The position numbers and the translations under genes are program-made. 64,000 nucleotides of DNA from Aequorivita echinoideorum (GTDB lineage Bacteria > Bacteroidota > Bacteroidia > Flavobacteriales > Flavobacteriaceae). The stretch is from NCBI RefSeq assembly GCF_018476645.1, contig NZ_JAHCTB010000001.1:62001-126000 (forward strand), read 5' to 3'. This document shows positions 1 to 64,000 of the stretch, in pieces. The notes below the pieces were generated by a model that had not been told where the DNA came from, searched no databases, and worked only from the letters and a program-made list of their open reading frames with translations. Positions within the stretch are counted from its first letter, which is position 1. Every line of letters starts with the position of its first letter.

Positions 1-295
1 CCCCATCCACAGATAGATACACCTGCGCGTCCCGAATCATTGGGTTTTCCACCAAACGCTGCTCCATCTCTTTCAAAACTAAAGTTTCTTTACCTACGCT
101 CGTAACGTTGGCTTCATTTTGTATCAACAATTTATTAACTGAATTGTGGGTTATAAACGGGCTGTTATCATCCATAAATTCTATCTCCACTTTTGCTATT
201 TTACGGCTCTCATTCCGTTTTTTGCTGAAGCTGAATAGAAAAATCATCAGCCCAATAAGAACCATAAATTTCAATATTTGCAAACTACGCTTCAT
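1..295 (-). CDS. ftsQ: Cell division protein FtsQ/DivIB, N-terminal part (cut by window edge)
   Basis: The start ATG at 295 lies inside the end of murC (11-bp overlap), and the frame stays open to the window edge, giving about 98 residues. The protein starts MKRSLQILKFMVLIGLMIF, a short basic stretch followed by one membrane span, then a periplasmic segment ending in residues typical of the POTRA region of FtsQ. FtsQ is the bitopic divisome protein that links FtsL/FtsB to the cytoplasmic ring. The identification rests mainly on position (directly after murC at the end of a dcw cluster) and on this topology; the diagnostic beta domain is outside the window. Confidence 0.8.
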   Translation of the reverse strand, partial: MKRSLQILKFMVLIGLMIFLFSFSKKRNESRKIAKVEIEFMDDNSPFITHNSVNKLLIQNEANVTSVGKETLVLKEMEQRLVENPMIRDAQVYLSVDG

Positions 296-1640
296 CTTTA
301 ACTATTTTGGTTATTTTACTTACCTCCGCGCCTATGTCCCCTGCCCCAACGAGCAATTTTATCCTGCATTTTGATTGAAGCAAAATTTCTGGCAAGGCCG
401 ACTTGAACACCAATTTTTTATTTTCTGAAGAAACCATATTTAAAAGCCATTCAGAAGTAATGCCCTGCATAGGCTCCTCACGCGCGGGGTAAATATCCAG
501 AAGTACTACCTCGTCAAATTGTGATAGACTTTTCGCAAAACCTTCTGCAAAATCGCGGGTTCTACTGAAAAGGTGCGGCTGGAAGACAATCTGTTTGTGA
601 TCCTTTGGGTACATTTCATCAACCGCTTGAAAAAGCGCGTCAATTTCAGTGGGATGGTGGGCGTAATCATCAATCAAAACCAGCTTTTCGGTTTTAATTT
701 TATATGAAAAACGACGCTTGACGCCTGTAAAACTTGCCAATGCATTGGGCAGGCAATCGGTTGGGGAGCCTGCTAAAATTGCCATGCCCAAAGCCATGAT
801 GGCATTACATAAATTGTGGTGGCCCGGAAGCCTGAAGGTTAGGTCATGTAGGGTTATTGTAGGAGTCTTCAAGTTGAAAACATAATTTCCATTTTCTATG
901 CGCACATTTTGCGCTTCGTAATCTGCGGTTGTTGCCACCGCTACAGTCATGCCGTCCAGTGGCAAATTATTTTTAATCAATACATTACTTTCCTCTGTAA
1001 CTAAATCCGCAAAGGCACGAAATGCATTTTCCAATTCGCCCGCTGTGCCGTAAATATCCAAGTGGTCTGCATCCATCGAGGTAACGCAAGCGATATCTGG
1101 CTTCAACCTTAAAAATGAGCGATCAAATTCATCAGCTTCAACCACGGTTATTTTATTACCGCGGTAAATAAAATTGGAATTATAATTTTCGGCAATCCCG
1201 CCCAAAAATGCCGTTACGGGCATGTTGCATTCCGCCAATAAATGTCCCAAAATCGCCGAAGTAGTTGTTTTCCCGTGCGTTCCGGCAACTGCCAGGCATA
1301 ATGTGTTTTTGGCTACTTCGCCCAAAAGCTCCGCTCTTTTTATTACTGAAAATCCATTATCAAAAAAATAGTTCAAGATGTTGCTTTGCTTTGGAATGGC
1401 TGGGGTAAAGACTATTTGTGTTTCTTCCGAAGCTTTTATCATTTCAGGAATTTCAGAAATAGCATCAATAAAATTCACTGGAATTCCTTCGGCCTTCAAT
1501 TCATCCGTTAAGTCAGACGGGGTTTTATCGTAACCAAAAACATTTCTACCCTGCATCTTGAAATAACGTGCAAGCGCGCTCATCCCGATGCCGCCAATCC
1601 CGACGAAGTAGAAATTCTGTATTTTTTTTAGGTTATTCAA
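285..1640 (-). CDS. murC: UDP-N-acetylmuramate--L-alanine ligase MurC
   Basis: Cytoplasmic ligase that adds L-Ala to UDP-MurNAc, the first amino-acid step of peptidoglycan precursor synthesis. At 451 residues it has the usual length. The Rossmann start VGIGGIGMSALARYF (about residue 13) and the ATP-binding loop GTHGKTTT (about residue 118) are characteristic of MurC; the middle domain carries VVEADEFDRSF and the C-terminal domain DDYAHHPTEI. It sits between murG and ftsQ in the dcw operon. The 51-bp gap to murG is filled by a 7-bp repeat and a GC-rich palindrome. Confidence 0.97.
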   Translation of the reverse strand: MNNLKKIQNFYFVGIGGIGMSALARYFKMQGRNVFGYDKTPSDLTDELKAEGIPVNFIDAISEIPEMIKASEETQIVFTPAIPKQSNILNYFFDNGFSVIKRAELLGEVAKNTLCLAVAGTHGKTTTSAILGHLLAECNMPVTAFLGGIAENYNSNFIYRGNKITVVEADEFDRSFLRLKPDIACVTSMDADHLDIYGTAGELENAFRAFADLVTEESNVLIKNNLPLDGMTVAVATTADYEAQNVRIENGNYVFNLKTPTITLHDLTFRLPGHHNLCNAIMALGMAILAGSPTDCLPNALASFTGVKRRFSYKIKTEKLVLIDDYAHHPTEIDALFQAVDEMYPKDHKQIVFQPHLFSRTRDFAEGFAKSLSQFDEVVLLDIYPAREEPMQGITSEWLLNMVSSENKKLVFKSALPEILLQSKCRIKLLVGAGDIGAEVSKITKIVKDEA

Positions 1641-1650
1641 TGTTTAAAAT

Positions 1651-1678
1651 TCAAGTTTCAGGTTTCAGGTTTTTAGTT
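1651..1678. repeat. Heptamer tract between murG and murC
   Basis: Four 7-bp units read TCAAGTT, TCAGGTT, TCAGGTT, TTTAGTT. The tract occupies nearly all of the short murG-murC gap and abuts a GC-rich palindrome. It is one of many 7-bp-period tracts in the window, each with its own unit sequence. Confidence 0.8.
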
Positions 1679-1700
1679 CCCCCTTTGGGGGTTAGGGGGC
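1679..1700. repeat. Solo GC-rich palindrome at the 3' end of murG
   Basis: CCCCC-TTT-GGGGG followed by TTAGGGGGC. The stop codon and the last two residues (Ala-Pro) of MurG are read from it. The same motif, with TTC in the loop, bounds the DUF559 insert inside metH2 near 52357 and 52849. Confidence 0.8.
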
Positions 1701-2783
1701 TATCATTTTCTCAATTTCATCCACAATTTCCTTTGTGGCATTTGGTTTTGCAAGTTTTTTTATATTGCTTGAAAGTGATTTCTGTTTTTCTTCGGAAGAA
1801 ACCAACGCTGAAAATTCACCTTCAAACACTTCATCCAAATCCCTTTCACGTATCAATACAGCTGCGTTTTTTTCAGATACTGCTTTGGCGTTTTTTGTTT
1901 GGTGATCTTCCGCCACATTGGGAGATGGGATAAAAATCACAGGTTTTCCCACCAAACAAAGCTCCGAAACCGAAAGCGCACCCGCCCTCGAAATAATGAA
2001 ATCTGCTGCGGCATAAGCCAAATCCATCCTATTTAAAAAAGCGTGGATCTGTACATTTTCAGACGATTTGTTCTTGTAGATTTCTTCGTAAAATTTTCCG
2101 CACTGCCAGATTACTTGTAAGTTCTGTGCTTCGAAAAAGGGCAGCGATTTTTCGATCAATTGGTTAATCCTTTTCGCTCCGAGACTTCCGCCCAAAACCA
2201 ATAGAGTTTTTTTATTTCTTTTTAAATTAAAAAATGGGATGGCCTCTTCTCTTTTTGAAGAAATATCCAGCAAATCCTGCCGTACGGGATTTCCCGTAAA
2301 TTTTATTTTATGTGAAGGGAAAAAATTCTCCATTCCTTCATAGGCCACGCAAATACTATCCACTTTATTGCTCAGCCATTTATTGGTAATTCCCGCATGG
2401 CTATTCTGCTCTTGAATCAAACAAGGAATTTTTTTCATCGATGCCATTTTCAGCAACGGTGCGCTGGCATAACCGCCGGTTCCTATTGCCGCATCTGGCC
2501 TGAAATCTTTCAATATTTTTTGTGATTTGTAAAGACTTGAAACCAATTTCAAAGGAAAAGCCAAATTCTGGAGCGATAAACTTCGCTGCAACCCAGAAAT
2601 CCAAAGTCCCATTATTTTATAACCAGCCTGCGGTACTTTTTCCATTTCCATTCTATCATTTGCGCCCACAAATAAAAATTCAGCATTTGGGAAACGAATT
2701 TTCAGTTCATTTGCAATGGCAACCGCCGGGTAAATGTGACCGCCGGTTCCACCTCCGCTTATGATGAATTTTTTTGGCTTCAT
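1692..2783 (-). CDS. murG: UDP-GlcNAc transferase MurG (lipid II synthesis)
   Basis: Peripheral inner-membrane glycosyltransferase (GT28 family) that adds GlcNAc to lipid I to form lipid II. The N-terminal loop [36 protein letters not shown] and the C-terminal donor-binding run [16 protein letters not shown] are all present; 363 residues is normal. Its ATG overlaps the ftsW stop by 4 bp, so translation is probably coupled. Its final two residues and stop codon lie in a GC-rich palindrome, so the C-terminus has been replaced or extended by repeat DNA. Confidence 0.97.
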
Positions 2784-3970
2784 ATCGCTTCACTTAAAAT
2801 ATCCAGCGGATTTTCTTCCGATTCCTCTTTTACCACTACTTCACGTTTTGCGCTTACGCTCAAAACCATTCCTAGCGCTAGGCAAGTCATCCAGATTGAA
2901 GTTCCACCGCTACTGATAAGCGGCAAGTTTTGTCCCGTTACGGGGAATAATTCAACCGCAACTGCCATATTGATCATCGCCCGAAAAACGATGGGCAGGC
3001 CGACTCCAATTACCAGTAATTTTCCAAAAATTGATGTTGACTTATGTGCTACAACCACTATTCTGAATAATAAAAACAGATATAAAAGCATCAAAAACAT
3101 ACCGCCTAAAAGGCCAAATTCTTCCACAATTATGGCGTAAATAAAATCAGATGATGATTGTGGCAAAAAGTTTTTCTGAACACTTTTTCCTGGCCCCACA
3201 CCTGCCAAACCACCGGAGGCGATTGCTATTTTTGCTTTTTCAATTTGGTAATCCGCTTCGGTGTCTTTATCATTCGCAAAATTTTCAACACGGCTCATCC
3301 ACGTATCCACACGGTTTGGAAAAACTCCCGGGAATGCTTTTGCTGAAAGGACAAAAAGTATTAGAAATAAAAGTCCTGCACCTAAAATAATTCCCAAATA
3401 CCGCGATGGATATCCGCCCACAAATACAAGCATGACAACCATACAGAAAAATATGGCAGTAGTTGAAAAGTTTGCAGGTAAAATTAAAGCCAATATGAAA
3501 AAAACCGGTACCCACAGCGGTAAGATGGTTTCCTTGAAAGTAACTGTTTTATCCTTTATACGCGATAGGTAGCGCGCTACATAAGTCATTAAAACTACCC
3601 CTGCCAAAGTTGAAGTTTGAAATGTAACACCTACAAAAGGTACGCGAATCCAACGGCTTGCATTGGCGCCGTCAATTGTGGTTCCTTCCGCCATTGTAAT
3701 AACAAGCAGAATAACAATCACGGGCATCGCAATAATGGAAAGCCCCCGAAAGTAATGGTATGGTATTTTATGCACACCATACAAAATACCAAAGCCCAAT
3801 ACCAAATGTGCAAAATGTTTCAATAAATAAGGCAATGTGCTTCCATCTCCATACAAATATGCAAGATTGCTGCTCGAGCTATAAACAGGCATAAAGGAAA
3901 AGAGCGCCAAAAGCCCTACAATCCCCCAGATTGCCTTATCACCTTGTATGTATTGAATAATATTTCGCAC
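2780..3970 (-). CDS. ftsW: Lipid II polymerase FtsW (SEDS family)
   Basis: Integral membrane peptidoglycan glycosyltransferase of the divisome, working with the class B penicillin-binding protein encoded upstream in the same cluster. The 396-residue product has about ten hydrophobic spans and the SEDS signatures: a WMSRVENF-type loop, [19 protein letters not shown], and near the end [13 protein letters not shown] (glycine-serine-rich loop before the last helix). A 36-bp gap made of 7-bp repeats separates it from murD upstream; it overlaps murG by 4 bp downstream. Confidence 0.96.
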
Positions 3971-4005
3971 TATTGTTTATTGCTTATTGTTAATTGTTAA
4001 TTGCA
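3971..4005. repeat. Heptamer tract between murD and ftsW
   Basis: Five 7-bp units: TATTGTT, TATTGCT, TATTGTT, AATTGTT, AATTGCA. It makes up the entire murD-ftsW gap, starting directly next to the ftsW start codon. Confidence 0.8.
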
Positions 4006-4006
4006 A

Positions 4007-5371
4007 TTATAAGTTCCTTACAGCTTCCTTAAACTGTCTTCCGCGATCCTCGTAGTTTTCAAATAGATCAAAACTTGCGCAAGCCGGGGAAAGAAGCACG
4101 GTGTTATTTCTTTCAGCCAATCTGTACGCAACTTTAATTGCGGCTTGCATAGAATCTGTTTCAACAATTGTATCCACCACATTTCCAAAGGCGTTTATAA
4201 TTTTTTGGTTATCTATTCCCAAACAAATTATTGCCTTTACCTTTTCATTTACCAGTGGCAAAAGTTCGCTGTAATCATTGCCCTTATCCACACCTCCCAC
4301 AATCCAAACCGTTGGATTTTCCATACTGTCTAGCGCAAAAAAGGTAGCATTCACGTTGGTTGCCTTACTATCATTTATGTACATCACATTATTGATTTTT
4401 AAAACTTTTTCAAGTCGGTGTTCAACGCCTTGAAAACCTTCTAGACTTTCACGGATGGTTTGCTTTCTGATTTTCAATAATGTAGCAACCGTTGATGCGG
4501 CCATTGCGTTCTTTACATTGTGTTCCCCCTGTATTCCTATTGTTGCGATTGGCATGTTGAATTCTGTATTATTTATTTTTATTACTATTTGGTTATCTTT
4601 TTTAAATGCGCCTTGTTTCAATTCTTTTTTTACTGAAAAAGGGAGCAATTGCGCTTTGATGGTATTTTTTGAAAGCCATTTTTCAATTTCCACATCGTCT
4701 GCATCATAAATGAAATAATCCGCCTCGGTTTGATTCATTGTAATCCTGAATTTTGAGGCGATATAATTCTCATATTTATAATCATATCTATCCAAATGAT
4801 CCGGACTCAAATTGGTTAAAACCGCGATATGTGGTGCAAAGTCTTCAATTCCGTCGAGCTGGAAACTGCTTAGTTCCAAGACAAAGTTTTCATATTTTTC
4901 TTCTGATACCTGTTCTGCAAAACTCTTCCCGATGTTTCCGCCCAAAGCCACATTTAATCCGCCATTTTTCAGCAATTCAAATGTGAGACTTGCGGTCGTG
5001 GTCTTTCCGTTACTTCCGGTTATTCCCACAATGGTTGCTTCCGTATATTTTGAAGCAAATTCAATTTCAGAAATTACCTTTATGCCAACTTCCCGAAGCT
5101 TTTTTACAATGGGTGCTTTATCAGGTATTCCCGGACTTTTCATCACCACATCCGCTGAAAATATTTTTTCTTCGGAATGGCCTTCATCCTCCCACGCTAT
5201 TTCATTATTTATAAGAACTTGCTTGTACTTTTCCTTTATTTTTCCATAGTCTGAAACGAAAACTTGAAATCCCTTTTTCTTCGCCAAAATTGCCGTTCCC
5301 ACTCCGCTCTCACCACCGCCGAGAATTACGATTTTAGATTTACGACTTACGATTTTAGATTGATTGTTCAT
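4007..5371 (-). CDS. murD: UDP-MurNAc-L-Ala--D-Glu ligase MurD with a repeat-encoded N-terminus
   Basis: Cytoplasmic ligase adding D-glutamate to UDP-MurNAc-L-Ala. Domains: Rossmann start VILGGGESGVGTAILAKKKG, ATP loop GITGSNGKTTTASL (about residue 115), LSPDHLDRY and C-terminal INDSKATN. Family members usually begin just before the Rossmann strand; here about 13 extra residues (MNNQSKIVSRKSK) precede it and are read from a 7-bp repeat tract. The ATG overlaps the stop of the upstream four-helix-bundle gene by 4 bp (ATGA), so translation is coupled to that inserted gene. An internal start closer to VILGGG cannot be excluded, but no ATG/GTG is positioned there. Confidence 0.95.
   Translation of the reverse strand: MNNQSKIVSRKSKIVILGGGESGVGTAILAKKKGFQVFVSDYGKIKEKYKQVLINNEIAWEDEGHSEEKIFSADVVMKSPGIPDKAPIVKKLREVGIKVISEIEFASKYTEATIVGITGSNGKTTTASLTFELLKNGGLNVALGGNIGKSFAEQVSEEKYENFVLELSSFQLDGIEDFAPHIAVLTNLSPDHLDRYDYKYENYIASKFRITMNQTEADYFIYDADDVEIEKWLSKNTIKAQLLPFSVKKELKQGAFKKDNQIVIKINNTEFNMPIATIGIQGEHNVKNAMAASTVATLLKIRKQTIRESLEGFQGVEHRLEKVLKINNVMYINDSKATNVNATFFALDSMENPTVWIVGGVDKGNDYSELLPLVNEKVKAIICLGIDNQKIINAFGNVVDTIVETDSMQAAIKVAYRLAERNNTVLLSPACASFDLFENYEDRGRQFKEAVRNL
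5328..5362. repeat. Heptamer tract translated as the MurD N-terminus
   Basis: Five 7-bp units: ACGATTT, TAGATTT, ACGACTT, ACGATTT, TAGATTG. Read on the minus strand it encodes residues 4 to about 14 of MurD, visible as the internal echo SKIVSRKSKIV. Confidence 0.85.
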
Positions 5372-5727
5372 TTTGAGTTTATTCTTTTACGAACCGTATT
5401 TATTGAAGCTACTGTTATTGAAAGCAATTCATTAGCTTCACCGTGTAATCTATTTATTTCTGAATGGTGCGTTTCTGAAATCTCTTTTAATATTTCTAAG
5501 AAATAGATACTTTCATCCGCTTCCTCTTCTACAATTTTCAATTTATTTATAAAATCTCTATCAGATTTTCCACGGCAAGCCGCTCTGTAATTTGCTCCAA
5601 TTGAACTCGAACACCTAATCAATTGATTGCAGTAAGCATTATATTGCCTTGAAATGGGAAATTGCATACATAAATTGCCACAATCAACCGCAAACCTGAA
5701 CATCCTTCTTTTAATTTCTTCTTTCAC
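5368..5727 (-). CDS. Four-helix-bundle protein (23S rRNA intervening-sequence family) inserted in the dcw operon
   Basis: A 119-residue helical protein with the hallmark pattern of the IVS/four-helix-bundle family (TIGR02436-like): N-terminal RMFRFAVDCGNLCMQFP, central IRCSSSIGANYRAACRGKS and C-terminal EILKEISETHHSEI. Relatives are found in 23S rRNA intervening sequences, as stand-alone genes in Bacteroidota, and share their fold with Avd proteins of diversity-generating retroelements; their function is unknown. It is not a normal dcw gene. It lies between mraY and murD, overlaps the murD start by 4 bp, and has 7-bp repeat tracts on both sides, which suggests insertion. A paralogue lies at 54075-54428. 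Confidence 0.88.
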   Translation of the reverse strand: MKEEIKRRMFRFAVDCGNLCMQFPISRQYNAYCNQLIRCSSSIGANYRAACRGKSDRDFINKLKIVEEEADESIYFLEILKEISETHHSEINRLHGEANELLSITVASINTVRKRINSK

Positions 5728-5762
5728 AAATCGTATATCTAAAATCTTACATCGTAAATTTT
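5728..5762. repeat. Heptamer tract between mraY and the four-helix-bundle gene
   Basis: Units AAATCGT, ATATCTA, AAATCTT, ACATCGT, AAATTTT, with 7-bp spacing. On the opposite side of the four-helix-bundle gene a related tract (ACGATTT, TAGATTT) occurs; the two are recognisably similar when one is reverse-complemented. Confidence 0.8.
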
Positions 5763-5764
5763 AG

Positions 5765-7006
5765 TTATCTTATCTTTAGCGTAACAATCGTAATTACCGC
5801 CAAAAAAATTCCCACAATCCAAAACCGGGTTACAATTTTGCTTTCGTGAAAACCCCGTATTTGATAGTGGTGATGAAGCGGCGACATTCTGAAAATTCTT
5901 CGGCCCTCGCCAAATTTCTTCTTTGTGTACTTAAACCAACTTACCTGTAAAACAACCGATAGATTTTCCATTAAAAAAATGCCGCAGAGAATAGGAATTA
6001 ATAATTCCTTTCTAACAGCAATTGCTATTACGGCAATAATCCCACCAATGGTCAAACTGCCCGTATCGCCCATAAAAACCTGTGCGGGATAGGTGTTGTA
6101 CCACAAAAAACCAATGAGCGCCCCCACAAAAGCGGTAATGAAAATGGTCATTTCGCCTGTGTTGGGGATGTACATTATATTTAGGTAATCAGAAAAAATA
6201 ACGTTGCCGGAAACCCAGGCAAACAATGCCAGTGTAAGCCCAATAATTGCTGAAGTACCAGCGGCCAGCCCATCAATCCCATCCGTGAGATTGGCGCCGT
6301 TTGAGACAGCCGTAATTATGAAAATTACGATTGGGATAAAAATGAGCCATACATAACTTTTGTAATTTTCTCCAGCCCAGCTTATTAGATTTGAATAATT
6401 AAATTCGTTCTCCTTCACAAACGGAATGGTGGTAAGCATCGCTTTATCCTTTACATAAAACGTGCTTTTTGAATCCTTTTCAACAATTTCAGTGAGGGAT
6501 GCCTTGTTTTCGGTTTCTGGAATACTCCGCTGAACCACAATATCTGGGTGAAAATACATGGTTGCACCAACAAAAAGGCCTAATCCTACTTGCCCAATTA
6601 CTTTGAATTTACCCGGAAGACCTTGTTTATCGTTTTTAAATTTTTTGATGTAATCATCAATAAAACCGATGGTTCCCATCCAAAGTGTAGTCACAATAAG
6701 AAGAATTACATAAATATTTTCAAGTTTTGCGAAGAGCAGTACTGGAATTAGCGTGGCAAGAATTATAATAATTCCGCCCATAGTTGGCGTGCCGGCCTTT
6801 TCATTTTGGCCCTGCAAACCCAGATCGCGAATGGACTCGCCTACTTGCTTTTTCCGAAGGTAATTGATGATTTTTTTTCCGTAAACCGAAGCAATAAAAA
6901 GTGATAAAATTACAGCCAACGAAGCGCGGAACGTAATAAATTCAAACAACCCCGCTCCAGGCATATCGTACGTTTTTTCCAAATAGTCGAATAGATAATA
7001 CAGCAT
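5765..7006 (-). CDS. mraY: Phospho-MurNAc-pentapeptide translocase MraY
   Basis: Polytopic membrane enzyme that transfers phospho-MurNAc-pentapeptide to undecaprenyl phosphate, making lipid I. Signatures: [11 protein letters not shown] near the second span, [33 protein letters not shown] and [16 protein letters not shown]. At 413 residues it is longer than the E. coli enzyme (about 360) because of a hydrophilic insert of roughly 60 residues after [11 protein letters not shown], a common feature of Bacteroidota MraY as far as I recall. It follows murE with a 3-bp gap. Confidence 0.97.
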
Positions 7007-7009
7007 TTT

Positions 7010-8473
7010 CTATTTGTTTAGGGTTGTTAAGATTTGGGTTACAATTTTAAAATCATCAAAATCGAAGCGCTCCCCATTTATTTCCTGATAGGTTTCGTGG
7101 CCCTTTCCGGCTATCAAAATGATGTCATTTTCATTTGCCATCTGGCAAGCGGCTTTAATCGCTTCCTTGCGGTTTGTAATGGATATGGTTTTTTTATAAT
7201 GCTCGGCTGGCACACCTGCCTCCATTTGTTCAATAATTTTTTCAGCATTTTCCGTGCGTGGGTTATCGCTTGTAAAAACTACTTTGGTGCTCAAACTTGC
7301 GGCAATATTTCCCATTACGGGTCGCTTTTGCGCATCACGATCGCCGCCGCAGCCTATGACCGTAATTACTTCTTCATTGCCGGTACGAATACCATTGATG
7401 GTTTCCAAAACATTTTTTAAAGCATCGGGCGTATGCGCATAATCCACAATGGCGGTTATTTTCTTTTCTGAAATTAAATATTGAAATCTTCCCCCCACAC
7501 TTTCCAATGTGCTCATTATCTGAAGGATTTCCAATTCCTTTAACCCTAATAGTTCTGCCGTTCCAAAAATTGCCAAAAGATTGTATGCATTAAAACCACC
7601 AATCAATTTCACCCACAATTCCTGATTATTTATTTTCAAAAGCTGTCCACTGAATTGGCTTTCCAAAACTTGTGCTCTGTAATCAGCATAAGTCTTTAGG
7701 GCGTAAGTATGCTTTTTTGCTTTTGTATTCTGAAGCATTACCACCCCATTTTTATCGTCCACATTTACCAATGCGAAAGCAGTTTTAGGCAATTCATCAA
7801 AAAAGGATTTTTTCACATCCCTGTATTCCGCGAAATCTTTATGGTAATCCAAATGGTCATGTGAGAGATTAGTGAAAACCCCGCCGCAAAATTGTAGTGC
7901 TTCAGTACGCTTTTGATGGATTCCGTGGGAGCTTACTTCCATAAAGCAATATTCCACGCCCGCATCAACCATTTCCCTTAAATATTTATTTATAGTTAAG
8001 GAATCTGGTGTGGTATGGGTGGCTTTAAATTGGGTATCTCCCACCATTATTTTTACGGTTGAAAGCAACCCGGCTTCCATTCCCGCTTTTTTGAAAAGTT
8101 GATATAAAAGTGAGGAAACAGTGGTCTTGCCATTGGTCCCCGTGATTCCGACAAGTTTCAGTTCTTCGGAAGGATTTCCATAGAAATTTGCCGCCATAAT
8201 AGCAAGCGCTTTGTGGGAATCGACCACTTGAACGTAAGTAATTCCGTTGACGATATTTTCCGGCAAGACTTCGCAAATAATTGCCAAGGCACCTTGATCG
8301 GCAGCTTTTTTTATAAATTCATGCCCATCTGAAATTGTACCCTTTATTGCGATAAAAACATCATTTAAAGAAACTTTCCGGGAATCAAATTCCAGATTGT
8401 TTATAGCCACCGAAGTATTGCCAACAACTTTTTCGATGGTTACCTTATACAATATATCCTTTAAAAATATCAC
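7010..8473 (-). CDS. murE: UDP-MurNAc-L-Ala-D-Glu--diaminopimelate ligase MurE
   Basis: Cytoplasmic ligase adding the third stem-peptide residue. The 487-residue product has GITGTNGKTTVSSLLY (ATP loop, about residue 110), YCFMEVSSHGI, VDYAHTPDAL and the substrate-selecting motif DNPR (in TSDNPRTE), which in characterised MurE enzymes goes with meso-diaminopimelate rather than lysine. The start codon is GTG, overlapping the TGA of ftsI (GTGA), which implies translational coupling. The next in-frame ATG would lose conserved N-terminal sequence. Confidence 0.97.
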   Translation of the reverse strand: MIFLKDILYKVTIEKVVGNTSVAINNLEFDSRKVSLNDVFIAIKGTISDGHEFIKKAADQGALAIICEVLPENIVNGITYVQVVDSHKALAIMAANFYGNPSEELKLVGITGTNGKTTVSSLLYQLFKKAGMEAGLLSTVKIMVGDTQFKATHTTPDSLTINKYLREMVDAGVEYCFMEVSSHGIHQKRTEALQFCGGVFTNLSHDHLDYHKDFAEYRDVKKSFFDELPKTAFALVNVDDKNGVVMLQNTKAKKHTYALKTYADYRAQVLESQFSGQLLKINNQELWVKLIGGFNAYNLLAIFGTAELLGLKELEILQIMSTLESVGGRFQYLISEKKITAIVDYAHTPDALKNVLETINGIRTGNEEVITVIGCGGDRDAQKRPVMGNIAASLSTKVVFTSDNPRTENAEKIIEQMEAGVPAEHYKKTISITNRKEAIKAACQMANENDIILIAGKGHETYQEINGERFDFDDFKIVTQILTTLNK

Positions 8474-10470
8474 GATAAACTCAGTATTATTTGTTGGCCT
8501 TTTTTCAACGTTTCCCCAGATTTTATGGATTGGTTTTCAACCTTTCCATTACCGACAGTTTTAACCTTAAATCCAAGATTTTCCAAAAGTGAAACCGCAT
8601 CCATACCAGGCATTCCCGTTACATTCGGCACGGTTTTATTGCTTTTTTGAAGTAAAGCATAATATTTTTCGAAATCTTCGTTGAGGACTGGGTCTGCTTT
8701 TTCAATATCATTTACTTCATCTATATTTCTTGATTCCGTAAATATTTTCTGGGCAATCCGCTTAAACACAGGTCCAGAAACGTCTGCACCATAATATCCT
8801 TTTCGGGTACTTGGTTTATGAATTATTACAATGCAGGAATATTTGGGATCTTCCGCAGGAAAATATCCAGCAAATGATGAAACATAGCGCGGGTTTGCCT
8901 TCCATCCATCCATCCAGTATTCGGTTTGTGCCGTTCCCGTTTTTCCGGCCATCGAAAAATATGGTGAGTAAAGTGATTTGCCCGTCCCTCTTTTAACTGT
9001 GTTTTTCAGTATTTCTCGCACTTGACGCAGGGTTTCGTCAGAACAGATTTTTGGATTTCTTATTTTCGTTTCATACGTTTCTACTTTTTCGTTCCACGCA
9101 CGCACTTCTTTTATAAATCTGGGTTTTACCATTACCCCATCATTCGCAATGGCATTGTAAAAAGTCAAGGTTTGCAAGGGTGTAATTTCAAGTCCATAGC
9201 CGTATGCCAATGATGGCAGTGCGTTGCGGCTCCATTTTTTGTCGCCCGGCTGCGGGATCATTGGGTTGCCCTCACCTTTTATGGCAACTCCCGTTTTTTC
9301 ATTTAAATGCCATTTTTTTAGACGATCAATAAATTTGTGGGGGTTTTTGGAATAGTTATCATTTATAATGGTTGCCAAACCTATATTGGATGAAACCTCT
9401 AAAGAACGTGCAGCGGAAATCTTCCCAAAGCCACCCCGATGCGAATCGTTTATAGGTTTTGCGTAGAAAACTTTGCGGCCATTACCGGTGTCCACAACTG
9501 TACTCGTATCAATTACTTTATCTTCCAAAGCAGCCATAAACGCCATCGTCTTAAATGTAGAACCAGGCTCGTGCGCTTCCCCAATAGCGTAATTGAGTTT
9601 CTCGTAATAAGCACCTTCTGAAGTTCTTCCAAGGTTGGAGACCGCTTTTATCTCGCCTGTTTTTACCTCCATCACTATGACCGTTCCGTGGTCTGCTTCG
9701 TAATATTCTAATTGCTTCAAAAGGGCGTGGTGCGCAATATCCTGAATATTGACATTTATGGTTGAAATAATATCATAACCATCCTGTGGTTCAATTTCAT
9801 TTTCATCGTAAACGGGCTTCCATTGGCCCTTTGCGATTTTTTGTTTCAGCCTGTGACCTTCTTTCCCCTGAAGCAAATCATGAAAGGCGCCTTCCAATCC
9901 CACGGCATAATAACCCGGGCGATCAAAGGCTTCATCGCCCACTGTTCTTTGTGCAATTTTTCCAATGGGATGCTCACGAACGGTTCGTTGCTCCACGATT
10001 ATTCCACCTTTATAGGGCCCTTTTTTGAAAAGAGGTAAATTTTTCACTTTTATATAATCAGAATACCCCAGATTTTTCACCACCAGCAGATACCTATTTT
10101 TATCGGCGCGTGCTTTTCTGAACATATTTTGATAATGGGAAACCGGTTTGCCGAACATGGCACTTAATCCTTCGGAGAGCGGTTTTAGATTATCCCTAAA
10201 GTCTTCAGAAGAAACCGTTACGGCATCAAAACGGATATCATACTTTGGAACAGAAGTGGCCAAAAGACTGCCGTCATCCGCATAAACGTTACCGCGGTTT
10301 GCGGGAATAACGAAATTTTTGGTTGTATTTTTATGTGCCAAATCCCGATATTCTTCCCCGTGGACGAACTGGATATTCATCAGTTTAACACTTATGGCAA
10401 GCGCAAAAACAAACATAACACCGGCGACGATGTACAAACGGTTTAATATGTTTTTTTCTTCAAAAGCCAC
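8470..10470 (-). CDS. ftsI: Class B penicillin-binding protein (FtsI/PBP3) with PASTA domain
   Basis: Divisome transpeptidase that cross-links septal peptidoglycan. One N-terminal membrane span (LYIVAGVMFVFALAISVKL), a PBP dimer domain beginning near ANRGNVYADDG, then the transpeptidase domain with SxxK in EPGSTFK (about residue 298), SxN in SSNIG (about 359) and KTG in AGKTGTAQTEYW (about 507). The last 60 residues (VPNVTGMPGMDAVSLLENLG onward) form a PASTA domain, found in Bacteroidota and Gram-positive FtsI homologues but not in E. coli FtsI. The 666-residue length fits. Follows ftsL, overlaps murE. Confidence 0.95.
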   Translation of the reverse strand: MAFEEKNILNRLYIVAGVMFVFALAISVKLMNIQFVHGEEYRDLAHKNTTKNFVIPANRGNVYADDGSLLATSVPKYDIRFDAVTVSSEDFRDNLKPLSEGLSAMFGKPVSHYQNMFRKARADKNRYLLVVKNLGYSDYIKVKNLPLFKKGPYKGGIIVEQRTVREHPIGKIAQRTVGDEAFDRPGYYAVGLEGAFHDLLQGKEGHRLKQKIAKGQWKPVYDENEIEPQDGYDIISTINVNIQDIAHHALLKQLEYYEADHGTVIVMEVKTGEIKAVSNLGRTSEGAYYEKLNYAIGEAHEPGSTFKTMAFMAALEDKVIDTSTVVDTGNGRKVFYAKPINDSHRGGFGKISAARSLEVSSNIGLATIINDNYSKNPHKFIDRLKKWHLNEKTGVAIKGEGNPMIPQPGDKKWSRNALPSLAYGYGLEITPLQTLTFYNAIANDGVMVKPRFIKEVRAWNEKVETYETKIRNPKICSDETLRQVREILKNTVKRGTGKSLYSPYFSMAGKTGTAQTEYWMDGWKANPRYVSSFAGYFPAEDPKYSCIVIIHKPSTRKGYYGADVSGPVFKRIAQKIFTESRNIDEVNDIEKADPVLNEDFEKYYALLQKSNKTVPNVTGMPGMDAVSLLENLGFKVKTVGNGKVENQSIKSGETLKKGQQIILSLS

Positions 10471-10471
10471 T

Positions 10472-10506
10472 CGGGTTTCAGTTTTTAGTTTTGGTTTATG
10501 GTTAAA
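10472..10506. repeat. Heptamer tract between ftsL and ftsI
   Basis: Units CGGGTTT, CAGTTTT, TAGTTTT, GGTTTAT, GGTTAAA at 7-bp spacing in the 65-bp ftsL-ftsI gap. The repetition is imperfect and this is a weaker example than the tracts near murD and metH2. Confidence 0.6.
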
Positions 10507-10535
10507 ATCGCTGTTCTCTATTCTATTTTTTGTTA

Positions 10536-10859
10536 TTATTTCTGCGCTTTCTTCACAATTTTTATGCGTGTTGGCGGCGTAACTGATGGCTGCAGGCCTC
10601 TGCTCTCCATCGCTGCAATAATTTTACTTTCCATACGTGTTTGCATCAAATTCATACGCACATCTACATATTCGCTTTTCAGCTCTTTTACTTCCGCATT
10701 CAATTTTGAAATTTGATGGACTTTTTTGTCGGCACTGTGTGAACTTGCAATCATTATCAAGGCCAGTAGTGATAGGAAAATGATGAAACGCCAATTTTTC
10801 AAAGCATCGTCACTTACCAAAAATTTCCCTTTTATAATGTTGTAAAAACCGTCTTTCAT
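10536..10859 (-). CDS. ftsL: FtsL-like division protein
   Basis: A 107-residue bitopic protein: about 25 cytoplasmic residues, one membrane span (WRFIIFLSLLALIMIASSH), then a periplasmic coiled coil (KLNAEVKELKSEYVDVRMNLMQ) and a basic tail. Size, topology and position between rsmH and ftsI are those of FtsL, the divisome scaffold that pairs with FtsB and FtsQ. FtsL sequences are poorly conserved, so the name rests on context and topology rather than on sequence motifs. Confidence 0.85.
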   Translation of the reverse strand: MKDGFYNIIKGKFLVSDDALKNWRFIIFLSLLALIMIASSHSADKKVHQISKLNAEVKELKSEYVDVRMNLMQTRMESKIIAAMESRGLQPSVTPPTRIKIVKKAQK

Positions 10860-10872
10860 TTTTCTAAAAAAA

Positions 10873-11769
10873 TTATAATTTTTCCGCGATGCGAAGCTTA
10901 GCGCTTCGAGCCCGATTGTTTTCCTTGATTTCTTCCTTTGAGGGAATTATGAATTTTTCCACAGCTTTAAAAGGAACCTCAACTCGTCCGAAGACATCCT
11001 TTTCCGGTTCTCCCTCAAACATTCCATTGCGTATGTAGCGCTTCACCAATCTGTCTTCTAGCGAATGATAGCTTATCAAGCTTATCCTCCCCCCGCTTTC
11101 CAAAACCTCATTGGTTTGAAGTAAAAATTCCTTCAGCGCTTCAATTTCCTGGTTTACCTCAATACGTATTGCCTGATAGATTTGGGCCAATATTTTATTT
11201 TCCTTGTGAGCGGGAAGAAATCTGCCGAGCACATTTTTTAACTGCTCGCTCGTTTTAATTTTTTCTTCCTGTCTTTTTTCAACAATTAACCTCGCCATAC
11301 CCGCCGCGCTGCGCAATTCGCCATAATTGGAAAACACATTGCGCAATTGGGCTTCTTCATATTTGTTTACTACAGTATATGCCGAAAAATTGCTGTCTCG
11401 GTTCATTCGCATATCCAAATCTGCTTCAAACCGGGTTGAAAAACCTCTTTCGGCAACATCGAATTGATGCGAGGAAACACCGAAATCCCCCAAAATCCCA
11501 TCAACCGTTTTATAGCCGTGAAACCGAAGAAATTTTTTCAAAAACCTGAAATTCTGATTTATAAGAAGAAAACGCTCGTCATCAATATCGTTTTCCAAAG
11601 CATCCTTGTCCTGATCAAAGGCAATCAATTTTCCGGTTGGCCCCAGCCGCTTTAAAATTTCCCTTGAGTGACCGCCGCCGCCAAAAGTTACATCCACGTA
11701 AATCCCGTCTGGCTTAATATTTAGGCCATCCACCGTTTCGTGAAGCAAAACCGGGTTATGATATTCCAT
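10873..11769 (-). CDS. rsmH: 16S rRNA (cytosine-1402 N4)-methyltransferase RsmH (MraW)
   Basis: SAM-dependent methyltransferase modifying C1402 in the ribosomal P site. MEYHNPVLLHETVDGL at the start and VDVTFGGGGHSREIL (SAM-binding loop), GILGDFGVSSHQFD and SLISYHSLEDRLVKRY are family signatures. I chose the ATG that gives MEYHNPVLL; an upstream ATG at 11778 would only add MMV. The start lies 14 bp inside mraZ, so the two are translationally coupled, as is usual at the head of dcw clusters. Confidence 0.96.
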   Translation of the reverse strand: MEYHNPVLLHETVDGLNIKPDGIYVDVTFGGGGHSREILKRLGPTGKLIAFDQDKDALENDIDDERFLLINQNFRFLKKFLRFHGYKTVDGILGDFGVSSHQFDVAERGFSTRFEADLDMRMNRDSNFSAYTVVNKYEEAQLRNVFSNYGELRSAAGMARLIVEKRQEEKIKTSEQLKNVLGRFLPAHKENKILAQIYQAIRIEVNQEIEALKEFLLQTNEVLESGGRISLISYHSLEDRLVKRYIRNGMFEGEPEKDVFGRVEVPFKAVEKFIIPSKEEIKENNRARSAKLRIAEKL

Positions 11770-12226
11770 CACCATCATCTTTTTTTCCCATTACTTCCTC
11801 GGCCAAATCTGCGAAATCACTCGCGGCATCATCAATAGCCTGTTCGTATCTATCCTTGTCCCAAATTTCCACAATATTAATTGCGGAAGAAATGACCAAT
11901 TCTTTATCAATGCCGGCAAAAGACAGCAGATCTTTCGGGATAAGCAACCTTCCTGTAGAATCGAGCTCCACCATCTTTACACCTGCGGTAAATCTTCTAA
12001 TAAAATCGTTGTTTTTTCGGTTAAAACGGTTCAATTCACCCATTTTAGCCATAAGTGCATCCCATTCTTGCATTGGGTACATTTCAAGACACGGTTGAAA
12101 AACCGCTCGCTTGATTACAAATCCATTTTCCATTACGGGCAACAATTGTTTCTTAAGTGGCGCAGGAACCATGACGCGTCCCTTTACGTCTGCTTTACAT
12201 TCGTATGTGCCTATTAGATTGAGCAT
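11756..12226 (-). CDS. mraZ: Transcriptional regulator MraZ
   Basis: First gene of the dcw cluster; in E. coli and Mycoplasma MraZ is a DNA-binding regulator of its own operon. The 156-residue protein has two AbrB-like SpoVT repeats, each with the DxxGR(V/L)xxP signature: DVKGRVMVPAPL (about residue 15) and DSTGRLLIPKDLL (about residue 92). Downstream it overlaps rsmH. The upstream region has four GTGGTA boxes on the coding strand at 10, 10 and 21 bp intervals, the expected layout of an operator for a ring-shaped MraZ oligomer. Confidence 0.96.
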   Translation of the reverse strand: MLNLIGTYECKADVKGRVMVPAPLKKQLLPVMENGFVIKRAVFQPCLEMYPMQEWDALMAKMGELNRFNRKNNDFIRRFTAGVKMVELDSTGRLLIPKDLLSFAGIDKELVISSAINIVEIWDKDRYEQAIDDAASDFADLAEEVMGKKDDGDGIS

Positions 12227-12258
12227 TGCGGAAAATGGCTGTTAGCAAATTATAGTTT

Positions 12259-12266
12259 CAAATATA
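12259..12266 (-). promoter_or_regulatory. Probable -7 element of the mraZ (dcw) promoter
   Basis: TATATTTG on the minus strand matches the Bacteroidota -7 consensus TAnnTTTG exactly. It lies 33 bp upstream of the mraZ ATG. No clear TTTG -33 element at the usual 19-bp spacing is visible; the operator-like boxes occupy that region. Confidence 0.6.
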
Positions 12267-12275
12267 TACAACTTT

Positions 12276-12322
12276 TACCACAATTTACCACAATCTACCA
12301 CTTTGTTGATAAGTTTTACCAC
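12276..12322 (-). promoter_or_regulatory. Probable MraZ operator: four phased GTGGTA boxes
   Basis: TACCAC (GTGGTA on the mraZ coding strand) occurs at 12276, 12286, 12296 and 12317, i.e. spacings of 10, 10 and 21 bp, all on one face of the helix. Known MraZ operators are short direct repeats with about 10-bp period (TGGGN in E. coli, AAAGTG-type in Mycoplasma). The boxes lie immediately upstream of the -7 element, so MraZ binding would block RNA polymerase. Confidence 0.75.
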
Positions 12323-12396
12323 TAAATGAGATTATCATATGATTTCGCTACGGAATAATGGCAATTTAATAATAGACCTTATGAAATATTTTTGTT

Positions 12397-12404
12397 TACT
12401 TTTG
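12397..12404 (+). promoter_or_regulatory. Probable -7 element for the alpha/beta hydrolase gene
   Basis: TACTTTTG matches TAnnTTTG, 25 bp upstream of the ATG at 12430. No convincing -33 element is seen. It diverges from the mraZ promoter about 130 bp away. Confidence 0.5.
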
Positions 12405-12429
12405 TCTTTCTTAATTGCACCAACCGAGC

Positions 12430-13194
12430 ATGGCGGAAAACTTAAAAAAAGAGGGGAAATTTTCTTATTTTGAAAAAGGCGAGGGAACGCCAATTATTAT
12501 CCTTCACGGGCTCATGGGTGGATTAAGCAACTTTGACGGAGTTGCCGATTTTTTTCCGCAAAAGGGCTATAAAGTGCTCATCCCAGAACTTCCTATCTAT
12601 AAAATGTCCATCTTAAAAACCAATGTAAAAAGCTTCGCAAAATACGTGGCGCAGTTTATTGAACATCTGGGCTATGACGAAGTTATTTTGCTGGGAAATT
12701 CACTGGGCGGACACATAGGGCTTTATTGCACAAAGATGTTTCCCAAAAAAGTAAAGGCACTTGTAATAACTGGAAGTTCAGGACTTTATGAAAGTGCTAT
12801 GGGCGAAAGCTACCCAAAACGCGGCGATTACGAATACATAAGAAAAAAAGCCGAAAACGTTTTTTACGATCCAGCCGTGGCAACCAAGGAAATTGTGGAC
12901 GATGTCTACGAAACAGTTAACGACAGAAATAAATTGATACGCACGCTCGCTATTGCAAAAAGTGCAATTAGGCACAATATGGCGAAAGATCTTCCAAAAA
13001 TGAAAACTCCCACGTGCATTATTTGGGGCAAAAATGATAATGTAACTCCTCCCGAAGTTGCCGTGGAATTTGATGAATTGCTGCCGGATTCAGATTTATA
13101 TTGGATTGATAAGTGTGGCCATGCCGCAATGATGGAGCATCCCGAAGAATTTAACGCAATTCTTAATGCGTGGCTGGAAAAACGGGGATTTTAG
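12430..13194 (+). CDS. Alpha/beta-fold hydrolase
   Basis: A 254-residue cytoplasmic alpha/beta hydrolase. The oxyanion region HGLMGGLSNFDG (about residue 28), nucleophile elbow LGNSLGGHIGLY (Ser about 95), acid in WGKNDNVTPPE and catalytic His in DKCGHAAMMEHPEEF are all in place. The substrate is not predictable from sequence. I use the ATG giving MAENLKKEGKF; the longer TTG-initiated version would add five residues. It is divergent from mraZ and precedes engB, an arrangement I recall as common in Flavobacteriaceae but without known functional link. Confidence 0.88.
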   Translation: MAENLKKEGKFSYFEKGEGTPIIILHGLMGGLSNFDGVADFFPQKGYKVLIPELPIYKMSILKTNVKSFAKYVAQFIEHLGYDEVILLGNSLGGHIGLYCTKMFPKKVKALVITGSSGLYESAMGESYPKRGDYEYIRKKAENVFYDPAVATKEIVDDVYETVNDRNKLIRTLAIAKSAIRHNMAKDLPKMKTPTCIIWGKNDNVTPPEVAVEFDELLPDSDLYWIDKCGHAAMMEHPEEFNAILNAWLEKRGF

Positions 13195-13199
13195 CGGCG

Positions 13200-13227
13200 A
13201 AGTTTCAAGGTTTAAGGTTGAATTTTG
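13200..13227. repeat. Heptamer tract after the hydrolase gene
   Basis: Units AAGTTTC, AAGGTTT, AAGGTTG, AATTTTG at 7-bp spacing in the 103-bp gap before engB. Confidence 0.65.
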
Positions 13228-13265
13228 AAAATAATATTTCAACAGTAAAATCAAAGCCACAATCA

Positions 13266-13293
13266 CAATTGAAAATTCATAATTTATAATTTA
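13266..13293. repeat. Heptamer tract just upstream of engB
   Basis: Units CAATTGA, AAATTCA, TAATTTA, TAATTTA, ending 4 bp before the engB ATG at 13298. The tract therefore occupies the place of the ribosome-binding region. Confidence 0.7.
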
Positions 13294-13297
13294 AAAA

Positions 13298-13903
13298 ATG
13301 CATATTAAATCGGCAGAATTTGTAATGAGCAATAGTGATGTTGCCAAATGCCCAAAGGATAGGCTGCCGGAATATGCCTTTATAGGCAGGAGCAATGTTG
13401 GAAAATCGTCCTTGATCAATATGTTGATGGAGCGGAAGAGTCTGGCCAAAACCTCTGGCCGGCCCGGGAAGACCCAGCTCATCAACCACTTTTTGGTCAA
13501 TAAAAATTGGTATTTGGTAGATTTACCTGGTTATGGCTACGCAAGGGTTTCAAAGAGCAGTAAAAAAACATTCCAGAAATTTATAACCCAATATTTTGAA
13601 AAAAGGGAGCAAATGGTGCTTGCCTTCGTATTGGTTGATTGCAGACACGAACCACAAACCATTGACTTGGAATTTATGCAATGGATGGGCGAAAGCGGAA
13701 TTCCCTTCAATATTATTTTTACCAAAGCAGATAAACTGAAGCCAAAAGCTTTGGAACGCAACATTGCTGCCTATACCCAGAAAATGCTAGAAACTTGGGA
13801 AGAAATGCCCCAATATTTTATAACTTCAGCCAGTAATAACACTGGGCGCGAAGAGGTTCTAAATTATATAGACCAAATTAATGGACAATTGAACGCTTCC
13901 TGA
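13298..13903 (+). CDS. engB: Ribosome biogenesis GTPase EngB (YihA/YsxC)
   Basis: Essential GTPase acting in 50S subunit assembly. G motifs in order: G1 [14 protein letters not shown] (about residue 31), G2 threonine in [10 protein letters not shown]3 [12 protein letters not shown]4 FTKADKLKP and G5 [12 protein letters not shown]. The length of 201 residues is typical. Its last 26 bp overlap the convergent gene at 13878-14246, so the two transcripts are partly antisense. Confidence 0.97.
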
Positions 13904-14246
13904 TTTTCTCAATCAATTGTTCCGCGTTTTTCATTTTGTCCAATTCATCTTTTGAAATAAAAACTTCCAATTTCCCCTCAATTTCCGTTAAGATTATTGG
14001 CAATTGAAAATCTTGGTTAATGTTGTTTTTATATTTTTTTTGAAATTCATCTTTATGAAGAAATTCAAAGTTGAATACAGATTTTTCCCTGAATTCTTTC
14101 CAAACTTTATCCTCCTTAAAAACGCCATAAGTTATTGCGCAGAGGCTGCAAGGATAGGTCTGGGGACTCCAAATTTTATGAAGCATATCTTTGTAAGCGT
14201 TCAATTTACCAGAATCTGCATTGTAGACGAAAATATACTTCATCAA
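13878..14246 (-). CDS. Small conserved protein with a CxxC motif, downstream of gldC
   Basis: A 122-residue cytoplasmic protein with no signal peptide, starting [20 protein letters not shown] and carrying [15 protein letters not shown], a CxxC pair at about residue 33. I recognise this as a Bacteroidota conserved protein, sometimes labelled GTPase without evidence of GTPase motifs; none are visible here. The CxxC could be redox-active or bind metal. It starts within the gldC stop (ATGA overlap), so it is probably co-translated with gldB-gldC, and it overlaps engB tail to tail. Confidence 0.8.
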
Positions 14247-14584
14247 TCGCGCTTCAGCTCCAATTTTTCAGCAAAATATTCACAGAAATCGCGCATTGTG
14301 GCACTCATTCGCTCATCATTTGTGGAACGTTCAAAAGTATCTGCCATGGCACTCAACGTTTGGTGGAAGAAAATTTTCATATCATCCAGTGGCATATCCT
14401 TGGTCCACAAATCGATACGAAGGGATTCCTTATTTTTGTGATCCCATACTGAGAGCATTACTGCTTTTGTTTCCTCATTGGTTACCCCGCCGTCCTCGGC
14501 TGTCCATTTTATAGCTTCGGGCACTTTGTTTTCGTCAAGTGCCACGTTCAATTTTATTTCTGAAGTATGTGCTGGTTTAGCCAT
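14243..14584 (-). CDS. gldC: Gliding motility protein GldC
   Basis: A 113-residue soluble protein starting MAKPAHTSEIKLNVALDE and ending [13 protein letters not shown], matching the GldC family of gliding Bacteroidota. In Flavobacterium johnsoniae, GldC lies next to GldB and its loss reduces but does not abolish gliding; its biochemical role is unknown. It shares one base with the gldB stop codon (TAATG), so translation is coupled. Relatives are restricted to Bacteroidota. Confidence 0.92.
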   Translation of the reverse strand: MAKPAHTSEIKLNVALDENKVPEAIKWTAEDGGVTNEETKAVMLSVWDHKNKESLRIDLWTKDMPLDDMKIFFHQTLSAMADTFERSTNDERMSATMRDFCEYFAEKLELKRD

Positions 14585-15540
14585 TATTTTTTTGGTTTGT
14601 ATTTTGAATTTGTAAATATCTCTTCAGCATCCATTACCATCAATTGTTGTACGCTGGCATCATTGTTTTCCATATAACTTTTAACGATTTGCCACCCCAA
14701 AAAGCGTCCCAGCATTCCGGGAGATTCGTTATCAATTTCCAAGTAAAATTTTGAGAATGGCGCTGGACTTATGAAACGCGCGACCAATTTTTGATCCGTG
14801 CTGTACAACAATTCCTTTTCAACAAAATAGCGCCACATATATTGCTCATTTTCCGTGGACCAAAGATATTCTTCCTCCGTATATCCTATTTTTTCAGCAT
14901 CTGGTATATTCGGCAGAAAGACATCATTCAAATAAAGTTTTTTACCAAAATATATCATAATTGAGAGTAGGGATCTCGTTTTTGGAGGCGCCACGAACTG
15001 TCTTGCATACACTTCGGCAACATCCGGGCCTATTTGGCTCGGCTTCATTTCCTTGGTGATGTATTTTTCAATTCCCTCGTAGAAAAAATGATCACTCCCT
15101 AAATAATTGTCGAGGCCTATCACCAGCATATTTTCAGCCAGAATTATTTTATTGCGGTAATCAACATCAGAAATGATGGTGACTACATTCGGGTTTTTAA
15201 ATTTTGGGAAATAATATTTTATATGTTGAAAAAGCGGCTCGAGCACTTCTTCCAGATATTCATCATTCGGGAATTTTTTTACAACTTCTTCTTCCAGCTG
15301 ATTTTGTAGCGTATCATTTATTTTTTCAATCCAAATGCTATCATTGAACTGTTGTGGAAAAAAAATGGGATATTTTCGTTTAACTTCGGGCAGGTTTTGC
15401 TCCGTAGTGGCAGCAAAAACTTTATCAAATCTATCAATCTGTACGTCTATGGGTATGGCTTCAATTTCTTTTTCAACCTTGCTTTGGTCGTTGCAGGAAG
15501 CCAATAGAAAAATAAATAAAATCAATGCGTAAAATTTCAT
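14584..15540 (-). CDS. gldB: Gliding motility lipoprotein GldB
   Basis: A 318-residue lipoprotein with a lipobox at LLASCNDQ (Cys 16), so it is probably anchored in a membrane after export. The body contains PIDVQIDRFDKVFA, a GLDNYLGSDHFFYEG segment and LGRFLGWQIVKSYM, features of GldB, which is essential for gliding and type IX secretion in F. johnsoniae. GldB has remote similarity to zinc metallopeptidase-like folds but no function is established. It heads the gldB-gldC-CxxC protein operon. Confidence 0.93.
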   Translation of the reverse strand: MKFYALILFIFLLASCNDQSKVEKEIEAIPIDVQIDRFDKVFAATTEQNLPEVKRKYPIFFPQQFNDSIWIEKINDTLQNQLEEEVVKKFPNDEYLEEVLEPLFQHIKYYFPKFKNPNVVTIISDVDYRNKIILAENMLVIGLDNYLGSDHFFYEGIEKYITKEMKPSQIGPDVAEVYARQFVAPPKTRSLLSIMIYFGKKLYLNDVFLPNIPDAEKIGYTEEEYLWSTENEQYMWRYFVEKELLYSTDQKLVARFISPAPFSKFYLEIDNESPGMLGRFLGWQIVKSYMENNDASVQQLMVMDAEEIFTNSKYKPKK

Positions 15541-15644
15541 AAAGCAGAAAATGTTTCTGAGGTGTAACGCCTTTCGGATATATTAATTTTATCTTTAAGC
15601 GCTTTTGCAAAGGTATTATTATAAAACTTTAAAAACACAGAAAA

Positions 15645-16433
15645 ATGCAGACCCAAAAAGTAATTGACTATATCGTGAAATGGCTAAAGGACTATGCCGT
15701 AAATGCAAAAATGAATGGTTTTGTAATAGGTATAAGTGGCGGAATTGATTCCGCAGTTACCTCCACACTTTGCGCGCGCACGGGGCTGGATCTGGTATGT
15801 GTTGAAATGCCCATACACCAAGCTCCATCGCAAGTGAGCAGAGCTGTAAACCATATTTCGTGGCTGAAGAAAAATCATGAAAATACCATTAAAATTGAAG
15901 TTAACCTCACCCCTGTCTTCGACTCGCTGATTGATGTTTTGCCAAGCGTACAAAATGAGGAAGACCGTTTTATGTCTCTCGCAAATACCCGTGCACGCCT
16001 TCGCATGACTACGCTATATTATTTTGCGGCACTGCACAAATATCTAGTTGCTGGCACCGGTAACAAAGTTGAGGATTTTGGGGTTGGCTTTTATACGAAA
16101 TATGGTGATGGCGGCGTAGATTTAAGCCCTATTGCAGACTTGATGAAAAGTGAAGTTTATGAAATTGCGAAACATTTGGGCATCAATCAAGAAATAATTG
16201 ACGCCGCACCCACAGATGGACTTTGGGGGGATGACCGCACAGATGAAGATCAAATTGGAGCTACCTATGACGAACTGGAATGGGCGATGAAAATGAAAGG
16301 GAAAGGCAAGACCGCTGACGATTTTGAAGGCAGAAACAAAAAAGTTTTTGAGATTTATTCACGACTTAATGCGATAAACCAGCATAAAATGATACCCATC
16401 CCAGTATGTAAAATACCCGAAAACCTCAAATAA
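15645..16433 (+). CDS. nadE: Ammonia-dependent NAD synthetase NadE
   Basis: Last step of NAD biosynthesis: amidation of deamido-NAD using ammonia and ATP. The PP-loop GISGGIDSAVTSTL is at about residue 29; RARLRMTTLYYFA, GTGNKVEDFGVGF and DGGVDLSPIADLMKSEVY follow. At 262 residues it lacks the glutaminase domain of longer NadE enzymes, so it depends on free ammonia or a separate amidotransferase. It stands alone, divergent from gldB. Confidence 0.95.
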   Translation: MQTQKVIDYIVKWLKDYAVNAKMNGFVIGISGGIDSAVTSTLCARTGLDLVCVEMPIHQAPSQVSRAVNHISWLKKNHENTIKIEVNLTPVFDSLIDVLPSVQNEEDRFMSLANTRARLRMTTLYYFAALHKYLVAGTGNKVEDFGVGFYTKYGDGGVDLSPIADLMKSEVYEIAKHLGINQEIIDAAPTDGLWGDDRTDEDQIGATYDELEWAMKMKGKGKTADDFEGRNKKVFEIYSRLNAINQHKMIPIPVCKIPENLK

Positions 16434-16584
16434 TTTACGGATTATCGAAAAATTTATACATGTAAACGAAAGGTTTTAAATTCATTGGCCTGTAATTTTT
16501 AATTTTCATTCTGTAGTCTTAATATTACGTTAACTAAAAAACCAAATTACCCCAAATCTGTCGGTTTTTATTTATTCAATAAAA

Positions 16585-17217
16585 ATGAAAAAAATAATAA
16601 TTGCAGATCACCATCCCATTACCCGGAAGGGAATCACAGAATTGATTAAAGGCAAAACAGATTATTCCATCATTGGGAAAGTTTCCCGAGGCGGCGAACT
16701 GCAAAAAGCCCTTCAAAAAGACAACGCAGACTTACTTATTCTTGAGCTGGATATGCCGGAAATTAATGGCTTTAGCGCCCTTAGAAATCTTCGCGACCAA
16801 TATCCCCATACCAGAATCGTCATTTTTTCATCACATCCAGAAGAAATCTATGCGCTTCGTTCCATAAAATCGGGCGCGGCGGGTTATATCCCGAAAACCT
16901 CTACCAGCAAGGTATTTCTGAACGCCCTCGAGCGTATTTCAAAAGGTGGAATATTTCTAAATAAAGAGCTTACTGAGGCTTTCAACACAGAAAGTACTGG
17001 CGAAAGTTCTATGATTGGGCGCTATAAAAAACTTTCAGCCCGGGAAATTGAAGTGTTGAACTTACTTTCCAGTGGAAAACGGAACAAGGAAATTGCATCG
17101 TTGCTCGACATCAATGAAAAGACCGTGAGCACATATAAAACAAGGCTTCTTAAAAAACTAAGGGTTGATAATCTTGCGGAATTGATCAATCAAGCGCGCA
17201 TGTTCCAAATGGCCTAG
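16585..17217 (+). CDS. NarL/FixJ-family response regulator with a degenerate receiver
   Basis: A 210-residue DNA-binding regulator: receiver domain (residues 1-125) and LuxR-type helix-turn-helix (LSAREIEVLNLLSSGKRNKE onward). In the receiver, the phospho-acceptor Asp of the LLDLxMP motif is Glu 54 (LILELDMPEING), and the acidic pair at the start is D8-H9 (IADHHPIT) rather than D-D. The conserved Lys in GYIPK is kept. This implies phosphorylation-independent control, perhaps constitutively active. No histidine kinase is adjacent. It ends 4 bp inside the convergent dnaG. Confidence 0.9.
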   Translation: MKKIIIADHHPITRKGITELIKGKTDYSIIGKVSRGGELQKALQKDNADLLILELDMPEINGFSALRNLRDQYPHTRIVIFSSHPEEIYALRSIKSGAAGYIPKTSTSKVFLNALERISKGGIFLNKELTEAFNTESTGESSMIGRYKKLSAREIEVLNLLSSGKRNKEIASLLDINEKTVSTYKTRLLKKLRVDNLAELINQARMFQMA

Positions 17218-19169
17218 AGAACCCTGTTCAATTTTTCTGACAACACTTTTTTCAAGGTGAGGTAATCCACAATTTCCTGAAGCCCTTGGGAATTTTCTTC
17301 ATTCTCGGTTGTTTTGAATCTTTCAGAAAGTTCATTTATTTTCTGCGAAACCAAATGCCGCCGTAGATTCAAAATAGTTTCGGAAACCACTTGGGCAATG
17401 GTTTGTTCCTTTTCCTTAACGTAAATTTCCATCCGTTCCCAATTGTGCAGGCTGTATTTTTCCTCCTCCATCAAAAGGTGTGAAACCGTGGACGCCATTT
17501 CAGCAGGCAATTGATTGATGAAAGTTTCGGGCTTGGCTTCCGGATCTTGGTTTAAACGGTTAATAATTTCAGAATACACATTTTTAAACGCCGCATTCGT
17601 AAATTCGATTTCATCTTCTTGTAGATCCAAATAGATTTTTTCATATACGCGGGATTTGTGTATTTCTGGCTTTAATGAGATTTCACCTTTTTCATTTGCC
17701 TCCAAAATCAATTCCTCAAAATCTTCGGCTACATTCCCATATAGCAGTAAAAGCTGAATGATTTTCTGCTCCAATTCAAACTGAACATCTACTTTTTCGA
17801 TATTTTTTTCTGAAGGAATAACTTCAAAAGTTTCCTTGGGAGTCTCCGCTTTTTTGGCTTCCTTTTTATCTTTTTGAAGCAATTGCGCCAGCGTATTGAA
17901 AAGCACTTGTTCAGAAATATCCATAATCCGCGAACATTCCTTAATGTAAACTTCCCGCTTTATCACATCTGGAATTTTCGCAATGCTGTTGACCATATCG
18001 TGAATGGTCTCGCTCTTTTTTATGGGATCATTTTTGGCCTCATTGGCGAGAAGCGAGGCTTTGAATGTGACAAAATCCTTGGCATTTTCTTCCAGATATA
18101 TGGTCAATTCTTCCAAAGAATTTTTTCGGGCGAAACTGTCGGGGTCCTCGCCTTCAGGGAAAGTGCAAATTTTTACGTTCATTGCCTGTTCCAGAATGAG
18201 ATCGATTCCGCGAAGCGAAGCCCTGAGACCGGCGGCATCCCCATCAAAAAGCACGGTTATGTTTTTGGTAAGCCTGTTTATAAGCCGGATTTGCTCTGCA
18301 GTAAGCGCGGTACCAGAGGAGGAAACCACATTGTGGATTCCGGTTTGATGAAATTGGATGACATCCGTATAGCCTTCAACCAGATAGCAATTATCCTCTT
18401 TTGCAATGCTTTGCTTGGCTTGGAAAATACCGTACAGCACTTTGCTTTTGTGGTAGATATCGCTTTCTGGAGAATTTAAATATTTTGCGGCTTTTTTATC
18501 TGAAGTTAAAATTCTTCCGCCAAAACCGAGCGTCCGCCCGCTCATACTTAAAATTGGAAACATTACCCTGCCTTTGAAACGATCAAATTGCTTTTCATCC
18601 TTTACGATTGAAAGCCCCGTTTTTTCCAAAAATTCAAGTTTATATCCCTTTTTAATGGCGTGGGCGGTAAAGGCATCCCACGAATCCGGAGAATAGCCCA
18701 ACTCAAATTTTTTGATGGTTTCATCAGTAAATCCGCGCTCTTTAAAATAAGAAAGCCCAATTGCCTTGCCTTCTTCCGTCTTCAGCAATGTGTTGTGAAA
18801 ATAATTTTTTGCAAATTCACTTACCAGATAAAGGCTTTCGCGCTCGTTTGCTTGTTCTTTTTCTTCGCTTGTTTGTTGGGTTTCCTCAATTTCAATAGCA
18901 TATTTTTTAGCCAAATATTTGATGGCCTCAGGATATGTGAAATGTTCGTGCTCCATTAAAAAAGCGACCACGTTCCCACCTTTTCCACTACTGAAATCTT
19001 TCCAAATCTGCTTGACCGGGCTCACCATAAAACTTGGCGAACGCTCATCTGTAAAGGGACTGAGCCCTTTATAATTGCTTCCGGATTTTTTTAGCTGAAC
19101 AAAATCACCAATAACCTCCTCTACCCGGGCGGTTTCGAATACATTATCTATGGTGGTTTTGGAAATCAA
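17214..19169 (-). CDS. dnaG: DNA primase DnaG without zinc ligands
   Basis: Makes RNA primers at the replication fork, 651 residues. N-terminal CHC2-type domain, TOPRIM catalytic core (YLVEGYTDVIQFHQTG, TVLFDGDAAGLRASLRG, PEGEDPDSFARK) and a C-terminal helicase-interaction region. The N-terminal domain keeps the family frame (SPSFMVSPVKQIWKDF, GKGGNVVAFLMEHE) but all four zinc ligands are replaced: S37, T40, D58 and S61 stand where Cys, His, Cys, Cys are found in other DnaG proteins. The core is intact and the gene is presumably functional. I believe this loss occurs in other flavobacterial primases but could not check. Confidence 0.96.
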   Translation of the reverse strand: MISKTTIDNVFETARVEEVIGDFVQLKKSGSNYKGLSPFTDERSPSFMVSPVKQIWKDFSSGKGGNVVAFLMEHEHFTYPEAIKYLAKKYAIEIEETQQTSEEKEQANERESLYLVSEFAKNYFHNTLLKTEEGKAIGLSYFKERGFTDETIKKFELGYSPDSWDAFTAHAIKKGYKLEFLEKTGLSIVKDEKQFDRFKGRVMFPILSMSGRTLGFGGRILTSDKKAAKYLNSPESDIYHKSKVLYGIFQAKQSIAKEDNCYLVEGYTDVIQFHQTGIHNVVSSSGTALTAEQIRLINRLTKNITVLFDGDAAGLRASLRGIDLILEQAMNVKICTFPEGEDPDSFARKNSLEELTIYLEENAKDFVTFKASLLANEAKNDPIKKSETIHDMVNSIAKIPDVIKREVYIKECSRIMDISEQVLFNTLAQLLQKDKKEAKKAETPKETFEVIPSEKNIEKVDVQFELEQKIIQLLLLYGNVAEDFEELILEANEKGEISLKPEIHKSRVYEKIYLDLQEDEIEFTNAAFKNVYSEIINRLNQDPEAKPETFINQLPAEMASTVSHLLMEEEKYSLHNWERMEIYVKEKEQTIAQVVSETILNLRRHLVSQKINELSERFKTTENEENSQGLQEIVDYLTLKKVLSEKLNRVL

Positions 19170-19276
19170 ATTCTTGGATTGTTGGATTTTTAGTAAAAAT
19201 AAGTATTTATGACGGCTTTCAAATTACATTCCTCCAAATGCAATTGTTCTACATTTTATTTTTTCAGAAATATTTT

Positions 19277-20935
19277 CTAGAATTGAAAGTATATAAATGG
19301 CTGAAAATCCGCAGAAAATGCCTGATAACATAGCACGCCCACAAATATGGACACCATTATTTTTATAGGAATCGGGCTTTTTGCGTAGTACATTTCCACA
19401 TTTGCCTTGGTTGTTTCGGGTAACCAGTGTGTAATATAACCAATCAACATGACCCAAAAAACCATTTGATAATGCACAATAATATCCCAAGCGTGCGCCC
19501 AGTCCATATTGTTCGCTACCTGCAGATACCATTTTTCAATATGTTCCATACTTTCTCCCCTAAAATAAATTCGCGTGAAGGTTACGAACATAAAGGTTAT
19601 GAAGATTTTCCAGGCGTGTGCCAGCCAACCAGTCTTGTTTTCGTATGGGCTTATTTTTCGCCAGAATTTATAGACTATAATTCCCAGACCATTCAATCCG
19701 CCCCAAATAACAAATTTCCAGGAAGCACCGTGCCAGAGGCCGCCAATAAGCATCGTAAGCATCAAATTGATATTGGTATTGACTTGACTTTTTACCGACG
19801 TTGAAAAAAATGCCAATACGATGACCAATAAAACGATGGCCGAAACAATGGCAAAAACATACCAATTTCTAAAAGCAATAACTACTCCCGCCAGTATTAT
19901 TGCTAAAATTATATAAGATGCCACACTTCCACGCCTGTTTCCGCCCAATGGAATGTACAGATAATCGCGAAGCCAAGTAGAAAGGGAAATATGCCAGCGT
20001 TTCCAGTAATCGCCCGCATTTGTTGCTTTATAGGGGGCGTTGAAATTGATGGGAAGCTGAAAACCCATCAACAATGCCAAACCTATGGCAATATCCGTGT
20101 AACCCGAAAAGTCACCATAAATTTGAAGCGAATAGCCTATCATCGCCATTACGTTTGCAAAGCCAGAGAACATTTCCGGGGCATCAAAAACCCTGTCCAA
20201 AAAATGCATTGCAATAAAATCCGCAAAAATCATTTTCTTAATCAAGCCCTTCAAAATCAAAAAAGTACCTGCATTAAATTCAGATTTTGTAACAACTGTT
20301 TTTTGTGAAATTTGCGGCACAAAACTTTCTGCGCGAACTATGGGCCCAGCGACCAACTGCGGGAAAAAACTCACGAAAAATCCAAAATCCAGAATGGAAT
20401 CCAATGGCTTCAATTTTCCACGGTAAATATCTACGCTGTAACTAATGGTTTGAAAAGTGTAAAAAGAGATTCCCACGGGAAGAATGATTTTATCCAGAGT
20501 AAAATAATTCTGCTGGCTAAAACTGTTTCCCCAATAGCCCAGCCAATTCATCACTTCATAATTAGTTTTAAACAATGCGTTGAAGGAATCGGTAAAGAAA
20601 TAAGCGTACTTGAAGTAGCATAAAACCAGAAGATTTACGCAAACGCTTATCGTTACCAAAACCAGACGTTTGTGCTGTGAGGGCGTCCCGTAAATACTTT
20701 TCCCAATAAAGTAATCAAGCATCGTACTGAATATTAAAATACCTACAAAAAGTCCACTTGTTTTATAATAAAAAAACAGGGATACCAGAAATAAATAGCT
20801 ATTACGAAGTTTTATTTTTTTGTAAAGAAGCGCAAAAATGAAATATACTACAGCGAAAAAAATCCAGAAATTGGCTTGCGTAAAAATAAGCGGGAAATTT
20901 TCTGAAAACTGAAAGATATCAACCAGCCGATTCAT
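19277..20935 (-). CDS. MBOAT-family membrane O-acyltransferase (AlgI/DltB-like)
   Basis: A 552-residue polytopic protein that would move acyl groups across the inner membrane onto a surface or periplasmic polymer. It has the MBOAT core: YKATNAGDYWKRWHISLSTW (first His region), LRDYLYIPLGGNRRG and the catalytic His in LIGGLWHGASWKFVIWGG. Two SGNH-like proteins encoded directly upstream on the same strand, spaced 2 bp and overlapping 4 bp, are the likely partner acyltransferases, as in alginate O-acetylation. The acceptor polymer is not evident from the neighbourhood. Confidence 0.92.
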   Translation of the reverse strand: MNRLVDIFQFSENFPLIFTQANFWIFFAVVYFIFALLYKKIKLRNSYLFLVSLFFYYKTSGLFVGILIFSTMLDYFIGKSIYGTPSQHKRLVLVTISVCVNLLVLCYFKYAYFFTDSFNALFKTNYEVMNWLGYWGNSFSQQNYFTLDKIILPVGISFYTFQTISYSVDIYRGKLKPLDSILDFGFFVSFFPQLVAGPIVRAESFVPQISQKTVVTKSEFNAGTFLILKGLIKKMIFADFIAMHFLDRVFDAPEMFSGFANVMAMIGYSLQIYGDFSGYTDIAIGLALLMGFQLPINFNAPYKATNAGDYWKRWHISLSTWLRDYLYIPLGGNRRGSVASYIILAIILAGVVIAFRNWYVFAIVSAIVLLVIVLAFFSTSVKSQVNTNINLMLTMLIGGLWHGASWKFVIWGGLNGLGIIVYKFWRKISPYENKTGWLAHAWKIFITFMFVTFTRIYFRGESMEHIEKWYLQVANNMDWAHAWDIIVHYQMVFWVMLIGYITHWLPETTKANVEMYYAKSPIPIKIMVSIFVGVLCYQAFSADFQPFIYFQF

Positions 20936-20937
20936 TG

Positions 20938-22233
20938 CTATTCTTCCAAGGTTTTGAAATGGGACAGCAGCATTTCCGCATCGCGGTCATAGCATTTTGC
21001 CCAAGAATCCACCAAGGCTTTCAGCAGTAAATCAGCTTTGATGCTATAGCCCAAATAGGTAAAATGGATTCGGTCGCGCGGCATCAGTTTATTTTTGTAC
21101 CATTTATTTGAAGAGCCGAGACCGCCCATAATTTCATATAGATTCCATGCCGCCATTTGGTATTTATCGGCCAATTCCAAAATAATTTCAGCTTGTACCG
21201 CAGTATTTTTATTTGGGTATTTTTTCCGGTAATAATCGTCGTTGGGCACTGTGAGCAATATGGCGCAATTGGGATTTACGCGCTGTATCATTTGAATAAA
21301 TTCCTCATAATTTGCTCGAAATTCGTCCTCCTTAAAATCCGATTTCGGCATATAGGCATCGTTTGTCCCCACTGAAATTATAAAAAGATCGGGGCGGTAA
21401 AGACTGAGTTGTTTTTCAAAAAAAGCGCTTCGCTCATACGATCCAAAACTGGCACCATTTACGCCAATACTGGTATATTCAATACCAGGATTATCGTTCA
21501 TAAGTTCCATTCCCATCAGCAGAAATTCCGGGCCAATGGTCGCCGTGTCCTTCACTTCAATTGAAAGTTGCAATTCTTCAACATTTTTATTCAGCTTAAA
21601 TTCCCGAAACATATATTCGTAATTCACGGTATCTGAAACCACCAATGTGCTGTCCAAAATATTCAAACTGTAATCATCTTTCCACGTATTATAAAAAACA
21701 CGAAGTTTATCAAAGGAATATGGATTTTTTGTATCGTTTTTATAATTCGCTTGAATTGAAATTGTATCTGAACAATCCCGAAAAGCAGCGGTTACGCCCG
21801 CCAAACCCCAAGCGATGCTATCCTTTAAAATTGAATTTCGGTACCCTTGCCATTTATCTTTCGTAGCTTCAATTTTATAATTTGTGGGATTATTGGTGTG
21901 CGCCAAATGAAATGGAAAAACGAAGCCGCGCTGCCCTTGCGAAACATCATTCATATTTTGAAAATACGTGCGCAATTTATTCGAATAAATATCTGCTTGA
22001 ATATGCGACCCGCCGATATGAAAAATGTGCAATTTCTCTTTGTTGCCCGCATAAACGCTATCCAATTTGCCAAAGAAATGATTGAATGTAGGCGAATTCC
22101 CTGCCCCAATCAGCACATTTGCCTCCGTATTTATAATCTCTGAATATTTGGGCAATAGGCTATCCAGCACATATTCCTGCGATTGTGCCGAAAACCCGAT
22201 AAGCACTGAAATTAGAATTAAAAAGTGCTTCAT
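20938..22233 (-). CDS. Exported SGNH-hydrolase-like protein, O-acylation partner
   Basis: A 431-residue protein with a signal peptide (MKHFLILISVLIGFSAQSQ). The SGNH pattern is recognisable: block I HIGGSHIQAD (Ser in GGSH instead of GDS), block III SVGTNDAY (Gly-Asn), and block V with Asp and His in RDRIHFTYLG. It probably transfers or removes acyl groups in the periplasm in partnership with the MBOAT protein just downstream. It overlaps the other SGNH gene by 4 bp. Orthologous chemistry (AlgJ/AlgX, PatB-like) is an inference from operon context. Confidence 0.82.
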   Translation of the reverse strand: MKHFLILISVLIGFSAQSQEYVLDSLLPKYSEIINTEANVLIGAGNSPTFNHFFGKLDSVYAGNKEKLHIFHIGGSHIQADIYSNKLRTYFQNMNDVSQGQRGFVFPFHLAHTNNPTNYKIEATKDKWQGYRNSILKDSIAWGLAGVTAAFRDCSDTISIQANYKNDTKNPYSFDKLRVFYNTWKDDYSLNILDSTLVVSDTVNYEYMFREFKLNKNVEELQLSIEVKDTATIGPEFLLMGMELMNDNPGIEYTSIGVNGASFGSYERSAFFEKQLSLYRPDLFIISVGTNDAYMPKSDFKEDEFRANYEEFIQMIQRVNPNCAILLTVPNDDYYRKKYPNKNTAVQAEIILELADKYQMAAWNLYEIMGGLGSSNKWYKNKLMPRDRIHFTYLGYSIKADLLLKALVDSWAKCYDRDAEMLLSHFKTLEE

Positions 22234-23681
22234 TTGCTATTTGTTAAATCCATATGTAATGCGGTGAAAAATAATTCGGAAATAATTTTTGTTCCCGAAG
22301 GTGTAAAATGTGTGTAATCGCTGCCCGCCAGTTTTTGGTCCACCCAAAAAGGCATTGAATTTTCTCCGCCCATTGCGTGAAACATACTCCAATACGCTAC
22401 ATTATTTGTGGTACACATTTGTTTTAATTTTGAATCTAAAAGCGGCAGCAAACTATAACTTTTTATTTCACCATTTACGGTGGTAGCCATATCGCTCGGA
22501 CCAATGAAAATAAAACTTGCCTCTGGCGACTTTCGGCGAACCCAATCCATTTGATTCCTCATATAATTGGCATAATTCTGGACCGCAAGCGAATCTTTCA
22601 AATAGGGAACGGCATTGCCTCCAAATTGGAAAATAACAATTTTTGGCTGCAATTGCTGGTACATACTGCCAAAGCTTTCACCGTTTGAAGCAAAAACAGT
22701 ACCCGAACTTCCGCGCATAGCAACATTATCCAGAGAAATTCCCTGGCTTCCATCCAGCGTTATTCCGTAAAAATCTGGGCTTTCGGTGCTTTCAAGTTCT
22801 ATTTTTAAATTTTCGGGAGTAGTATCGGTATTTATATTGAAACAATGGTATTTGCCATCGCTTTTCAACATTTCATCTTTAATCAATTCGCCGGAATTAT
22901 AAACTTTGATGCTCACGGGAGCAGTGGCATTTCCATAATGCAAACCGATTGAATTGTAGTTTTTGAGCTTTGCGTATTGTTTTGACGAAGGACTAATTTC
23001 AATAGTTGCTTTTACCAATTCCGTATTCCGGACTGCCAAAGAATCTGCAATACTATCAAAAACCGGTGTAAAGCGAGAAGCTGAAAGAAAAGCACCATAA
23101 TTTCTGTTTTTGAATTTTGGCTTGCTGGGATCGAAAGTGGCGTAGCGCTCCCAATTTTCAGATGGAACCACAACCGCACTCACTTGATGGTACACTTGTT
23201 TTATAGGAATAAATCCCGGGCCACCGCCGCCATACATATTTTGTAGCCTATTGCGCAGATATGCGGAAATACGGTCGCCCTCCAGTTGTGAATCGCCATA
23301 GTGAATGATGCGGCAATTGGGCGATTTTAATTGTTCCAATAATTTATTTATGAATTCCGCTGATGGTTCCGGATAGGCGATGCGCTGAATTTTTGTACTG
23401 TCAATTTTCGTGAAATCGGGAATTTCAACAACGGCGTCTTCCACAACGGTTTCAATATTTTGAACAATACCTTCAAAAGATTTTTTTTGCTCTTTTGAAA
23501 GGGAAGCATCTTTAAAGAATGTTGCTGTGGTTGGATATTTTATGACACTTCCATTCCAGGAAAAACCATCTTGAAATTTTCCGTCTGCCAAGGCATTTTT
23601 TCCGCTCAAATACGTTAGGCCAAGCATTGCCAAAAGCACGACAATAACGTAAAGACTTATTTTTAGCGGATTCATTTCCAT
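22230..23681 (-). CDS. Membrane-anchored SGNH-hydrolase-like protein
   Basis: First gene of the O-acylation operon, about 483 residues. A single N-terminal span (LKISLYVIVVLLAMLGLTYL) anchors a large periplasmic part with block I IHYGDSQLEGDR (Ser), block III FQFGGNAVPYL and block V SDYTHFTPSGT (Asp/His). The two SGNH proteins are divergent paralogues. I chose the ATG at 23681 (MEMNPLK); the longer version needs a TTG. A TAGTTTTG element (23708-23715) about 27 bp upstream fits the Bacteroidota -7 consensus. Confidence 0.82.
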   Translation of the reverse strand: MEMNPLKISLYVIVVLLAMLGLTYLSGKNALADGKFQDGFSWNGSVIKYPTTATFFKDASLSKEQKKSFEGIVQNIETVVEDAVVEIPDFTKIDSTKIQRIAYPEPSAEFINKLLEQLKSPNCRIIHYGDSQLEGDRISAYLRNRLQNMYGGGGPGFIPIKQVYHQVSAVVVPSENWERYATFDPSKPKFKNRNYGAFLSASRFTPVFDSIADSLAVRNTELVKATIEISPSSKQYAKLKNYNSIGLHYGNATAPVSIKVYNSGELIKDEMLKSDGKYHCFNINTDTTPENLKIELESTESPDFYGITLDGSQGISLDNVAMRGSSGTVFASNGESFGSMYQQLQPKIVIFQFGGNAVPYLKDSLAVQNYANYMRNQMDWVRRKSPEASFIFIGPSDMATTVNGEIKSYSLLPLLDSKLKQMCTTNNVAYWSMFHAMGGENSMPFWVDQKLAGSDYTHFTPSGTKIISELFFTALHMDLTNSK

Positions 23682-23707
23682 GCACAACTAATTTTTTCGG
23701 AAGTGTG

Positions 23708-23715
23708 CAAAACTA
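23708..23715 (-). promoter_or_regulatory. Probable -7 element of the O-acylation operon
   Basis: TAGTTTTG on the minus strand fits TAnnTTTG. No clear -33 element is visible 19 bp further upstream. Confidence 0.5.
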
Positions 23716-23841
23716 CTAAATAAAACGTATTGGTACAGCGGAATTTTTTAGGGTGAACAAGTTTAAAAAACTAATATCAATTCTTCACGAAAGATCTGTA
23801 ATATAATAAAGCAGAAACTTTTGCGAAGCTATTTTAAAAAA

Positions 23842-24225
23842 TTATTCAACCTTCAATAGCCTTAAGACAGGTTCTACCTCCACATCGCATTTTATGGTTT
23901 TTGTCTGTCCCATTACCAGATTCACCAAAACATTTTTTAAATACGCGCGCTTGTTATTTCCGTAGCGTAAAATATAGTAATCCTTGAAGTTCTTTATGGC
24001 ATAATCATCCTCAATCTCTATGTATTCAATACTATTCAAATCCTTTTGCAGGCTGTCATAGCTTTGAAAATCTGACTCTATATTTTTGGTGAGGTTTAAG
24101 GAAATTAAATAATTATCATCATCAATATCCTGAAGTACGCTATTGTCTGAAAGCAAACTTGCCTTCTGCCCTTTTGCGAAGTGAAAATTGAGCTTCAGAT
24201 TTTGTTTACGCAGGTCCCGTTTCAT
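23842..24225 (-). CDS. Hypothetical protein, 127 residues
   Basis: I do not recognise this protein. It is soluble, rich in Asp, Leu and Asn, without signal peptide or membrane span: MKRDLRKQNLKLNFHFAKG at the start, KNFKDYYILRYGNNKRAYLK in the middle and a beta-rich end. It is flanked by about 160 bp and 280 bp of non-coding DNA, so it is probably a single-gene unit. Codon use resembles its neighbours, and the frame is uninterrupted, which supports a real gene. Confidence 0.65.
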   Translation of the reverse strand: MKRDLRKQNLKLNFHFAKGQKASLLSDNSVLQDIDDDNYLISLNLTKNIESDFQSYDSLQKDLNSIEYIEIEDDYAIKNFKDYYILRYGNNKRAYLKNVLVNLVMGQTKTIKCDVEVEPVLRLLKVE

Positions 24226-24440
24226 ACCAAATAGATTTTGAAGGGTTTAGCGTTCAGTTTTTGTCTAGTCCAAATTTACTCAAAAAGGAAATTGAAAATT
24301 ATTTCTTTACGTTGAATTAACCTTAACTTAATATTGAAACCGTGAACCACCGTTATTATTATACCTACAGGGTTTTGGAAACCTTGTAGTACAATTTTGG
24401 AAATTTTCAAATCGATTATCAAAATAAAAAGTATATGTAT

Positions 24441-24475
24441 AAAAAAACCTGCAATCTTTAAAAAAAAGTGCAGGT
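24441..24475 (-). terminator. Rho-independent terminator after the outer-membrane barrel gene
   Basis: On the minus strand ACCTGCA and TGCAGGT form the stem, followed by seven T. It lies about 30 bp past the stop codon at 24504. The rest of 24226-24503 shows nothing further that I can recognise. Confidence 0.75.
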
Positions 24476-24503
24476 AGAAAACAAACGGAATAATGATTTT
24501 TTG

Positions 24504-25580
24504 CTAATCCACATCAAACCGAAGCCCCAGTGAAATATTTCGCTGCTCAATGGGATTGTCCTTAAAAAGTGTATTTAAATCATATTTTGCATAGAGGGCC
24601 ACGCCGTTCCAACCTATATAGCCGCTAAGGCCATAGATAAAATTGTTGGTATTGTAATTTGCCTTCAGCTTTAATTTTTTATCCTCACCATCTTCCTCAA
24701 ATTTTAATTTTTGCCTACTTCCCATATTAATGCCAGCATAACCACCCAGGCCTATTTTCAATTTTTTTTCTGTGGAATAGCGGAAATAATCTTCGTGCTC
24801 CTCTTTTGTGGAAGGTCCAAATTCAAAATGGATGGGCACCACAACATTGTCCATTCTAAATTTAGATTTATCCAAATCCAGCGGATATTCCTGCAGTTCA
24901 GTCTGCGATCCCATATCTACGTAATAGCGATTATCGGTAGGTTTTAAGCCATTAAATTGAAAAGAAACGCCGTATTTAAACCGAAGCCAATTGGTATTTT
25001 CAAAAACCCTGGTTTTCCACGCCCATCCAAGTTCCGCGAAACGGCTTCCGGCAATCTTAAAATCTGAATCTTCCAGCGACTCGCCTTTCGTAATTACATT
25101 ATTGAGTCCAAAAGCAAATACAAATGATGATGTTGTACGACGATCGTATTTGCGTTTTTTGGCTGCAGTTCCCTTTTTAATTCGCAGACCGAACACTTGT
25201 TCTTCGTCGTCATCACTGCCAAGCCCAAATATTATACTAGTCCCAGTGTATTTTGTAGAATCAATGCCATTGCGTTTGATCAATTCCAGTTGATTGTCCA
25301 CAATTGCCAACCGGTTTTCAATGTTCAACGCATGCTTTTCTGCCGCCTCCTGTTTCAATTTTTCAGCTTCGGTTGGTGATATTTCCTTATTTTCAAACCG
25401 AATGTTTATTGCATCCACTTCATTTTTTAAGGCTTCTTTTTCTTCAGAAACAATTTGATCTTTCAATGAATTGAGTTGTTCAATTTCGGCTTGCGCCAAA
25501 TCATTTTTTGTTTGCGCCTGTGCGCCAATACCCGCTAAAAGCCAGATAGCGAGCGCTGTGGTAAGAGTAATTAGTTTCAT
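24504..25580 (-). CDS. Outer-membrane beta-barrel protein of an ECF sigma module
   Basis: A 358-residue exported protein: signal peptide MKLITLTTALAIWLLAGIGAQAQ, then a charged helical segment (residues 25-100, glutamate/lysine-rich, probable coiled coil) and a C-terminal half of alternating strands ending ISLGLRFDVD, typical of a PorT/OmpA-like barrel. An internal tract GLGSDDDEEQVFGL may be a loop. It follows an ECF sigma factor and its probable anti-sigma factor, suggesting that it is either their target or the sensor in the envelope. Not assigned to a named family. Confidence 0.75.
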   Translation of the reverse strand: MKLITLTTALAIWLLAGIGAQAQTKNDLAQAEIEQLNSLKDQIVSEEKEALKNEVDAINIRFENKEISPTEAEKLKQEAAEKHALNIENRLAIVDNQLELIKRNGIDSTKYTGTSIIFGLGSDDDEEQVFGLRIKKGTAAKKRKYDRRTTSSFVFAFGLNNVITKGESLEDSDFKIAGSRFAELGWAWKTRVFENTNWLRFKYGVSFQFNGLKPTDNRYYVDMGSQTELQEYPLDLDKSKFRMDNVVVPIHFEFGPSTKEEHEDYFRYSTEKKLKIGLGGYAGINMGSRQKLKFEEDGEDKKLKLKANYNTNNFIYGLSGYIGWNGVALYAKYDLNTLFKDNPIEQRNISLGLRFDVD

Positions 25581-25620
25581 ACTGTTCGATTTTTTTGATT
25601 TGATGATGATTAAAATAAAT

Positions 25621-25669
25621 ATTGATTATTGATTATTGATTATTGATTATTGATTATTGATTATTGATT
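25621..25669. repeat. Perfect heptamer array, ATTGATT x 7
   Basis: Seven exact copies of ATTGATT (49 bp). The stop codon of the anti-sigma-factor gene and its last codon lie in the outermost unit, so copy-number changes would mostly stay outside the coding region. This is the cleanest tandem array in the window. Confidence 0.95.
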
Positions 25670-26458
25670 TCTTTCAGAAACAGCCGTTCTTATTTTTTGG
25701 AAACCCTCGCCCAGCGCATCAAAAACCTTGTCACGAAAACTTTTCTCCAGTTCCAGTTCCACATCTTCCAAAAGCGCCGTAGCATCCACTTTTTTGGTTT
25801 TCAAAATACGCTCAGTCTGTATTTCCCGGCGCGCTTTTTTCAGCAGCATTTCAACTTCATCTGCGGTTATGGCATCATTATCATTGTTGCGCTTTTGAAC
25901 CTCGGCAACAACTTCATTTACTTTTTCATTGATGCGTTTTTGGGCTTCTGAAATTGGATTTTCAATTTCTTCCATCTCGCTTTTTTCTTCGGAAGTTGTT
26001 GCGATTGCTTCATTTTGCTTCAACTTTTTATCGATTGCAGATTCATTTTTATTTGAATATTTTTCAAATTGATTTTTTTCTGTTTTTTGGCTTTTTTCTT
26101 TTTCAGAATTCATTTTTTCGGTAGCATTCTCTTTGTCAGAACCATTCTCTTCCGAAGCTATTTTTTCAGAATCATAGACATTCGGTATCATTTCATTTTG
26201 ATTTTCAATGGTTTCCTTCGGAAGATTTTCTTCCACCACACGTGTTTCGATTTCGGAAGCATTTCGACTGAAGAATACCGATGCCAAAATTAGAATGCCC
26301 ACAAAACTTGCAGCGGCGTAATACCAAATGGTAGTATGCTTCCGCGGTTGTTCTTTTTCCAGTTTTGCCTCGAGTTTTTTCCACGCTTCCGCAGAAGGTT
26401 TTAGCTCCCTGCCCTCCAGCTTTTCGCGAATATTTTCCTCTAGTTTAATGGGTGCCAT
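25661..26458 (-). CDS. Probable membrane anti-sigma factor
   Basis: A 265-residue single-span protein: cytoplasmic N-terminus (residues 1-45, MAPIKLEENIREKLEGREL with a helical PSAEAWKKLEAKLEK), membrane span YYAAASFVGILILASVFFS, then a long acidic, Glu/Lys/Asn-rich periplasmic region likely to be coiled coil. No zinc-binding HxxxCxxC is present. Its start lies 14 bp inside the upstream ECF sigma gene, which is the main reason to call it an anti-sigma factor. The last codons run into a heptamer array. Confidence 0.75.
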   Translation of the reverse strand: MAPIKLEENIREKLEGRELKPSAEAWKKLEAKLEKEQPRKHTTIWYYAAASFVGILILASVFFSRNASEIETRVVEENLPKETIENQNEMIPNVYDSEKIASEENGSDKENATEKMNSEKEKSQKTEKNQFEKYSNKNESAIDKKLKQNEAIATTSEEKSEMEEIENPISEAQKRINEKVNEVVAEVQKRNNDNDAITADEVEMLLKKARREIQTERILKTKKVDATALLEDVELELEKSFRDKVFDALGEGFQKIRTAVSERNQ

Positions 26459-27011
26459 AACTTATAATATTTTGTTTGTTCACAATATTTTGAAGCATTT
26501 TTCGCGCCTTGAAAAGTTGCGTTTTTGAAGTACTTTCGCTTATTTGCAACAATTCCGCAATCTCACTGTGCTTGTAGCCTTCCACCGCGTAGAGTACAAA
26601 AACCGTTTTGTAACCGTCTGGCAGCGTATCTATTATTTTCTGAATCTCAGCGGCCTCCAGCTTCGTTTCAATATACGCCGAATGTGCAGTTGCATTTTCA
26701 ATCTCGGACTCAGCAACGAAATTCAATTTTTTTTCTTTCCGAAGCTGCGAAATACTTTCGTTCACCATAATCCTGCGTATCCAACCTTCAAAACTTCCCT
26801 CATTTTTGAAATCTGATAGGTGCAAAAAAACTTTCAGGAAACCCGACAGCATTACTTCCTCTGCCAAATCATTATTTTTCAAATATTGCCTGCAGACACC
26901 GAGCATCTTCGGCGAAAACAGCTCAAACAATTCTTGCTGTGCGCGGCGGTCTGCTTTGCCTGCTTTGGCAATCAATTTTGAATAGTTTTTATGTAAGGGT
27001 ATAATTTTCAA
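26445..27011 (-). CDS. ECF-type RNA polymerase sigma factor
   Basis: A 188-residue sigma-70 family protein with region 2 (AQQELFELFSPKMLGVCRQY, NDLAEEVMLSGFLKVFLHL) and region 4 (IDTLPDGYKTVFVLYAVEGY, HSEIAELLQISESTSKTQLF). The start codon appears to be TTG (MKIIPLHKNYSKL), the only start that keeps the usual N-terminus. It heads a three-gene unit with a probable anti-sigma factor and an outer-membrane protein. In Bacteroidota such units often respond to envelope signals; the trigger here is unknown. Confidence 0.92.
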   Translation of the reverse strand: MKIIPLHKNYSKLIAKAGKADRRAQQELFELFSPKMLGVCRQYLKNNDLAEEVMLSGFLKVFLHLSDFKNEGSFEGWIRRIMVNESISQLRKEKKLNFVAESEIENATAHSAYIETKLEAAEIQKIIDTLPDGYKTVFVLYAVEGYKHSEIAELLQISESTSKTQLFKARKMLQNIVNKQNIISYGTH

Positions 27012-27151
27012 AATACGCTTCGCTTTAAAGGCTTCTATTTTTATAGACGCAAAGTTTTGAAAAAGGGTTGCCTGAGGTAGAAAAAATTCAATTTTCAGTT
27101 AGAGTTTTTGGAAAAATGAGCTGCCAACTGCAAACTGATACTGTGCACTGT

Positions 27152-28129
27152 TTACTTCTTCCTGTCTATTACGTAGTTTACCATCAGTTCCAGCGATTGT
27201 TTGTAGGGAGTGTCCGGATACGTTTCCAGCAGTTGAAGTGCGTGCTGCTGGAATTCCTTCATTTTGGCCACAGCATAATCCAGTCCGCCATTTTCTTTCA
27301 CAAAAGTGATAACTTCCTTTACGCGTCGCTTATCCTTATTATGATTTTTCACCGAGTTGATAAGCCACTTTTTATCTTTTTCTGAAGCATTATTGAGCGC
27401 ATAAATAAGTGGAAGGGTCATTTTCTGTTCCTTGATATCAATGCCCGTGGGCTTGCCGATGTGTTCATTTCCGTAATCAAAAAGATCATCCTTAATCTGA
27501 AACGCGGTGCCAATAAGCTCGCCGAATTTTCGCATTTTTATCACCTCTGCTTCTTCGGCCATCACAGATTGCGCGCCCATAGCGCAACACGCCGCAATTA
27601 AGGTGGCAGTTTTTTGTCGAATTATTTCAAAATAGATTTCTTCGGTAATATCCAGTCTTCTGGCTTTTTCAATCTGCAACAGTTCGCCTTCGCTCATTTC
27701 GCGCACGGCAACGGAAATTATTTTCAGCAAATCGAAATCCCCGTTGTCAATGGAAAGGAGCAAACCTTTGGAAAGCAGATAGTCTCCCACGAGAACTGCG
27801 ATTTTATTTTTCCAAAGCGCGTTGATACTGAAAAACCCACGACGGCGATTGCTATCGTCCACCACGTCATCGTGAACCAACGTGGCAGTATGGATAAGTT
27901 CAATTACTGAAGCCCCGCGGTATGTGCGCTCATTCACCTGCCCGTTGCCCGTCATTTTCGCGATAAGAAAGACAAACATAGGCCGCATTTGCTTTCCTTT
28001 TCTGTTTACCACATAATGCGTGATTCTATTAAGGAGAGAGACTTTGGAAGCCATGGAATTTGAGAACTTTTTCTCAAAAAGTTCCATTTCTTTTTCTATA
28101 GGAAGCTTGATGCGCGAGACTATCTTCAT
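27152..28129 (-). CDS. Polyprenyl diphosphate synthase (menaquinone side chain)
   Basis: A 325-residue trans-prenyltransferase that condenses isopentenyl diphosphate onto allylic substrates. First aspartate-rich motif HDDVVDDSNRRRG (about residue 85), second AFQIKDDLFDYGNE (about residue 215), plus GKQMRPMFVFL and GEQ-like GELLQIEKARRLD. It belongs to the IspB/octaprenyl-type branch; flavobacteria usually carry a six-unit menaquinone tail, so a hexaprenyl product is a plausible inference, not seen directly. Monocistronic by spacing. Confidence 0.92.
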   Translation of the reverse strand: MKIVSRIKLPIEKEMELFEKKFSNSMASKVSLLNRITHYVVNRKGKQMRPMFVFLIAKMTGNGQVNERTYRGASVIELIHTATLVHDDVVDDSNRRRGFFSINALWKNKIAVLVGDYLLSKGLLLSIDNGDFDLLKIISVAVREMSEGELLQIEKARRLDITEEIYFEIIRQKTATLIAACCAMGAQSVMAEEAEVIKMRKFGELIGTAFQIKDDLFDYGNEHIGKPTGIDIKEQKMTLPLIYALNNASEKDKKWLINSVKNHNKDKRRVKEVITFVKENGGLDYAVAKMKEFQQHALQLLETYPDTPYKQSLELMVNYVIDRKK

Positions 28130-28235
28130 GGATGTTCAAAGATAGGGAAAATGGCAAATTGAATTATTATCTGATATTTCATGAAGAGGAGCAGTTTTGG
28201 GCACCGCCCCTCAATTGTAATAAAGTTTTTTGGAA

Positions 28236-30797
28236 TTATGCTTTTGCTTTAGATTTATTCCTGTAGAGGGATTTATCTACGCACTTCGCCATTTCTTCCT
28301 TATTCAAAGGTTTGCCTATGAAAGATTCTATTTTTTCTGAAATTGATTTTGGATTTTCTAAAACATCTTTATAATCAACATAAAAAATTTCTACACCTGG
28401 TTGATTTTTGTTCCATAGATCAACATTAATCAATAATTTCTGATATTCATTAAATAATTTAACTGGAAATACATCATTACTTTTCCCTAACATTTTCTGC
28501 TGAGAACTTAAGACCTCATCCAGATCCCTATTCATAAAAATGATTTTATAACGAAATTTATTATCTAAATATTTCAATAAAGGTGCTACTACCTTGATTG
28601 TTTTGTTTTGTGCTATTTCCAACCAGGAGTTATCTTTATACAGAGCCATCACGGGTTGGTATTCATAATAACCCTTTGGATTGGAAATATCTGCCTCTCG
28701 CTTTTCATCAATTAAAGTTTCCATACCACCATTTTGCAACATTTGCATCATCAATGAAGTACCTGACCTGGGCAATCCTGAAACTATTGTAATCTGATTC
28801 TCCCTGTATATAGAAGATATTTTATCATTCTTAAAATTTAATTTTAAATCTATCCTTTCATTAATATTTTGAAGAGAGTGAGCTGCTTTGTGAAACTCTT
28901 TTGGTTTGAGTCTTGTTGCCATTTCAAATGCAAGTTTTGCATTTTCAAGATCTCCAAGGTTTTCTAGTGCCTGACCAAGTATATAATGTGCTTTTGGAAA
29001 ATATTTAACCAATTCAATACTGGTAAGGGCATATTCTGCAGCTTCTTCATACTCCCCAATTCTAAGGAGAATTTCTGCGAGTTCCGTATGGTAAATTGCT
29101 TTTTGAGGTTCCTTTTCAATGGCCAACTCTAAGATGCTTTTAGCATCTTTAAATTTCCCCATTTTATTTTTCAGTTTTGCAATTCTATATAATATCTGTC
29201 CCGATTCATGCCTATCTCTATCTATTTCCAATAATTTTAGAGCCTGTCCATATTCACCCTTTTCTGTTAAAATTTGGGCTTCAATCAGGGTTAAATTATA
29301 TTCTATCTCAGTATTGGATTTTTTTACCAAATCCAAATATTTTTGTGCTTGCTGGAGATTTTTTTCAGCAAATGAAATGCTAATTAAATCCATATAAAAT
29401 GGAGCTAGATCTATAGGTTTTTCCTCATTAAGAAGTTCAACTAAATGCTCCTTTGCCAATGCGAAATCTTTTTTACCCATATATACCCTTGCTAAATTAT
29501 GTTTAAGGTCAATACGTGTATTTTTAATAGCTGTTTCGAATTTTTCATCTAATTTTTCAACATACCCTAAGTCAACAAGTTGCTGCATTGTCTCTTCATC
29601 TGACAATGCATCGGCAAGATCTGTTTTAGTAAGTTCTGCGAAATCGCCGGCCATCTTATCCCAGCTATCTATATATTTTACAGAGCCGGGATTTTGAAAT
29701 ATATCTAAATTTACTTTTCCGTCCATATCTTTGCCCACAGGCAGACCAAAGTGATGGAGTATAGTTGGAGCAACATCAATAAGACCCATTCCAAAAAATT
29801 TTTCATTTTTTTTAATATTTGGACCTGAAGCGACAAATATACCAAACTGCCTGTGTTCTAATGCGGGCGCAGCTTGAACTTTTGGCATATTTATAATACG
29901 TTTGTTTCCAGATTCAAAGCCGTGGTCAGACATAATGATAACAGTAGTATCATCATCTATCAATTTCATTTTACGCTCCAACATCATATCCTGAAATATA
30001 TAAGCTCCGCGTACAGCATCTTTGAAAATATCAAAATTTTCTTGATTGACATTTGGAAGTTTTGGTGGGTGATATTTCATGAAACTATGGCAAAAATGAT
30101 CTATTAAATCATAGTAAACAGCCATAAAATCCCATTCAGATGTTCGTAGTAAATTTGTTGCAGCATTGTGTACAGATGCATTTTCCGAAACAATTTTTGC
30201 AATTGCCGCAAGACCTTTGTGATTTTCTTGGTCAACCTTTCGTGCTTTGGGAACAAAAGGCAATAAATGCGCTTCTGTTATTTCGAAAGGAAACATCCGT
30301 AAATCTTTAAATTTATCTTTTGAGCTCCACGGGTGAATTGAATATTCACTCATAGGAGTCTGTTTTTTTGGATCGCGGTGAGTTTTTTGAAAACGATCGG
30401 AAATTATTGTTCCATTAATCGGTTCAGCTGGAAAACTTGGCCACCAACCAACTAAATTACTTTTAAGTCCTTGATTATGAAAAATATTCCAAAGAGCTCT
30501 TGTTTTTCTTGAAGATGTAGTTACTGGTCTTACATTTTTATTATCAGGAGTGACTTCAATAAATCCCAAAATCCCATGTTTATCAGGTGTTTTACCAGTT
30601 GCTACACTCGTCCACAACATTGGTGAATAGGGTGGAGACATTGTACTCATATTTCCATAAACGCCATTTTCAATTATTTTTTTTAAGGCCGGCATTTTGC
30701 CTTGCGCTATAAGAGGCCATATGATATTCCAGTCAGCAGCATCCCAACCTATCAAAAGCAATTTATTCCGCTTCATCATATTCTTTTTTAAACCCAT
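28236..30797 (-). CDS. Phosphodiesterase-TPR-sulfotransferase fusion protein
   Basis: An 853-residue three-part protein without signal peptide. Residues 1-395: type I phosphodiesterase/nucleotide pyrophosphatase fold with metal ligands in LLIGWDAADWN, nucleophile region PMLWTSVATGKTPDKHG, YYDLIDHFCHSF, MSDHGFESG and LEHRQFG. Residues 430-645: about six TPR repeats (EYEEAAEYALTSIELVKYFP and similar). Residues 665-853: sulfotransferase with the 5'-phosphosulfate loop GLPRSGTSLMMQ and FMNRDLDEVLSSQ. A two-enzyme fusion could link removal and addition of sulfate or phosphate on one substrate. Substrate unknown. A start at 30779 (MMKRNKLL) is also possible. Confidence 0.88.
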   Translation of the reverse strand: MGLKKNMMKRNKLLLIGWDAADWNIIWPLIAQGKMPALKKIIENGVYGNMSTMSPPYSPMLWTSVATGKTPDKHGILGFIEVTPDNKNVRPVTTSSRKTRALWNIFHNQGLKSNLVGWWPSFPAEPINGTIISDRFQKTHRDPKKQTPMSEYSIHPWSSKDKFKDLRMFPFEITEAHLLPFVPKARKVDQENHKGLAAIAKIVSENASVHNAATNLLRTSEWDFMAVYYDLIDHFCHSFMKYHPPKLPNVNQENFDIFKDAVRGAYIFQDMMLERKMKLIDDDTTVIIMSDHGFESGNKRIINMPKVQAAPALEHRQFGIFVASGPNIKKNEKFFGMGLIDVAPTILHHFGLPVGKDMDGKVNLDIFQNPGSVKYIDSWDKMAGDFAELTKTDLADALSDEETMQQLVDLGYVEKLDEKFETAIKNTRIDLKHNLARVYMGKKDFALAKEHLVELLNEEKPIDLAPFYMDLISISFAEKNLQQAQKYLDLVKKSNTEIEYNLTLIEAQILTEKGEYGQALKLLEIDRDRHESGQILYRIAKLKNKMGKFKDAKSILELAIEKEPQKAIYHTELAEILLRIGEYEEAAEYALTSIELVKYFPKAHYILGQALENLGDLENAKLAFEMATRLKPKEFHKAAHSLQNINERIDLKLNFKNDKISSIYRENQITIVSGLPRSGTSLMMQMLQNGGMETLIDEKREADISNPKGYYEYQPVMALYKDNSWLEIAQNKTIKVVAPLLKYLDNKFRYKIIFMNRDLDEVLSSQQKMLGKSNDVFPVKLFNEYQKLLINVDLWNKNQPGVEIFYVDYKDVLENPKSISEKIESFIGKPLNKEEMAKCVDKSLYRNKSKAKA

Positions 30798-30921
30798 TAT
30801 TTATTTTTGCTTTTCGCCAAGCTGAAAATCCAATATCTCCCAATGCCAATAAGCCTAATGAACCTAACAGAGGAACATTATTTGGATCAAACAACTCCCT
30901 ATCATACGCATCAATTTTCAT
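30763..30921 (-). CDS. Small 52-residue membrane-type protein overlapping the fusion gene
   Basis: An ATG at 30921 opens a frame of 52 codons that ends at 30763, overlapping the start of the fusion gene by 35 bp. The product begins MKIDAYDRELFDPNNVPLLG and has a short apolar stretch SLGLLALGDIGFSAWRK followed by a charged tail. The Val-Pro, Gly-rich apolar segment and Arg/Lys end recall sorting tails such as PEP-CTERM, but it is not at the C-terminus and no exosortase is in view. Overlap with the next gene suggests coupled translation. Not recognised as any family. Confidence 0.5.
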   Translation of the reverse strand: MKIDAYDRELFDPNNVPLLGSLGLLALGDIGFSAWRKAKINNGFKKEYDEAE

Positions 30922-31032
30922 ATTATATGTATTATTTTAATATTAATATATTTCTTCAAAAAATAATTTTTTATATTTACAACTGTTTAACGTAGTAAAA
31001 CTGCGAAAGTTTTACTTTAATTCCTATATAAA

Positions 31033-31863
31033 ATGAAAAAAATTACAACAGAAAAATTATCGACAAAACTTTTGAAGTATGGGGCATTGTCCGCAGCTGC
31101 ATTAGGTGTTGCTGATGCTAGTGGTCAAATTGTCTATACAGATTTAGATCCAGATCAAGTTTTAAATGTAGGGGATGCATTCATCGTTGATATGACTGGA
31201 ATGGGCACTACAGGTTTTGAAGTCAACAACCCCGCAGGACTTGCTAATGGTAATGCTGCAATTGTTACCCCGAGTTCCGGGAATCCCGGAGGAGCATTTG
31301 TTGGCAGTACAGTTACTCCATATAACTATCCAGCTCTTCTTGCCGAAGGAAATCTTATAAATGCTTCTGCCGGATTTACTATGGACGGACAAAGGGGAGA
31401 TCTAAATTATTATGGATGTGCTTACTCAAATAGTCAATGGTGTGATACTGTCACTGATGGTTATTTGGGTGTAAAATTCACATTCAACGGCAATACACAT
31501 TATGGTTGGATTCGTATGGACACAGATGTTAGTGGTTCAAATTTAATAACTGTTAAGGATTTTGCATATGAGTCCACCCCAAATACTGCAATAGCAGCTG
31601 GCGATATGGGAGTCATCGCCGGGGTTTCAGATAATAATTTCCAAGGCTTCAAACATTTTGTTGCAAACAATCAATTGAACCTTTCGGCAAATACTGCTAT
31701 GGAAAAAGTTGCTTTGCACAACTTGCTAGGTCAAGAAGTTATTTCGCAAAAACTTTCTAGTACTTCTGAAGTTATTAATCTTTCTTCACTACAAGCAGGG
31801 GTTTATCTAGCTACAATTACTATTGATGGTGCTAGCAAAACTGTAAAAATTGCTGTAAACTAA
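31033..31863 (+). CDS. Secreted protein with T9SS type A sorting domain
   Basis: A 276-residue protein whose last 75 residues are a typical type IX sorting domain (LNLSANTAMEKVALHNLLG, LSSLQAGVYLATITIDG, KTVKIAVN). The body is Gly/Asn/Thr-rich, with one Cys pair (YGCAYSNSQWCDT), and resembles secreted proteins with a GWIRMDTD-type segment. The N-terminus MKKITTEKLSTKLLKYGALS is unusual: a long polar start and a short Ala/Gly-rich core (SAAALGVADASGQ) serve as the signal peptide. It is divergent from the sulfotransferase fusion and ends at a strong terminator. Confidence 0.85.
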   Translation: MKKITTEKLSTKLLKYGALSAAALGVADASGQIVYTDLDPDQVLNVGDAFIVDMTGMGTTGFEVNNPAGLANGNAAIVTPSSGNPGGAFVGSTVTPYNYPALLAEGNLINASAGFTMDGQRGDLNYYGCAYSNSQWCDTVTDGYLGVKFTFNGNTHYGWIRMDTDVSGSNLITVKDFAYESTPNTAIAAGDMGVIAGVSDNNFQGFKHFVANNQLNLSANTAMEKVALHNLLGQEVISQKLSSTSEVINLSSLQAGVYLATITIDGASKTVKIAVN

Positions 31864-31880
31864 TTTAGTTTAAGACAAAT

Positions 31881-31914
31881 AAAAAAAGGGCGGCAAAAAT
31901 GCCGCCCTTTTTTT
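31881..31914. terminator. Strong bidirectional terminator between T9SS protein and rlmN
   Basis: Stem GGGCGGC/GCCGCCC with loop AAAAAT, flanked by seven A on the left and seven T on the right. It serves both convergent genes; the rlmN stop codon overlaps its right edge. Confidence 0.92.
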
Positions 31915-32953
31915 ATTGTTTATTTGCCAGCTGCCCACACGCCGCATCAATATCTTTCCCTCTACTTCGACGTACAGTTACTGGAATGCGATTATACTCC
32001 AACGCGTCAATATAATTCTGTATGGCTTGGGGAGGCGCCTGCCTAAAATCACCATCATCAATGGGATTGTATTCGATTAAATTTACTTTGCAAGGCACAT
32101 ATTTACAGAAATTCACCAATGCGACGATATCTTCGCGCTTGTCATTAATAGTATCCCAAACTACATATTCATAAGTGATCTTCCGTTTGGTCTTGGCGTA
32201 CCAATATTCTAGTGAATCCCGCAAATCTTCTAAAGTAAAATTTTTAGCAAAAGGCATTATTTTCTCCCTAGTTTCTTGAATTGCGGAATGCAGAGAAACA
32301 GCGAGATTAAATTTTACTTCATCGTCCGCTAATTTTCTGATCATTTTCGGAACTCCGGAAGTTGAGAGGGTTATTCGCTTCGGAGACATTCCTAAACCTT
32401 CTGGTGAAGTGATTTTCTCAATAGATTCCAATACATTTTTGTAGTTCATAAGTGGTTCGCCCATTCCCATAAAAACAATATTTGTAAGTGGTTTTTCGTG
32501 ATAAAGTCTGCTTTCACGATCTATCGCAACTACTTGATCATAAATTTCATCAGGATTTAGATTTCTCATTCTTTTCAATCTAGCCGTTGCACAAAACTTG
32601 CAGTCCAGACTGCAACCAACTTGGCTTGAAACACATGCCGTAGTACGTTTTTTGGTAGGAATAAGTACAGATTCAACCACCAAACCATCGTGGAGCTTAA
32701 CAGCATTTTTCACAGTGCCGTCAGCACTTTTCTGAAGATGATCAACTTTAATATGATTTATAACGAAATTTGCATCCAAGTGCGCACGCGTTTCTTTTGA
32801 AATATTCGTCATTTCATCAAAACTATGAATGCCTTTGTTCCACAACCATTCATACACTTGGGTACCCCGAAAAGCTTTATCACCTATGCTCTCAAAAAAA
32901 GATTTTATTTCATCTTTAGAAAGTGCACGGATGTCCTTTTTATTTGAAATCAT
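31913..32953 (-). CDS. rlmN: 23S rRNA/tRNA adenine-C2 methyltransferase RlmN
   Basis: Radical-SAM methyltransferase acting on A2503 of 23S rRNA and A37 of some tRNAs. Cluster motif CSLDCKFCATARL, GMGEPLMNY, SLHSAIQETREKIMP and the C-terminal catalytic region with Cys in DIDAACGQL are present. I start at MISNKKDIRALSKDE (32953): a 13-residue longer reading would begin inside the terminator hairpin of the upstream protease gene at 32985-33010. About 346 residues, the usual size. Confidence 0.95.
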   Translation of the reverse strand: MISNKKDIRALSKDEIKSFFESIGDKAFRGTQVYEWLWNKGIHSFDEMTNISKETRAHLDANFVINHIKVDHLQKSADGTVKNAVKLHDGLVVESVLIPTKKRTTACVSSQVGCSLDCKFCATARLKRMRNLNPDEIYDQVVAIDRESRLYHEKPLTNIVFMGMGEPLMNYKNVLESIEKITSPEGLGMSPKRITLSTSGVPKMIRKLADDEVKFNLAVSLHSAIQETREKIMPFAKNFTLEDLRDSLEYWYAKTKRKITYEYVVWDTINDKREDIVALVNFCKYVPCKVNLIEYNPIDDGDFRQAPPQAIQNYIDALEYNRIPVTVRRSRGKDIDAACGQLANKQ

Positions 32954-32984
32954 AACCGCAAAATTACCACAATTTAAAGAAAAA

Positions 32985-33010
32985 GCCTCCATTCCTTACA
33001 GAATAGAGGC
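32985..33010 (-). terminator. Terminator after the lysyl-endopeptidase-like gene
   Basis: GCCTC-T-ATTC / GAAT-G-GAGGC stem on the minus strand with TTTTT following, about 26 bp past the stop of the protease gene. It separates that gene from rlmN. Confidence 0.8.
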
Positions 33011-33035
33011 ACAGGGAATAAATAGAATAAATGGG

Positions 33036-34694
33036 TTAACGTTTAACCACAATTTTTTTGGTTATTGAATCATTGGTGTCTTCATCAAGAAGATATAAAA
33101 AATAAATTCCCTCAGACATTCCTGAAACCGAAATGGAATTCATAGTACTTGATAGTGAACCTTTACCATATATCTGCCCCAATGCATTTACAAATGCATA
33201 TTTCAAATTGGGATATTTATAATTTAAAACCGTTAACGCAGAACTTGCTGGATTGGGGAATATTTGTAAATCTCCCGTCATATCAAACTCTGGTGTATTC
33301 AAAATATTTTGAAGCGTTTCTATTGAAGTCTGTCCAGTTTCAGCGGGATCTAACCATTCCTTCAATCTTTTTTGGGGAGTGTTTCCAGTATTCCAAGAAA
33401 TACCTAAACGCCCATAAATATCATAATCATTATTATTCTGTAAGCCATCACAACCGGCCTGTCCAGCATATAGTTGTCCAATAATTTTTCCCTCCTCATT
33501 AAAAAGAGGTGAGCCGGAAGACCCGCTTTCCGTAGTACCTATTTCCCATCCGTTTCCAGTTCCATGGGCACCACCGCCTATTAACCAGACTTGTGTACCA
33601 TTGGCATCCGTTTTTTGTGCGCCGGAATTATCCCTACACACTTTCATTATATCTCCATTTGGATGATGAATACCTACTTCAAATTGTGGGTTGGTATCAG
33701 AATTATCCCATCCCGCAAAAGCGACATCCCACGAATTGGGGATTCTATTCTGCAATTCAACAAGGGCAAAATCGCTGTAAGAATTATTCGAAATAAGCTT
33801 TGCACCACTCATAGTGAAATTGGTTTGCATATTCCCGCTGTCCGCACCAGTTCCACATGCAGGATTGGGGCTTACCCAATTAAAACGTACCGACCAAAAT
33901 GCGGGATCGCTATTTTCCAAGCAATGATTTGCCGTTAAAAGATAAGGGGTCTTATCATTTCTTGTATTATTGATTAAAGATGCGGAACATAAATATCCAT
34001 TCCCCAAGTTTACAAGCGCAATTGATTTCTTTAAAACGTCTTTTTTTGAATCGAAATCTGCTCCAATAGGGCAATTGACATCATAATTGCAATCGCCACT
34101 CTCGTTGATTCCCCTTGTGCCGTCCGGCAAGATGATTACTTCGCCCAATCTATACCCGTGAATTATTGAACTCACTTCAATTTCGGGGGTTTCAACGCTA
34201 TTTTTCGGTTCAAAATATTCCAACCATAAAGTATCTCCCTCAACAAACCAAGAACCCATTTGCCTATATTCGCTATTGTCATTGAATGTATAGGTTCTGG
34301 AAACGTCTGTATGCGCCGCATTGAACAAATGAAATTGCGAACCTTCGGGAATATAAAATTCATTGAAATTGATACTAATATTTAGCGCACCGGGCGACTG
34401 TATTAAAGCCCTCCAAACTCTCGAACCATCGTCCAATGTGGTCCAAAGACCATCATTATCAATGGAGATTGAAAAATTCCGTTCCAGCCCGAACCGCCAA
34501 GGTATATTTTTAATGGCATCATTGATACTATCCTGAGCGTATATGGATTCCATATTCAATCTCGGCAATACAATAGTCTCCGGATTTTGAGCCAAGTTAA
34601 GCGACCACGATTTTGGCAATTGCTGGATACCGCCCTGTGCAAAGGCAGTTATGGTAAAAAAACTTAAAATGAAGAAAAGTAGATTTTTTTTCAT
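33036..34694 (-). CDS. Secreted trypsin-like (lysyl endopeptidase-like) protease with T9SS domain
   Basis: A 552-residue secreted serine protease. Signal peptide MKKNLLFFILSFFTITAFAQ, N-terminal propeptide-like region (to about residue 205), then an S1-type domain with catalytic His in LTANHCLEN, Asp in NSYSDFALVEL and Ser in ESGSSGSPLFNEEG, and paired cysteines including CNYDVNCPIGADF, as in Achromobacter lysyl endopeptidase. The last 85 residues are a T9SS sorting domain (LQIFPNPASSALTV, GMSEGIYFLYLLD, TKKIVVKR). It is probably exported to the surface and acts on external protein. Confidence 0.9.
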   Translation of the reverse strand: MKKNLLFFILSFFTITAFAQGGIQQLPKSWSLNLAQNPETIVLPRLNMESIYAQDSINDAIKNIPWRFGLERNFSISIDNDGLWTTLDDGSRVWRALIQSPGALNISINFNEFYIPEGSQFHLFNAAHTDVSRTYTFNDNSEYRQMGSWFVEGDTLWLEYFEPKNSVETPEIEVSSIIHGYRLGEVIILPDGTRGINESGDCNYDVNCPIGADFDSKKDVLKKSIALVNLGNGYLCSASLINNTRNDKTPYLLTANHCLENSDPAFWSVRFNWVSPNPACGTGADSGNMQTNFTMSGAKLISNNSYSDFALVELQNRIPNSWDVAFAGWDNSDTNPQFEVGIHHPNGDIMKVCRDNSGAQKTDANGTQVWLIGGGAHGTGNGWEIGTTESGSSGSPLFNEEGKIIGQLYAGQAGCDGLQNNNDYDIYGRLGISWNTGNTPQKRLKEWLDPAETGQTSIETLQNILNTPEFDMTGDLQIFPNPASSALTVLNYKYPNLKYAFVNALGQIYGKGSLSSTMNSISVSGMSEGIYFLYLLDEDTNDSITKKIVVKR

Positions 34695-34770
34695 TCAGTC
34701 TGCAATTAACTTTTTCAATAGACGCACTAAGGTAAATGATTAAATTGACATTTGAAAACCAAAGTTTTAT

Positions 34771-34808
34771 AAAAAACAAATCCCGATATATATCGGGATT
34801 TGTTTTTT
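34771..34808. terminator. Perfect palindromic bidirectional terminator at the queA end
   Basis: AAAAAACAAATCCCGATA and its exact reverse complement adjoin, giving a 38-bp perfect palindrome with A and T tracts on the flanks. The queA stop codon overlaps its right edge. Confidence 0.9.
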
Positions 34809-35862
34809 AGATAATCAACATGGCATCGCCATAGGTGTAGAATCGATATTTTTCCTTTACTGCTTCGGCGTAGGCCTCCTTAACAAAATCGTGGCCAGCA
34901 AATGCTGAAATCATCATTAGTAAAGTAGATTTCGGTGTATGGAAATTTGTTACCATCGCATTTGCTATGCTGAAGTCGTAAGGAGGGAAAATAAATTTAT
35001 TTGTCCAGCCTTTATAAGTATTTAGAGTTCGATTTGAGGAAACAGAACTTTCCAGAGCTCGCATAGCCGTTGTGCCAACTGCGCAAATTCTTCGTTTTCT
35101 TTCAATTCCCTGATTAATAATATTTACGGCCTCTTGATTGATTTCCATCTCTTCAGAATCCATTTTGTGTTTTGACAGATCTTCCACCTCAACAGAGCTA
35201 AAGGTGCCAAGTCCCACGTGCAATGTTACTTCAGCGATATTGATTCCCTTTATTTCCAAACGCTTTAAAAGGTGTTTCGAGAAATGAAGTCCCGCTGTAG
35301 GCGCGGCTACGGCTCCTTCATTTTTGGCAAAAATTGTTTGGTAACGCTCGGCATCTTCAGGCTCTACCTCTCTTTTTATGTATTTTGGGAGCGGCGTCTC
35401 GCCCAGTTCCGTCAATTTATTTCTGAATTCATCATAACTCCCGTCAAAAAGAAAGCGAAGCGTACGGCCACGGGAAGTGGTATTGTCAATAACCTCAGCC
35501 ACAAGGGTTTCGTCATCGCCGAAATAAAGTTTGTTGCCAATTCTTATCTTTCGAGCAGGATCTACAAGCACATCCCAAAGTCTGGTTTCAGAATTCAATT
35601 CGCGAAGCAAAAATACTTCGATACGTGCTCCGGTCTTTTCTTTGTTACCATACAAACGTGCGGGAAAAACCTTGGTATTGTTGGTTACCAGAACATCATC
35701 TTCTTCAAAATAATCTATTAAATCCTTGAACATTTTGTGCTCAATAGTTTTATTCTTGCGGTCCAGAACCATCAAGCGCGATTCATCACGATTTTCGGCC
35801 GGATATTCTGCGAGCAGGTCCAACGGAAGATTAAAATTGAAGTTTGAAAGTTTCATTCCCAT
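34807..35862 (-). CDS. queA: tRNA preQ1 ribosyltransferase-isomerase QueA
   Basis: Transfers the ribosyl part of SAM to 7-aminomethyl-7-deazaguanine in tRNA to form epoxyqueuosine. The 351-residue product has the QueA run [47 protein letters not shown] and [15 protein letters not shown]. The last quarter ([37 protein letters not shown]) is also intact. A well-formed promoter (TTG, 21 bp, TATATTTG) lies 32-63 bp upstream. Monocistronic. Confidence 0.96.
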
Positions 35863-35893
35863 AAGGCGTAATATCTTTAAAATTTAAAAGGTG

Positions 35894-35925
35894 CAAATAT
35901 ACGACCTCAAAATAGGGGTTGTCAA
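35894..35925 (-). promoter_or_regulatory. Probable queA promoter
   Basis: Minus strand: TTG at 35923-35925, 21-bp spacer, TATATTTG at 35894-35901, in agreement with the Bacteroidota TTTG/TAnnTTTG pattern. No preQ1 riboswitch fold is apparent in the short leader. Confidence 0.65.
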
Positions 35926-36015
35926 GTAAATAGCGGTTTATTATTTTTAAATCTGGGAGTAGTTTAGAAATTCCTTTAAAAACTTGCTTTGGATACCTAT
36001 TTTATCCAATCATTT

Positions 36016-37251
36016 TTAGCCTTCAAAAGAACATTTAATACCAGTTTTTGCCAAATCTTTCCAAAAATCAGGGTATGATTTCGAAACAACTTCAGCGTTA
36101 TTAATTATTAATTCTGTTTTTACGGCAAGTGGCGCGAAAGCCATTGCCATTCTGTGGTCATTGTAGGTTTCAATGGCAATACCAGCTACTATTTTTTTTG
36201 AACTTTCCAAAAACAAAGTTTCATCATCGATTTTTACAACCGCTCCCAATTTCTGCAATTCATTTTGAAGGGCAACCAGCCTGTCAGTCTCTTTAATTTT
36301 TAGCGTTTTAAGTCCACTCAAGCTACAGCTCATACCCAACCCAAAACATGTTACGGCAATGGTTTGTGCCAAATCTGGAGTATCCGCCAAATTTAAAATG
36401 AGCGAATCCGGCAATTGTCCTTTACTTTTTGATAATTTAATTTTATTTTCTGAAGCATAAAATGTCGTTTTCACTCCGAGGGATTCGTAGATGGAAACGA
36501 GCGCCGAATCGCCCTGAATGCTGTTTTCTCTAAAATTTGATAGCGTGATTTCCGCATTTTTTGAAAGAGCAACTAAACTGTAAAAATAGGATGCTGAACT
36601 CCAATCAGACTCAATATTGATGTTTACATGTTTTAATTTTTCTGAAGGAAATATTTCAATTTTATTTTCAGAAAAAATTCCCGTGATACCAACTTTTTTC
36701 AAAAGTGATAACGTCATTTCAATGTAGGGCAACGAAGTTGGCGTGCCTTTCAAAAAAATTTTAAGTCCGTTTTGAAGGCTTGGCGCCACGAGCATCAATG
36801 CCGAAATATACTGGCTACTGATGCCGGCATCGATAGTTATTTCGTTTTCCTCAATTTTTTTTCCCGAAATCTTGAGTGGAGGAAAACCTTCATTTTTAAT
36901 GTACGAAATATCCGCACCCAGATTTCGCAGGGCTGAAACCAAAGTACCGATAGGTCTTTCCTGCATTCTTTCACTGCCGGTAAGGATTATTTCGGCTCCA
37001 GGTTTTATGGCATAATAGGCGGTAAGAAATCGCATAGCTGTACCAGCGTGATGGATGTCCACGTCCCCCGTTTCAACTGACAAAGCATTTTTTAGAACAG
37101 AGCTATCGTCACTTTCTGAAAAATTCTCAATAGTTATTTGAGGAAATTGCGCCTGTAAAATCAGCAATCTGTTCGATTCACTTTTTGAACCTGTTATTGA
37201 AATTGTTGCATTTTTTTCTGAAATAACATCGCCGCTCAGCCTAACATTCAT
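36016..37251 (-). CDS. aroA: 3-phosphoshikimate 1-carboxyvinyltransferase (EPSP synthase) AroA
   Basis: Sixth step of the shikimate pathway. The 411-residue enzyme has ITGSKSESNRLLIL, HHAGTAMRFLTAYYA, TGSERMQERPIGTL, SSQYISALMLVAP, KETDRLVALQNEL and YNDHRMAMAFAPLA. In the phosphoenolpyruvate/glyphosate loop the usual GNAGTAMRPL reads HHAGTAMRFL, with Phe where most have Pro. The gene shares 4 bp with the upstream small membrane-protein gene. Its partner in aromatic synthesis, DAHP synthase, lies 7 kb away. Confidence 0.95.
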   Translation of the reverse strand: MNVRLSGDVISEKNATISITGSKSESNRLLILQAQFPQITIENFSESDDSSVLKNALSVETGDVDIHHAGTAMRFLTAYYAIKPGAEIILTGSERMQERPIGTLVSALRNLGADISYIKNEGFPPLKISGKKIEENEITIDAGISSQYISALMLVAPSLQNGLKIFLKGTPTSLPYIEMTLSLLKKVGITGIFSENKIEIFPSEKLKHVNINIESDWSSASYFYSLVALSKNAEITLSNFRENSIQGDSALVSIYESLGVKTTFYASENKIKLSKSKGQLPDSLILNLADTPDLAQTIAVTCFGLGMSCSLSGLKTLKIKETDRLVALQNELQKLGAVVKIDDETLFLESSKKIVAGIAIETYNDHRMAMAFAPLAVKTELIINNAEVVSKSYPDFWKDLAKTGIKCSFEG

Positions 37252-37493
37252 TTTTTTAAAGGAGTATTGTTTTTAATTTTTGAGCGATATTTTCCGAATG
37301 TGACCAAAAATCCGTACACAAAGCCGGAAACCAGAAGTGCAAAAATAAATTTCAAAATATTCGCCTCAGAAAAATAGGCTACGCGAAAGCCTTCAATTGC
37401 CCACTTAATGAATGCAAAAACAATGGCGAAAAGAAATGCCAGGAGACAGACCGATTTCCAAAAACCCTTCGTGTTTATTACTTTTTTGAACAC
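37248..37493 (-). CDS. Small membrane protein with two spans
   Basis: An 81-residue protein with two hydrophobic segments, SVCLLAFLFAIVFAFIKWAI and ILKFIFALLVSGFVYGFLVT, and a basic tail. It fits between the MazG-like gene (1-bp gap) and aroA (4-bp overlap) and is certainly part of the same transcript. It has no recognisable function; similar small proteins accompany aroA or mazG in other flavobacteria as far as I recall. Confidence 0.75.
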   Translation of the reverse strand: MFKKVINTKGFWKSVCLLAFLFAIVFAFIKWAIEGFRVAYFSEANILKFIFALLVSGFVYGFLVTFGKYRSKIKNNTPLKK

Positions 37494-37494
37494 G

Positions 37495-37821
37495 CTATTT
37501 TAGTTTTTTATTGTTGTGATGCCTATCGTGATCCCGTTTGGTCTTCAGTTGCAATTTTTTATCAAAAGCTTCTTGCAGATTCACCCCGGTTTGGTTGGCA
37601 AGGCATAAAACCACGAAAAGAACGTCTGCAAGCTCCTCGCCCAAATCCTTGTTTTTATCGCTTTCCTTTTCGCTTTGTTCTCCGTAACGGCGTGCGATAA
37701 TTCGGGCAACCTCCCCTACCTCCTCGGTAAGTTGGGCCATATTGGTAAGTTCGTTAAAATAGCGAACGCCGTGATTTTTTATCCACTCGTCAACCGCTTG
37801 TTGCGCATTTTCAATATTCAT
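37495..37821 (-). CDS. MazG-like nucleotide pyrophosphohydrolase
   Basis: A 108-residue all-alpha NTP pyrophosphatase with the metal-binding pattern EExxE...ExxD: MAQLTEEVGEVARIIARRYG and DLGEELADVLFVVLCLANQ. It probably hydrolyses non-canonical or surplus (d)NTPs. The charged tail HDRHHNNKKLK is unusual. First of three tightly packed genes with the two-span protein and aroA. Confidence 0.9.
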   Translation of the reverse strand: MNIENAQQAVDEWIKNHGVRYFNELTNMAQLTEEVGEVARIIARRYGEQSEKESDKNKDLGEELADVLFVVLCLANQTGVNLQEAFDKKLQLKTKRDHDRHHNNKKLK

Positions 37822-37835
37822 AGACAGTAACTTTC

Positions 37836-39857
37836 TTACACCTTCGAAAGTACTACTTTTTCATTTTCCTTCGCAATTAAAAGTTCGTAGAATTTTTTCA
37901 GATTTCCGTAATCTGCGGCGGCAATATAAGCTTCATTTATTGCCAATTCCACCGTGAGCTGTAATTTATTCGCGGTTTGGGCGATGGCATATTTAAAGCT
38001 TCCCGTATTTTCCCCTAAACTAAAAGCAGAACTTTCCGGAATGGATTCTACCTTATAACCTTCAGGAATATTGATGCTAACAATATATCTGTTCTTTGTG
38101 GGAAAGCTGTAATCTATAGGGTAATTTCGTTCTTCTAATTTAAATGGGTTTTCCGTTGCTGCCATAAAAAGCAGTGGTGAAAAATAATATTTTCCACTTA
38201 CTTCTTCCACTGCATCCAGCACTTCAAAATCATATTGAAGCGAGACGGGCTCATACGGTTTTTCCAAATTTCCGAATTTTACATTTGAAAGTTCAGTGTT
38301 AATGTATTCCTTTTCCAGCTCTTTTCTCTGGGTGTCTTCCTGCGCATTTTTGAAATGTGAACGATACTGAAGTGCGTAATTTCCTGTAAATCTGCTCTGT
38401 GAAGATCCTTTCACATTCATATTGTTTGACAAATCTACATTTACCATGGTACTTTGCACTGCGGGCGATACGGAACGTAATGGCACGAAAAACGGTTCCC
38501 CATTTTTTGAAATGGCCAAACCTTGCCAGTTAAGGATTTTTGGCTCTAAAATTCCTATCTCACCATCTTTGTTTGTGGCATCCAGCAACATTTGTCCGCC
38601 ATTCATCTCAACCATTGCAATTACATAATTGAAACAATTCATGGAAGGAAAAAGTGGAATTCCGTGATTTTTTGTACTCACGAGGACCGGGCTTGCGTTG
38701 ATGCCAGCGTGGCGCAGCATTGCAACCAGCATCAAATTGATATCAGCTACGTTCCCGCTACCTTTTTTGTAAGCATCTTTTACTCCCACGTTCGTGAAGT
38801 AACCATTATAGTTGTTCCAGGTCATTTTATTCTTTGCGAATTCAAAAATCTTGACAAGTTTCTCGCGGGAATCGGTTACGCCAGATAGAAGTGCATCCAC
38901 ATCCTTTTCGAAGTAATTTGATCGTCGCAATTCATCTCCAAAAGAATCCACGCTGTATATTCTGTCCGACACATCATCCCAGGTAGTAGAATATGTTTTT
39001 ATAGGCGAACCTGGGAAATCGATATAATTCAACTCAAACTGAAGTGCAGTTGCATAATTATTGATATTTCCGGCGTAGGCTTCTTCCTTCATTGCTGGGA
39101 CATTTTGAATTTCGACCGTATTTATGTGCTCTTTAAATTTCACATTTCTGGTTTCCATTTCGCGACCTGTTCTTCCAAATCCGCTTGTTGATGTCGTTGT
39201 TTCATTAAAACTAATTGTTCTCTCATACCCATCCTTTTCAACTCTATACGGCACCCAACCCCTTTGGTGCGTGTTGTATACAAAATATTCTGGGGAGCTG
39301 AAAACAAGTTTTACATTGTCCACGGGTATGGTCTCCTGAAATTTATACTCATCAATGTTGAAGATGAAAGGAGAGGTTATAGTGTACTTATACTCTATCA
39401 CACAACCCTCTTGAAGCGCGGGAAGCGTAAATTTAGTTTGGGTAAGATATTTAGAGGACTTTTCTTCAAAAATGCCGTCGTTTCGCAATTTTTCTTCCTG
39501 CATTTTTCCGCTTGAGTCCATAAAATAGGTGTTGCCCCGTAGACCGCCAATTTTATCTTCGCCACCATTGCTGCTTTTGTGAAGATCAACCGTAACGTTT
39601 GCCCAATCAAAGCCCTCTTTCGAATAAATTTTTATGCGCTCATAAATATCCGTAACCATATAAAAACCTGTATCTTGGGAGTATTGAAATTCTGTTTTGG
39701 TCTCCCTGTAAAGTATTGAAGCATTTGCTGATGGATCTTGTGGGTGTTCCTTTTGAAGGACCTCTTCTTCTGAAACTTTGCCAAATTTGAAGTTTTGTGC
39801 AATTGATGTGTGATTTGCAAAAAGTAATAATACTGAAATAACTAGTAGGTTTTTCAT
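37836..39857 (-). CDS. Exported DUF3857/transglutaminase-like protein with lost catalytic residues
   Basis: A 673-residue exported protein (signal peptide MKNLLVISVLLLFANHTSIAQ) with an N-terminal DUF3857 beta domain and a transglutaminase-fold core. The core has GSGNVADINLMLVAMLRHAG where its paralogue upstream has YGDCKALTNYTKALLEAVG: the catalytic Cys is Val here, and the His of GNHAFLAIP is Tyr (FNYVIAMV). It is therefore probably not a peptidase or transglutaminase. It lies 20 bp downstream of the intact paralogue; the two are likely co-expressed. Confidence 0.85.
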   Translation of the reverse strand: MKNLLVISVLLLFANHTSIAQNFKFGKVSEEEVLQKEHPQDPSANASILYRETKTEFQYSQDTGFYMVTDIYERIKIYSKEGFDWANVTVDLHKSSNGGEDKIGGLRGNTYFMDSSGKMQEEKLRNDGIFEEKSSKYLTQTKFTLPALQEGCVIEYKYTITSPFIFNIDEYKFQETIPVDNVKLVFSSPEYFVYNTHQRGWVPYRVEKDGYERTISFNETTTSTSGFGRTGREMETRNVKFKEHINTVEIQNVPAMKEEAYAGNINNYATALQFELNYIDFPGSPIKTYSTTWDDVSDRIYSVDSFGDELRRSNYFEKDVDALLSGVTDSREKLVKIFEFAKNKMTWNNYNGYFTNVGVKDAYKKGSGNVADINLMLVAMLRHAGINASPVLVSTKNHGIPLFPSMNCFNYVIAMVEMNGGQMLLDATNKDGEIGILEPKILNWQGLAISKNGEPFFVPLRSVSPAVQSTMVNVDLSNNMNVKGSSQSRFTGNYALQYRSHFKNAQEDTQRKELEKEYINTELSNVKFGNLEKPYEPVSLQYDFEVLDAVEEVSGKYYFSPLLFMAATENPFKLEERNYPIDYSFPTKNRYIVSINIPEGYKVESIPESSAFSLGENTGSFKYAIAQTANKLQLTVELAINEAYIAAADYGNLKKFYELLIAKENEKVVLSKV

Positions 39858-39877
39858 ATGTATTTAAAAAGTAAATA

Positions 39878-41779
39878 TTAATTTTTTCTGAGCAATAGTT
39901 TGGTTCTGTCCAACTTTGAAATGGTGCGGCAAAACTCGCGGTAATTTTCATATTCTGAAGGCGCGTAAGTTCCCTTGTTGATTATGAGCTTGCGCTTGTA
40001 TTCAATTTTATTTTCGGAAACGGATTTGAAATCAATACTGTATTTTCCGAATTTATTCTCGATTACGGTTGCATCCGGCAATGAATCAAAACTGAAATTT
40101 TCCGGTATTTCAATTTCTACCGTATCAATGTCCATAAAGCCTTTGGACAAGTGTAAATTTTGCTTTCTGTTCTCGATTCGAGGAGGTATGTGGCTATTCT
40201 GGTTAAAGATGTTCGGGCAAAAAAGATAATCCTTTCCCACTGCGTTCGCATAATGTGGAATGCTTAGGGCAACATCTTCGGTAAAAACTATTTCCTCTTT
40301 ATTGTTATCAAAATTTATTTCAGAAAAGGATACACCATTCAAATTGCTCCATTTATTTTTATAATGTTTATCAATTTCATCCTGTTTTTTCTTCGGAAGC
40401 AAAAATTTATCTTCATACTGAAGCCCCTTCGAAATACTTTTAAAGTTTGCCGACACATCGCCGGTTTCGGCCACGCTTACGGTTGCCTTACTTTCCTGTG
40501 TATTTTCATCTACTCCATAGGCTTTTGTATGAACAATTTTTCCGCCTTCCGGCGTAATTACCAATACATCTCTATCATCAGCAAAATCGCCTATAAATCC
40601 GTAAGGCGTATCTTGGCTCGTACATTCCAGCCACGTCATAGTATCCCCATCTGGAATTGCCAAAAACGCGTGGTTGCCTTGTATGGATGCAAAATCCTTC
40701 ATAATGTTTCTTTCAGACTCTTCCCCAGCCCAAAGCACGCTGTAATAGGAAGGAACTCCAACGGCTTCCAGCAGCGCCTTAGTGTAGTTTGTAAGTGCCT
40801 TGCAATCTCCATAACTTAAATTATCCACATCTGATGCCAACATGGGTTTCCACCCACCTATTCCTATCTGTATGCTCACATAGCGCACTTTATCCTGAAC
40901 AAATTGATAGACCTTTCTTGCCTTTCCCTCATTCGTGGTCTCATTTGCAACAAGACTTTTAACTCTGGCAATAGTACCCTCGGGCAGATCGCGCACATCC
41001 GTGAGTAAGGATTTATCCATCCATTCCCCAAATTGCCGCCAGTCTTTACCATAACCTTTGGTTCCTTTCAAATAAAATTGGTCCAGAGCAAAATTTACCT
41101 TTGGGGCAATATTCATAAAGCCTACACTGTACTCTTCATAATCAATAGGCTTAATATTGGTAGCAGTACAGGTTATTTGATTGTTTGCATCTTGTACTTC
41201 AATGGCAAACCCATCAATATTTTCAACGGTATGCTTCGGTTTATTTTCTGGACTATAGGAAAGTTTTGCAACACTTTTCATTGTGCCGCGCGCATAACCA
41301 CCTACCGGATACCAAGGAGAGATAAATCCTGAATCCTTAGATTCCGTTTCAGCATTAAAAACCAAAATGTATGGGTATGTGGTGGGGGTATAATCCAAAT
41401 ATAATACGCGATCATCATTATAAATGCTAATTCCATCCCCGCGGCTCACATCCTTAAAATCTCTTTTTTTGAAATGCTCAAGTTCTTTACCGTTTGCATC
41501 ATATACGAAAACCTCAATATTTTTTATCTTGGTATAATCGTCATAAAATGCATATGCCTGGGCGTGCTTATCTCCCATTTTATTCAAAACCGCGGTTGCG
41601 CTGTGGGTTTTCACTTTCATCTTGCTGATGTCAGTAACATCAGTTTCTACAATTTCATTGATTAAAATGCTATTTGATTTTTTTAAAAATTCAATAGGAA
41701 TACCAGAAATAGTGTAGCTTTCTTGTGAATAAAGACCGAACGTGGTCAAAATTAATGTGATTAATATAAGTTTCTTCAT
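39878..41779 (-). CDS. Exported DUF3857/transglutaminase-like protein, catalytically intact
   Basis: About 633 residues with signal peptide MKKLILITLILTTFGLYSQ. N-terminal DUF3857 domain, then a transglutaminase-like core with catalytic Cys in LSYGDCKALTNYTKALL and His in GNHAFLAIP; the acid position is LECTSQ rather than the usual Asp-Ala-Thr. I chose the start at 41779, preceded by AGGAGATGG; the longer reading (MPLFTGDG) starts upstream of that site. The paired paralogue downstream has lost the Cys and His. Role unknown; probably periplasmic. Confidence 0.87.
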   Translation of the reverse strand: MKKLILITLILTTFGLYSQESYTISGIPIEFLKKSNSILINEIVETDVTDISKMKVKTHSATAVLNKMGDKHAQAYAFYDDYTKIKNIEVFVYDANGKELEHFKKRDFKDVSRGDGISIYNDDRVLYLDYTPTTYPYILVFNAETESKDSGFISPWYPVGGYARGTMKSVAKLSYSPENKPKHTVENIDGFAIEVQDANNQITCTATNIKPIDYEEYSVGFMNIAPKVNFALDQFYLKGTKGYGKDWRQFGEWMDKSLLTDVRDLPEGTIARVKSLVANETTNEGKARKVYQFVQDKVRYVSIQIGIGGWKPMLASDVDNLSYGDCKALTNYTKALLEAVGVPSYYSVLWAGEESERNIMKDFASIQGNHAFLAIPDGDTMTWLECTSQDTPYGFIGDFADDRDVLVITPEGGKIVHTKAYGVDENTQESKATVSVAETGDVSANFKSISKGLQYEDKFLLPKKKQDEIDKHYKNKWSNLNGVSFSEINFDNNKEEIVFTEDVALSIPHYANAVGKDYLFCPNIFNQNSHIPPRIENRKQNLHLSKGFMDIDTVEIEIPENFSFDSLPDATVIENKFGKYSIDFKSVSENKIEYKRKLIINKGTYAPSEYENYREFCRTISKLDRTKLLLRKN

Positions 41780-41844
41780 ACCATCTCCTGTAAAGAGCGG
41801 CAAGATATAAAATTTATGAAAAGTTAAAAAAAAGTTAAGGTATT

Positions 41845-42297
41845 TTATTCCCTGTTTTTGGAGTCCATTATTATAGTAACGGGTCCATCGTTCACTAACG
41901 ATATATCCATCATCGCACCAAAGATTCCCGTTTTTACAGTCGCGGAAATTTCATTTTGCATTTGAGAAATAAAATTTTCATATAACGGGATTGCATAATC
42001 TGGACGCGCAGCTTTAATAAATGAAGGCCTATTTCCCTTTTTTGTGCTGGCGTGAAGTGTAAATTGGCTAACAACCAAACACTCACCAACTATATCTTGA
42101 AGCGATAAATTCATGGCATCATTTTCATCAGGAAAAATCCGCATTTTTGAAATCTTACCAGCCAACCATTCCGCATCCTCCGTTGTGTCTTCTGCTTCTA
42201 TCCCCAAAAAAACCAAAAGTCCTTTTTCTATTTCAGAAAAAATTTTACCATCAATAGTTACCGATGCTTTTTTGACTCTTTGAATTACTACGCGCAT
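41845..42297 (-). CDS. dtd: D-aminoacyl-tRNA deacylase Dtd
   Basis: Removes D-amino acids wrongly attached to tRNA. The 150-residue protein has the family start MRVVIQRVKKASVTIDG, the SQFTLHASTKKGNRPSF loop and the cross-subunit GPVTIIMDS end (Gly-cis-Pro motif NDGPVT). The gene sits between rsgA and the DUF3857 pair; the 144-bp gap upstream is occupied by two short tandem arrays. Confidence 0.96.
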   Translation of the reverse strand: MRVVIQRVKKASVTIDGKIFSEIEKGLLVFLGIEAEDTTEDAEWLAGKISKMRIFPDENDAMNLSLQDIVGECLVVSQFTLHASTKKGNRPSFIKAARPDYAIPLYENFISQMQNEISATVKTGIFGAMMDISLVNDGPVTIIMDSKNRE

Positions 42298-42309
42298 TAT
42301 GGAAAATTC

Positions 42310-42342
42310 GATTATTGGATTATTGGATTATTGGATTGTTGA
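42310..42342. repeat. Octamer tract next to dtd
   Basis: GATTATTG repeated about four times (8-bp period, last copy GATTGTTG), directly upstream of the dtd start. Confidence 0.8.
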
Positions 42343-42365
42343 TTATTTAATTCTTAATGATCGGC

Positions 42366-42428
42366 ATTTGGGATTTGGGATTTGGGATTTGGGATTTGGG
42401 ATTTGTGATTTGTGATTTGTGATTTGTG
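42366..42428. repeat. Compound heptamer array, ATTTGGG x 5 then ATTTGTG x 4
   Basis: 63 bp of exact 7-bp period, with a single-base switch (GGG to GTG) after the fifth copy. It lies between rsgA and dtd, 13 bp after the rsgA stop codon in transcription order. The clean switch suggests amplification from two variant units. Confidence 0.95.
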
Positions 42429-42441
42429 ATTTTAAGAAAAA

Positions 42442-43392
42442 CTATTTCTCCCCATAAATATCTTTTCTGAAATGATCTTCTTCCCCTTCCAAAATCTGCA
42501 AATAACTTTTGTAACGGGACCACGCAATTTCATCATTTTCCAAGGCTTCTTTTATCGCGCAATTGGGTTCTTCCAAATGAAGGCAGTTATTGAATTTGCA
42601 ATTTTCTTTCCGTTCAAAAAATTCCGGAAAATAATTCCCCAATTCCTCTTTTTCCATTTCCACGACGCCAAACCCTTTGATTCCGGGCGTATCAATTATC
42701 TGTCCGCCAAAGGAAAGATCAAACATTTCAGCAAAGGTTGTGGTGTGCTGGCCCTGCAGATGTTGTTCAGAAATTTTTGATGTCTTCAAATCCAAATCTG
42801 CCTCCAGCGTATTGATCAAGGTAGATTTTCCCACACCGCTGTGGCCGGAGAACATAGTGACTTTATTGGTCATCAACTCTTTCACTTTATCCACATTCTT
42901 TCCCGTTGTAGCGGAAATTCCTATACATTCGTAGCCAATATTTCGGTAGAGCGCGGCTAGCATTTTTATTTCAAACAACTCGTCTTCATTGTAAGCATCA
43001 ATTTTATTGAATAGCAATACGGTTTTTATATGGTACGCTTCAGCCGTAACCAAAAATCGATCGATAAATGTGGTGAAGGTGGGCGGATTGTTCAAAGTAA
43101 TGAGCAAAAATGCCACATCTATGTTTGCGGCGATAATGTGGGTTTGCTTTGAAAGATTTACAGATTTGCGAATTATATAATTTTCGCGCTCATCAATGCC
43201 TGAAATTACACCTATAGTCTCATCGCCTTTTGTCTCAATTTCAAAATCCACATGGTCTCCCACGGCAATGGGATTTGTGCTTTTAATTCCGCCTATTCGG
43301 AATTTTCCCTTAATTCTGCAATCGTAAAACGTGCCGTTTTCGGCTTTAACAGAATACCAACTTCCCGTGGATTTATAGACAGTTCCCTTCAT
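42442..43392 (-). CDS. rsgA: Small ribosomal subunit biogenesis GTPase RsgA
   Basis: Circularly permuted GTPase in late 30S maturation. Order: N-terminal OB fold, G4 LLFNKIDAYNEDE (about residue 121), G1 GHSGVGKSTLINTLE (about 184), G3 DTPGIKGFG, then a zinc finger with CKFNNCLHLEEPNC. The 316-residue length fits. A TAATTTTG -7-like element lies 14-21 bp upstream of the start (43406-43413), giving a very short leader. Confidence 0.96.
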   Translation of the reverse strand: MKGTVYKSTGSWYSVKAENGTFYDCRIKGKFRIGGIKSTNPIAVGDHVDFEIETKGDETIGVISGIDERENYIIRKSVNLSKQTHIIAANIDVAFLLITLNNPPTFTTFIDRFLVTAEAYHIKTVLLFNKIDAYNEDELFEIKMLAALYRNIGYECIGISATTGKNVDKVKELMTNKVTMFSGHSGVGKSTLINTLEADLDLKTSKISEQHLQGQHTTTFAEMFDLSFGGQIIDTPGIKGFGVVEMEKEELGNYFPEFFERKENCKFNNCLHLEEPNCAIKEALENDEIAWSRYKSYLQILEGEEDHFRKDIYGEK

Positions 43393-43473
43393 CGTAACAA
43401 AAATCCAAAATTAAATACAAACAATCCTATAAAAATTTATTTTTACTTAGCTAAACATCAAATTAATACACTT

Positions 43474-43928
43474 ATGAAAAATTTTGTTTCCTTTTAGTTA
43501 TAACGCTTTTCTTTTCTACCGAAATTTTTGCGCAGCAATATGAGGTTAAAGTTGTAACTGTTGTAGAATCCATTGTCCCTAATGGTTTGGGGCGCTCGCG
43601 GATGATTTCAGCAAATGCGGAGCGTGATTACAAGGAATTCACCACTACCCAAAGCGAGGATGACAATTCCCGCAATAAGTCTGATAGGTCTGACATTCGC
43701 GTGAAGGATTTCGATGAGACCAAACTTCTCAATTTCTATAATTTAGGCGGAATACGCTTTCAGAATATTGCGGCCAATGATGCGCTGATAACTTCAAAAA
43801 TTAATACCATGCTTGCTGAAGGCTGGGATTTGGCCTTTGTAACCAGCGCCGTGGAAAGCGACGCTGGCGAAAAAGACGGACAGGGAATTTTCATTACCCG
43901 GCTTGTTTTTAAAAAATTGAAGCAATAA
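43474..43928 (+). pseudogene. Small exported protein with an apparent frameshift in the signal peptide
   Basis: From 43476 the frame reads FCFLLVITLFFSTEIFAQ then QYEVKVVTVVESIVPNGLG, a clear signal peptide and mature start, continuing without stop to 43928 (ends LVFKKLKQ). No start codon exists in that frame; the only ATG (43474) is one frame off, separated by a run of five A. A sixth A would give MKKFCFLLVITLFF in frame. So either the gene is phase-shifted off, or the base call is wrong. A shortened protein from the ATG at 43587 would lack the signal peptide. The mature part has a GWDLAFVTSAVES segment seen in secreted flavobacterial proteins; no function known. Confidence 0.75.
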
Positions 43929-43931
43929 CCA

Positions 43932-45014
43932 TTAAGGGTTTATCACCTTTTTTTGGTGGTTAATGGATTCTTGATGGATGGCCTTGAAGAGGGCGAGCGT
44001 AAATTCTTCATTCAGCTGATTTTTCTCGCCTTCCTTGGTCATTCGTTGCAGAATTTCATTCCACCTTTTTCGCTGGAGGATCGCCACATTATTTTCTTTC
44101 TTCAGAAAACCAATTGCATCTGCAATCTTCATTCGTTCCCCAAGCGTATCAATCAATCGCTGGTCCAAAATATCGATTTTAGTACGAAGCATTTGCAATT
44201 CCTTTTTAAAATTGACGCTTGCGCCGTCCGTACTTCTAATTCGTAACTCTTCCGTAATAATTCGTAAAGTTTCTGGGGTGATTTGCTGAGCAGCATCGCT
44301 CCACGCTTTGTCGGGATTGCAATGCGTCTCTATCATTAATCCATCATAATTTAAATCGAGAGCGGTTTGGCAAAGTTCAAAAATAAGATCACGCCGGCCC
44401 GCAATGTGCGATGGATCCAAAATAAGCGGCAAATCTGGAAATCTGTTCTGAAGATCAATAGGTATTTGCCACTCTGGATTATTCCTGTAGCGTGTCTTTT
44501 CATAGGTGGAAAACCCGCGGTGAATTACACCCAAGTTCTTAATTCCGGCTTCATAAAAACGTTCCACCGCGCCCAGCCAGAGTGCCAAATCTGGGTTGAC
44601 GGGATTTTTGACCAACACAATTTTATCGGTCCCGTTCAAGGCATCGGCAATTTCTTGGACGATAAATGGCGATACCGTGGTGCGCGCACCCACCCAAAAA
44701 ATATCCACATCGTGCGCCAGCGCCAGGTCTACGTGGTGCGTATTCGCAACTTCCGTGGCAATCATCAATCCGGTTTCCTTTTTTGCCCTTTGAAGCCATT
44801 TGAGACCCAAAGCACCCACGCCCTCAAAATTTCCAGGGCGGGTTCTGGGTTTCCATATTCCGGCACGCATTGCGGTGGTGTCCGTAGTTTTAAGCTGGTG
44901 CGCAATGTTCAATACCTGTTCCTCCGTTTCTGCGCTGCACGGGCCAGCAATAACGAGGGGATGGCTCAAATTAAATGCGTTTAACCAATTTCTCAACTCC
45001 TTTTTATTCTCCAT
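43932..45014 (-). CDS. Bifunctional DAHP synthase / chorismate mutase
   Basis: First committed step of aromatic synthesis fused to chorismate mutase. Residues 1-255: DAHP synthase of the KDPG-aldolase-like (AroA-beta) type, with VIAGPCSAETEEQ, RAGIWKPRTRPG, NLGVIHRGFS and DPSHIAGRRD. Residues 270-360: AroQ chorismate mutase helices, LRTKIDILDQRLIDTLGERM. I use ATG 45014 (MENKKEL); the longer version starts at a TTG. A hairpin with a long T run sits 12 bp upstream. Two residues apart in order from chorismate-consuming genes that are not in this window. Confidence 0.94.
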   Translation of the reverse strand: MENKKELRNWLNAFNLSHPLVIAGPCSAETEEQVLNIAHQLKTTDTTAMRAGIWKPRTRPGNFEGVGALGLKWLQRAKKETGLMIATEVANTHHVDLALAHDVDIFWVGARTTVSPFIVQEIADALNGTDKIVLVKNPVNPDLALWLGAVERFYEAGIKNLGVIHRGFSTYEKTRYRNNPEWQIPIDLQNRFPDLPLILDPSHIAGRRDLIFELCQTALDLNYDGLMIETHCNPDKAWSDAAQQITPETLRIITEELRIRSTDGASVNFKKELQMLRTKIDILDQRLIDTLGERMKIADAIGFLKKENNVAILQRKRWNEILQRMTKEGEKNQLNEEFTLALFKAIHQESINHQKKVINP

Positions 45015-45020
45015 AAATTT

Positions 45021-45047
45021 CAAAAAAAAAGTCCCTAAAAGGGACTT
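45021..45047 (-). terminator. Hairpin with nine T directly before the DAHP synthase start (possible attenuator)
   Basis: On the minus strand AAGTCCC-TTTT-GGGACTT (with one A) forms a stem followed by a T9 run, 7 bp before the ATG. No minus-strand gene lies upstream to be terminated, so a 5' leader attenuator for the DAHP synthase gene is the simplest reading. Confidence 0.6.
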
Positions 45048-45075
45048 AAATTTATATATAAAAGTATAATATTCC

Positions 45076-45144
45076 CTATTGATGGCAGTTAATGAGAAGG
45101 TGCCAGCATATTCTGCAAATATTATAATTAATGTGTATTTTCAT
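45076..45144 (-). CDS. Possible 22-codon leader peptide upstream of DAHP synthase
   Basis: Minus-strand ATG at 45144, TAG at 45076, ending about 29 bp before the hairpin. The peptide begins MKIHINYNICRICWHLL; it holds one Tyr and one Trp along with three Cys and three His, so it lacks the run of aromatic codons seen in classical leaders. No clear ribosome-binding site. Its position before a terminator-like hairpin is the only support. Confidence 0.3.
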   Translation of the reverse strand: MKIHINYNICRICWHLLINCHQ

Positions 45145-45235
45145 GACAGCTAAAATAGTTAATAAATACGGCAATAAAGATTTGTTTTGTAAAATTTTAA
45201 ATTATTTGGCGAAATGACTTCGGAAGAAATTTATG

Positions 45236-45243
45236 TAGCTTTG
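45236..45243 (+). promoter_or_regulatory. Probable -7 element for gldA
   Basis: TAGCTTTG fits TAnnTTTG and ends 13 bp before the gldA ATG, so the transcript would have a leader of only a few bases. Confidence 0.55.
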
Positions 45244-45256
45244 TCCCTGTTAAAAT

Positions 45257-46156
45257 ATGTCCATAAAAGTTGAAAATATAACCAAAACCTACGGCGAGCA
45301 AAAAGCGCTGGATAGTATTTCATTTGAAATTAAAAAAGGAGAAATCGTAGGGTTTCTTGGCCCGAACGGTGCCGGAAAATCTACAATGATGAAAATTTTA
45401 ACTTCGTTTTTGCCAGCTTCGGAAGGTGTGGCAATTGTCAATGGTTTTGTGGTGAGCAAAGATGATATTTCAGTAAAACGAAGTGTGGGCTATCTGCCAG
45501 AGCACAATCCGCTATATTTGGATATGTATGTTCGCGAATACCTGCTTTTCAATGCTGGGATTTATAATATTCACAAATCTGAAGTAGATTCAGTTATCGA
45601 AAAAACGGGCTTAACTCCGGAAGCAAATAAAAAAATAGCGCTGCTTTCAAAAGGATATCGCCAGCGTGTAGGACTGGCCAATGCGCTGTTGCACAACCCG
45701 GAAGTTCTTATTCTTGACGAGCCCACAACTGGTTTGGATCCCAACCAATTGATTGAAATCCGCCAGCTTATCAAGAATTTGGGAAAGGAAAAAACCGTTT
45801 TGCTCTCAACGCACATTATGCAGGAGGTCGAAGCTATTTGCGATAGGGTGATAATAATAAACAACGGTAAAATTGTGCTGGACAGAAAACTGGAGGATTT
45901 AAAACAAAACCAACAACAAATTATTGAGGTTGAATTTGATTATCGCGTGGAAGAAATTGCGCTTCAAAAAATTGCGAAGCTTGGTAAAGTTGAAAATTCG
46001 GTTGGATTTGTATATCTATTGTATTTTGATACGGAGCAAGATATGCGCGCAAAAGTTTTTGATTTTGCCCACGACAATGGATTGAAAATTCTTCAATTGC
46101 ATCAAAAAAACATTACCCTCGAAAAATTATTTTCTGAATTGACTATTCAAAAATAA
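45257..46156 (+). CDS. gldA: Gliding-motility ABC transporter ATPase GldA
   Basis: ATP-binding subunit of the GldA-GldF-GldG transporter needed for gliding in F. johnsoniae. Walker A LGPNGAGKSTMMKIL (about residue 37), Q-loop region VGYLPEHNPLYLDM, signature LSKGYRQRVGLANALL, Walker B VLILDEPTTGLDP, switch His in LLSTHIMQEVEAI. The C-terminal 85 residues match the GldA-type extension. The 299-residue length agrees with GldA. gldF and gldG are not adjacent. The gene tail overlaps the convergent GIN-domain gene by 14 bp. Confidence 0.9.
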   Translation: MSIKVENITKTYGEQKALDSISFEIKKGEIVGFLGPNGAGKSTMMKILTSFLPASEGVAIVNGFVVSKDDISVKRSVGYLPEHNPLYLDMYVREYLLFNAGIYNIHKSEVDSVIEKTGLTPEANKKIALLSKGYRQRVGLANALLHNPEVLILDEPTTGLDPNQLIEIRQLIKNLGKEKTVLLSTHIMQEVEAICDRVIIINNGKIVLDRKLEDLKQNQQQIIEVEFDYRVEEIALQKIAKLGKVENSVGFVYLLYFDTEQDMRAKVFDFAHDNGLKILQLHQKNITLEKLFSELTIQK

Positions 46157-46892
46157 GCCTGCCACGGTACAGTTCTTCTACCTCCACAACAGCCGGCCGA
46201 TTTTTTGAAATTACATTGCCCAAACTCACGATGGAACCTCTAATTGCCCGCTGGGGATTTACAAACATTTCACTGGTGCTTCGGTGAAAAATTGATAATG
46301 ATTGTACTTGTAGATCGGCAGCTTCAATTCTGCAATCGCCAGCAAAAAGACCGAACGAAGCATATTCCGCAGAACCTTTTAATCTGAAAACCGAAAGGCC
46401 ATTTGCGACAATACTCAAACTTTCCACATCCAAATCCAGAATAAAATCTCCATCTATATGATAGACATCCTCGTCCATTCTATCCTCGGACAGCAAAGTA
46501 AGTGACGGGTAGCGAAGAACCCCAATACTTTCAATGGGCAATCCTGTGCTGCTTCGTATTTCGGTGATGTTTGGTGCGGTTACATATACTTTTGTAATTC
46601 CGTAATCGCGAACCACGTTGCAACCGTTATTGTTATAAATGGAAAGAACGCCATTTTCAACCTTGAGCTCAATATCATTCATCAAATTTTCTCCAGATTC
46701 CACCGTAACTTTTTGCGTTTCGCCCTGCTGAATAAAAAGTTTTGTGCGTTCGTAGACTATGATTTTTGAGAACGTCGCCACGGTCATTTCAGTCTGGACA
46801 ATATCCCCAGCCGTTTGAAAGCAGTTGAGACCCTTTTCCGAATCACAACCCAAAAGGACTATAAGCGATACTATTAAGATTAATTTTTTCAT
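46143..46892 (-). CDS. GIN-domain (DUF2807) lipoprotein, copy 1
   Basis: A 249-residue lipoprotein (lipobox IVLLGCDSE, Cys 16). The rest is a right-handed beta structure of the putative auto-transporter adhesin head GIN domain: FSKIIVYERTKLFIQQGE, VTVESGENLMNDIELKVENG, YGITKVYVTAPNITEI and repeated short strands with ILDLDVESLSIVANG. It is a paralogue of the gene at 48088, with the same neighbour (a PagL-like barrel) upstream, so the pair is one half of a tandem duplication. Function unknown; surface-exposed. Confidence 0.85.
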   Translation of the reverse strand: MKKLILIVSLIVLLGCDSEKGLNCFQTAGDIVQTEMTVATFSKIIVYERTKLFIQQGETQKVTVESGENLMNDIELKVENGVLSIYNNNGCNVVRDYGITKVYVTAPNITEIRSSTGLPIESIGVLRYPSLTLLSEDRMDEDVYHIDGDFILDLDVESLSIVANGLSVFRLKGSAEYASFGLFAGDCRIEAADLQVQSLSIFHRSTSEMFVNPQRAIRGSIVSLGNVISKNRPAVVEVEELYRGRLIFE

Positions 46893-46917
46893 ATTTTTCC
46901 TGAAATTTCCAGAATTT

Positions 46918-48060
46918 CTAAAGTCTTATCCCTACGCTAAACTCAACAGCTTCGGCCTTTGCCCAATGCGCATGTACGGTTGCCGCCGCAAAAAATTGAT
47001 CATTGAAAAAATAACGTTTCAGCCCCAGCCTATTATACACCCTATTTTCAAATTCAAAGGGATAGTAAACATAATACCCTAATTGCGAAACAAATGCAAC
47101 TCTATTGAAACGCAGCTCGTGGCCCACAAAAACACCTACACGCTTATAATCCTCATCGCCGGACAGCCCAAGTTCTGAGTATGCAACGGACCGATAATAA
47201 ATCAATTCCTTTAAAAAATTTGAAAAATATACATCCACACCCGCTTGCAAGGTACTTTTGTAATTAATCCTTTTATCCGCAAAAACCGAAGCTACATAAA
47301 ATGGATATTGGCCTTGCCCTATCACATCACTCTCATTGAGTCCCGCTCTAAATACGAAATTGTATTTAACACGTTCCGCGTGGGTGGAACTCAATGAATC
47401 TGGCGTTTTGTTGTATTCTGGAAATTTTTCGTGATCCACTTGGTAACTGATTCCGGCATTAAATGCAAAAGTATTGGTGCTATTATTGGGTGCACGGAAA
47501 TTAGCATTACTATAATGTATAATTCCAAAACCTGCGTGAAACCCGAATCCACGCCAAACATTCTCACGAACATAATTCATCTTTAAAAAGGTAGTGCTCA
47601 GAAAACGGGAACCGTAAGCGTTGTTTTGATAATTGGTTTCCGCATCGTAAGGTTTTTCGGCGTAGGCAATTCCTTGGCCGAGCCTGATTACCAAATGTCT
47701 GTTATAAAAATACCAGTTGTAATGCCCGTAAACACCTATGTTTTCACCTAAAAATTCATTGTGCATATTTTGGTAAGCGACTGTAAAACCCCAATCCGGA
47801 AATCGATATCGGCGCTCCCATTCATTGAAACCGTACGTTTTTCGATTGTAACTTAAAATGAAACCAGTGGGATGTCCCGTAATTAAATGCGAAATATCCG
47901 GATTGTGCTCTAAAATGGTCCCGTAAAAATAATCCGCTTCAAGCGAAAATGGCTTCAGCTCTTCTTGTTGTGGAGCTTCAACTGTTGAAAAATCTTCTTC
48001 CTGCGAGAAAAGTGGAAAACTTAAAAAGAGGGAAATAAATAGCGGGAAAAAGTACTTCAT
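46918..48060 (-). CDS. PagL-like acyloxyacyl hydrolase (outer-membrane barrel), copy 1
   Basis: A 380-residue exported barrel (signal peptide MKYFFPLFISLFLSFPLFSQ) of the lipid A 3-O-deacylase type. The catalytic neighbourhood HYSNANFRAPNNSTN resembles the His-x-Ser-Asn of PagL, which removes an acyl chain from lipid A. Strands alternate along the whole length and the protein ends EFSVGIRL. It is paralogous to 48845-49960, sharing YFYGTIL, ISHLI and HPTGFILSYN with HPDGFILGFN. It precedes a GIN lipoprotein by 26 bp. Confidence 0.82.
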   Translation of the reverse strand: MKYFFPLFISLFLSFPLFSQEEDFSTVEAPQQEELKPFSLEADYFYGTILEHNPDISHLITGHPTGFILSYNRKTYGFNEWERRYRFPDWGFTVAYQNMHNEFLGENIGVYGHYNWYFYNRHLVIRLGQGIAYAEKPYDAETNYQNNAYGSRFLSTTFLKMNYVRENVWRGFGFHAGFGIIHYSNANFRAPNNSTNTFAFNAGISYQVDHEKFPEYNKTPDSLSSTHAERVKYNFVFRAGLNESDVIGQGQYPFYVASVFADKRINYKSTLQAGVDVYFSNFLKELIYYRSVAYSELGLSGDEDYKRVGVFVGHELRFNRVAFVSQLGYYVYYPFEFENRVYNRLGLKRYFFNDQFFAAATVHAHWAKAEAVEFSVGIRL

Positions 48061-48087
48061 ATTTTTTATAAGGCTGGTAAAGATAAA

Positions 48088-48843
48088 CTAATCTTCAAAT
48101 AATAACCTTCCCGTAAATATTTCTTTTACATCAATTATTGAAGGCCTGTTGTGCGAGATTATATCGCCAGTTCCCAAAATTTCCCCAACGATACTTCGTT
48201 CTGGATTCACTATCATTTTATTGGCACTTCTTTGGAAGACAGTCAATTCACCAATTAAAAAATTGGCTCCCTCAAATCTTGGATATTCATCGGCAAAGCC
48301 CAAACTCGCCGTTTCGGCAGTCCCGGTAATGTAAAAAACGCTTTGCCCGTTTGCTTCCACAATCAATTGCTGGCAATTCAAAATCAGATAAAAATCGCCA
48401 CTTTTCCTGATATTTTCCGGTCCGGCCGTGGTATTGCTAATTAAATGAAGTGTAGGGAAATTCAAAATTCCTTCGCCAATCACATCAAAAGCAGAACTAT
48501 TTCGTATTTCTGAAATATTCGGGGAAGTGACAAAAACCTTTGTAATTCCATATTCCCGAACCAAATTGCAACTGTTTTGGTCTTTCACCACAAGCGTTTC
48601 ACCTTCAATTGAAACAGAAACGTCGGGCATTAAATTTTCACCGGTTTCCAATACCACACATTGAACTTCACCCTGCTTCAAGTAAAGCGCAACCTCGTCC
48701 TCAATTCTAATTTTTGAAAAATCTGTAACGGAAATTTCTTTTGAAATAATACTTCCGGCCTTCTGAAAACAATCATTTGCGTTTTCTGAATCGCAGGAAA
48801 ACAGCATTGAAATTAATAGGAAGCAACCAAGTTTTCTCATCAT
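48088..48843 (-). CDS. GIN-domain lipoprotein, copy 2
   Basis: About 251 residues, lipobox LLISMLFSCDSEN (Cys about 17), then the same repeated-strand fold as copy 1 (NDCFQKAGSIISKEISV against NCFQTAGDIVQTEMTV; YGITKVFVTSPNISEIRNSS against YGITKVYVTAPNITEIRSST). I start at 48843, the ATG just after the stop of the upstream PagL-like gene; the longer reading to 48882 would overlap that gene. Codes for a surface or periplasmic lipoprotein of unknown function. Confidence 0.85.
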   Translation of the reverse strand: MMRKLGCFLLISMLFSCDSENANDCFQKAGSIISKEISVTDFSKIRIEDEVALYLKQGEVQCVVLETGENLMPDVSVSIEGETLVVKDQNSCNLVREYGITKVFVTSPNISEIRNSSAFDVIGEGILNFPTLHLISNTTAGPENIRKSGDFYLILNCQQLIVEANGQSVFYITGTAETASLGFADEYPRFEGANFLIGELTVFQRSANKMIVNPERSIVGEILGTGDIISHNRPSIIDVKEIFTGRLLFED

Positions 48844-48844
48844 T

Positions 48845-49960
48845 TTAGATTCTAATTCCCAATCCAAATTCCACGCCTTCAACCTTTGCTCCGTGCGATT
48901 TTAAAGTGATGGCGCTAAATAATTTTTCGGTAAAATAATATTTTAATCCTGCGCGAATGTACGTTTTGCCCTCAAAATCATACGGGTAGTAAACGTAATA
49001 ACCCAATTGCGAAACTACGGCCAACGCATTGATTCTCAATTCGTGGCCAGCAAAAATTCCGACACGTTTAAAATCCTCGTCGCCCTTTACACCAAAGCTG
49101 GGAAAAGCGATGGAAAGATATTCAATCTCCTTTTTAAGAAATGGCAAATAAAAAAAATCCGCACCCAATTGAAGCGAACTTTTATAGCTCAAACGCTTGT
49201 CAGCAAAGGCCGAAACCACAAAAAAGGGATGCTGGCCGAGATTGAGATAATCACTTTCGTTCAACCCGCCGCGCAAAACAAAATTGAATTTAATAGGTTC
49301 TGAAATTTTGTTGGGAACGGAATCGCGAATATATTCCGAAGCATTTTCATCCTCTAAAGCATAATTCACGCCCACATTTACAGCAAACGTATTGGTGCTG
49401 GAATTTGGCGCCTTAAAATTTCCGTTGGAATAATGTACCAACGAAATTCCCGTTTGCAACGCAAAATTTTTAAAAATATACGGCTTGTTGTAATTCAGCA
49501 TCACGTAAGTTGAGCTCAAAAAATGCGAACCATAAGCATTGTTTTTGAAATTTTTATCAAGGTCAAATGGATTCGTGTTGTACGCAATGCCCTGTCCAAT
49601 TCGTAAAAAGAGATTTCTTTTTAAAAAATAAAAATTGAAATGCCCATAAAGCCCATAATTTTCTCCCAAAACCGGATTATGCGGATTTTGGTGGACCATT
49701 GAAAAGCCCCAATCTGGATAGTTATATTCTTGGTGCCAGCGCTCTGTACCAAAGGTTTTATGGTTAAATCCCAAAATAAATCCGTCGGGATGTTCTTTTA
49801 TTAAATGTGAAATATCCTTATTGTGCCGAAGTATGGTTCCGTAGAAATAATTGGCGTCCACAAAAAAATTGGTACGATTGTTTTCCTGTGAAAAAACAAA
49901 GGATATATTAAAAATAAAAAACAAAAAAGCTAACCGGAACATCGTCGCAAATAAACGCAA
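48845..49960 (-). CDS. PagL-like acyloxyacyl hydrolase, copy 2
   Basis: A 371-residue outer-membrane barrel with signal peptide (LAFLFFIFNISFVFSQ) and the same core as copy 1, including VHYSNGNFKAPNSSTNTFA. The catalytic His-x-Ser-Asn is kept. It is 2 bp from metF's stop region upstream and directly followed by GIN copy 2, completing the duplicated two-gene module. The copies are clearly divergent, so the duplication is old. Confidence 0.82.
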   Translation of the reverse strand: MRLFATMFRLAFLFFIFNISFVFSQENNRTNFFVDANYFYGTILRHNKDISHLIKEHPDGFILGFNHKTFGTERWHQEYNYPDWGFSMVHQNPHNPVLGENYGLYGHFNFYFLKRNLFLRIGQGIAYNTNPFDLDKNFKNNAYGSHFLSSTYVMLNYNKPYIFKNFALQTGISLVHYSNGNFKAPNSSTNTFAVNVGVNYALEDENASEYIRDSVPNKISEPIKFNFVLRGGLNESDYLNLGQHPFFVVSAFADKRLSYKSSLQLGADFFYLPFLKKEIEYLSIAFPSFGVKGDEDFKRVGIFAGHELRINALAVVSQLGYYVYYPYDFEGKTYIRAGLKYYFTEKLFSAITLKSHGAKVEGVEFGLGIRI

Positions 49961-49962
49961 TC

Positions 49963-50919
49963 CTAAAATATCTGCGAAGCAATCTGTTTTATATTATCAC
50001 TTTTTCCCATAGAATAAAAATGCAGAAAAGGCACGCCGGCATCCATTAATTCCTTGCTTTGATTTATGCACCACTCAATACCCACCTCGCGCACTTGCTT
50101 GTTGTCCTTACATTTTATTACTTCCCGAACAAGCGAATCCGGCAAATCCACCTTAAACCTATGTGGAATCAAATTGAGATGTTTGCTCACCGCAATAGGC
50201 TTCAACCCTGGAATTATAGGAACATCGATGCCTTCATCCTTACACTTTTTTTGAAATTCAAAGAATTTTTTATTGTCAAAAAACATTTGCGTTACCACGT
50301 ATTTTGCACCGTTTTTTATTTTCTTTTTTAGGAAATGAATGTCGCTTTCCACGCTTGGGGCCTCCATGTGTTTTTCCGGATATCCCGCCACGCCCACACA
50401 AAAATCGGTAGGACTGCTGTTTTGAAGCTCATCATCAAGATACGTGGCATTATTCATATCCTTTATTTGCGAGACAAGATCACATGCATATTTGTGCCCA
50501 TTTTTTTCGGGCGTAAAATAGGTTTCACTTTTCACGGCATCGCCACGAAGCGCCATCACATTATCAATCCCCAAAAACTGAAGATCTATCAAAAAATTTT
50601 CGGTCTCTTCTTTCGTAAAACCTCCGCAGAGAATATGCGGCACGGCATCTACGTGATATCTATTTTGAATTGCGGCACAAATCCCTACTGTTCCCGGTCT
50701 TTTACGCACAACTTTTCGTTCAATCAAACCGTTGGGAAGTTCCTTAAAACTGTACTCCTCGCGGTGGTAGGTTACGTTTATATAGGGCGGTTTAAACTCC
50801 ATCAACGGGTCAATATTGTTGAAAATGGAATGTATGTTTTCGCCCTTTAAAGGCGGTAAAATCTCAAACGAAAATTGTGTTTTTCCGTTGCCGTTTTTTA
50901 TGTGTTCGGTTACTTTCAT
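49963..50919 (-). CDS. metF: Methylenetetrahydrofolate reductase MetF
   Basis: Makes 5-methyltetrahydrofolate, the methyl donor for MetH. The 318-residue TIM barrel starts MKVTEHIKNGNGKTQFSFEI and has LPPLKGENIHSIF, CGGFTKEETENFLID, VMALRGDAV (flavin region), GVAGYPEKHMEAP and TQMFFDNKKFFEF. It starts right at the metH2 stop with no gap, closing a methionine operon that begins with metH1 behind a SAM riboswitch. The final segment PFLHFYSMGKSDNIKQI is conserved. Confidence 0.95.
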   Translation of the reverse strand: MKVTEHIKNGNGKTQFSFEILPPLKGENIHSIFNNIDPLMEFKPPYINVTYHREEYSFKELPNGLIERKVVRKRPGTVGICAAIQNRYHVDAVPHILCGGFTKEETENFLIDLQFLGIDNVMALRGDAVKSETYFTPEKNGHKYACDLVSQIKDMNNATYLDDELQNSSPTDFCVGVAGYPEKHMEAPSVESDIHFLKKKIKNGAKYVVTQMFFDNKKFFEFQKKCKDEGIDVPIIPGLKPIAVSKHLNLIPHRFKVDLPDSLVREVIKCKDNKQVREVGIEWCINQSKELMDAGVPFLHFYSMGKSDNIKQIASQIF

Positions 50920-53900
50920 CTAATCAGCAAGGTTTGTTTTCAGCCAATTGGTGGCTTCTTCTAAATTCATATTTTTTCGCTTAGCGAAATCTTCCACTTG
51001 ATCCTCCTTTATTTTTCCGAGGCCAAAATAGCGCGCCTCGGGATTCGCAAAATAATAGCCCGAAACCGAAGCTGCCGGCCACATGGCCAAACTTTCGGTG
51101 AGCTCCACGCCTATATTTTCTTTAACTTTCAGCACATCCCAAATAGTGAGTTTTTCCAAATGATCCGGACAAGCGGGATAACCCGGCGCGGGACGTATTC
51201 CTTTATATTTTTCTGAAATTAAATCCTCGTTTGTAAGATTTTCTTCAGAAGCGTAACCCCAATATTCGGTGCGCACTTTTTTGTGAAGATATTCCGCAAA
51301 GGCCTCTGCCAAACGGTCCGCCAACGCTTTTACCATTATGGAATTATAATCATCGTGCTCTTTCTCATATTTTGAAGCCAATTCAGCAGTGCCAAAACCC
51401 GTACTTACACAGAAACAGCCGATATAATCTTGAATTCCAATTTTCTTTGGCGCGATAAAATCGGCCAATGCAAGGTTCGGTTTTCCGGTGGCTTTTTGGG
51501 ATTGTTGGCGAAGCGTTCGCAAAAAATAATTTTGAATTCTGAATTCTAAATTTTGAATTATTATATCATCATCATTTACTGAATTTGCCTCAAAAATCCC
51601 AAAGACGGCTCGTGCTTCCAAAAGTTTTTCTGAAATGATTTTGTCGAGCATTTTTTGGGCATCAGCAAATAATTCCGAAGCTTGCGTGCCCACAATTTTG
51701 TCTTTCAAAATATTCGGAAATTTTCCGTGCAGTTCCCAGCTTCTGAAAAAGGGCGTCCAATCGATGTAATCCTTCAAAATATTCAAATCGAAATCCTTCA
51801 AAACCTGCACACCCAATTGTTTCGGTTTTTTTATTACCGCGGAATTCCAATCAATTTGGAACTTGTTTTTTCGAGCTTCCTCGATTGAAACATAGGTTTT
51901 TACGGTTTGCCTTTTCAAAAAATCGTTTCTGAAAACTTCATATTCCCTTTTCAGATTTTCTTTGTACGAAACTGACGTTTCCTTTTTCAATAAATCGCCA
52001 ACCACAGTCACCGCCCGGGAAGCGTCATTTATATGAACCACCGCACATTCGTACTCGGGATCAATTTTTACGGCCGTGTGTGCTTTGCTTGTGGTTGCGC
52101 CACCAATCAATAACGGAACTTTGAAATTTTGGCGTTGCATTTCCTTCGCCAAAAAGACCATTTCGTCCAACGAAGGCGTGATCAAACCGCTCAAACCAAT
52201 GGCATCCACGTTTTCCTCTTTTGCGGTTGCGATTATTTTTTCGGGCGGCACCATCACGCCCAAATCAATTATTTCGTAATTGTTGCACGCCAAAACAACG
52301 CCCACGATATTTTTCCCGATGTCGTGAACATCGCCTTTTACGGTTGCCATTAGTATAACTCCTGCCCCCCTGCCCCCCGAAGGGGAGTTCTGTGGATTAC
52401 TTTCTGAGGAAAGTTCTTTTAATCTTTTAAAAATTGTCTCGAGGACTTTATCTGTATTTTTGAATACTTCTTCATTTGTAAAACGGATTACTTTATATCC
52501 TTTTTTTTCAAGCCACTCTGTTCTTTCTCCATCTTTTAGCTTGTGTTCTGGAAGCTGATGTATTAGTCCATCGATTTCAATTATTAGATTTTTCTTTAAG
52601 CATATAAAATCTGCTATGTAGGAGCCGATAATATGCTGTCTTCGAAATTTATAGCCTTCAAGATTTTTTCCGCGTAATAAATTCCACAATATCCTTTCGG
52701 CATCTGTGGGTACACTACGCATTTTTTTTGCAAAATCCTTCATCAACCCATAGAGCATTGGGTCTGCCGTCTTCCAATTATAAGTTCTTTTATCAGATTT
52801 TTTTTCGTCCAGTTGGAAGCTCCCCCCTTCGGGGGGCAGGGGGGGCTTTATGTAAGGAAGCAAGTACGCCACGGCTTTTTTCATCACGCGCGCACTTTTC
52901 ACCACTTGCGGCAAAAACATTTTCCCGCTTCCGAAGAGGTCACCAACCACGTTCATCCCCATCATTAAATGGCCCTCGATTACCTCAATGGGTTTTGAAA
53001 CGCTAATTCTGGCTTCTTCGATATCTTCCAAAATAAATTCGTCGATTCCCTTTACCAAAGCTCTGGTAATACGATCTTGCAACGGTTCTTCGCGCCACGA
53101 AAGATCGATTTTACTTTCCTTTGAAGTTCCTTTTACGGTTTCGGCAAAATCGAGCAGGCGTTCCGTAGCATCATCGCGACGGTCGAGCATAACGTCTTCC
53201 ACGCGTTCCAATAGATCTTTCGGAATATTATCGTACACCTCCAACAGCGCAGGATTTACAATGCCGATATTCATTCCCGCTTTAATGGCGTGATACAAAA
53301 AAACGGAATGCATCGCTTCCCGCACGGGGTCATTTCCCCGGAAACTGAAAGAAACATTGCTCACGCCCCCGCTCACGCTCACGTGTGGCAGATTTTCCCG
53401 AACCCAGCGCGTGGCTTCAATAAAATCGATTGCGTTTCGGCGGTGCTCGTCCATTCCCGTGGCGACGGGAAAAATGTTAAGATCGAAAATGATGTCTTCG
53501 GGAGCGAATTTTACTTGATTCACCAAAATATCATAGGAGCGTTTGGCGATTTCAATTCGTCTTTCGTAATTGTCAGCTTGGCCCACTTCATCAAAAGCCA
53601 TTACGATTACCGCGGCACCGTAGCGTTTTATGCGTTTTGCGTGATGGATAAATTCGGCCTCGCCTTCCTTTAAACTGATGGAATTCACCACACATTTGCC
53701 CTGCACCACTTGCAAACCGGCTTCGATAATTTCCCACTTACTGCTGTCAATCATAATGGGAACGCGTGAAATATCGGGCTCTGCGACAACAAGATTTAAG
53801 AATTTCACCATCGCCTCTTTGCCATCGATCAAACCATCATCCATATTCACGTCGATGATCTGCGCGCCATTTTCCACTTGCTCGCGGGCCACGGAAAGCG

Positions 53901-54075
53901 CTTCCTCAAAATTCCCTTCTTTTATCAATCGAAGAAATTTCTTTGAACCTGCCACATTGGTGCGTTCCCCCACGTTTATAAAATTGCTTTCGGGGGTTAT
54001 TATAAGCGGTTCTAAGCCAGATAATTTTAAATATCTTGGTTGTTGGTTGATAGTTGATGGTTGATCGGCTTTCAT
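50920..54075 (-). CDS. metH: Methionine synthase large part (MetH2) interrupted in frame by a DUF559 domain
   Basis: The cobalamin part of a split MetH, 1051 residues against about 890 expected. Domains: pterin-binding ([19 protein letters not shown], residues 30-290), B12 cap (330-408), inserted DUF559 endonuclease-like ORF (409-573), B12-binding with GDVHDIGKN (about 581), and SAM-binding activation domain with [12 protein letters not shown]. The N-terminus [13 protein letters not shown] is read from a 7-bp repeat, and [12 protein letters not shown] (about 838-849) from another. All intrusions keep the frame. Whether the enlarged enzyme works is not known, but the frame is intact over 3 kb, so it is probably functional. 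Coupled to the upstream four-helix gene by TAATG. Confidence 0.93.
51528..51562. repeat. Heptamer tract translated inside MetH2
   Basis: Units AATTTTG, AATTCTG, AATTCTA, AATTTTG, AATTATT. On the minus strand they encode [12 protein letters not shown] between the ANSVNDDDI and [10 protein letters not shown] motifs of the activation domain, a surface-loop position where family members normally have unrelated residues. Confidence 0.85.
52357..52849 (-). mobile_element. DUF559 endonuclease-like ORF inserted in frame in metH2
   Basis: Residues 409-573 of MetH2 match a whole DUF559 (Vsr-like, PD-(D/E)xK) protein: [53 protein letters not shown] and [16 protein letters not shown], ending [11 protein letters not shown]. 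Its edges are inverted GC-rich palindromes: CCCCCCGAAGGGGAG at 52373-52387 and CTCCCCCCTTCGGGGGG at 52820-52836. The insert lies in the linker before the B12 domain. Stand-alone DUF559 proteins of the same sequence type are common in Bacteroidota. Not an intein: no splicing residues at the borders. Confidence 0.85.
54038..54065. repeat. Heptamer tract encoding the MetH2 N-terminus
   Basis: Units GGTTGTT, GGTTGAT, AGTTGAT, GGTTGAT. They encode residues 4-13 of MetH2 ([10 protein letters not shown]). Confidence 0.85.
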
Positions 54076-54428
54076 TATAATTTTTTGTAATATTTAATAA
54101 ATCCGTTCAACAATTTTTTACAACTTTCAATTTGAGTATTGATTTCATTTAATTGACTTTTATTTATGAAATCTTGATCCAATGCTAAAAATAATTGTGT
54201 TTCCAATTCATATAAAGAACCTCGTGAGATATATAGAAATTGAATTGTGTCTTTGGAAGTTCTTCTCCCACAACCTTCTGCAATATTTGATGGAATAGAA
54301 ACAGCGCACCTTCTTATTTGGTTTGTCAGACCATATAATTCCTCTTTCGGAAAACTTTTCGTCAATTCATAAGTTGAGTTGACCAATTCCCGAGAAAATT
54401 TCCATACATCCAAATCCCTATATTCCAT
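54075..54428 (-). CDS. Four-helix-bundle protein (IVS family) upstream of metH2
   Basis: A 117-residue helical protein of the same family as the ORF in the dcw cluster: [59 protein letters not shown]. Motif [12 protein letters not shown] is typical of the IVS four-helix-bundle family. The two copies in the window are only distantly similar. It shares one base with metH2 (TAATG) and lies between heptamer tracts at 54038 and 54558. It separates the dehydratase gene and metH2 in a methionine operon where it has no expected role. Confidence 0.92.
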
Positions 54429-54557
54429 TATTTGGTTATTTGTTTTTTGTTGAAGGTTGATGGATTTTCATTTTGATATTTATTAAACCGTTTATATTTC
54501 TAATCTAATTTTACTAATCTATATTGCTATTAATATGTTGGTTCCTAGAATATTTCC

Positions 54558-54599
54558 ATCAACCAACAACTATCAACTATCAACCAACAACAATCAACT
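54558..54599. repeat. Heptamer tract between the dehydratase and four-helix-bundle genes
   Basis: Six units: ATCAACC, AACAACT, ATCAACT, ATCAACC, AACAACA, ATCAACT. It is the reverse complement of the unit type at 54038, so the four-helix gene is bracketed by inverted copies of one repeat family. The dehydratase stop codon (TGA) lies at its edge. Confidence 0.9.
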
Positions 54600-55538
54600 A
54601 AAAGGCAGATTTTTTAAATCCACATTTCCCCCAGAAATGATAATTCCTATTTTTCTATTTTTAAAGCATTCCTTTTCCCGGAGTAATGCCGCCAAAGGAA
54701 CCGCACAGCTCGGTTCCACGATTATTTTCATCCGTTCCCAAATCAGTTTCATTGCGGCAATGATTTCGGTTTCTTCAACTCTAATTATTTCAGAAACCAA
54801 TTCTTTAATGATTGGGAAGTTGATATCGCCCAGAAACGTTTTCAGTCCATCGGCAATGGTGTTTGTGGTCTCGTTGAATTCTATTTTTCCAGATTGAAGG
54901 CTTCGGAATGCGTCGTCAACCGCAAACGGTTCGCCACCGATTGTTTTACAGTTTTTTCCAAAATAATACGCCGAAAGTGATGTTCCGGCAATCAATCCGC
55001 CACCGCCAACGGGTGCGAAAACATAATCCAAATCGGGGTGTGATTGCAACAGTTCCGCGGCCGAAGTTGCATTGCCCAGAATCACATTTTTATCGTTTGA
55101 CGGATGGATAAACGTCGCACCCGTTTCTTTTTGAATCCGTTCAGCCTCAGTTTCCCTAGCAATGGGTGTTGATTCCGATTCGGTGATAATTCCGCCGTAA
55201 CCTTTAACCGCTTCCTTTTTCACTTGCGGCGCGTTTTCAGGCATTACGATATACGCTTTTACGCCAAGATTTTTTGCGGCCAACGAAAGTGCCTGCGCAA
55301 AATTTCCGGAGGAATGCGTCACAACACCCGCTTTTTTCTGTGCTTCGGAAAGTTGCAAAATGGCATTGGTTGCACCTCGCATTTTAAATGCACCCATCTT
55401 TTGGAAATTTTCACATTTGAAAAAAACCTGGGCGCCGGAAAGTTCATTCATATAGGAAGATTTCAAAACAGGCGTGTTGTGAACGTATGGCTTTACGCGC
55501 GCGCAGGCCGCTTCAACTTCTTGTTTTGTGGGTATCAT
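54594..55538 (-). CDS. PLP-dependent threonine/serine dehydratase-like protein
   Basis: A 314-residue fold-type II PLP enzyme of the serine racemase/threonine dehydratase group. Lys-binding segment FKMRGATNAILQL (PLP Lys), SSGNFAQALSLAA, glycine loop APVGGGGLIAGTSL, and ISGGNVDL at the end. It lacks a regulatory ACT domain, so it is catabolic-type. It overlaps metH1 by 4 bp and lies between metH1 and metH2, an odd place for this gene; it may connect serine/threonine use with one-carbon supply, or be a passenger. Confidence 0.9.
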   Translation of the reverse strand: MIPTKQEVEAACARVKPYVHNTPVLKSSYMNELSGAQVFFKCENFQKMGAFKMRGATNAILQLSEAQKKAGVVTHSSGNFAQALSLAAKNLGVKAYIVMPENAPQVKKEAVKGYGGIITESESTPIARETEAERIQKETGATFIHPSNDKNVILGNATSAAELLQSHPDLDYVFAPVGGGGLIAGTSLSAYYFGKNCKTIGGEPFAVDDAFRSLQSGKIEFNETTNTIADGLKTFLGDINFPIIKELVSEIIRVEETEIIAAMKLIWERMKIIVEPSCAVPLAALLREKECFKNRKIGIIISGGNVDLKNLPFS

Positions 55539-56548
55539 ACAGCAAGATTTTCAGATTGCAAAATGGGTCGCGGTTTGTATTGTGAAGCGATTTCGGCAAT
55601 CGCTTTAATATGTTCAGGTGTGGTGCCGCAACAACCGCCTATGATATTTACCAACTGCTTGTCCAAATATTCCTTAACCTGCGAAGCCATTTGTGACGGA
55701 CTTTCATCATATTCGCCGAACGCGTTTGGCAATCCCGCATTTGGGTAGGCGCTCACGGCAAGATTGGTGCGGTTTGCGATCACTTCCAAATGGGGCGTGA
55801 GCTGTTTGGCGCCCAAGGCACAATTGAAACCCACGCTCATTAATGGAATGTGCGAAATGGAAATCAAGAATGCCTCTGCGGTTTGGCCGGAAAGCGTGCG
55901 TCCGGAAGCGTCCGTTATTGTTCCGCTTATCATTATGGGAATGTCGAGATTTCGTTCTTCTTTTATTTCATCGATGGCAAAAAGCGCTGCTTTCGCATTC
56001 AATGTATCAAAAATGGTTTCCACCAAAAGAATATCCACGCCGCCGTCAATCAAGGCTTCGCTTTGTTGTTTGTAAGCAACGCGCAATTCTTCAAAAGTAA
56101 TGGCTCGGAAACCGGGATCGTTTACATCGGGGCTCATACTCGCGGTCTTGTTTGTGGGGCCAATGGCGCCGGCCACAAATCGTGGTTTGTGCGGTTCTTT
56201 GGAAGTGAAATCCTCAGCGACTTTTTTTGCGATTTTGGCAGATTCAAAATTGAGTTCATACACCAAATCCTGCATATCATAATCGGCCATTGCGATTGTG
56301 GTGCTGGAAAAAGTATTTGTTTCCACAATATCGGCACCCGCGGCGAAATATTTTGAATGGATTTCGGCAATTGCCTGCGGTTGGGTAATTGAAAGCAAAT
56401 CGTTATTTCCCTGCACCGATTTATGAAAATCCTTAAAACGTTCTCCACGAAAATCTTCCTCGGAAAATTTATAGCGCTGGAGCATTGTGCCCATTGCGCC
56501 ATCGAGGATCAATATTCGGTTTTGCAGTGCTTGTTGTATGTTATTCAT
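55535..56548 (-). CDS. Homocysteine S-methyltransferase part of methionine synthase (MetH1)
   Basis: The first MetH module as a separate 337-residue protein: MNNIQQALQNRILILDGAMG, TNTFSSTTIAMADYD, and zinc-ligand cysteines in GFNCALGAKQL and IIGGCCGTTPEH. It binds zinc-activated homocysteine and would dock with the B12-carrying MetH2 encoded downstream. Split metH is common in Bacteroidota, normally with adjacent halves; here a dehydratase and a four-helix-bundle gene intervene. A SAM-I riboswitch precedes it, so high SAM should shut off the operon. Confidence 0.95.
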   Translation of the reverse strand: MNNIQQALQNRILILDGAMGTMLQRYKFSEEDFRGERFKDFHKSVQGNNDLLSITQPQAIAEIHSKYFAAGADIVETNTFSSTTIAMADYDMQDLVYELNFESAKIAKKVAEDFTSKEPHKPRFVAGAIGPTNKTASMSPDVNDPGFRAITFEELRVAYKQQSEALIDGGVDILLVETIFDTLNAKAALFAIDEIKEERNLDIPIMISGTITDASGRTLSGQTAEAFLISISHIPLMSVGFNCALGAKQLTPHLEVIANRTNLAVSAYPNAGLPNAFGEYDESPSQMASQVKEYLDKQLVNIIGGCCGTTPEHIKAIAEIASQYKPRPILQSENLAV

Positions 56549-56639
56549 TTCTTGATTTTTGATTGAAGTTCACATTTGCGTGAGGGATTGAGGCATTGTT
56601 TGAGCTCTTTATTTTTTTGAAAATAAAAATAAAAGCGAG

Positions 56640-56672
56640 TGCCGAAAGCCCGACCCGAAGGGGCACGCCACA
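56640..56672 (-). terminator. GC-rich hairpin after the SAM-I aptamer (probable expression platform)
   Basis: On the minus strand GTGGCGTGCC is followed, 17 bases on, by GGCACTCGC and a T-rich run (TTTTATTTTTATTTT). It lies 7-40 bp past the aptamer and is the best candidate for the riboswitch-controlled terminator; it also resembles GC-rich repeats seen elsewhere in Bacteroidota. Confidence 0.55.
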
Positions 56673-56678
56673 AAAAAA

Positions 56679-56814
56679 TTATCTCAAGAAAAGGTGATGG
56701 AAAACCTATGTGTTGTTATCTATTCCGCAAAAACGGATAGAATGTAGCACCTTCATTCTGGCGAAAGGGTTGCTAAGGCGTCAAAGGGTCTATTCCCTCG
56801 GCCTTTCTTGATAA
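56679..56814 (-). promoter_or_regulatory. SAM-I (S-box) riboswitch upstream of metH1
   Basis: Minus-strand leader begins TTATCAAGAAAGGCCGAGGG, then ACCCTTTGACGCCTTAGCAA with the core GCAACC, AAGGTGCTACATTCTATCCG, and returns with CCTTTTCTTGAGATAA that closes the long P1 stem (TTATC with GATAA, AAGAAAGG with CCTTTTCTT). This is the S-box pattern. SAM binding should reduce metH1-dehydratase-metH2-metF expression. Confidence 0.9.
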
Positions 56815-57018
56815 CTTTTCAGTATGGTTATGAACTGGAACAAAGTAACAGTATAAAATTTAGAATACAAAATTTACTTTTTGAAAGGACCGCTACGCTG
56901 AAAGACAAATGACCGCTTCGCTGAAAGAAAAAAAATGACGAATGGACATAAAGGAATTTTTTTCCATTTTATCTTTAATCTTTTTGTCCTTTCATCTTTT
57001 TATCTTTTTTGTCCTAAG
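56815..57018 (-). promoter_or_regulatory. Promoter region of the methionine operon and AT-rich repeat run
   Basis: Minus strand: TTTG at 56868-56871, 19-bp spacer, TTACTTTG at 56841-56848, one mismatch from the Bacteroidota consensus, 26 bp before the aptamer. The remaining part to 57018 is a T-rich run on the plus strand with repeated ATCTTT and TGTCCT words at about 7-bp spacing, resembling a degraded heptamer tract; no gene is seen. Confidence 0.6.
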
Positions 57019-57441
57019 TCATTCTAATAATTTTCCGTTCAAAACAATGCTGTACGTAATCTTCACCGAAGCCTCGAGCGTGATGGAAACCGAGCAGTAT
57101 TTTTCAAAACTGAGTTGGGCGGCGCGTAGGGCTTTTGCCGCATCGATCTTGCCTTCCAGAAAAATGGTGACGTGCATTGACTCGAAAGGCTTGGCATCCC
57201 GCACTTCCTTTCGCTGGCCTTCCACTTCCATTTTATAGGAGGTGATTTCCTGCCGTTGTTTCTTCAGAATCATTACGATATCTATCGCGCTGCAACCGCC
57301 AACCCCCATCAGCAAAAGCTCCATTGGGCTGGCACCTTTTGAGGGTTCATCGGTTTTATTGTCGATTAAAACTGGAACTTCGGAAGCACCTTTTGCCTCA
57401 AAAAGGTAATTGCCGTTTATTCTGTTCAGTGAAACTTTCAT
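57019..57441 (-). CDS. OsmC/Ohr-family protein
   Basis: A 140-residue protein of the OsmC family (peroxide-related, thiol-active). Both family cysteines are present: GVGGCSAIDIVMIL and FEKYCSVSITLE. The start is at 57441 (MKVSLNRINGNYLFEAKG); the 31 upstream codons in frame are not conserved in type and overlap the metK promoter region. Monocistronic, divergent from metK, and not obviously tied to methionine metabolism. Confidence 0.92.
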   Translation of the reverse strand: MKVSLNRINGNYLFEAKGASEVPVLIDNKTDEPSKGASPMELLLMGVGGCSAIDIVMILKKQRQEITSYKMEVEGQRKEVRDAKPFESMHVTIFLEGKIDAAKALRAAQLSFEKYCSVSITLEASVKITYSIVLNGKLLE

Positions 57442-57501
57442 ACTTTCAAATCGTTTATGGAATAGTCTGCAAATTAGGTTTTTTGCGAAATATATTAATC
57501 T

Positions 57502-57531
57502 TTTGAAATTTGGTTTTAATATGTACATTTG
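57502..57531 (+). promoter_or_regulatory. metK promoter
   Basis: TTTG at 57502-57505, 18-bp spacer, TACATTTG at 57524-57531: a near-ideal Bacteroidota promoter. Transcription would start about at the first base of the SAM-II-like aptamer. Confidence 0.75.
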
Positions 57532-57537
57532 CATCCA

Positions 57538-57626
57538 TCACGAGGAAAGATTTGACTGATTGCAACCTCACTAAAAAATGCTAAAGGCAGTGAAAACCTA
57601 CCTTCGGCGCACTCGTCAAATCTTTA
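57538..57626 (+). promoter_or_regulatory. SAM-II-like riboswitch upstream of metK
   Basis: P1 stem GAGG/CCTC (57542-57545 and 57566-57569) encloses AAAGATTTGACTGATTGCAA, followed by ACTAAAAAATGCTAAAGGC; these are the loop signatures of SAM-II RNAs (GATTTnAC, ATTGCAA, GCTAAA). ACTG in the loop (57555-57558) can pair with CAGT (57588-57591) as the pseudoknot. A second pairing, AAAGATTTGAC (57546) with GTCAAATCTTT (57615), is exact over 11 bp and excludes the aptamer fold. Confidence 0.72.
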
Positions 57627-57765
57627 AAAATAACATAGGACTTTTGGAGATAAGACCTAAGACTATTATATATTTAAAGGAAATTGAGAAATAATTATAG
57701 TCATATGCCTTAAGTCATTGTGTCCTACGTCGTTTTAAGTTTTTATAAAATTTTAAATTCAATTT
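57627..57765 (+). other. metK leader, remainder
   Basis: 139 bp between the SAM-II-like RNA and the metK ATG. It contains ATAAGAC/CTAAGAC words at 7-bp spacing and a TAGGAC/GTCCTA inverted pair (57636 and 57722) but no clear terminator; the ribosome-binding region is AT-rich. Confidence 0.5.
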
Positions 57766-59019
57766 ATGGCCTATTTATTTACTTCGGAAAGTGTTTCTGA
57801 AGGACACCCAGACAAAGTTGCGGACCAAATAAGCGATGCGCTTTTGGATAATTTTTTGGCTTTTGACCCAGAAAGCAAAGTTGCTTGCGAAACCTTGGTA
57901 ACTACCGGACAGGTAGTTTTGGCGGGTGAAGTGAAGAGCAATACCTACCTTGACGTTCAAACCATTGCGCGGGACGTGATCAATAAAATTGGCTACACCA
58001 AAGGTGAATATAAATTTAGTGGCGATTCCTGCGGGGTAATTTCGTTAATTCACGAGCAATCACAAGACATTAACCAAGGTGTGGATCGCGAAAACAAAGA
58101 GGAACAGGGCGCGGGAGACCAAGGAATGATGTTCGGTTATGCCACAAAGGAAACCGAAAACTACATGCCGCTGGCGCTGGATATTTCACATAAAATTTTG
58201 ATTGAATTGGCTGCGCTTCGCCGTGAAGATTCTGAAATCAATTATTTGCGCCCCGATGCAAAAAGCCAAGTTACTATTGAATATAGCGACGATAATATTC
58301 CGCAGAAAATAGTTGCGATTGTAGTATCTACACAGCACGACGACTTTGATGAAGATGAAAAAATGCTGTCGAAAATCAAAAAGGATATCACTGAAATTTT
58401 GATTCCGAGAGTGAAAAAACAATTACCGGAATATGTTCAGAAATTGTTTAATGATGAAATAGTTTATCACATTAACCCTACCGGGAAGTTCGTTATAGGC
58501 GGGCCACACGGCGATTCCGGACTTACAGGACGAAAAATTATCGTGGACACTTACGGAGGAAAAGGTGCACACGGCGGTGGTGCCTTCAGCGGAAAGGATC
58601 CAAGTAAGGTTGATAGAAGTGCGGCTTATGCTTCAAGACATATTGCGAAAAACCTCGTAGCTGCTGGCGTTGCCGATGAAGTTTTGGTGCAGGTAAGTTA
58701 TGCCATTGGCGTTGTGGAACCGACTTCTATTTTTGTGAATACCTATAATTCCAAAAATGTAAAACTTTCTGATGGAGAGATTGCGAAAAAGGTTTCAGAA
58801 ATATTCAATATGCGTCCAGCGGCAATCGAAAAAAGATTGAAATTAAGAAACCCAATCTATTCCGAAACCGCATCCTACGGGCATATGGGAAGAACGCCAG
58901 AAACTATAACTAAAACTTTTGAAAGTCCGTACAACGGAAAAATAGAAAAGGAAGTAGAACTTTTCACTTGGGAAAAATTGGATCACGTTGATGCTGTGAA
59001 AAGAGCTTTTAACTTGTAG
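57766..59019 (+). CDS. metK: S-adenosylmethionine synthetase MetK
   Basis: Makes SAM from methionine and ATP. The 417-residue protein has SVSEGHPDKVADQISDA near the start, GDQGMMFGYATKET, NPTGKFVIGGPHGDSGLTGR and GGGAFSGKDPSKVDRS (ATP/phosphate loop). The C-terminal half ends EVELFTWEKLDHVDAVKRAF. It is preceded by a SAM-II-like riboswitch, so its product would repress its own gene. A strong hairpin terminator follows. Confidence 0.97.
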   Translation: MAYLFTSESVSEGHPDKVADQISDALLDNFLAFDPESKVACETLVTTGQVVLAGEVKSNTYLDVQTIARDVINKIGYTKGEYKFSGDSCGVISLIHEQSQDINQGVDRENKEEQGAGDQGMMFGYATKETENYMPLALDISHKILIELAALRREDSEINYLRPDAKSQVTIEYSDDNIPQKIVAIVVSTQHDDFDEDEKMLSKIKKDITEILIPRVKKQLPEYVQKLFNDEIVYHINPTGKFVIGGPHGDSGLTGRKIIVDTYGGKGAHGGGAFSGKDPSKVDRSAAYASRHIAKNLVAAGVADEVLVQVSYAIGVVEPTSIFVNTYNSKNVKLSDGEIAKKVSEIFNMRPAAIEKRLKLRNPIYSETASYGHMGRTPETITKTFESPYNGKIEKEVELFTWEKLDHVDAVKRAFNL

Positions 59020-59066
59020 CACCAAAAAATAAGTTGAATTCCGATAGTTACATCGGGATAAAACAT

Positions 59067-59122
59067 AAATCCCAAATTCCAATTGCCACGTTTCGGTAAT
59101 AGTTGGAATTTGGGATTTTTTT
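59067..59122 (+). terminator. metK terminator
   Basis: AAATCCCAAATTCCAA (59067-59082) pairs exactly with TTGGAATTTGGGATTT (59103-59118), followed by T. A weaker hairpin (CCGATAGTTACATCGG) precedes it. Confidence 0.88.
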
Positions 59123-59157
59123 ATAGAGAAAAATAGCTTTTCCAGATATTTCATTAA

Positions 59158-59244
59158 ATGTTTCTCGCTCAAAAATTTAAGGCAATTGCCCTATTTCTTA
59201 CCCTTCTTTTTACAGTTATTATTGTCATTCCGAAAGTTTTGTGA
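59158..59244 (+). CDS. Possible 28-residue membrane peptide
   Basis: ATG to TGA frame of 28 codons encoding MFLAQKFKAIALFLTLLF and a further apolar stretch. It is almost entirely one membrane span. It lies after the metK terminator and 48 bp before the MORN gene. No ribosome-binding site or relatives known to me; equally likely to be chance. Confidence 0.25.
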   Translation: MFLAQKFKAIALFLTLLFTVIIVIPKVL

Positions 59245-59292
59245 AACTAATACAAAATATTCACACATAATAATCCGCTAAAAACCATCGAA

Positions 59293-60801
59293 ATGAAAAA
59301 CTTCATTTATTTACTATTTGCAATCACGGTCAGTAGCCTAAACGCGCAGACTGAAAAGCCCATTTTTCAAGATTTGGCCACTTATGCACCCATCAATCCA
59401 GAACAGGGTGATAGTTATTATCTGGCTCCCTTACACAATAAAAACGTTGCCAATATTATGGCAATCAATAGTATGGGCCAACCGCTTCAAAAAATAGATT
59501 ATGACCAGGAAGGAAGACCAACTACTTATTTAACGCCCACGCAAACAAACACTTACAGTTATTCACCCGATGGGCGCAAGGTAGTTGTTAACAACCTGTT
59601 CCATTACAATCTGGACGATAAAGGGAATGTTCTTAAATATTATGAACAAGACAGTTATAACAATACAATTCACAAAAAAACGGAAAACACCTATGATGAA
59701 AAGGGAAATTTAGTGCAAATTGAATTTTTCAAACAAAGCCCGGTAGGCCGTGGAAGATATGACCTTCAATCCCAGTACATTTCTAACTACCAATTTGACG
59801 ATAAAAATCGAAAAATAGCAGAAATTGGAAAGAATTATCAATACAATTATGATTACAAAATCACCAATGACCAATTAATAATTACCGGCTCAAAAAAATC
59901 CGGAGAAAAGATGTCTGAATCCATTTACGATAAAAATGGAATTTTGACCAAATACAGCTATTTTCTTTACGGCACCAAAATAACTGAGTATATAAAGAAT
60001 TATAACCAAAACGGTTTATTGATACAGGAAAAAGTAACCTCAACCGTACCCAATGAAAATAAGGCAACGCGCTATATTATTACCTATAAAGACGGTACGG
60101 TGGAAGGTCCAGACAACAGCACCCCACAATTTATAGATGCAAAAAAGACGAATAACGTCTATACCAAAGCTACGACGGATTTTTCTTCTCAAGAAGGGTT
60201 TTTTGAAAAAGGAAAACTGAATGGTCCCGGATTTATGCAGGAAAACGGAATGGGTTACAAAGGCGATTTTAAGGACGGAAAACTGAATGGATTTGGGCAA
60301 ATTTATTTCGCTTTGGGAAAACAAAAGATTACCTTTGGTATGTTCAAGGATGGCGTGTTGAATGGCCACGGCTTTGTGGTTGAAATGGATCCCGTCCTTG
60401 GCCCGAAGGTAACGGAGGCAGGCATCTATACCAATGGAAAACTAAACAAGGATTTGGCGAAGGATTTGTTGTCCAAAAAAGCTACGTATACCTGTGAAGG
60501 CAACTGCCAGGAAGGCTTTGGAATAAAGAAAGAAGGTGACACTCTCACATATTCATTTTTTGAAAATGGGAAGGAAATAGGACCATATTTTACTATGAAA
60601 AACAAACAATTGGTTCAGTATGGAGCAAAATTTCCAGATTACCATTTTCTGGAAGGCCTGGTTGAAGCTGATTATTATTTAGGATTGTGGAATACCAAAA
60701 AAGGCAAGGCAAAAATCGTCAAAAAAACCGCTACGGGTGTTGACGCGGGTATTATAGAAAAAGGAAAATTTGAAACGAAATACGAAGTGGTATTAAAATA
60801 A
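59293..60801 (+). CDS. Exported MORN-repeat protein
   Basis: A 502-residue exported protein (signal peptide MKNFIYLLFAITVSSLNAQ). The first half has YD/RHS-like short repeats (TYDEKGNLVQIEF, NYNQNGLLIQE, YDKNGILTKYS); the second half has three or more MORN repeats (GFFEKGKLNGPGFMQ, GDFKDGKLNGFGQIYF, GMFKDGVLNGHGFVV). Such repeats usually form extended beta sheets binding membrane or protein. There are two cysteines (CEGNCQEG). Function unknown. Confidence 0.85.
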   Translation: MKNFIYLLFAITVSSLNAQTEKPIFQDLATYAPINPEQGDSYYLAPLHNKNVANIMAINSMGQPLQKIDYDQEGRPTTYLTPTQTNTYSYSPDGRKVVVNNLFHYNLDDKGNVLKYYEQDSYNNTIHKKTENTYDEKGNLVQIEFFKQSPVGRGRYDLQSQYISNYQFDDKNRKIAEIGKNYQYNYDYKITNDQLIITGSKKSGEKMSESIYDKNGILTKYSYFLYGTKITEYIKNYNQNGLLIQEKVTSTVPNENKATRYIITYKDGTVEGPDNSTPQFIDAKKTNNVYTKATTDFSSQEGFFEKGKLNGPGFMQENGMGYKGDFKDGKLNGFGQIYFALGKQKITFGMFKDGVLNGHGFVVEMDPVLGPKVTEAGIYTNGKLNKDLAKDLLSKKATYTCEGNCQEGFGIKKEGDTLTYSFFENGKEIGPYFTMKNKQLVQYGAKFPDYHFLEGLVEADYYLGLWNTKKGKAKIVKKTATGVDAGIIEKGKFETKYEVVLK

Positions 60802-60993
60802 AATGATTTTATAGATACCTTGATTTTTTTTCAGAATTTTGGCTGCTCTTTATTTTACCTCTATTCTTTTTTTGATGAAATGTTTTTTTGAAAATTATGA
60901 TCAAATATTCTAAAAAATATAAAGCCTATTTTGAAGCACGTATAACCGCAAGTTAAAAGCGAAAGATTTATTAAAAGAAATTGAAAATAAAAA

Positions 60994-61034
60994 CCCCAAG
61001 TTCCATTTGCTCTTATTGGAACTTGGGATTTATT
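60994..61034. terminator. Bidirectional terminator between MORN and M28 genes
   Basis: CCCAAGTTCCA (60995-61005) pairs with TGGAACTTGGG (61017-61027) across an 11-base loop, with A- and T-rich flanks. The 250-bp gap 60802-61052 holds nothing else that I can see. Confidence 0.85.
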
Positions 61035-61052
61035 TTTTCAAGATTTTAAAAT

Positions 61053-62603
61053 TTACATTCCTCCATTTCTTTCGGGAATTCTGGGCGTTGGCCACTTTTG
61101 CGGCTCACCTGTTTTATCATCAATGGGTAAAATAACTTGCTCCCGTAAAGTTTTTGATTCATCTTCCGAAGCCATATAGGCTAAAATTGCAGTTAAAATC
61201 ACATTACTTTTCACATCGTCAAAAACAATCTTGTCATAGGTGTCGCGGTTGGTGTGCCAAGTATAATTCCAGTACGCCCAACTAAGCGAACTCAAACTGA
61301 AGGCTGGTGCTCCCGCCGCTACAAAGCTCGCGTTGTCCGATCCTCCGCGAGCTGGCCAGCCGGGGAAAGTGGTTTCAATATTTTTGCGGATCGTGTCGGG
61401 CACTGCACTTAACCACCGCGACATATAATCATATGATTGCAGAAAACCTGCGCCATTGATTTTTTCAACACGACCCGTTCCATTGTCCTGATTGAAAACG
61501 GCTTGAATATTACTTACAATTTCTGGATGGTCTGCAACAAATGCTGAAGAACCATTTAGGCCTTGTTCCTCGCTTCCCCAATGCCCAACAAGAATGGTTC
61601 TTTTTGGGTTCGGGTACACTTTTTTCAGAATTCGCATGGCTTCCATCATTACCAAAGTTCCCGTTCCGTTATCGGTTGCGCCGGTACCGCCGTCCCACGA
61701 ATCAAAATGCGCTGAAAGAATTACATATTCTTCCGGTTTTTCAGTTCCTATTATTTCTGCAATTGTATTGAAAGTTGGCACCCTTCCCAAATCCTTTGAT
61801 TCCGCAACAATGTGGATTTTAGGTTTCTCGCCGTGTTCCACCATTCGGTAAAGCATGGTGTAATCTTCCAATTCAATATCAACAGATGGGATTTTTTTGG
61901 TCCGGGCGCCAAAAATTTTATTTACACCAAATCCTCGCGACCAATAGGAATCAACAATCCCCGCGGCTCCAGCATTTTCCAAAGCGGGTATAATGCTTCG
62001 TCTGTCATAACCGCTTCTTTTAATATTCTCGTCCCACGCTTTAATCTGTGCTTCCCTTTCCTTCTTCATTTTTTCAAAAGATTCCGGGGTGGCGAATTCT
62101 TCCCAATTATCATCCGGCCTTCCCGTAGGTTGCTTCATAGCTACCATCACAAATTTTCCCTTCACATTAGGCAACCAATTTTTAAATGAAATGGAATCTT
62201 TTATTTCCGGTAGTATCATCACTTCCGCAGTTATACCTTTAGATGATGTTCCAGGATTCCAGGCAAGTTGTGTTCCATCCAAGGTCTGAATTCGTGGATA
62301 CACCATGTCAATATGCGTAATGCCACGCTGCCATCCTCTCCACTCGCCCCATTTTTGGTTTTCGGCATCTATTCCCCAGCTTCTGTATTTTGCCACTGCC
62401 CAATCGTTAGCCTGCTTCATTTGCGGCGTTCCCACTAAACGTGGGCCAATGTTATCCAAAAGTTCGTGCGCCAAATTTTCAAGTTGCGAATTTTCGTAGG
62501 CTTCTTTTTGGATGTTTTCAATTACTGTATTTTTTTCCTGTGAAATGACTGAAAGTGTTCCCAATAAGAAAAATGCACAATTGCGAAGAAATGTTTTTTT
62601 CAT
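61053..62603 (-). CDS. Exported M28-family zinc metallopeptidase
   Basis: A 516-residue exported aminopeptidase/carboxypeptidase with signal peptide MKKTFLRNCAFFLLGTLSVIS. It has a protease-associated insert (residues 130-260) and the M28 dizinc site: SAHFDSWDGGTGATDNGTG (His, Asp), GSEEQGLNGSSAF (catalytic Glu and Glu ligand), GGSDNASFVAAG (Asp) and WHTNRDTYDKI (His). The active site is complete. It ends in a Gly-rich tail ERNGGM. Related to leucyl/carboxypeptidase Q-type enzymes. Confidence 0.92.
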   Translation of the reverse strand: MKKTFLRNCAFFLLGTLSVISQEKNTVIENIQKEAYENSQLENLAHELLDNIGPRLVGTPQMKQANDWAVAKYRSWGIDAENQKWGEWRGWQRGITHIDMVYPRIQTLDGTQLAWNPGTSSKGITAEVMILPEIKDSISFKNWLPNVKGKFVMVAMKQPTGRPDDNWEEFATPESFEKMKKEREAQIKAWDENIKRSGYDRRSIIPALENAGAAGIVDSYWSRGFGVNKIFGARTKKIPSVDIELEDYTMLYRMVEHGEKPKIHIVAESKDLGRVPTFNTIAEIIGTEKPEEYVILSAHFDSWDGGTGATDNGTGTLVMMEAMRILKKVYPNPKRTILVGHWGSEEQGLNGSSAFVADHPEIVSNIQAVFNQDNGTGRVEKINGAGFLQSYDYMSRWLSAVPDTIRKNIETTFPGWPARGGSDNASFVAAGAPAFSLSSLSWAYWNYTWHTNRDTYDKIVFDDVKSNVILTAILAYMASEDESKTLREQVILPIDDKTGEPQKWPTPRIPERNGGM

Positions 62604-62695
62604 AGTATGATTTTTAAAGGCTTATTTTTCAGAAATGAAATCTAAAACTACAATTTTTCTGAGGAATTTCTGGAAGAATTAAACGTTTGCCAAAC

Positions 62696-62734
62696 AAAAA
62701 AGCCGTTCAAAAACATCATTTTTGAATGGCTTTT
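62696..62734. terminator. Terminator for the DUF302 lipoprotein gene
   Basis: AAAAAGCCGTTCAAAAA and TTTTTGAATGGCTTTT form a 16-bp stem with one G-T pair around CATCA, with T runs either way. It lies 22 bp after the stop at 62756. Confidence 0.85.
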
Positions 62735-62755
62735 AATCAGAAGATATTTTCCTAT

Positions 62756-63664
62756 TTAGTTGGCAGCATCAATGGCTAGGCCTTCCAGCGTGCTTTTTAT
62801 GGTATTGATATTTTCAGCATTGTCATTTATATTATGGCGTACTGCCAAATAAGGCGGATTGTTGTACGAAATATTTACCGTTCCATTTTCATCTTGCCAA
62901 ACTAGCATTTTTTGCGGCAAATCGATACCGGTGGTCTGCGCACTGCGCATCAACGGCGTTCCTAGGCTGGGGTTGCCAAAAATAATCAATTTTGTAGGGC
63001 GCAGCGTCAAACCTACGGATTGGGCGTTTAATTGGTGATCAACTTCAGCGATTATGTTCAAATTCGTATTATCTGAAATTGCATTTCGTAAATTATTGTA
63101 CGTTGTAGCAAAATCATTGTTGCTTACAAGTGTTATACTGCCTTGCCTGTTTGTAATTCCAGAACTTGAATTTTCTGAAACGGTAGCGTTAGTTGCTCCT
63201 TCGGTGAAATTGGAAAGCGCGGTCCCCAGTTGCTGCAAAGTTGAAGCCCCGCCAACGCCAGCATGCCTCGCCGAAAGATATGCCGTACTGTTGTAAGCCA
63301 CAAAAACATTATTGCTGCTGTTTTGGTAAACCAACATTTTTTGGGGTAAATCCAATCCAGCTAATTGGTTGGCTTGCATCAAAGGCGTTCCCACGGCAGG
63401 ATTTCCAAAAATGATGAGACGCGTATTGCCCAAATCCTGTCCGGTGCTCTGTGCATTTGCGGTATGGTTAACTTCAGCAACAATATTTACATTATTATTT
63501 GCCTGTATTGCATTCCGAAGACTGTTATAGGTAGTTGTAAAATCTTGTGTGCTTAGCGAATATCCCAATCCCGGAGCAGTGGGATTTGTAATAACGACGC
63601 CATCATCGTCATTACTGCAAGAGAAAAATAGCGCTACGGCCGCGAGCAATAAAATACGTTTCAT
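62756..63664 (-). CDS. Lipoprotein with two DUF302 domains
   Basis: A 302-residue lipoprotein (VALFFSCSNDDDG, lipobox Cys 16) made of two repeated DUF302 units (residues 38-155 and 180-298), each with an FATTYNNLRNAIS-type helix, LIIFGNP and GLDLPQKMLVYQ or GIDLPQKMLVWQ. The repeats are about 50 per cent alike by eye and derive from an internal duplication. DUF302 function is unknown; it is often exported. Confidence 0.88.
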   Translation of the reverse strand: MKRILLLAAVALFFSCSNDDDGVVITNPTAPGLGYSLSTQDFTTTYNSLRNAIQANNNVNIVAEVNHTANAQSTGQDLGNTRLIIFGNPAVGTPLMQANQLAGLDLPQKMLVYQNSSNNVFVAYNSTAYLSARHAGVGGASTLQQLGTALSNFTEGATNATVSENSSSGITNRQGSITLVSNNDFATTYNNLRNAISDNTNLNIIAEVDHQLNAQSVGLTLRPTKLIIFGNPSLGTPLMRSAQTTGIDLPQKMLVWQDENGTVNISYNNPPYLAVRHNINDNAENINTIKSTLEGLAIDAAN

Positions 63665-63813
63665 AATCAGGTTTTGTTAGGGTTTAGAAATTAATTTGGT
63701 AAAATTAGCTTCACTGAAAAGGTTTCAGATTAGTATTATAAAACATTTAACAGCATACTAACGACAAAAAAACCTAAATATTAGCCTCTCAATCTATGGA
63801 GAGATATCAAAAT

Positions 63814-64000
63814 CTAAATAATGTTATGATTTTTTGCTTTCTGTACCGCTTCAATTTTACTGTGCACCTGTAGTTTTTTGTAGATATTTTCAATGTGTTT
63901 GCGAACCGTGCTAGGGGAAAGAAAAAGATTTTCGGCAATTATGGTGTAGCTCAATCCCTTGCTTAATTGTTCGAGTACCTCAATTTCTCGCATTGATAAT
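63814..64000 (-). CDS. LuxR-type response regulator, C-terminal part (cut by window edge)
   Basis: The last 61 residues encode a helix-turn-helix of the LuxR/NarL type: LSMREIEVLEQLSKGLSYTI, AENLFLSPSTVRKHIENIYK and KLQVHSKIEAVQKAK. The start is beyond the window, so receiver presence is unknown. Divergence of the terminal helix suggests a different subgroup from the regulator at 16585. Confidence 0.85.
   Translation of the reverse strand, partial: LSMREIEVLEQLSKGLSYTIIAENLFLSPSTVRKHIENIYKKLQVHSKIEAVQKAKNHNII

Follow-up and report, generated by a model that had tools for sequence, protein, structure and literature searches.

A DUF559 domain inside methionine synthase

How a core enzyme comes to hold a whole endonuclease-like protein within its own reading frame is the question raised by the metH2 gene of Aequorivita echinoideorum. 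We analysed this gene in a stretch of 64,000 nucleotides (hereafter, the window, whose first letter is position 1). Methionine synthase is split in the window into a homocysteine part (55535-56548, labelled by reading) and MetH2, a MetH without the homocysteine domain (50920-54075), both of which are encoded on the minus strand. In the ORF list of the window, the MetH2 frame is open throughout and forms one ORF of 1051 aa with the insert in frame. Pfam assigned Pterin_bind to residues 36-274, B12-binding_2 to 333-405, DUF559 to 446-552, B12-binding to 573-666 and Met_synt_B12 to 764-1035, placing DUF559 between the cap and cobalamin domains. The DUF559 match (PF04480; 52420-52740, minus strand) had an E value of 4.1e-37 and 126.8 bits against a curated cut-off of 20.6, and DUF559/MTES_1575 was the only domain content of the insert. 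The initial annotation had described MetH2 as about 160 residues overlong, with a complete DUF559 protein read in frame in the linker ahead of the cobalamin domain. The domain order confirmed that position, and 163 extra codons were found (52360-52848, minus strand; KPPLPPEGG...SPSGGRGAG), which clean alleles of the genus lack and which agree to within one codon with the coordinates first given (52357-52849).

Inteins begin with Cys, Ser or Thr, end in His-Asn and contain a splicing domain. The insert begins with K-P-P and finishes with G-A-G before V, in line with the earlier remark that intein splice residues are absent, and neither Pfam nor NCBIfam found a splicing domain in MetH2, so that an intein was rejected. 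A group I or II intron was also rejected, as the region 52000-53300 gave no Rfam match at E ≤ 1 and the frame is open through the insert. The same holds for a DDE insertion sequence, since the insert contains no DDE transposase and no target duplication was seen by eye in the MetH2, IleRS and RecG junctions read. A defence-system search (PADLOC) gave weak matches only. A profile search with PF04480 found no second close DUF559 copy in the genome; the other match (C11:371530), which we take to be a Vsr-like gene, lies among unrelated genes and was rejected as a further copy. As for the idea that the domain loops out of the linker, a structure model of the whole MetH2 was weak (pLDDT 61, pTM 0.36); DUF559 lies in it between two very-low-confidence stretches (residues 410-443 and 558-569), as linkers would, while the model was too weak to settle the domain placement.

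Filled, shortened and empty alleles

The genus sample consisted of 28 genomes, 22 with a MetH2 match and 21 with a gene readable at the insertion site (L111 was left out). At this site (site 1), 15 of the 21 genes had a clean linker, four (L104, L108, L109 and L112) had a short in-frame palindrome pair made of two arms and a short spacer, and two, those of the window and of genome G312 (L094), had DUF559. The empty target to be sought by alignment with close relatives therefore exists in MetH2, and clean alleles of IleRS and RecG were found too; the possibility that all MetH2 homologues share the domain was disproved by the count of 2 in 21, and a frame error or misassembly is unlikely, given that G312 shares both the insert and its position.

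In another genus, the IleRS genes of 12 genomes included three filled and eight clean alleles and one allele in which another kind of palindromic insert occupies this loop. The RecG genes of 12 genomes of that genus included four filled, three clean and five shortened alleles; among the latter, that of G333 retains both ends in frame without DUF559, and the other four have a left-end-like segment only. The carriers of filled IleRS and RecG were different sets with one genome in common (G248). MITE-like short forms keeping both arms were thus seen in the MetH2 of L104, L108, L109 and L112 and in the RecG of G333. The shortened alleles would be decay products, and the short two-arm forms would derive from the full element. 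The filled MetH and IleRS alleles have about 10 host-loop residues fewer than the clean ones, and therefore the insert in these enzymes is not a clean addition.

Two side observations concern the same genes. In L204 (IleRS of G326), a different palindromic element occupies the loop that contains DUF559 in sister species. A second MetH2 site (51523-51564, minus strand) is hypervariable, with other short in-frame segments across the genus and DUF559 nearby in L054, L132, L148 and L159; by eye, at least four repeat types (IQNSEFRIQN, IPNPKSQIPN, CQSELVEDP and PPLGARG) were seen there across species in L091-L112.

Other host enzymes and spread of the element

DUF559 matches were found in 112 of the 299 genomes of the family. 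Among the matches listed at 50% identity or more (28), 27 lay in ORFs of at least 573 aa, whereas the more distant of the matches listed were mostly in short ORFs. In a scan of named genomes, at least 579 stretches were confirmed, and the best 80 of them were used, the selection having relied on motifs that contain some of the conserved residues; by title, 79 of these 80 loci were from Bacteroidota and one from a Nitrotoga MAG (L141). The latter may be a binning error because its MetH groups with Flavobacterium. Carriers of the insert in MetH include Winogradskyella sediminis and Flavobacterium cucumis.

The search for other host genes with DUF559 in frame, which the initial annotation had proposed, yielded 17 different enzymes with an internal insertion, four of which are related synthetases and nearly all of which are in Bacteroidota. 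Internal hosts whose model was matched in at least two stretches were MetH, LeuRS, IleRS, ValRS, MetRS, RecG, UvrA and IcmF, and further adenine deaminase, CinA, PaaZ, an ABC-F ATPase, RdgB, WecB and a WbcJ-like reductase; for a LegC-type aminotransferase and AroC, the model was matched on one side and the other side was read by eye. Terminal DUF559 domains were found at the C-terminus of HisD and at the N-terminus of HemD, IspF, guanylate kinase and RNase H. Most MetH copies (36 of 42) were at site 1, and two copies occurred in one MetH ORF in L054, L132 and L159. A phage origin of the element was rejected: phage records gave 3 matches among 50,697, all below 40% identity, and L234, itself a ValRS with an insert, was the one locus among 72 on viral contigs to attain 50% identity. 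This ValRS (IMG/VR contig) contains DUF559 and, downstream, a short palindrome pair (PLSPPEGG...SLGGVGGG), that is, full and short forms in one gene.

Because of the comparison with clean alleles and the many hosts, we regard the insert as a mobile element, not as a one-off fusion; its mobility is apparent from the comparison itself. Specifically, the reading that we favour, and consider likely, is that the insert represents one copy of a homing-like mobile element of about 480 nt, organised as terminal inverted repeat (TIR), DUF559 nuclease and TIR, which is read through inside coding sequence without splicing. The parallel drawn initially, with homing or palindromic elements that persist inside a core enzyme as one of its domains, is supported by the empty sites, the 17 hosts and the fold related to a homing endonuclease, with the qualifications that MetH2 is a single case within a wide family and that filled MetH and IleRS are not clean additions.

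Fold, conserved residues and selection of the domain

The domain has a Vsr/EDxHD-like fold, as predicted by an AF2 model of the DUF559 domain (pLDDT 79), whose structural matches were 3hrl (E 2.6e-8), I-Bth0305I (E 1.7e-3 and 2.8e-3) and, more weakly, Vsr; phmmer with the domain gave 3hrl (E 1.6e-20) and 3r3p (E 0.027). The catalytic-type residues are intact in the window's copy. Of 109 in-host rows, 108 had the full set of five residues, E39, D68, E79, D81 and H85, and one, L086, did not. Since the named loci had been picked by motifs that include conserved residues, the family set, which was not drawn by motif, gives the fairer count, and 40 of its 41 rows were intact at the five residues. 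Conservation and family membership suggest that these are the catalytic residues.

The dN/dS of the insert was 0.077 for the pair of the window and G312 and ranged over 0.072-0.085 among the IleRS pairs, higher than the 0.02-0.05 of the hosts; two Aquimarina pairs gave 0.04 and 0.14 for the insert, at near-saturated dS (pairs L114-L118 and L149-L153 were left out, and two pairs had no dS). As judged by these comparisons of coding sequence, purifying selection acts on the DUF559 domain, whose conserved residues are retained.

Palindromic ends and the question of the mobiliser

From TIR to TIR, the element spans 52365-52844 on the minus strand, 480 nt or 160 codons, a multiple of three. The two arms, at 52824-52844 on the N-terminal side (within the PPLPPEGG codons) and at 52365-52385 on the C-terminal side (within the SPSGGRGA codons), are complementary at 21 of 21 positions, so the inverted GC-rich palindromes noted at both edges prove to be a perfect 21-nt inverted repeat. 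Their core CCCCTTCGGGGG, allowing one mismatch, occurred three times in the window, two of these being the element arms, against a mean expectation of 0.10 and with three or more occurrences in none of 100 shuffles. A solo palindrome of the element's family lies at 1679-1699, reading CCCCCTAACCCCCAAAGGGGG on the minus strand. In the whole genome, the 20-mer palindrome with up to three mismatches gave 10 matches, including the two arms, versus none for the reversed control. Two short in-frame family palindromes without DUF559 were observed in a LeuRS ORF of this genome (L014; G000:C11:343378 and 343797) and one in an AspRS-like gene, both genes being named by eye.

Around the DUF559 matches in general, the inverted repeat beat all 60 shuffles in 61 of 124 matches (121 loci), where about 2 would be expected, and no significant TIR was found by this test in the other 63. 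The recurrent arms have a common skeleton like GCCCCCTAACCCCCRAAGGGGGA. Such repeats were present in 11 of 12 short ORFs and in 47 of 109 long ORFs without stops, and because of this difference it looks as if resident in-host copies lose their arms. Three of 12 free-standing copies examined have start and stop between the arms (L090, of the same genus, L146 and L168). The palindrome pattern was present in 31 of the 299 family genomes, compared with none for the reversed control. Palindromes beyond the elements' own arms were found in 12 of 32 genomes with in-frame DUF559 versus 16 of 267 genomes (p 2.7e-6), and in 11 of 80 genomes with free-standing DUF559 alone versus 5 of 187 (p 0.001); both tests treat genomes as independent, leave out genomes with own arms only and use lists compiled by hand.

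These associations bear on the best-surviving alternative, which is that a palindromic element is moved in trans, e.g. by Y1/RAYT transposases, with DUF559 as a passenger or helper instead of the mobiliser. The genome of the window does contain two Y1_Tnp genes that could move palindromes, one of them fused in frame to HemF, and in other bacteria REPs accompany Y1 transposase genes, as stated in PMC3733652. However, the two Y1 loci lack the CCCCC-GGGGG palindromes and the hairpins there differ, the solo palindromes associate with in-frame and with free-standing DUF559 in the above tests, and DUF559 has retained its conserved residues. We therefore consider mobilisation in trans unlikely compared with a self-mobilising TIR-DUF559-TIR element.

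Other arrangements in this genome were observed alongside. The Y1/RAYT-like transposase at L195:319-1863 (G000:C20) is in frame at the N-terminus of the coproporphyrinogen oxidase HemF. Next to metH2, a gene for a 117-aa four-helix bundle (TIGR02436; 54075-54428, minus strand; region 54036-54591) is flanked by 30-nt arms that are 90% complementary, at 54036-54065 and 54558-54587. The former arm lies inside metH2, over its codons 4-13, and thus a second kind of TIR-flanked ORF abuts this gene. The arm resembles the TTGATGG heptamer arrays of the genome, and for the pattern of the arm the reversed control was high (102 vs 27).

Movement and inheritance of the inserts

A tree of the domain was built from 124 of 125 DUF559 matches (L089 was left out). 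The domains cluster by host site, requiring 30 host-site changes where the floor is 22 for 23 sites, in a tree of low resolution (starred branches, 9 of 121). The second-site copy of L054 pairs with its own first-site copy (support 92) among the site-1 copies. A Flavobacterium clade (support 99) mixes site-1 and site-2 copies of MetH and stands apart from the main site-1 clade (support 95), which makes two or more separate invasions of site 1 probable. In an AU test with 34 of the 36 site-1 carriers, the DUF559 data rejected the host MetH topology (p 2.3e-6), for which several independent insertions could be an alternative cause.

Between the window and G312, identity at 4-fold sites was 0.84 in the insert and, on its two sides, 0.48 and 0.53; codons were identical at 114 of 137 positions of the insert versus 428 of 708 of the host (p 1.7e-7), and the composition-corrected 4-fold distance was 0.18 versus 0.80. 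The insert of the window is far less diverged from that of G312 than the host genes are from each other. Classic homing co-converts the flanks. Here, the identity peak ends near the insert borders, so that long co-conversion was not seen. The IleRS pairs showed the same direction as MetH2, more weakly (p 0.046, 0.002 and 0.0036). In three RecG pairs (the fourth filled allele, L231, was left out), the insert was not less diverged than the host (p 0.23, 0.92 and 0.027), and RecG, considered as a further example of recent insertion after MetH2 and IleRS, was rejected. A Winogradskyella pair (p 0.016) was left out of the result, its insert bounds being too wide (229 codons). Since inserts of MetH2 and IleRS are less diverged than their hosts and those of RecG are not, it seems that periods of movement alternate with periods in which the elements stay in place. 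The less diverged inserts and the clustering at the same site suggest indirectly that the element may cleave the empty allele and so drive its own copying; the RecG result argues against this.

The same data also speak to a second alternative, in which the insertions are ancient, were inherited vertically after recruitment as functional domains of the host enzymes, and have been lost repeatedly. The RecG inserts, which diverge about as their hosts do in one genus, the clustering of domains by host site and the purifying selection on the domain would all fit such a history. It does not readily account for one domain in 17 different enzymes, the patchy distribution within genera, a MetH insert less diverged than its host, the rejection of the host topology among site-1 carriers, or shortened alleles that stay in frame, and we judge it to be rather improbable, somewhat more so than mobilisation in trans. 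A mobile element with its own nuclease is the explanation that we keep.

Probable read-through of the insert

Stop codons are informative on what becomes of the insert at expression. Among 82 matches, the 68 in-host matches contained no stop, and 8 others have stops; three of these 8, with long readings and one or two stops in the domain (L178, L179 and L182), were left out of the in-host rows. In the 299 family genomes, the listed in-host matches contained no stops. A third alternative is that the segment is skipped or removed by ribosomal bypassing or by mRNA or protein splicing, leaving a normal host protein. In its favour, the GC-rich inverted ends could pair in the mRNA, and splicing elements are often accompanied by homing nucleases, as described in PMC3943268. 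Bypassing, however, would not demand the open frame seen in all 68 in-host matches, and for splicing there are neither intein ends nor Rfam matches at E ≤ 1 in 52000-53300, so that we hold this explanation to be very improbable. An assembly or frame artefact, for which nothing speaks beyond the oddness of the arrangement, can be set aside, as the same insert occurs at the same site in G312 and dozens of other host fusions exist.

Under the favoured reading, it is in-frame read-through that would let the element be tolerated within coding sequence. The TIRs would serve as Pro/Gly-rich linkers, with the predicted nuclease folding to the side of an enzyme that still works. Nothing would splice the element out, unlike an intein or intron, and the nuclease domain would be expressed at full length with its host enzyme, hidden in a gene that cells do not easily lose. 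The nuclease, of the Vsr/EDxHD-like type, may cut or nick empty alleles, whereupon repair would copy the element in, amounting to homing to the same loop, and occasional jumps would take it to new genes.

Comparison with known elements

The closest known kinds of element are the Rickettsia palindromic elements (RPEs) and the EDxHD homing endonucleases, and the present element works like a cross of both. According to PMC3733652 and PMC10969869, RPEs and coding REPs/MITEs are palindromic, lie in frame in unrelated genes and are read through as peptide, and the latter source gives a size of about 150 bp and a conserved peptide for RPEs. Our element is likewise palindromic and in frame in unrelated ORFs, but it measures 480 nt, contains a complete nuclease-type domain and is found in Bacteroidota (79 of the best 80 named loci), instead of being a short conserved peptide of about 150 bp in Rickettsia. 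With EDxHD/Vsr-like homing endonucleases such as I-Bth0305I, it shares the fold, the conserved catalytic-type residues, same-site insertion in many species and a tree discordant with that of the host; in PMC9403480, a DUF559 gene is assigned to the EDxHD family. As noted in PMC3943268, genes for homing nucleases frequently reside within introns or inteins that splice, whereas no splicing partner was found for our element, its domain stays in the reading frame and its activity is predicted. Because the element lacks a defining feature of RPEs and its homing activity is a prediction, we file the element under neither kind.

Inteins with an endonuclease domain also place a nuclease-type domain in frame inside a core enzyme, but the element has no splicing residues or domains. 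REP/RAYT systems (REPtrons) also combine palindromes with a partner enzyme, and this genome has its Y1_Tnp-HemF fusion; in our element, a Vsr-like nuclease domain takes the place of the Y1 transposase as partner. In the literature searched, where coverage of subscription papers was thin and bioRxiv was not included, we found no description of DUF559 in frame in host enzymes, which agrees with the initial statement that no description of this combination was known.

Significance of the element

Splicing is the usual explanation for why mobile nucleases are tolerated inside genes. The element appears to manage without splicing inside synthetases, RecG, UvrA and MetH, and it points to a route by which selfish DNA could become new protein domains. 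To a wider proposal we give about an even chance, namely that a phylum-wide selfish class parasitises proteins without splicing: a nuclease flanked by palindromes whose translation provides linkers would home into loops of essential enzymes, stay as a permanent side domain, spread between species by cutting empty alleles and decay to short coding palindromes. Full, short and clean alleles coexist in the RecG and the MetH of single genera, and the element may in this way be a source of short coding palindromes. If such a phylum-wide selfish class exists, it would account for how the in-frame coding palindromes of these genomes arose.
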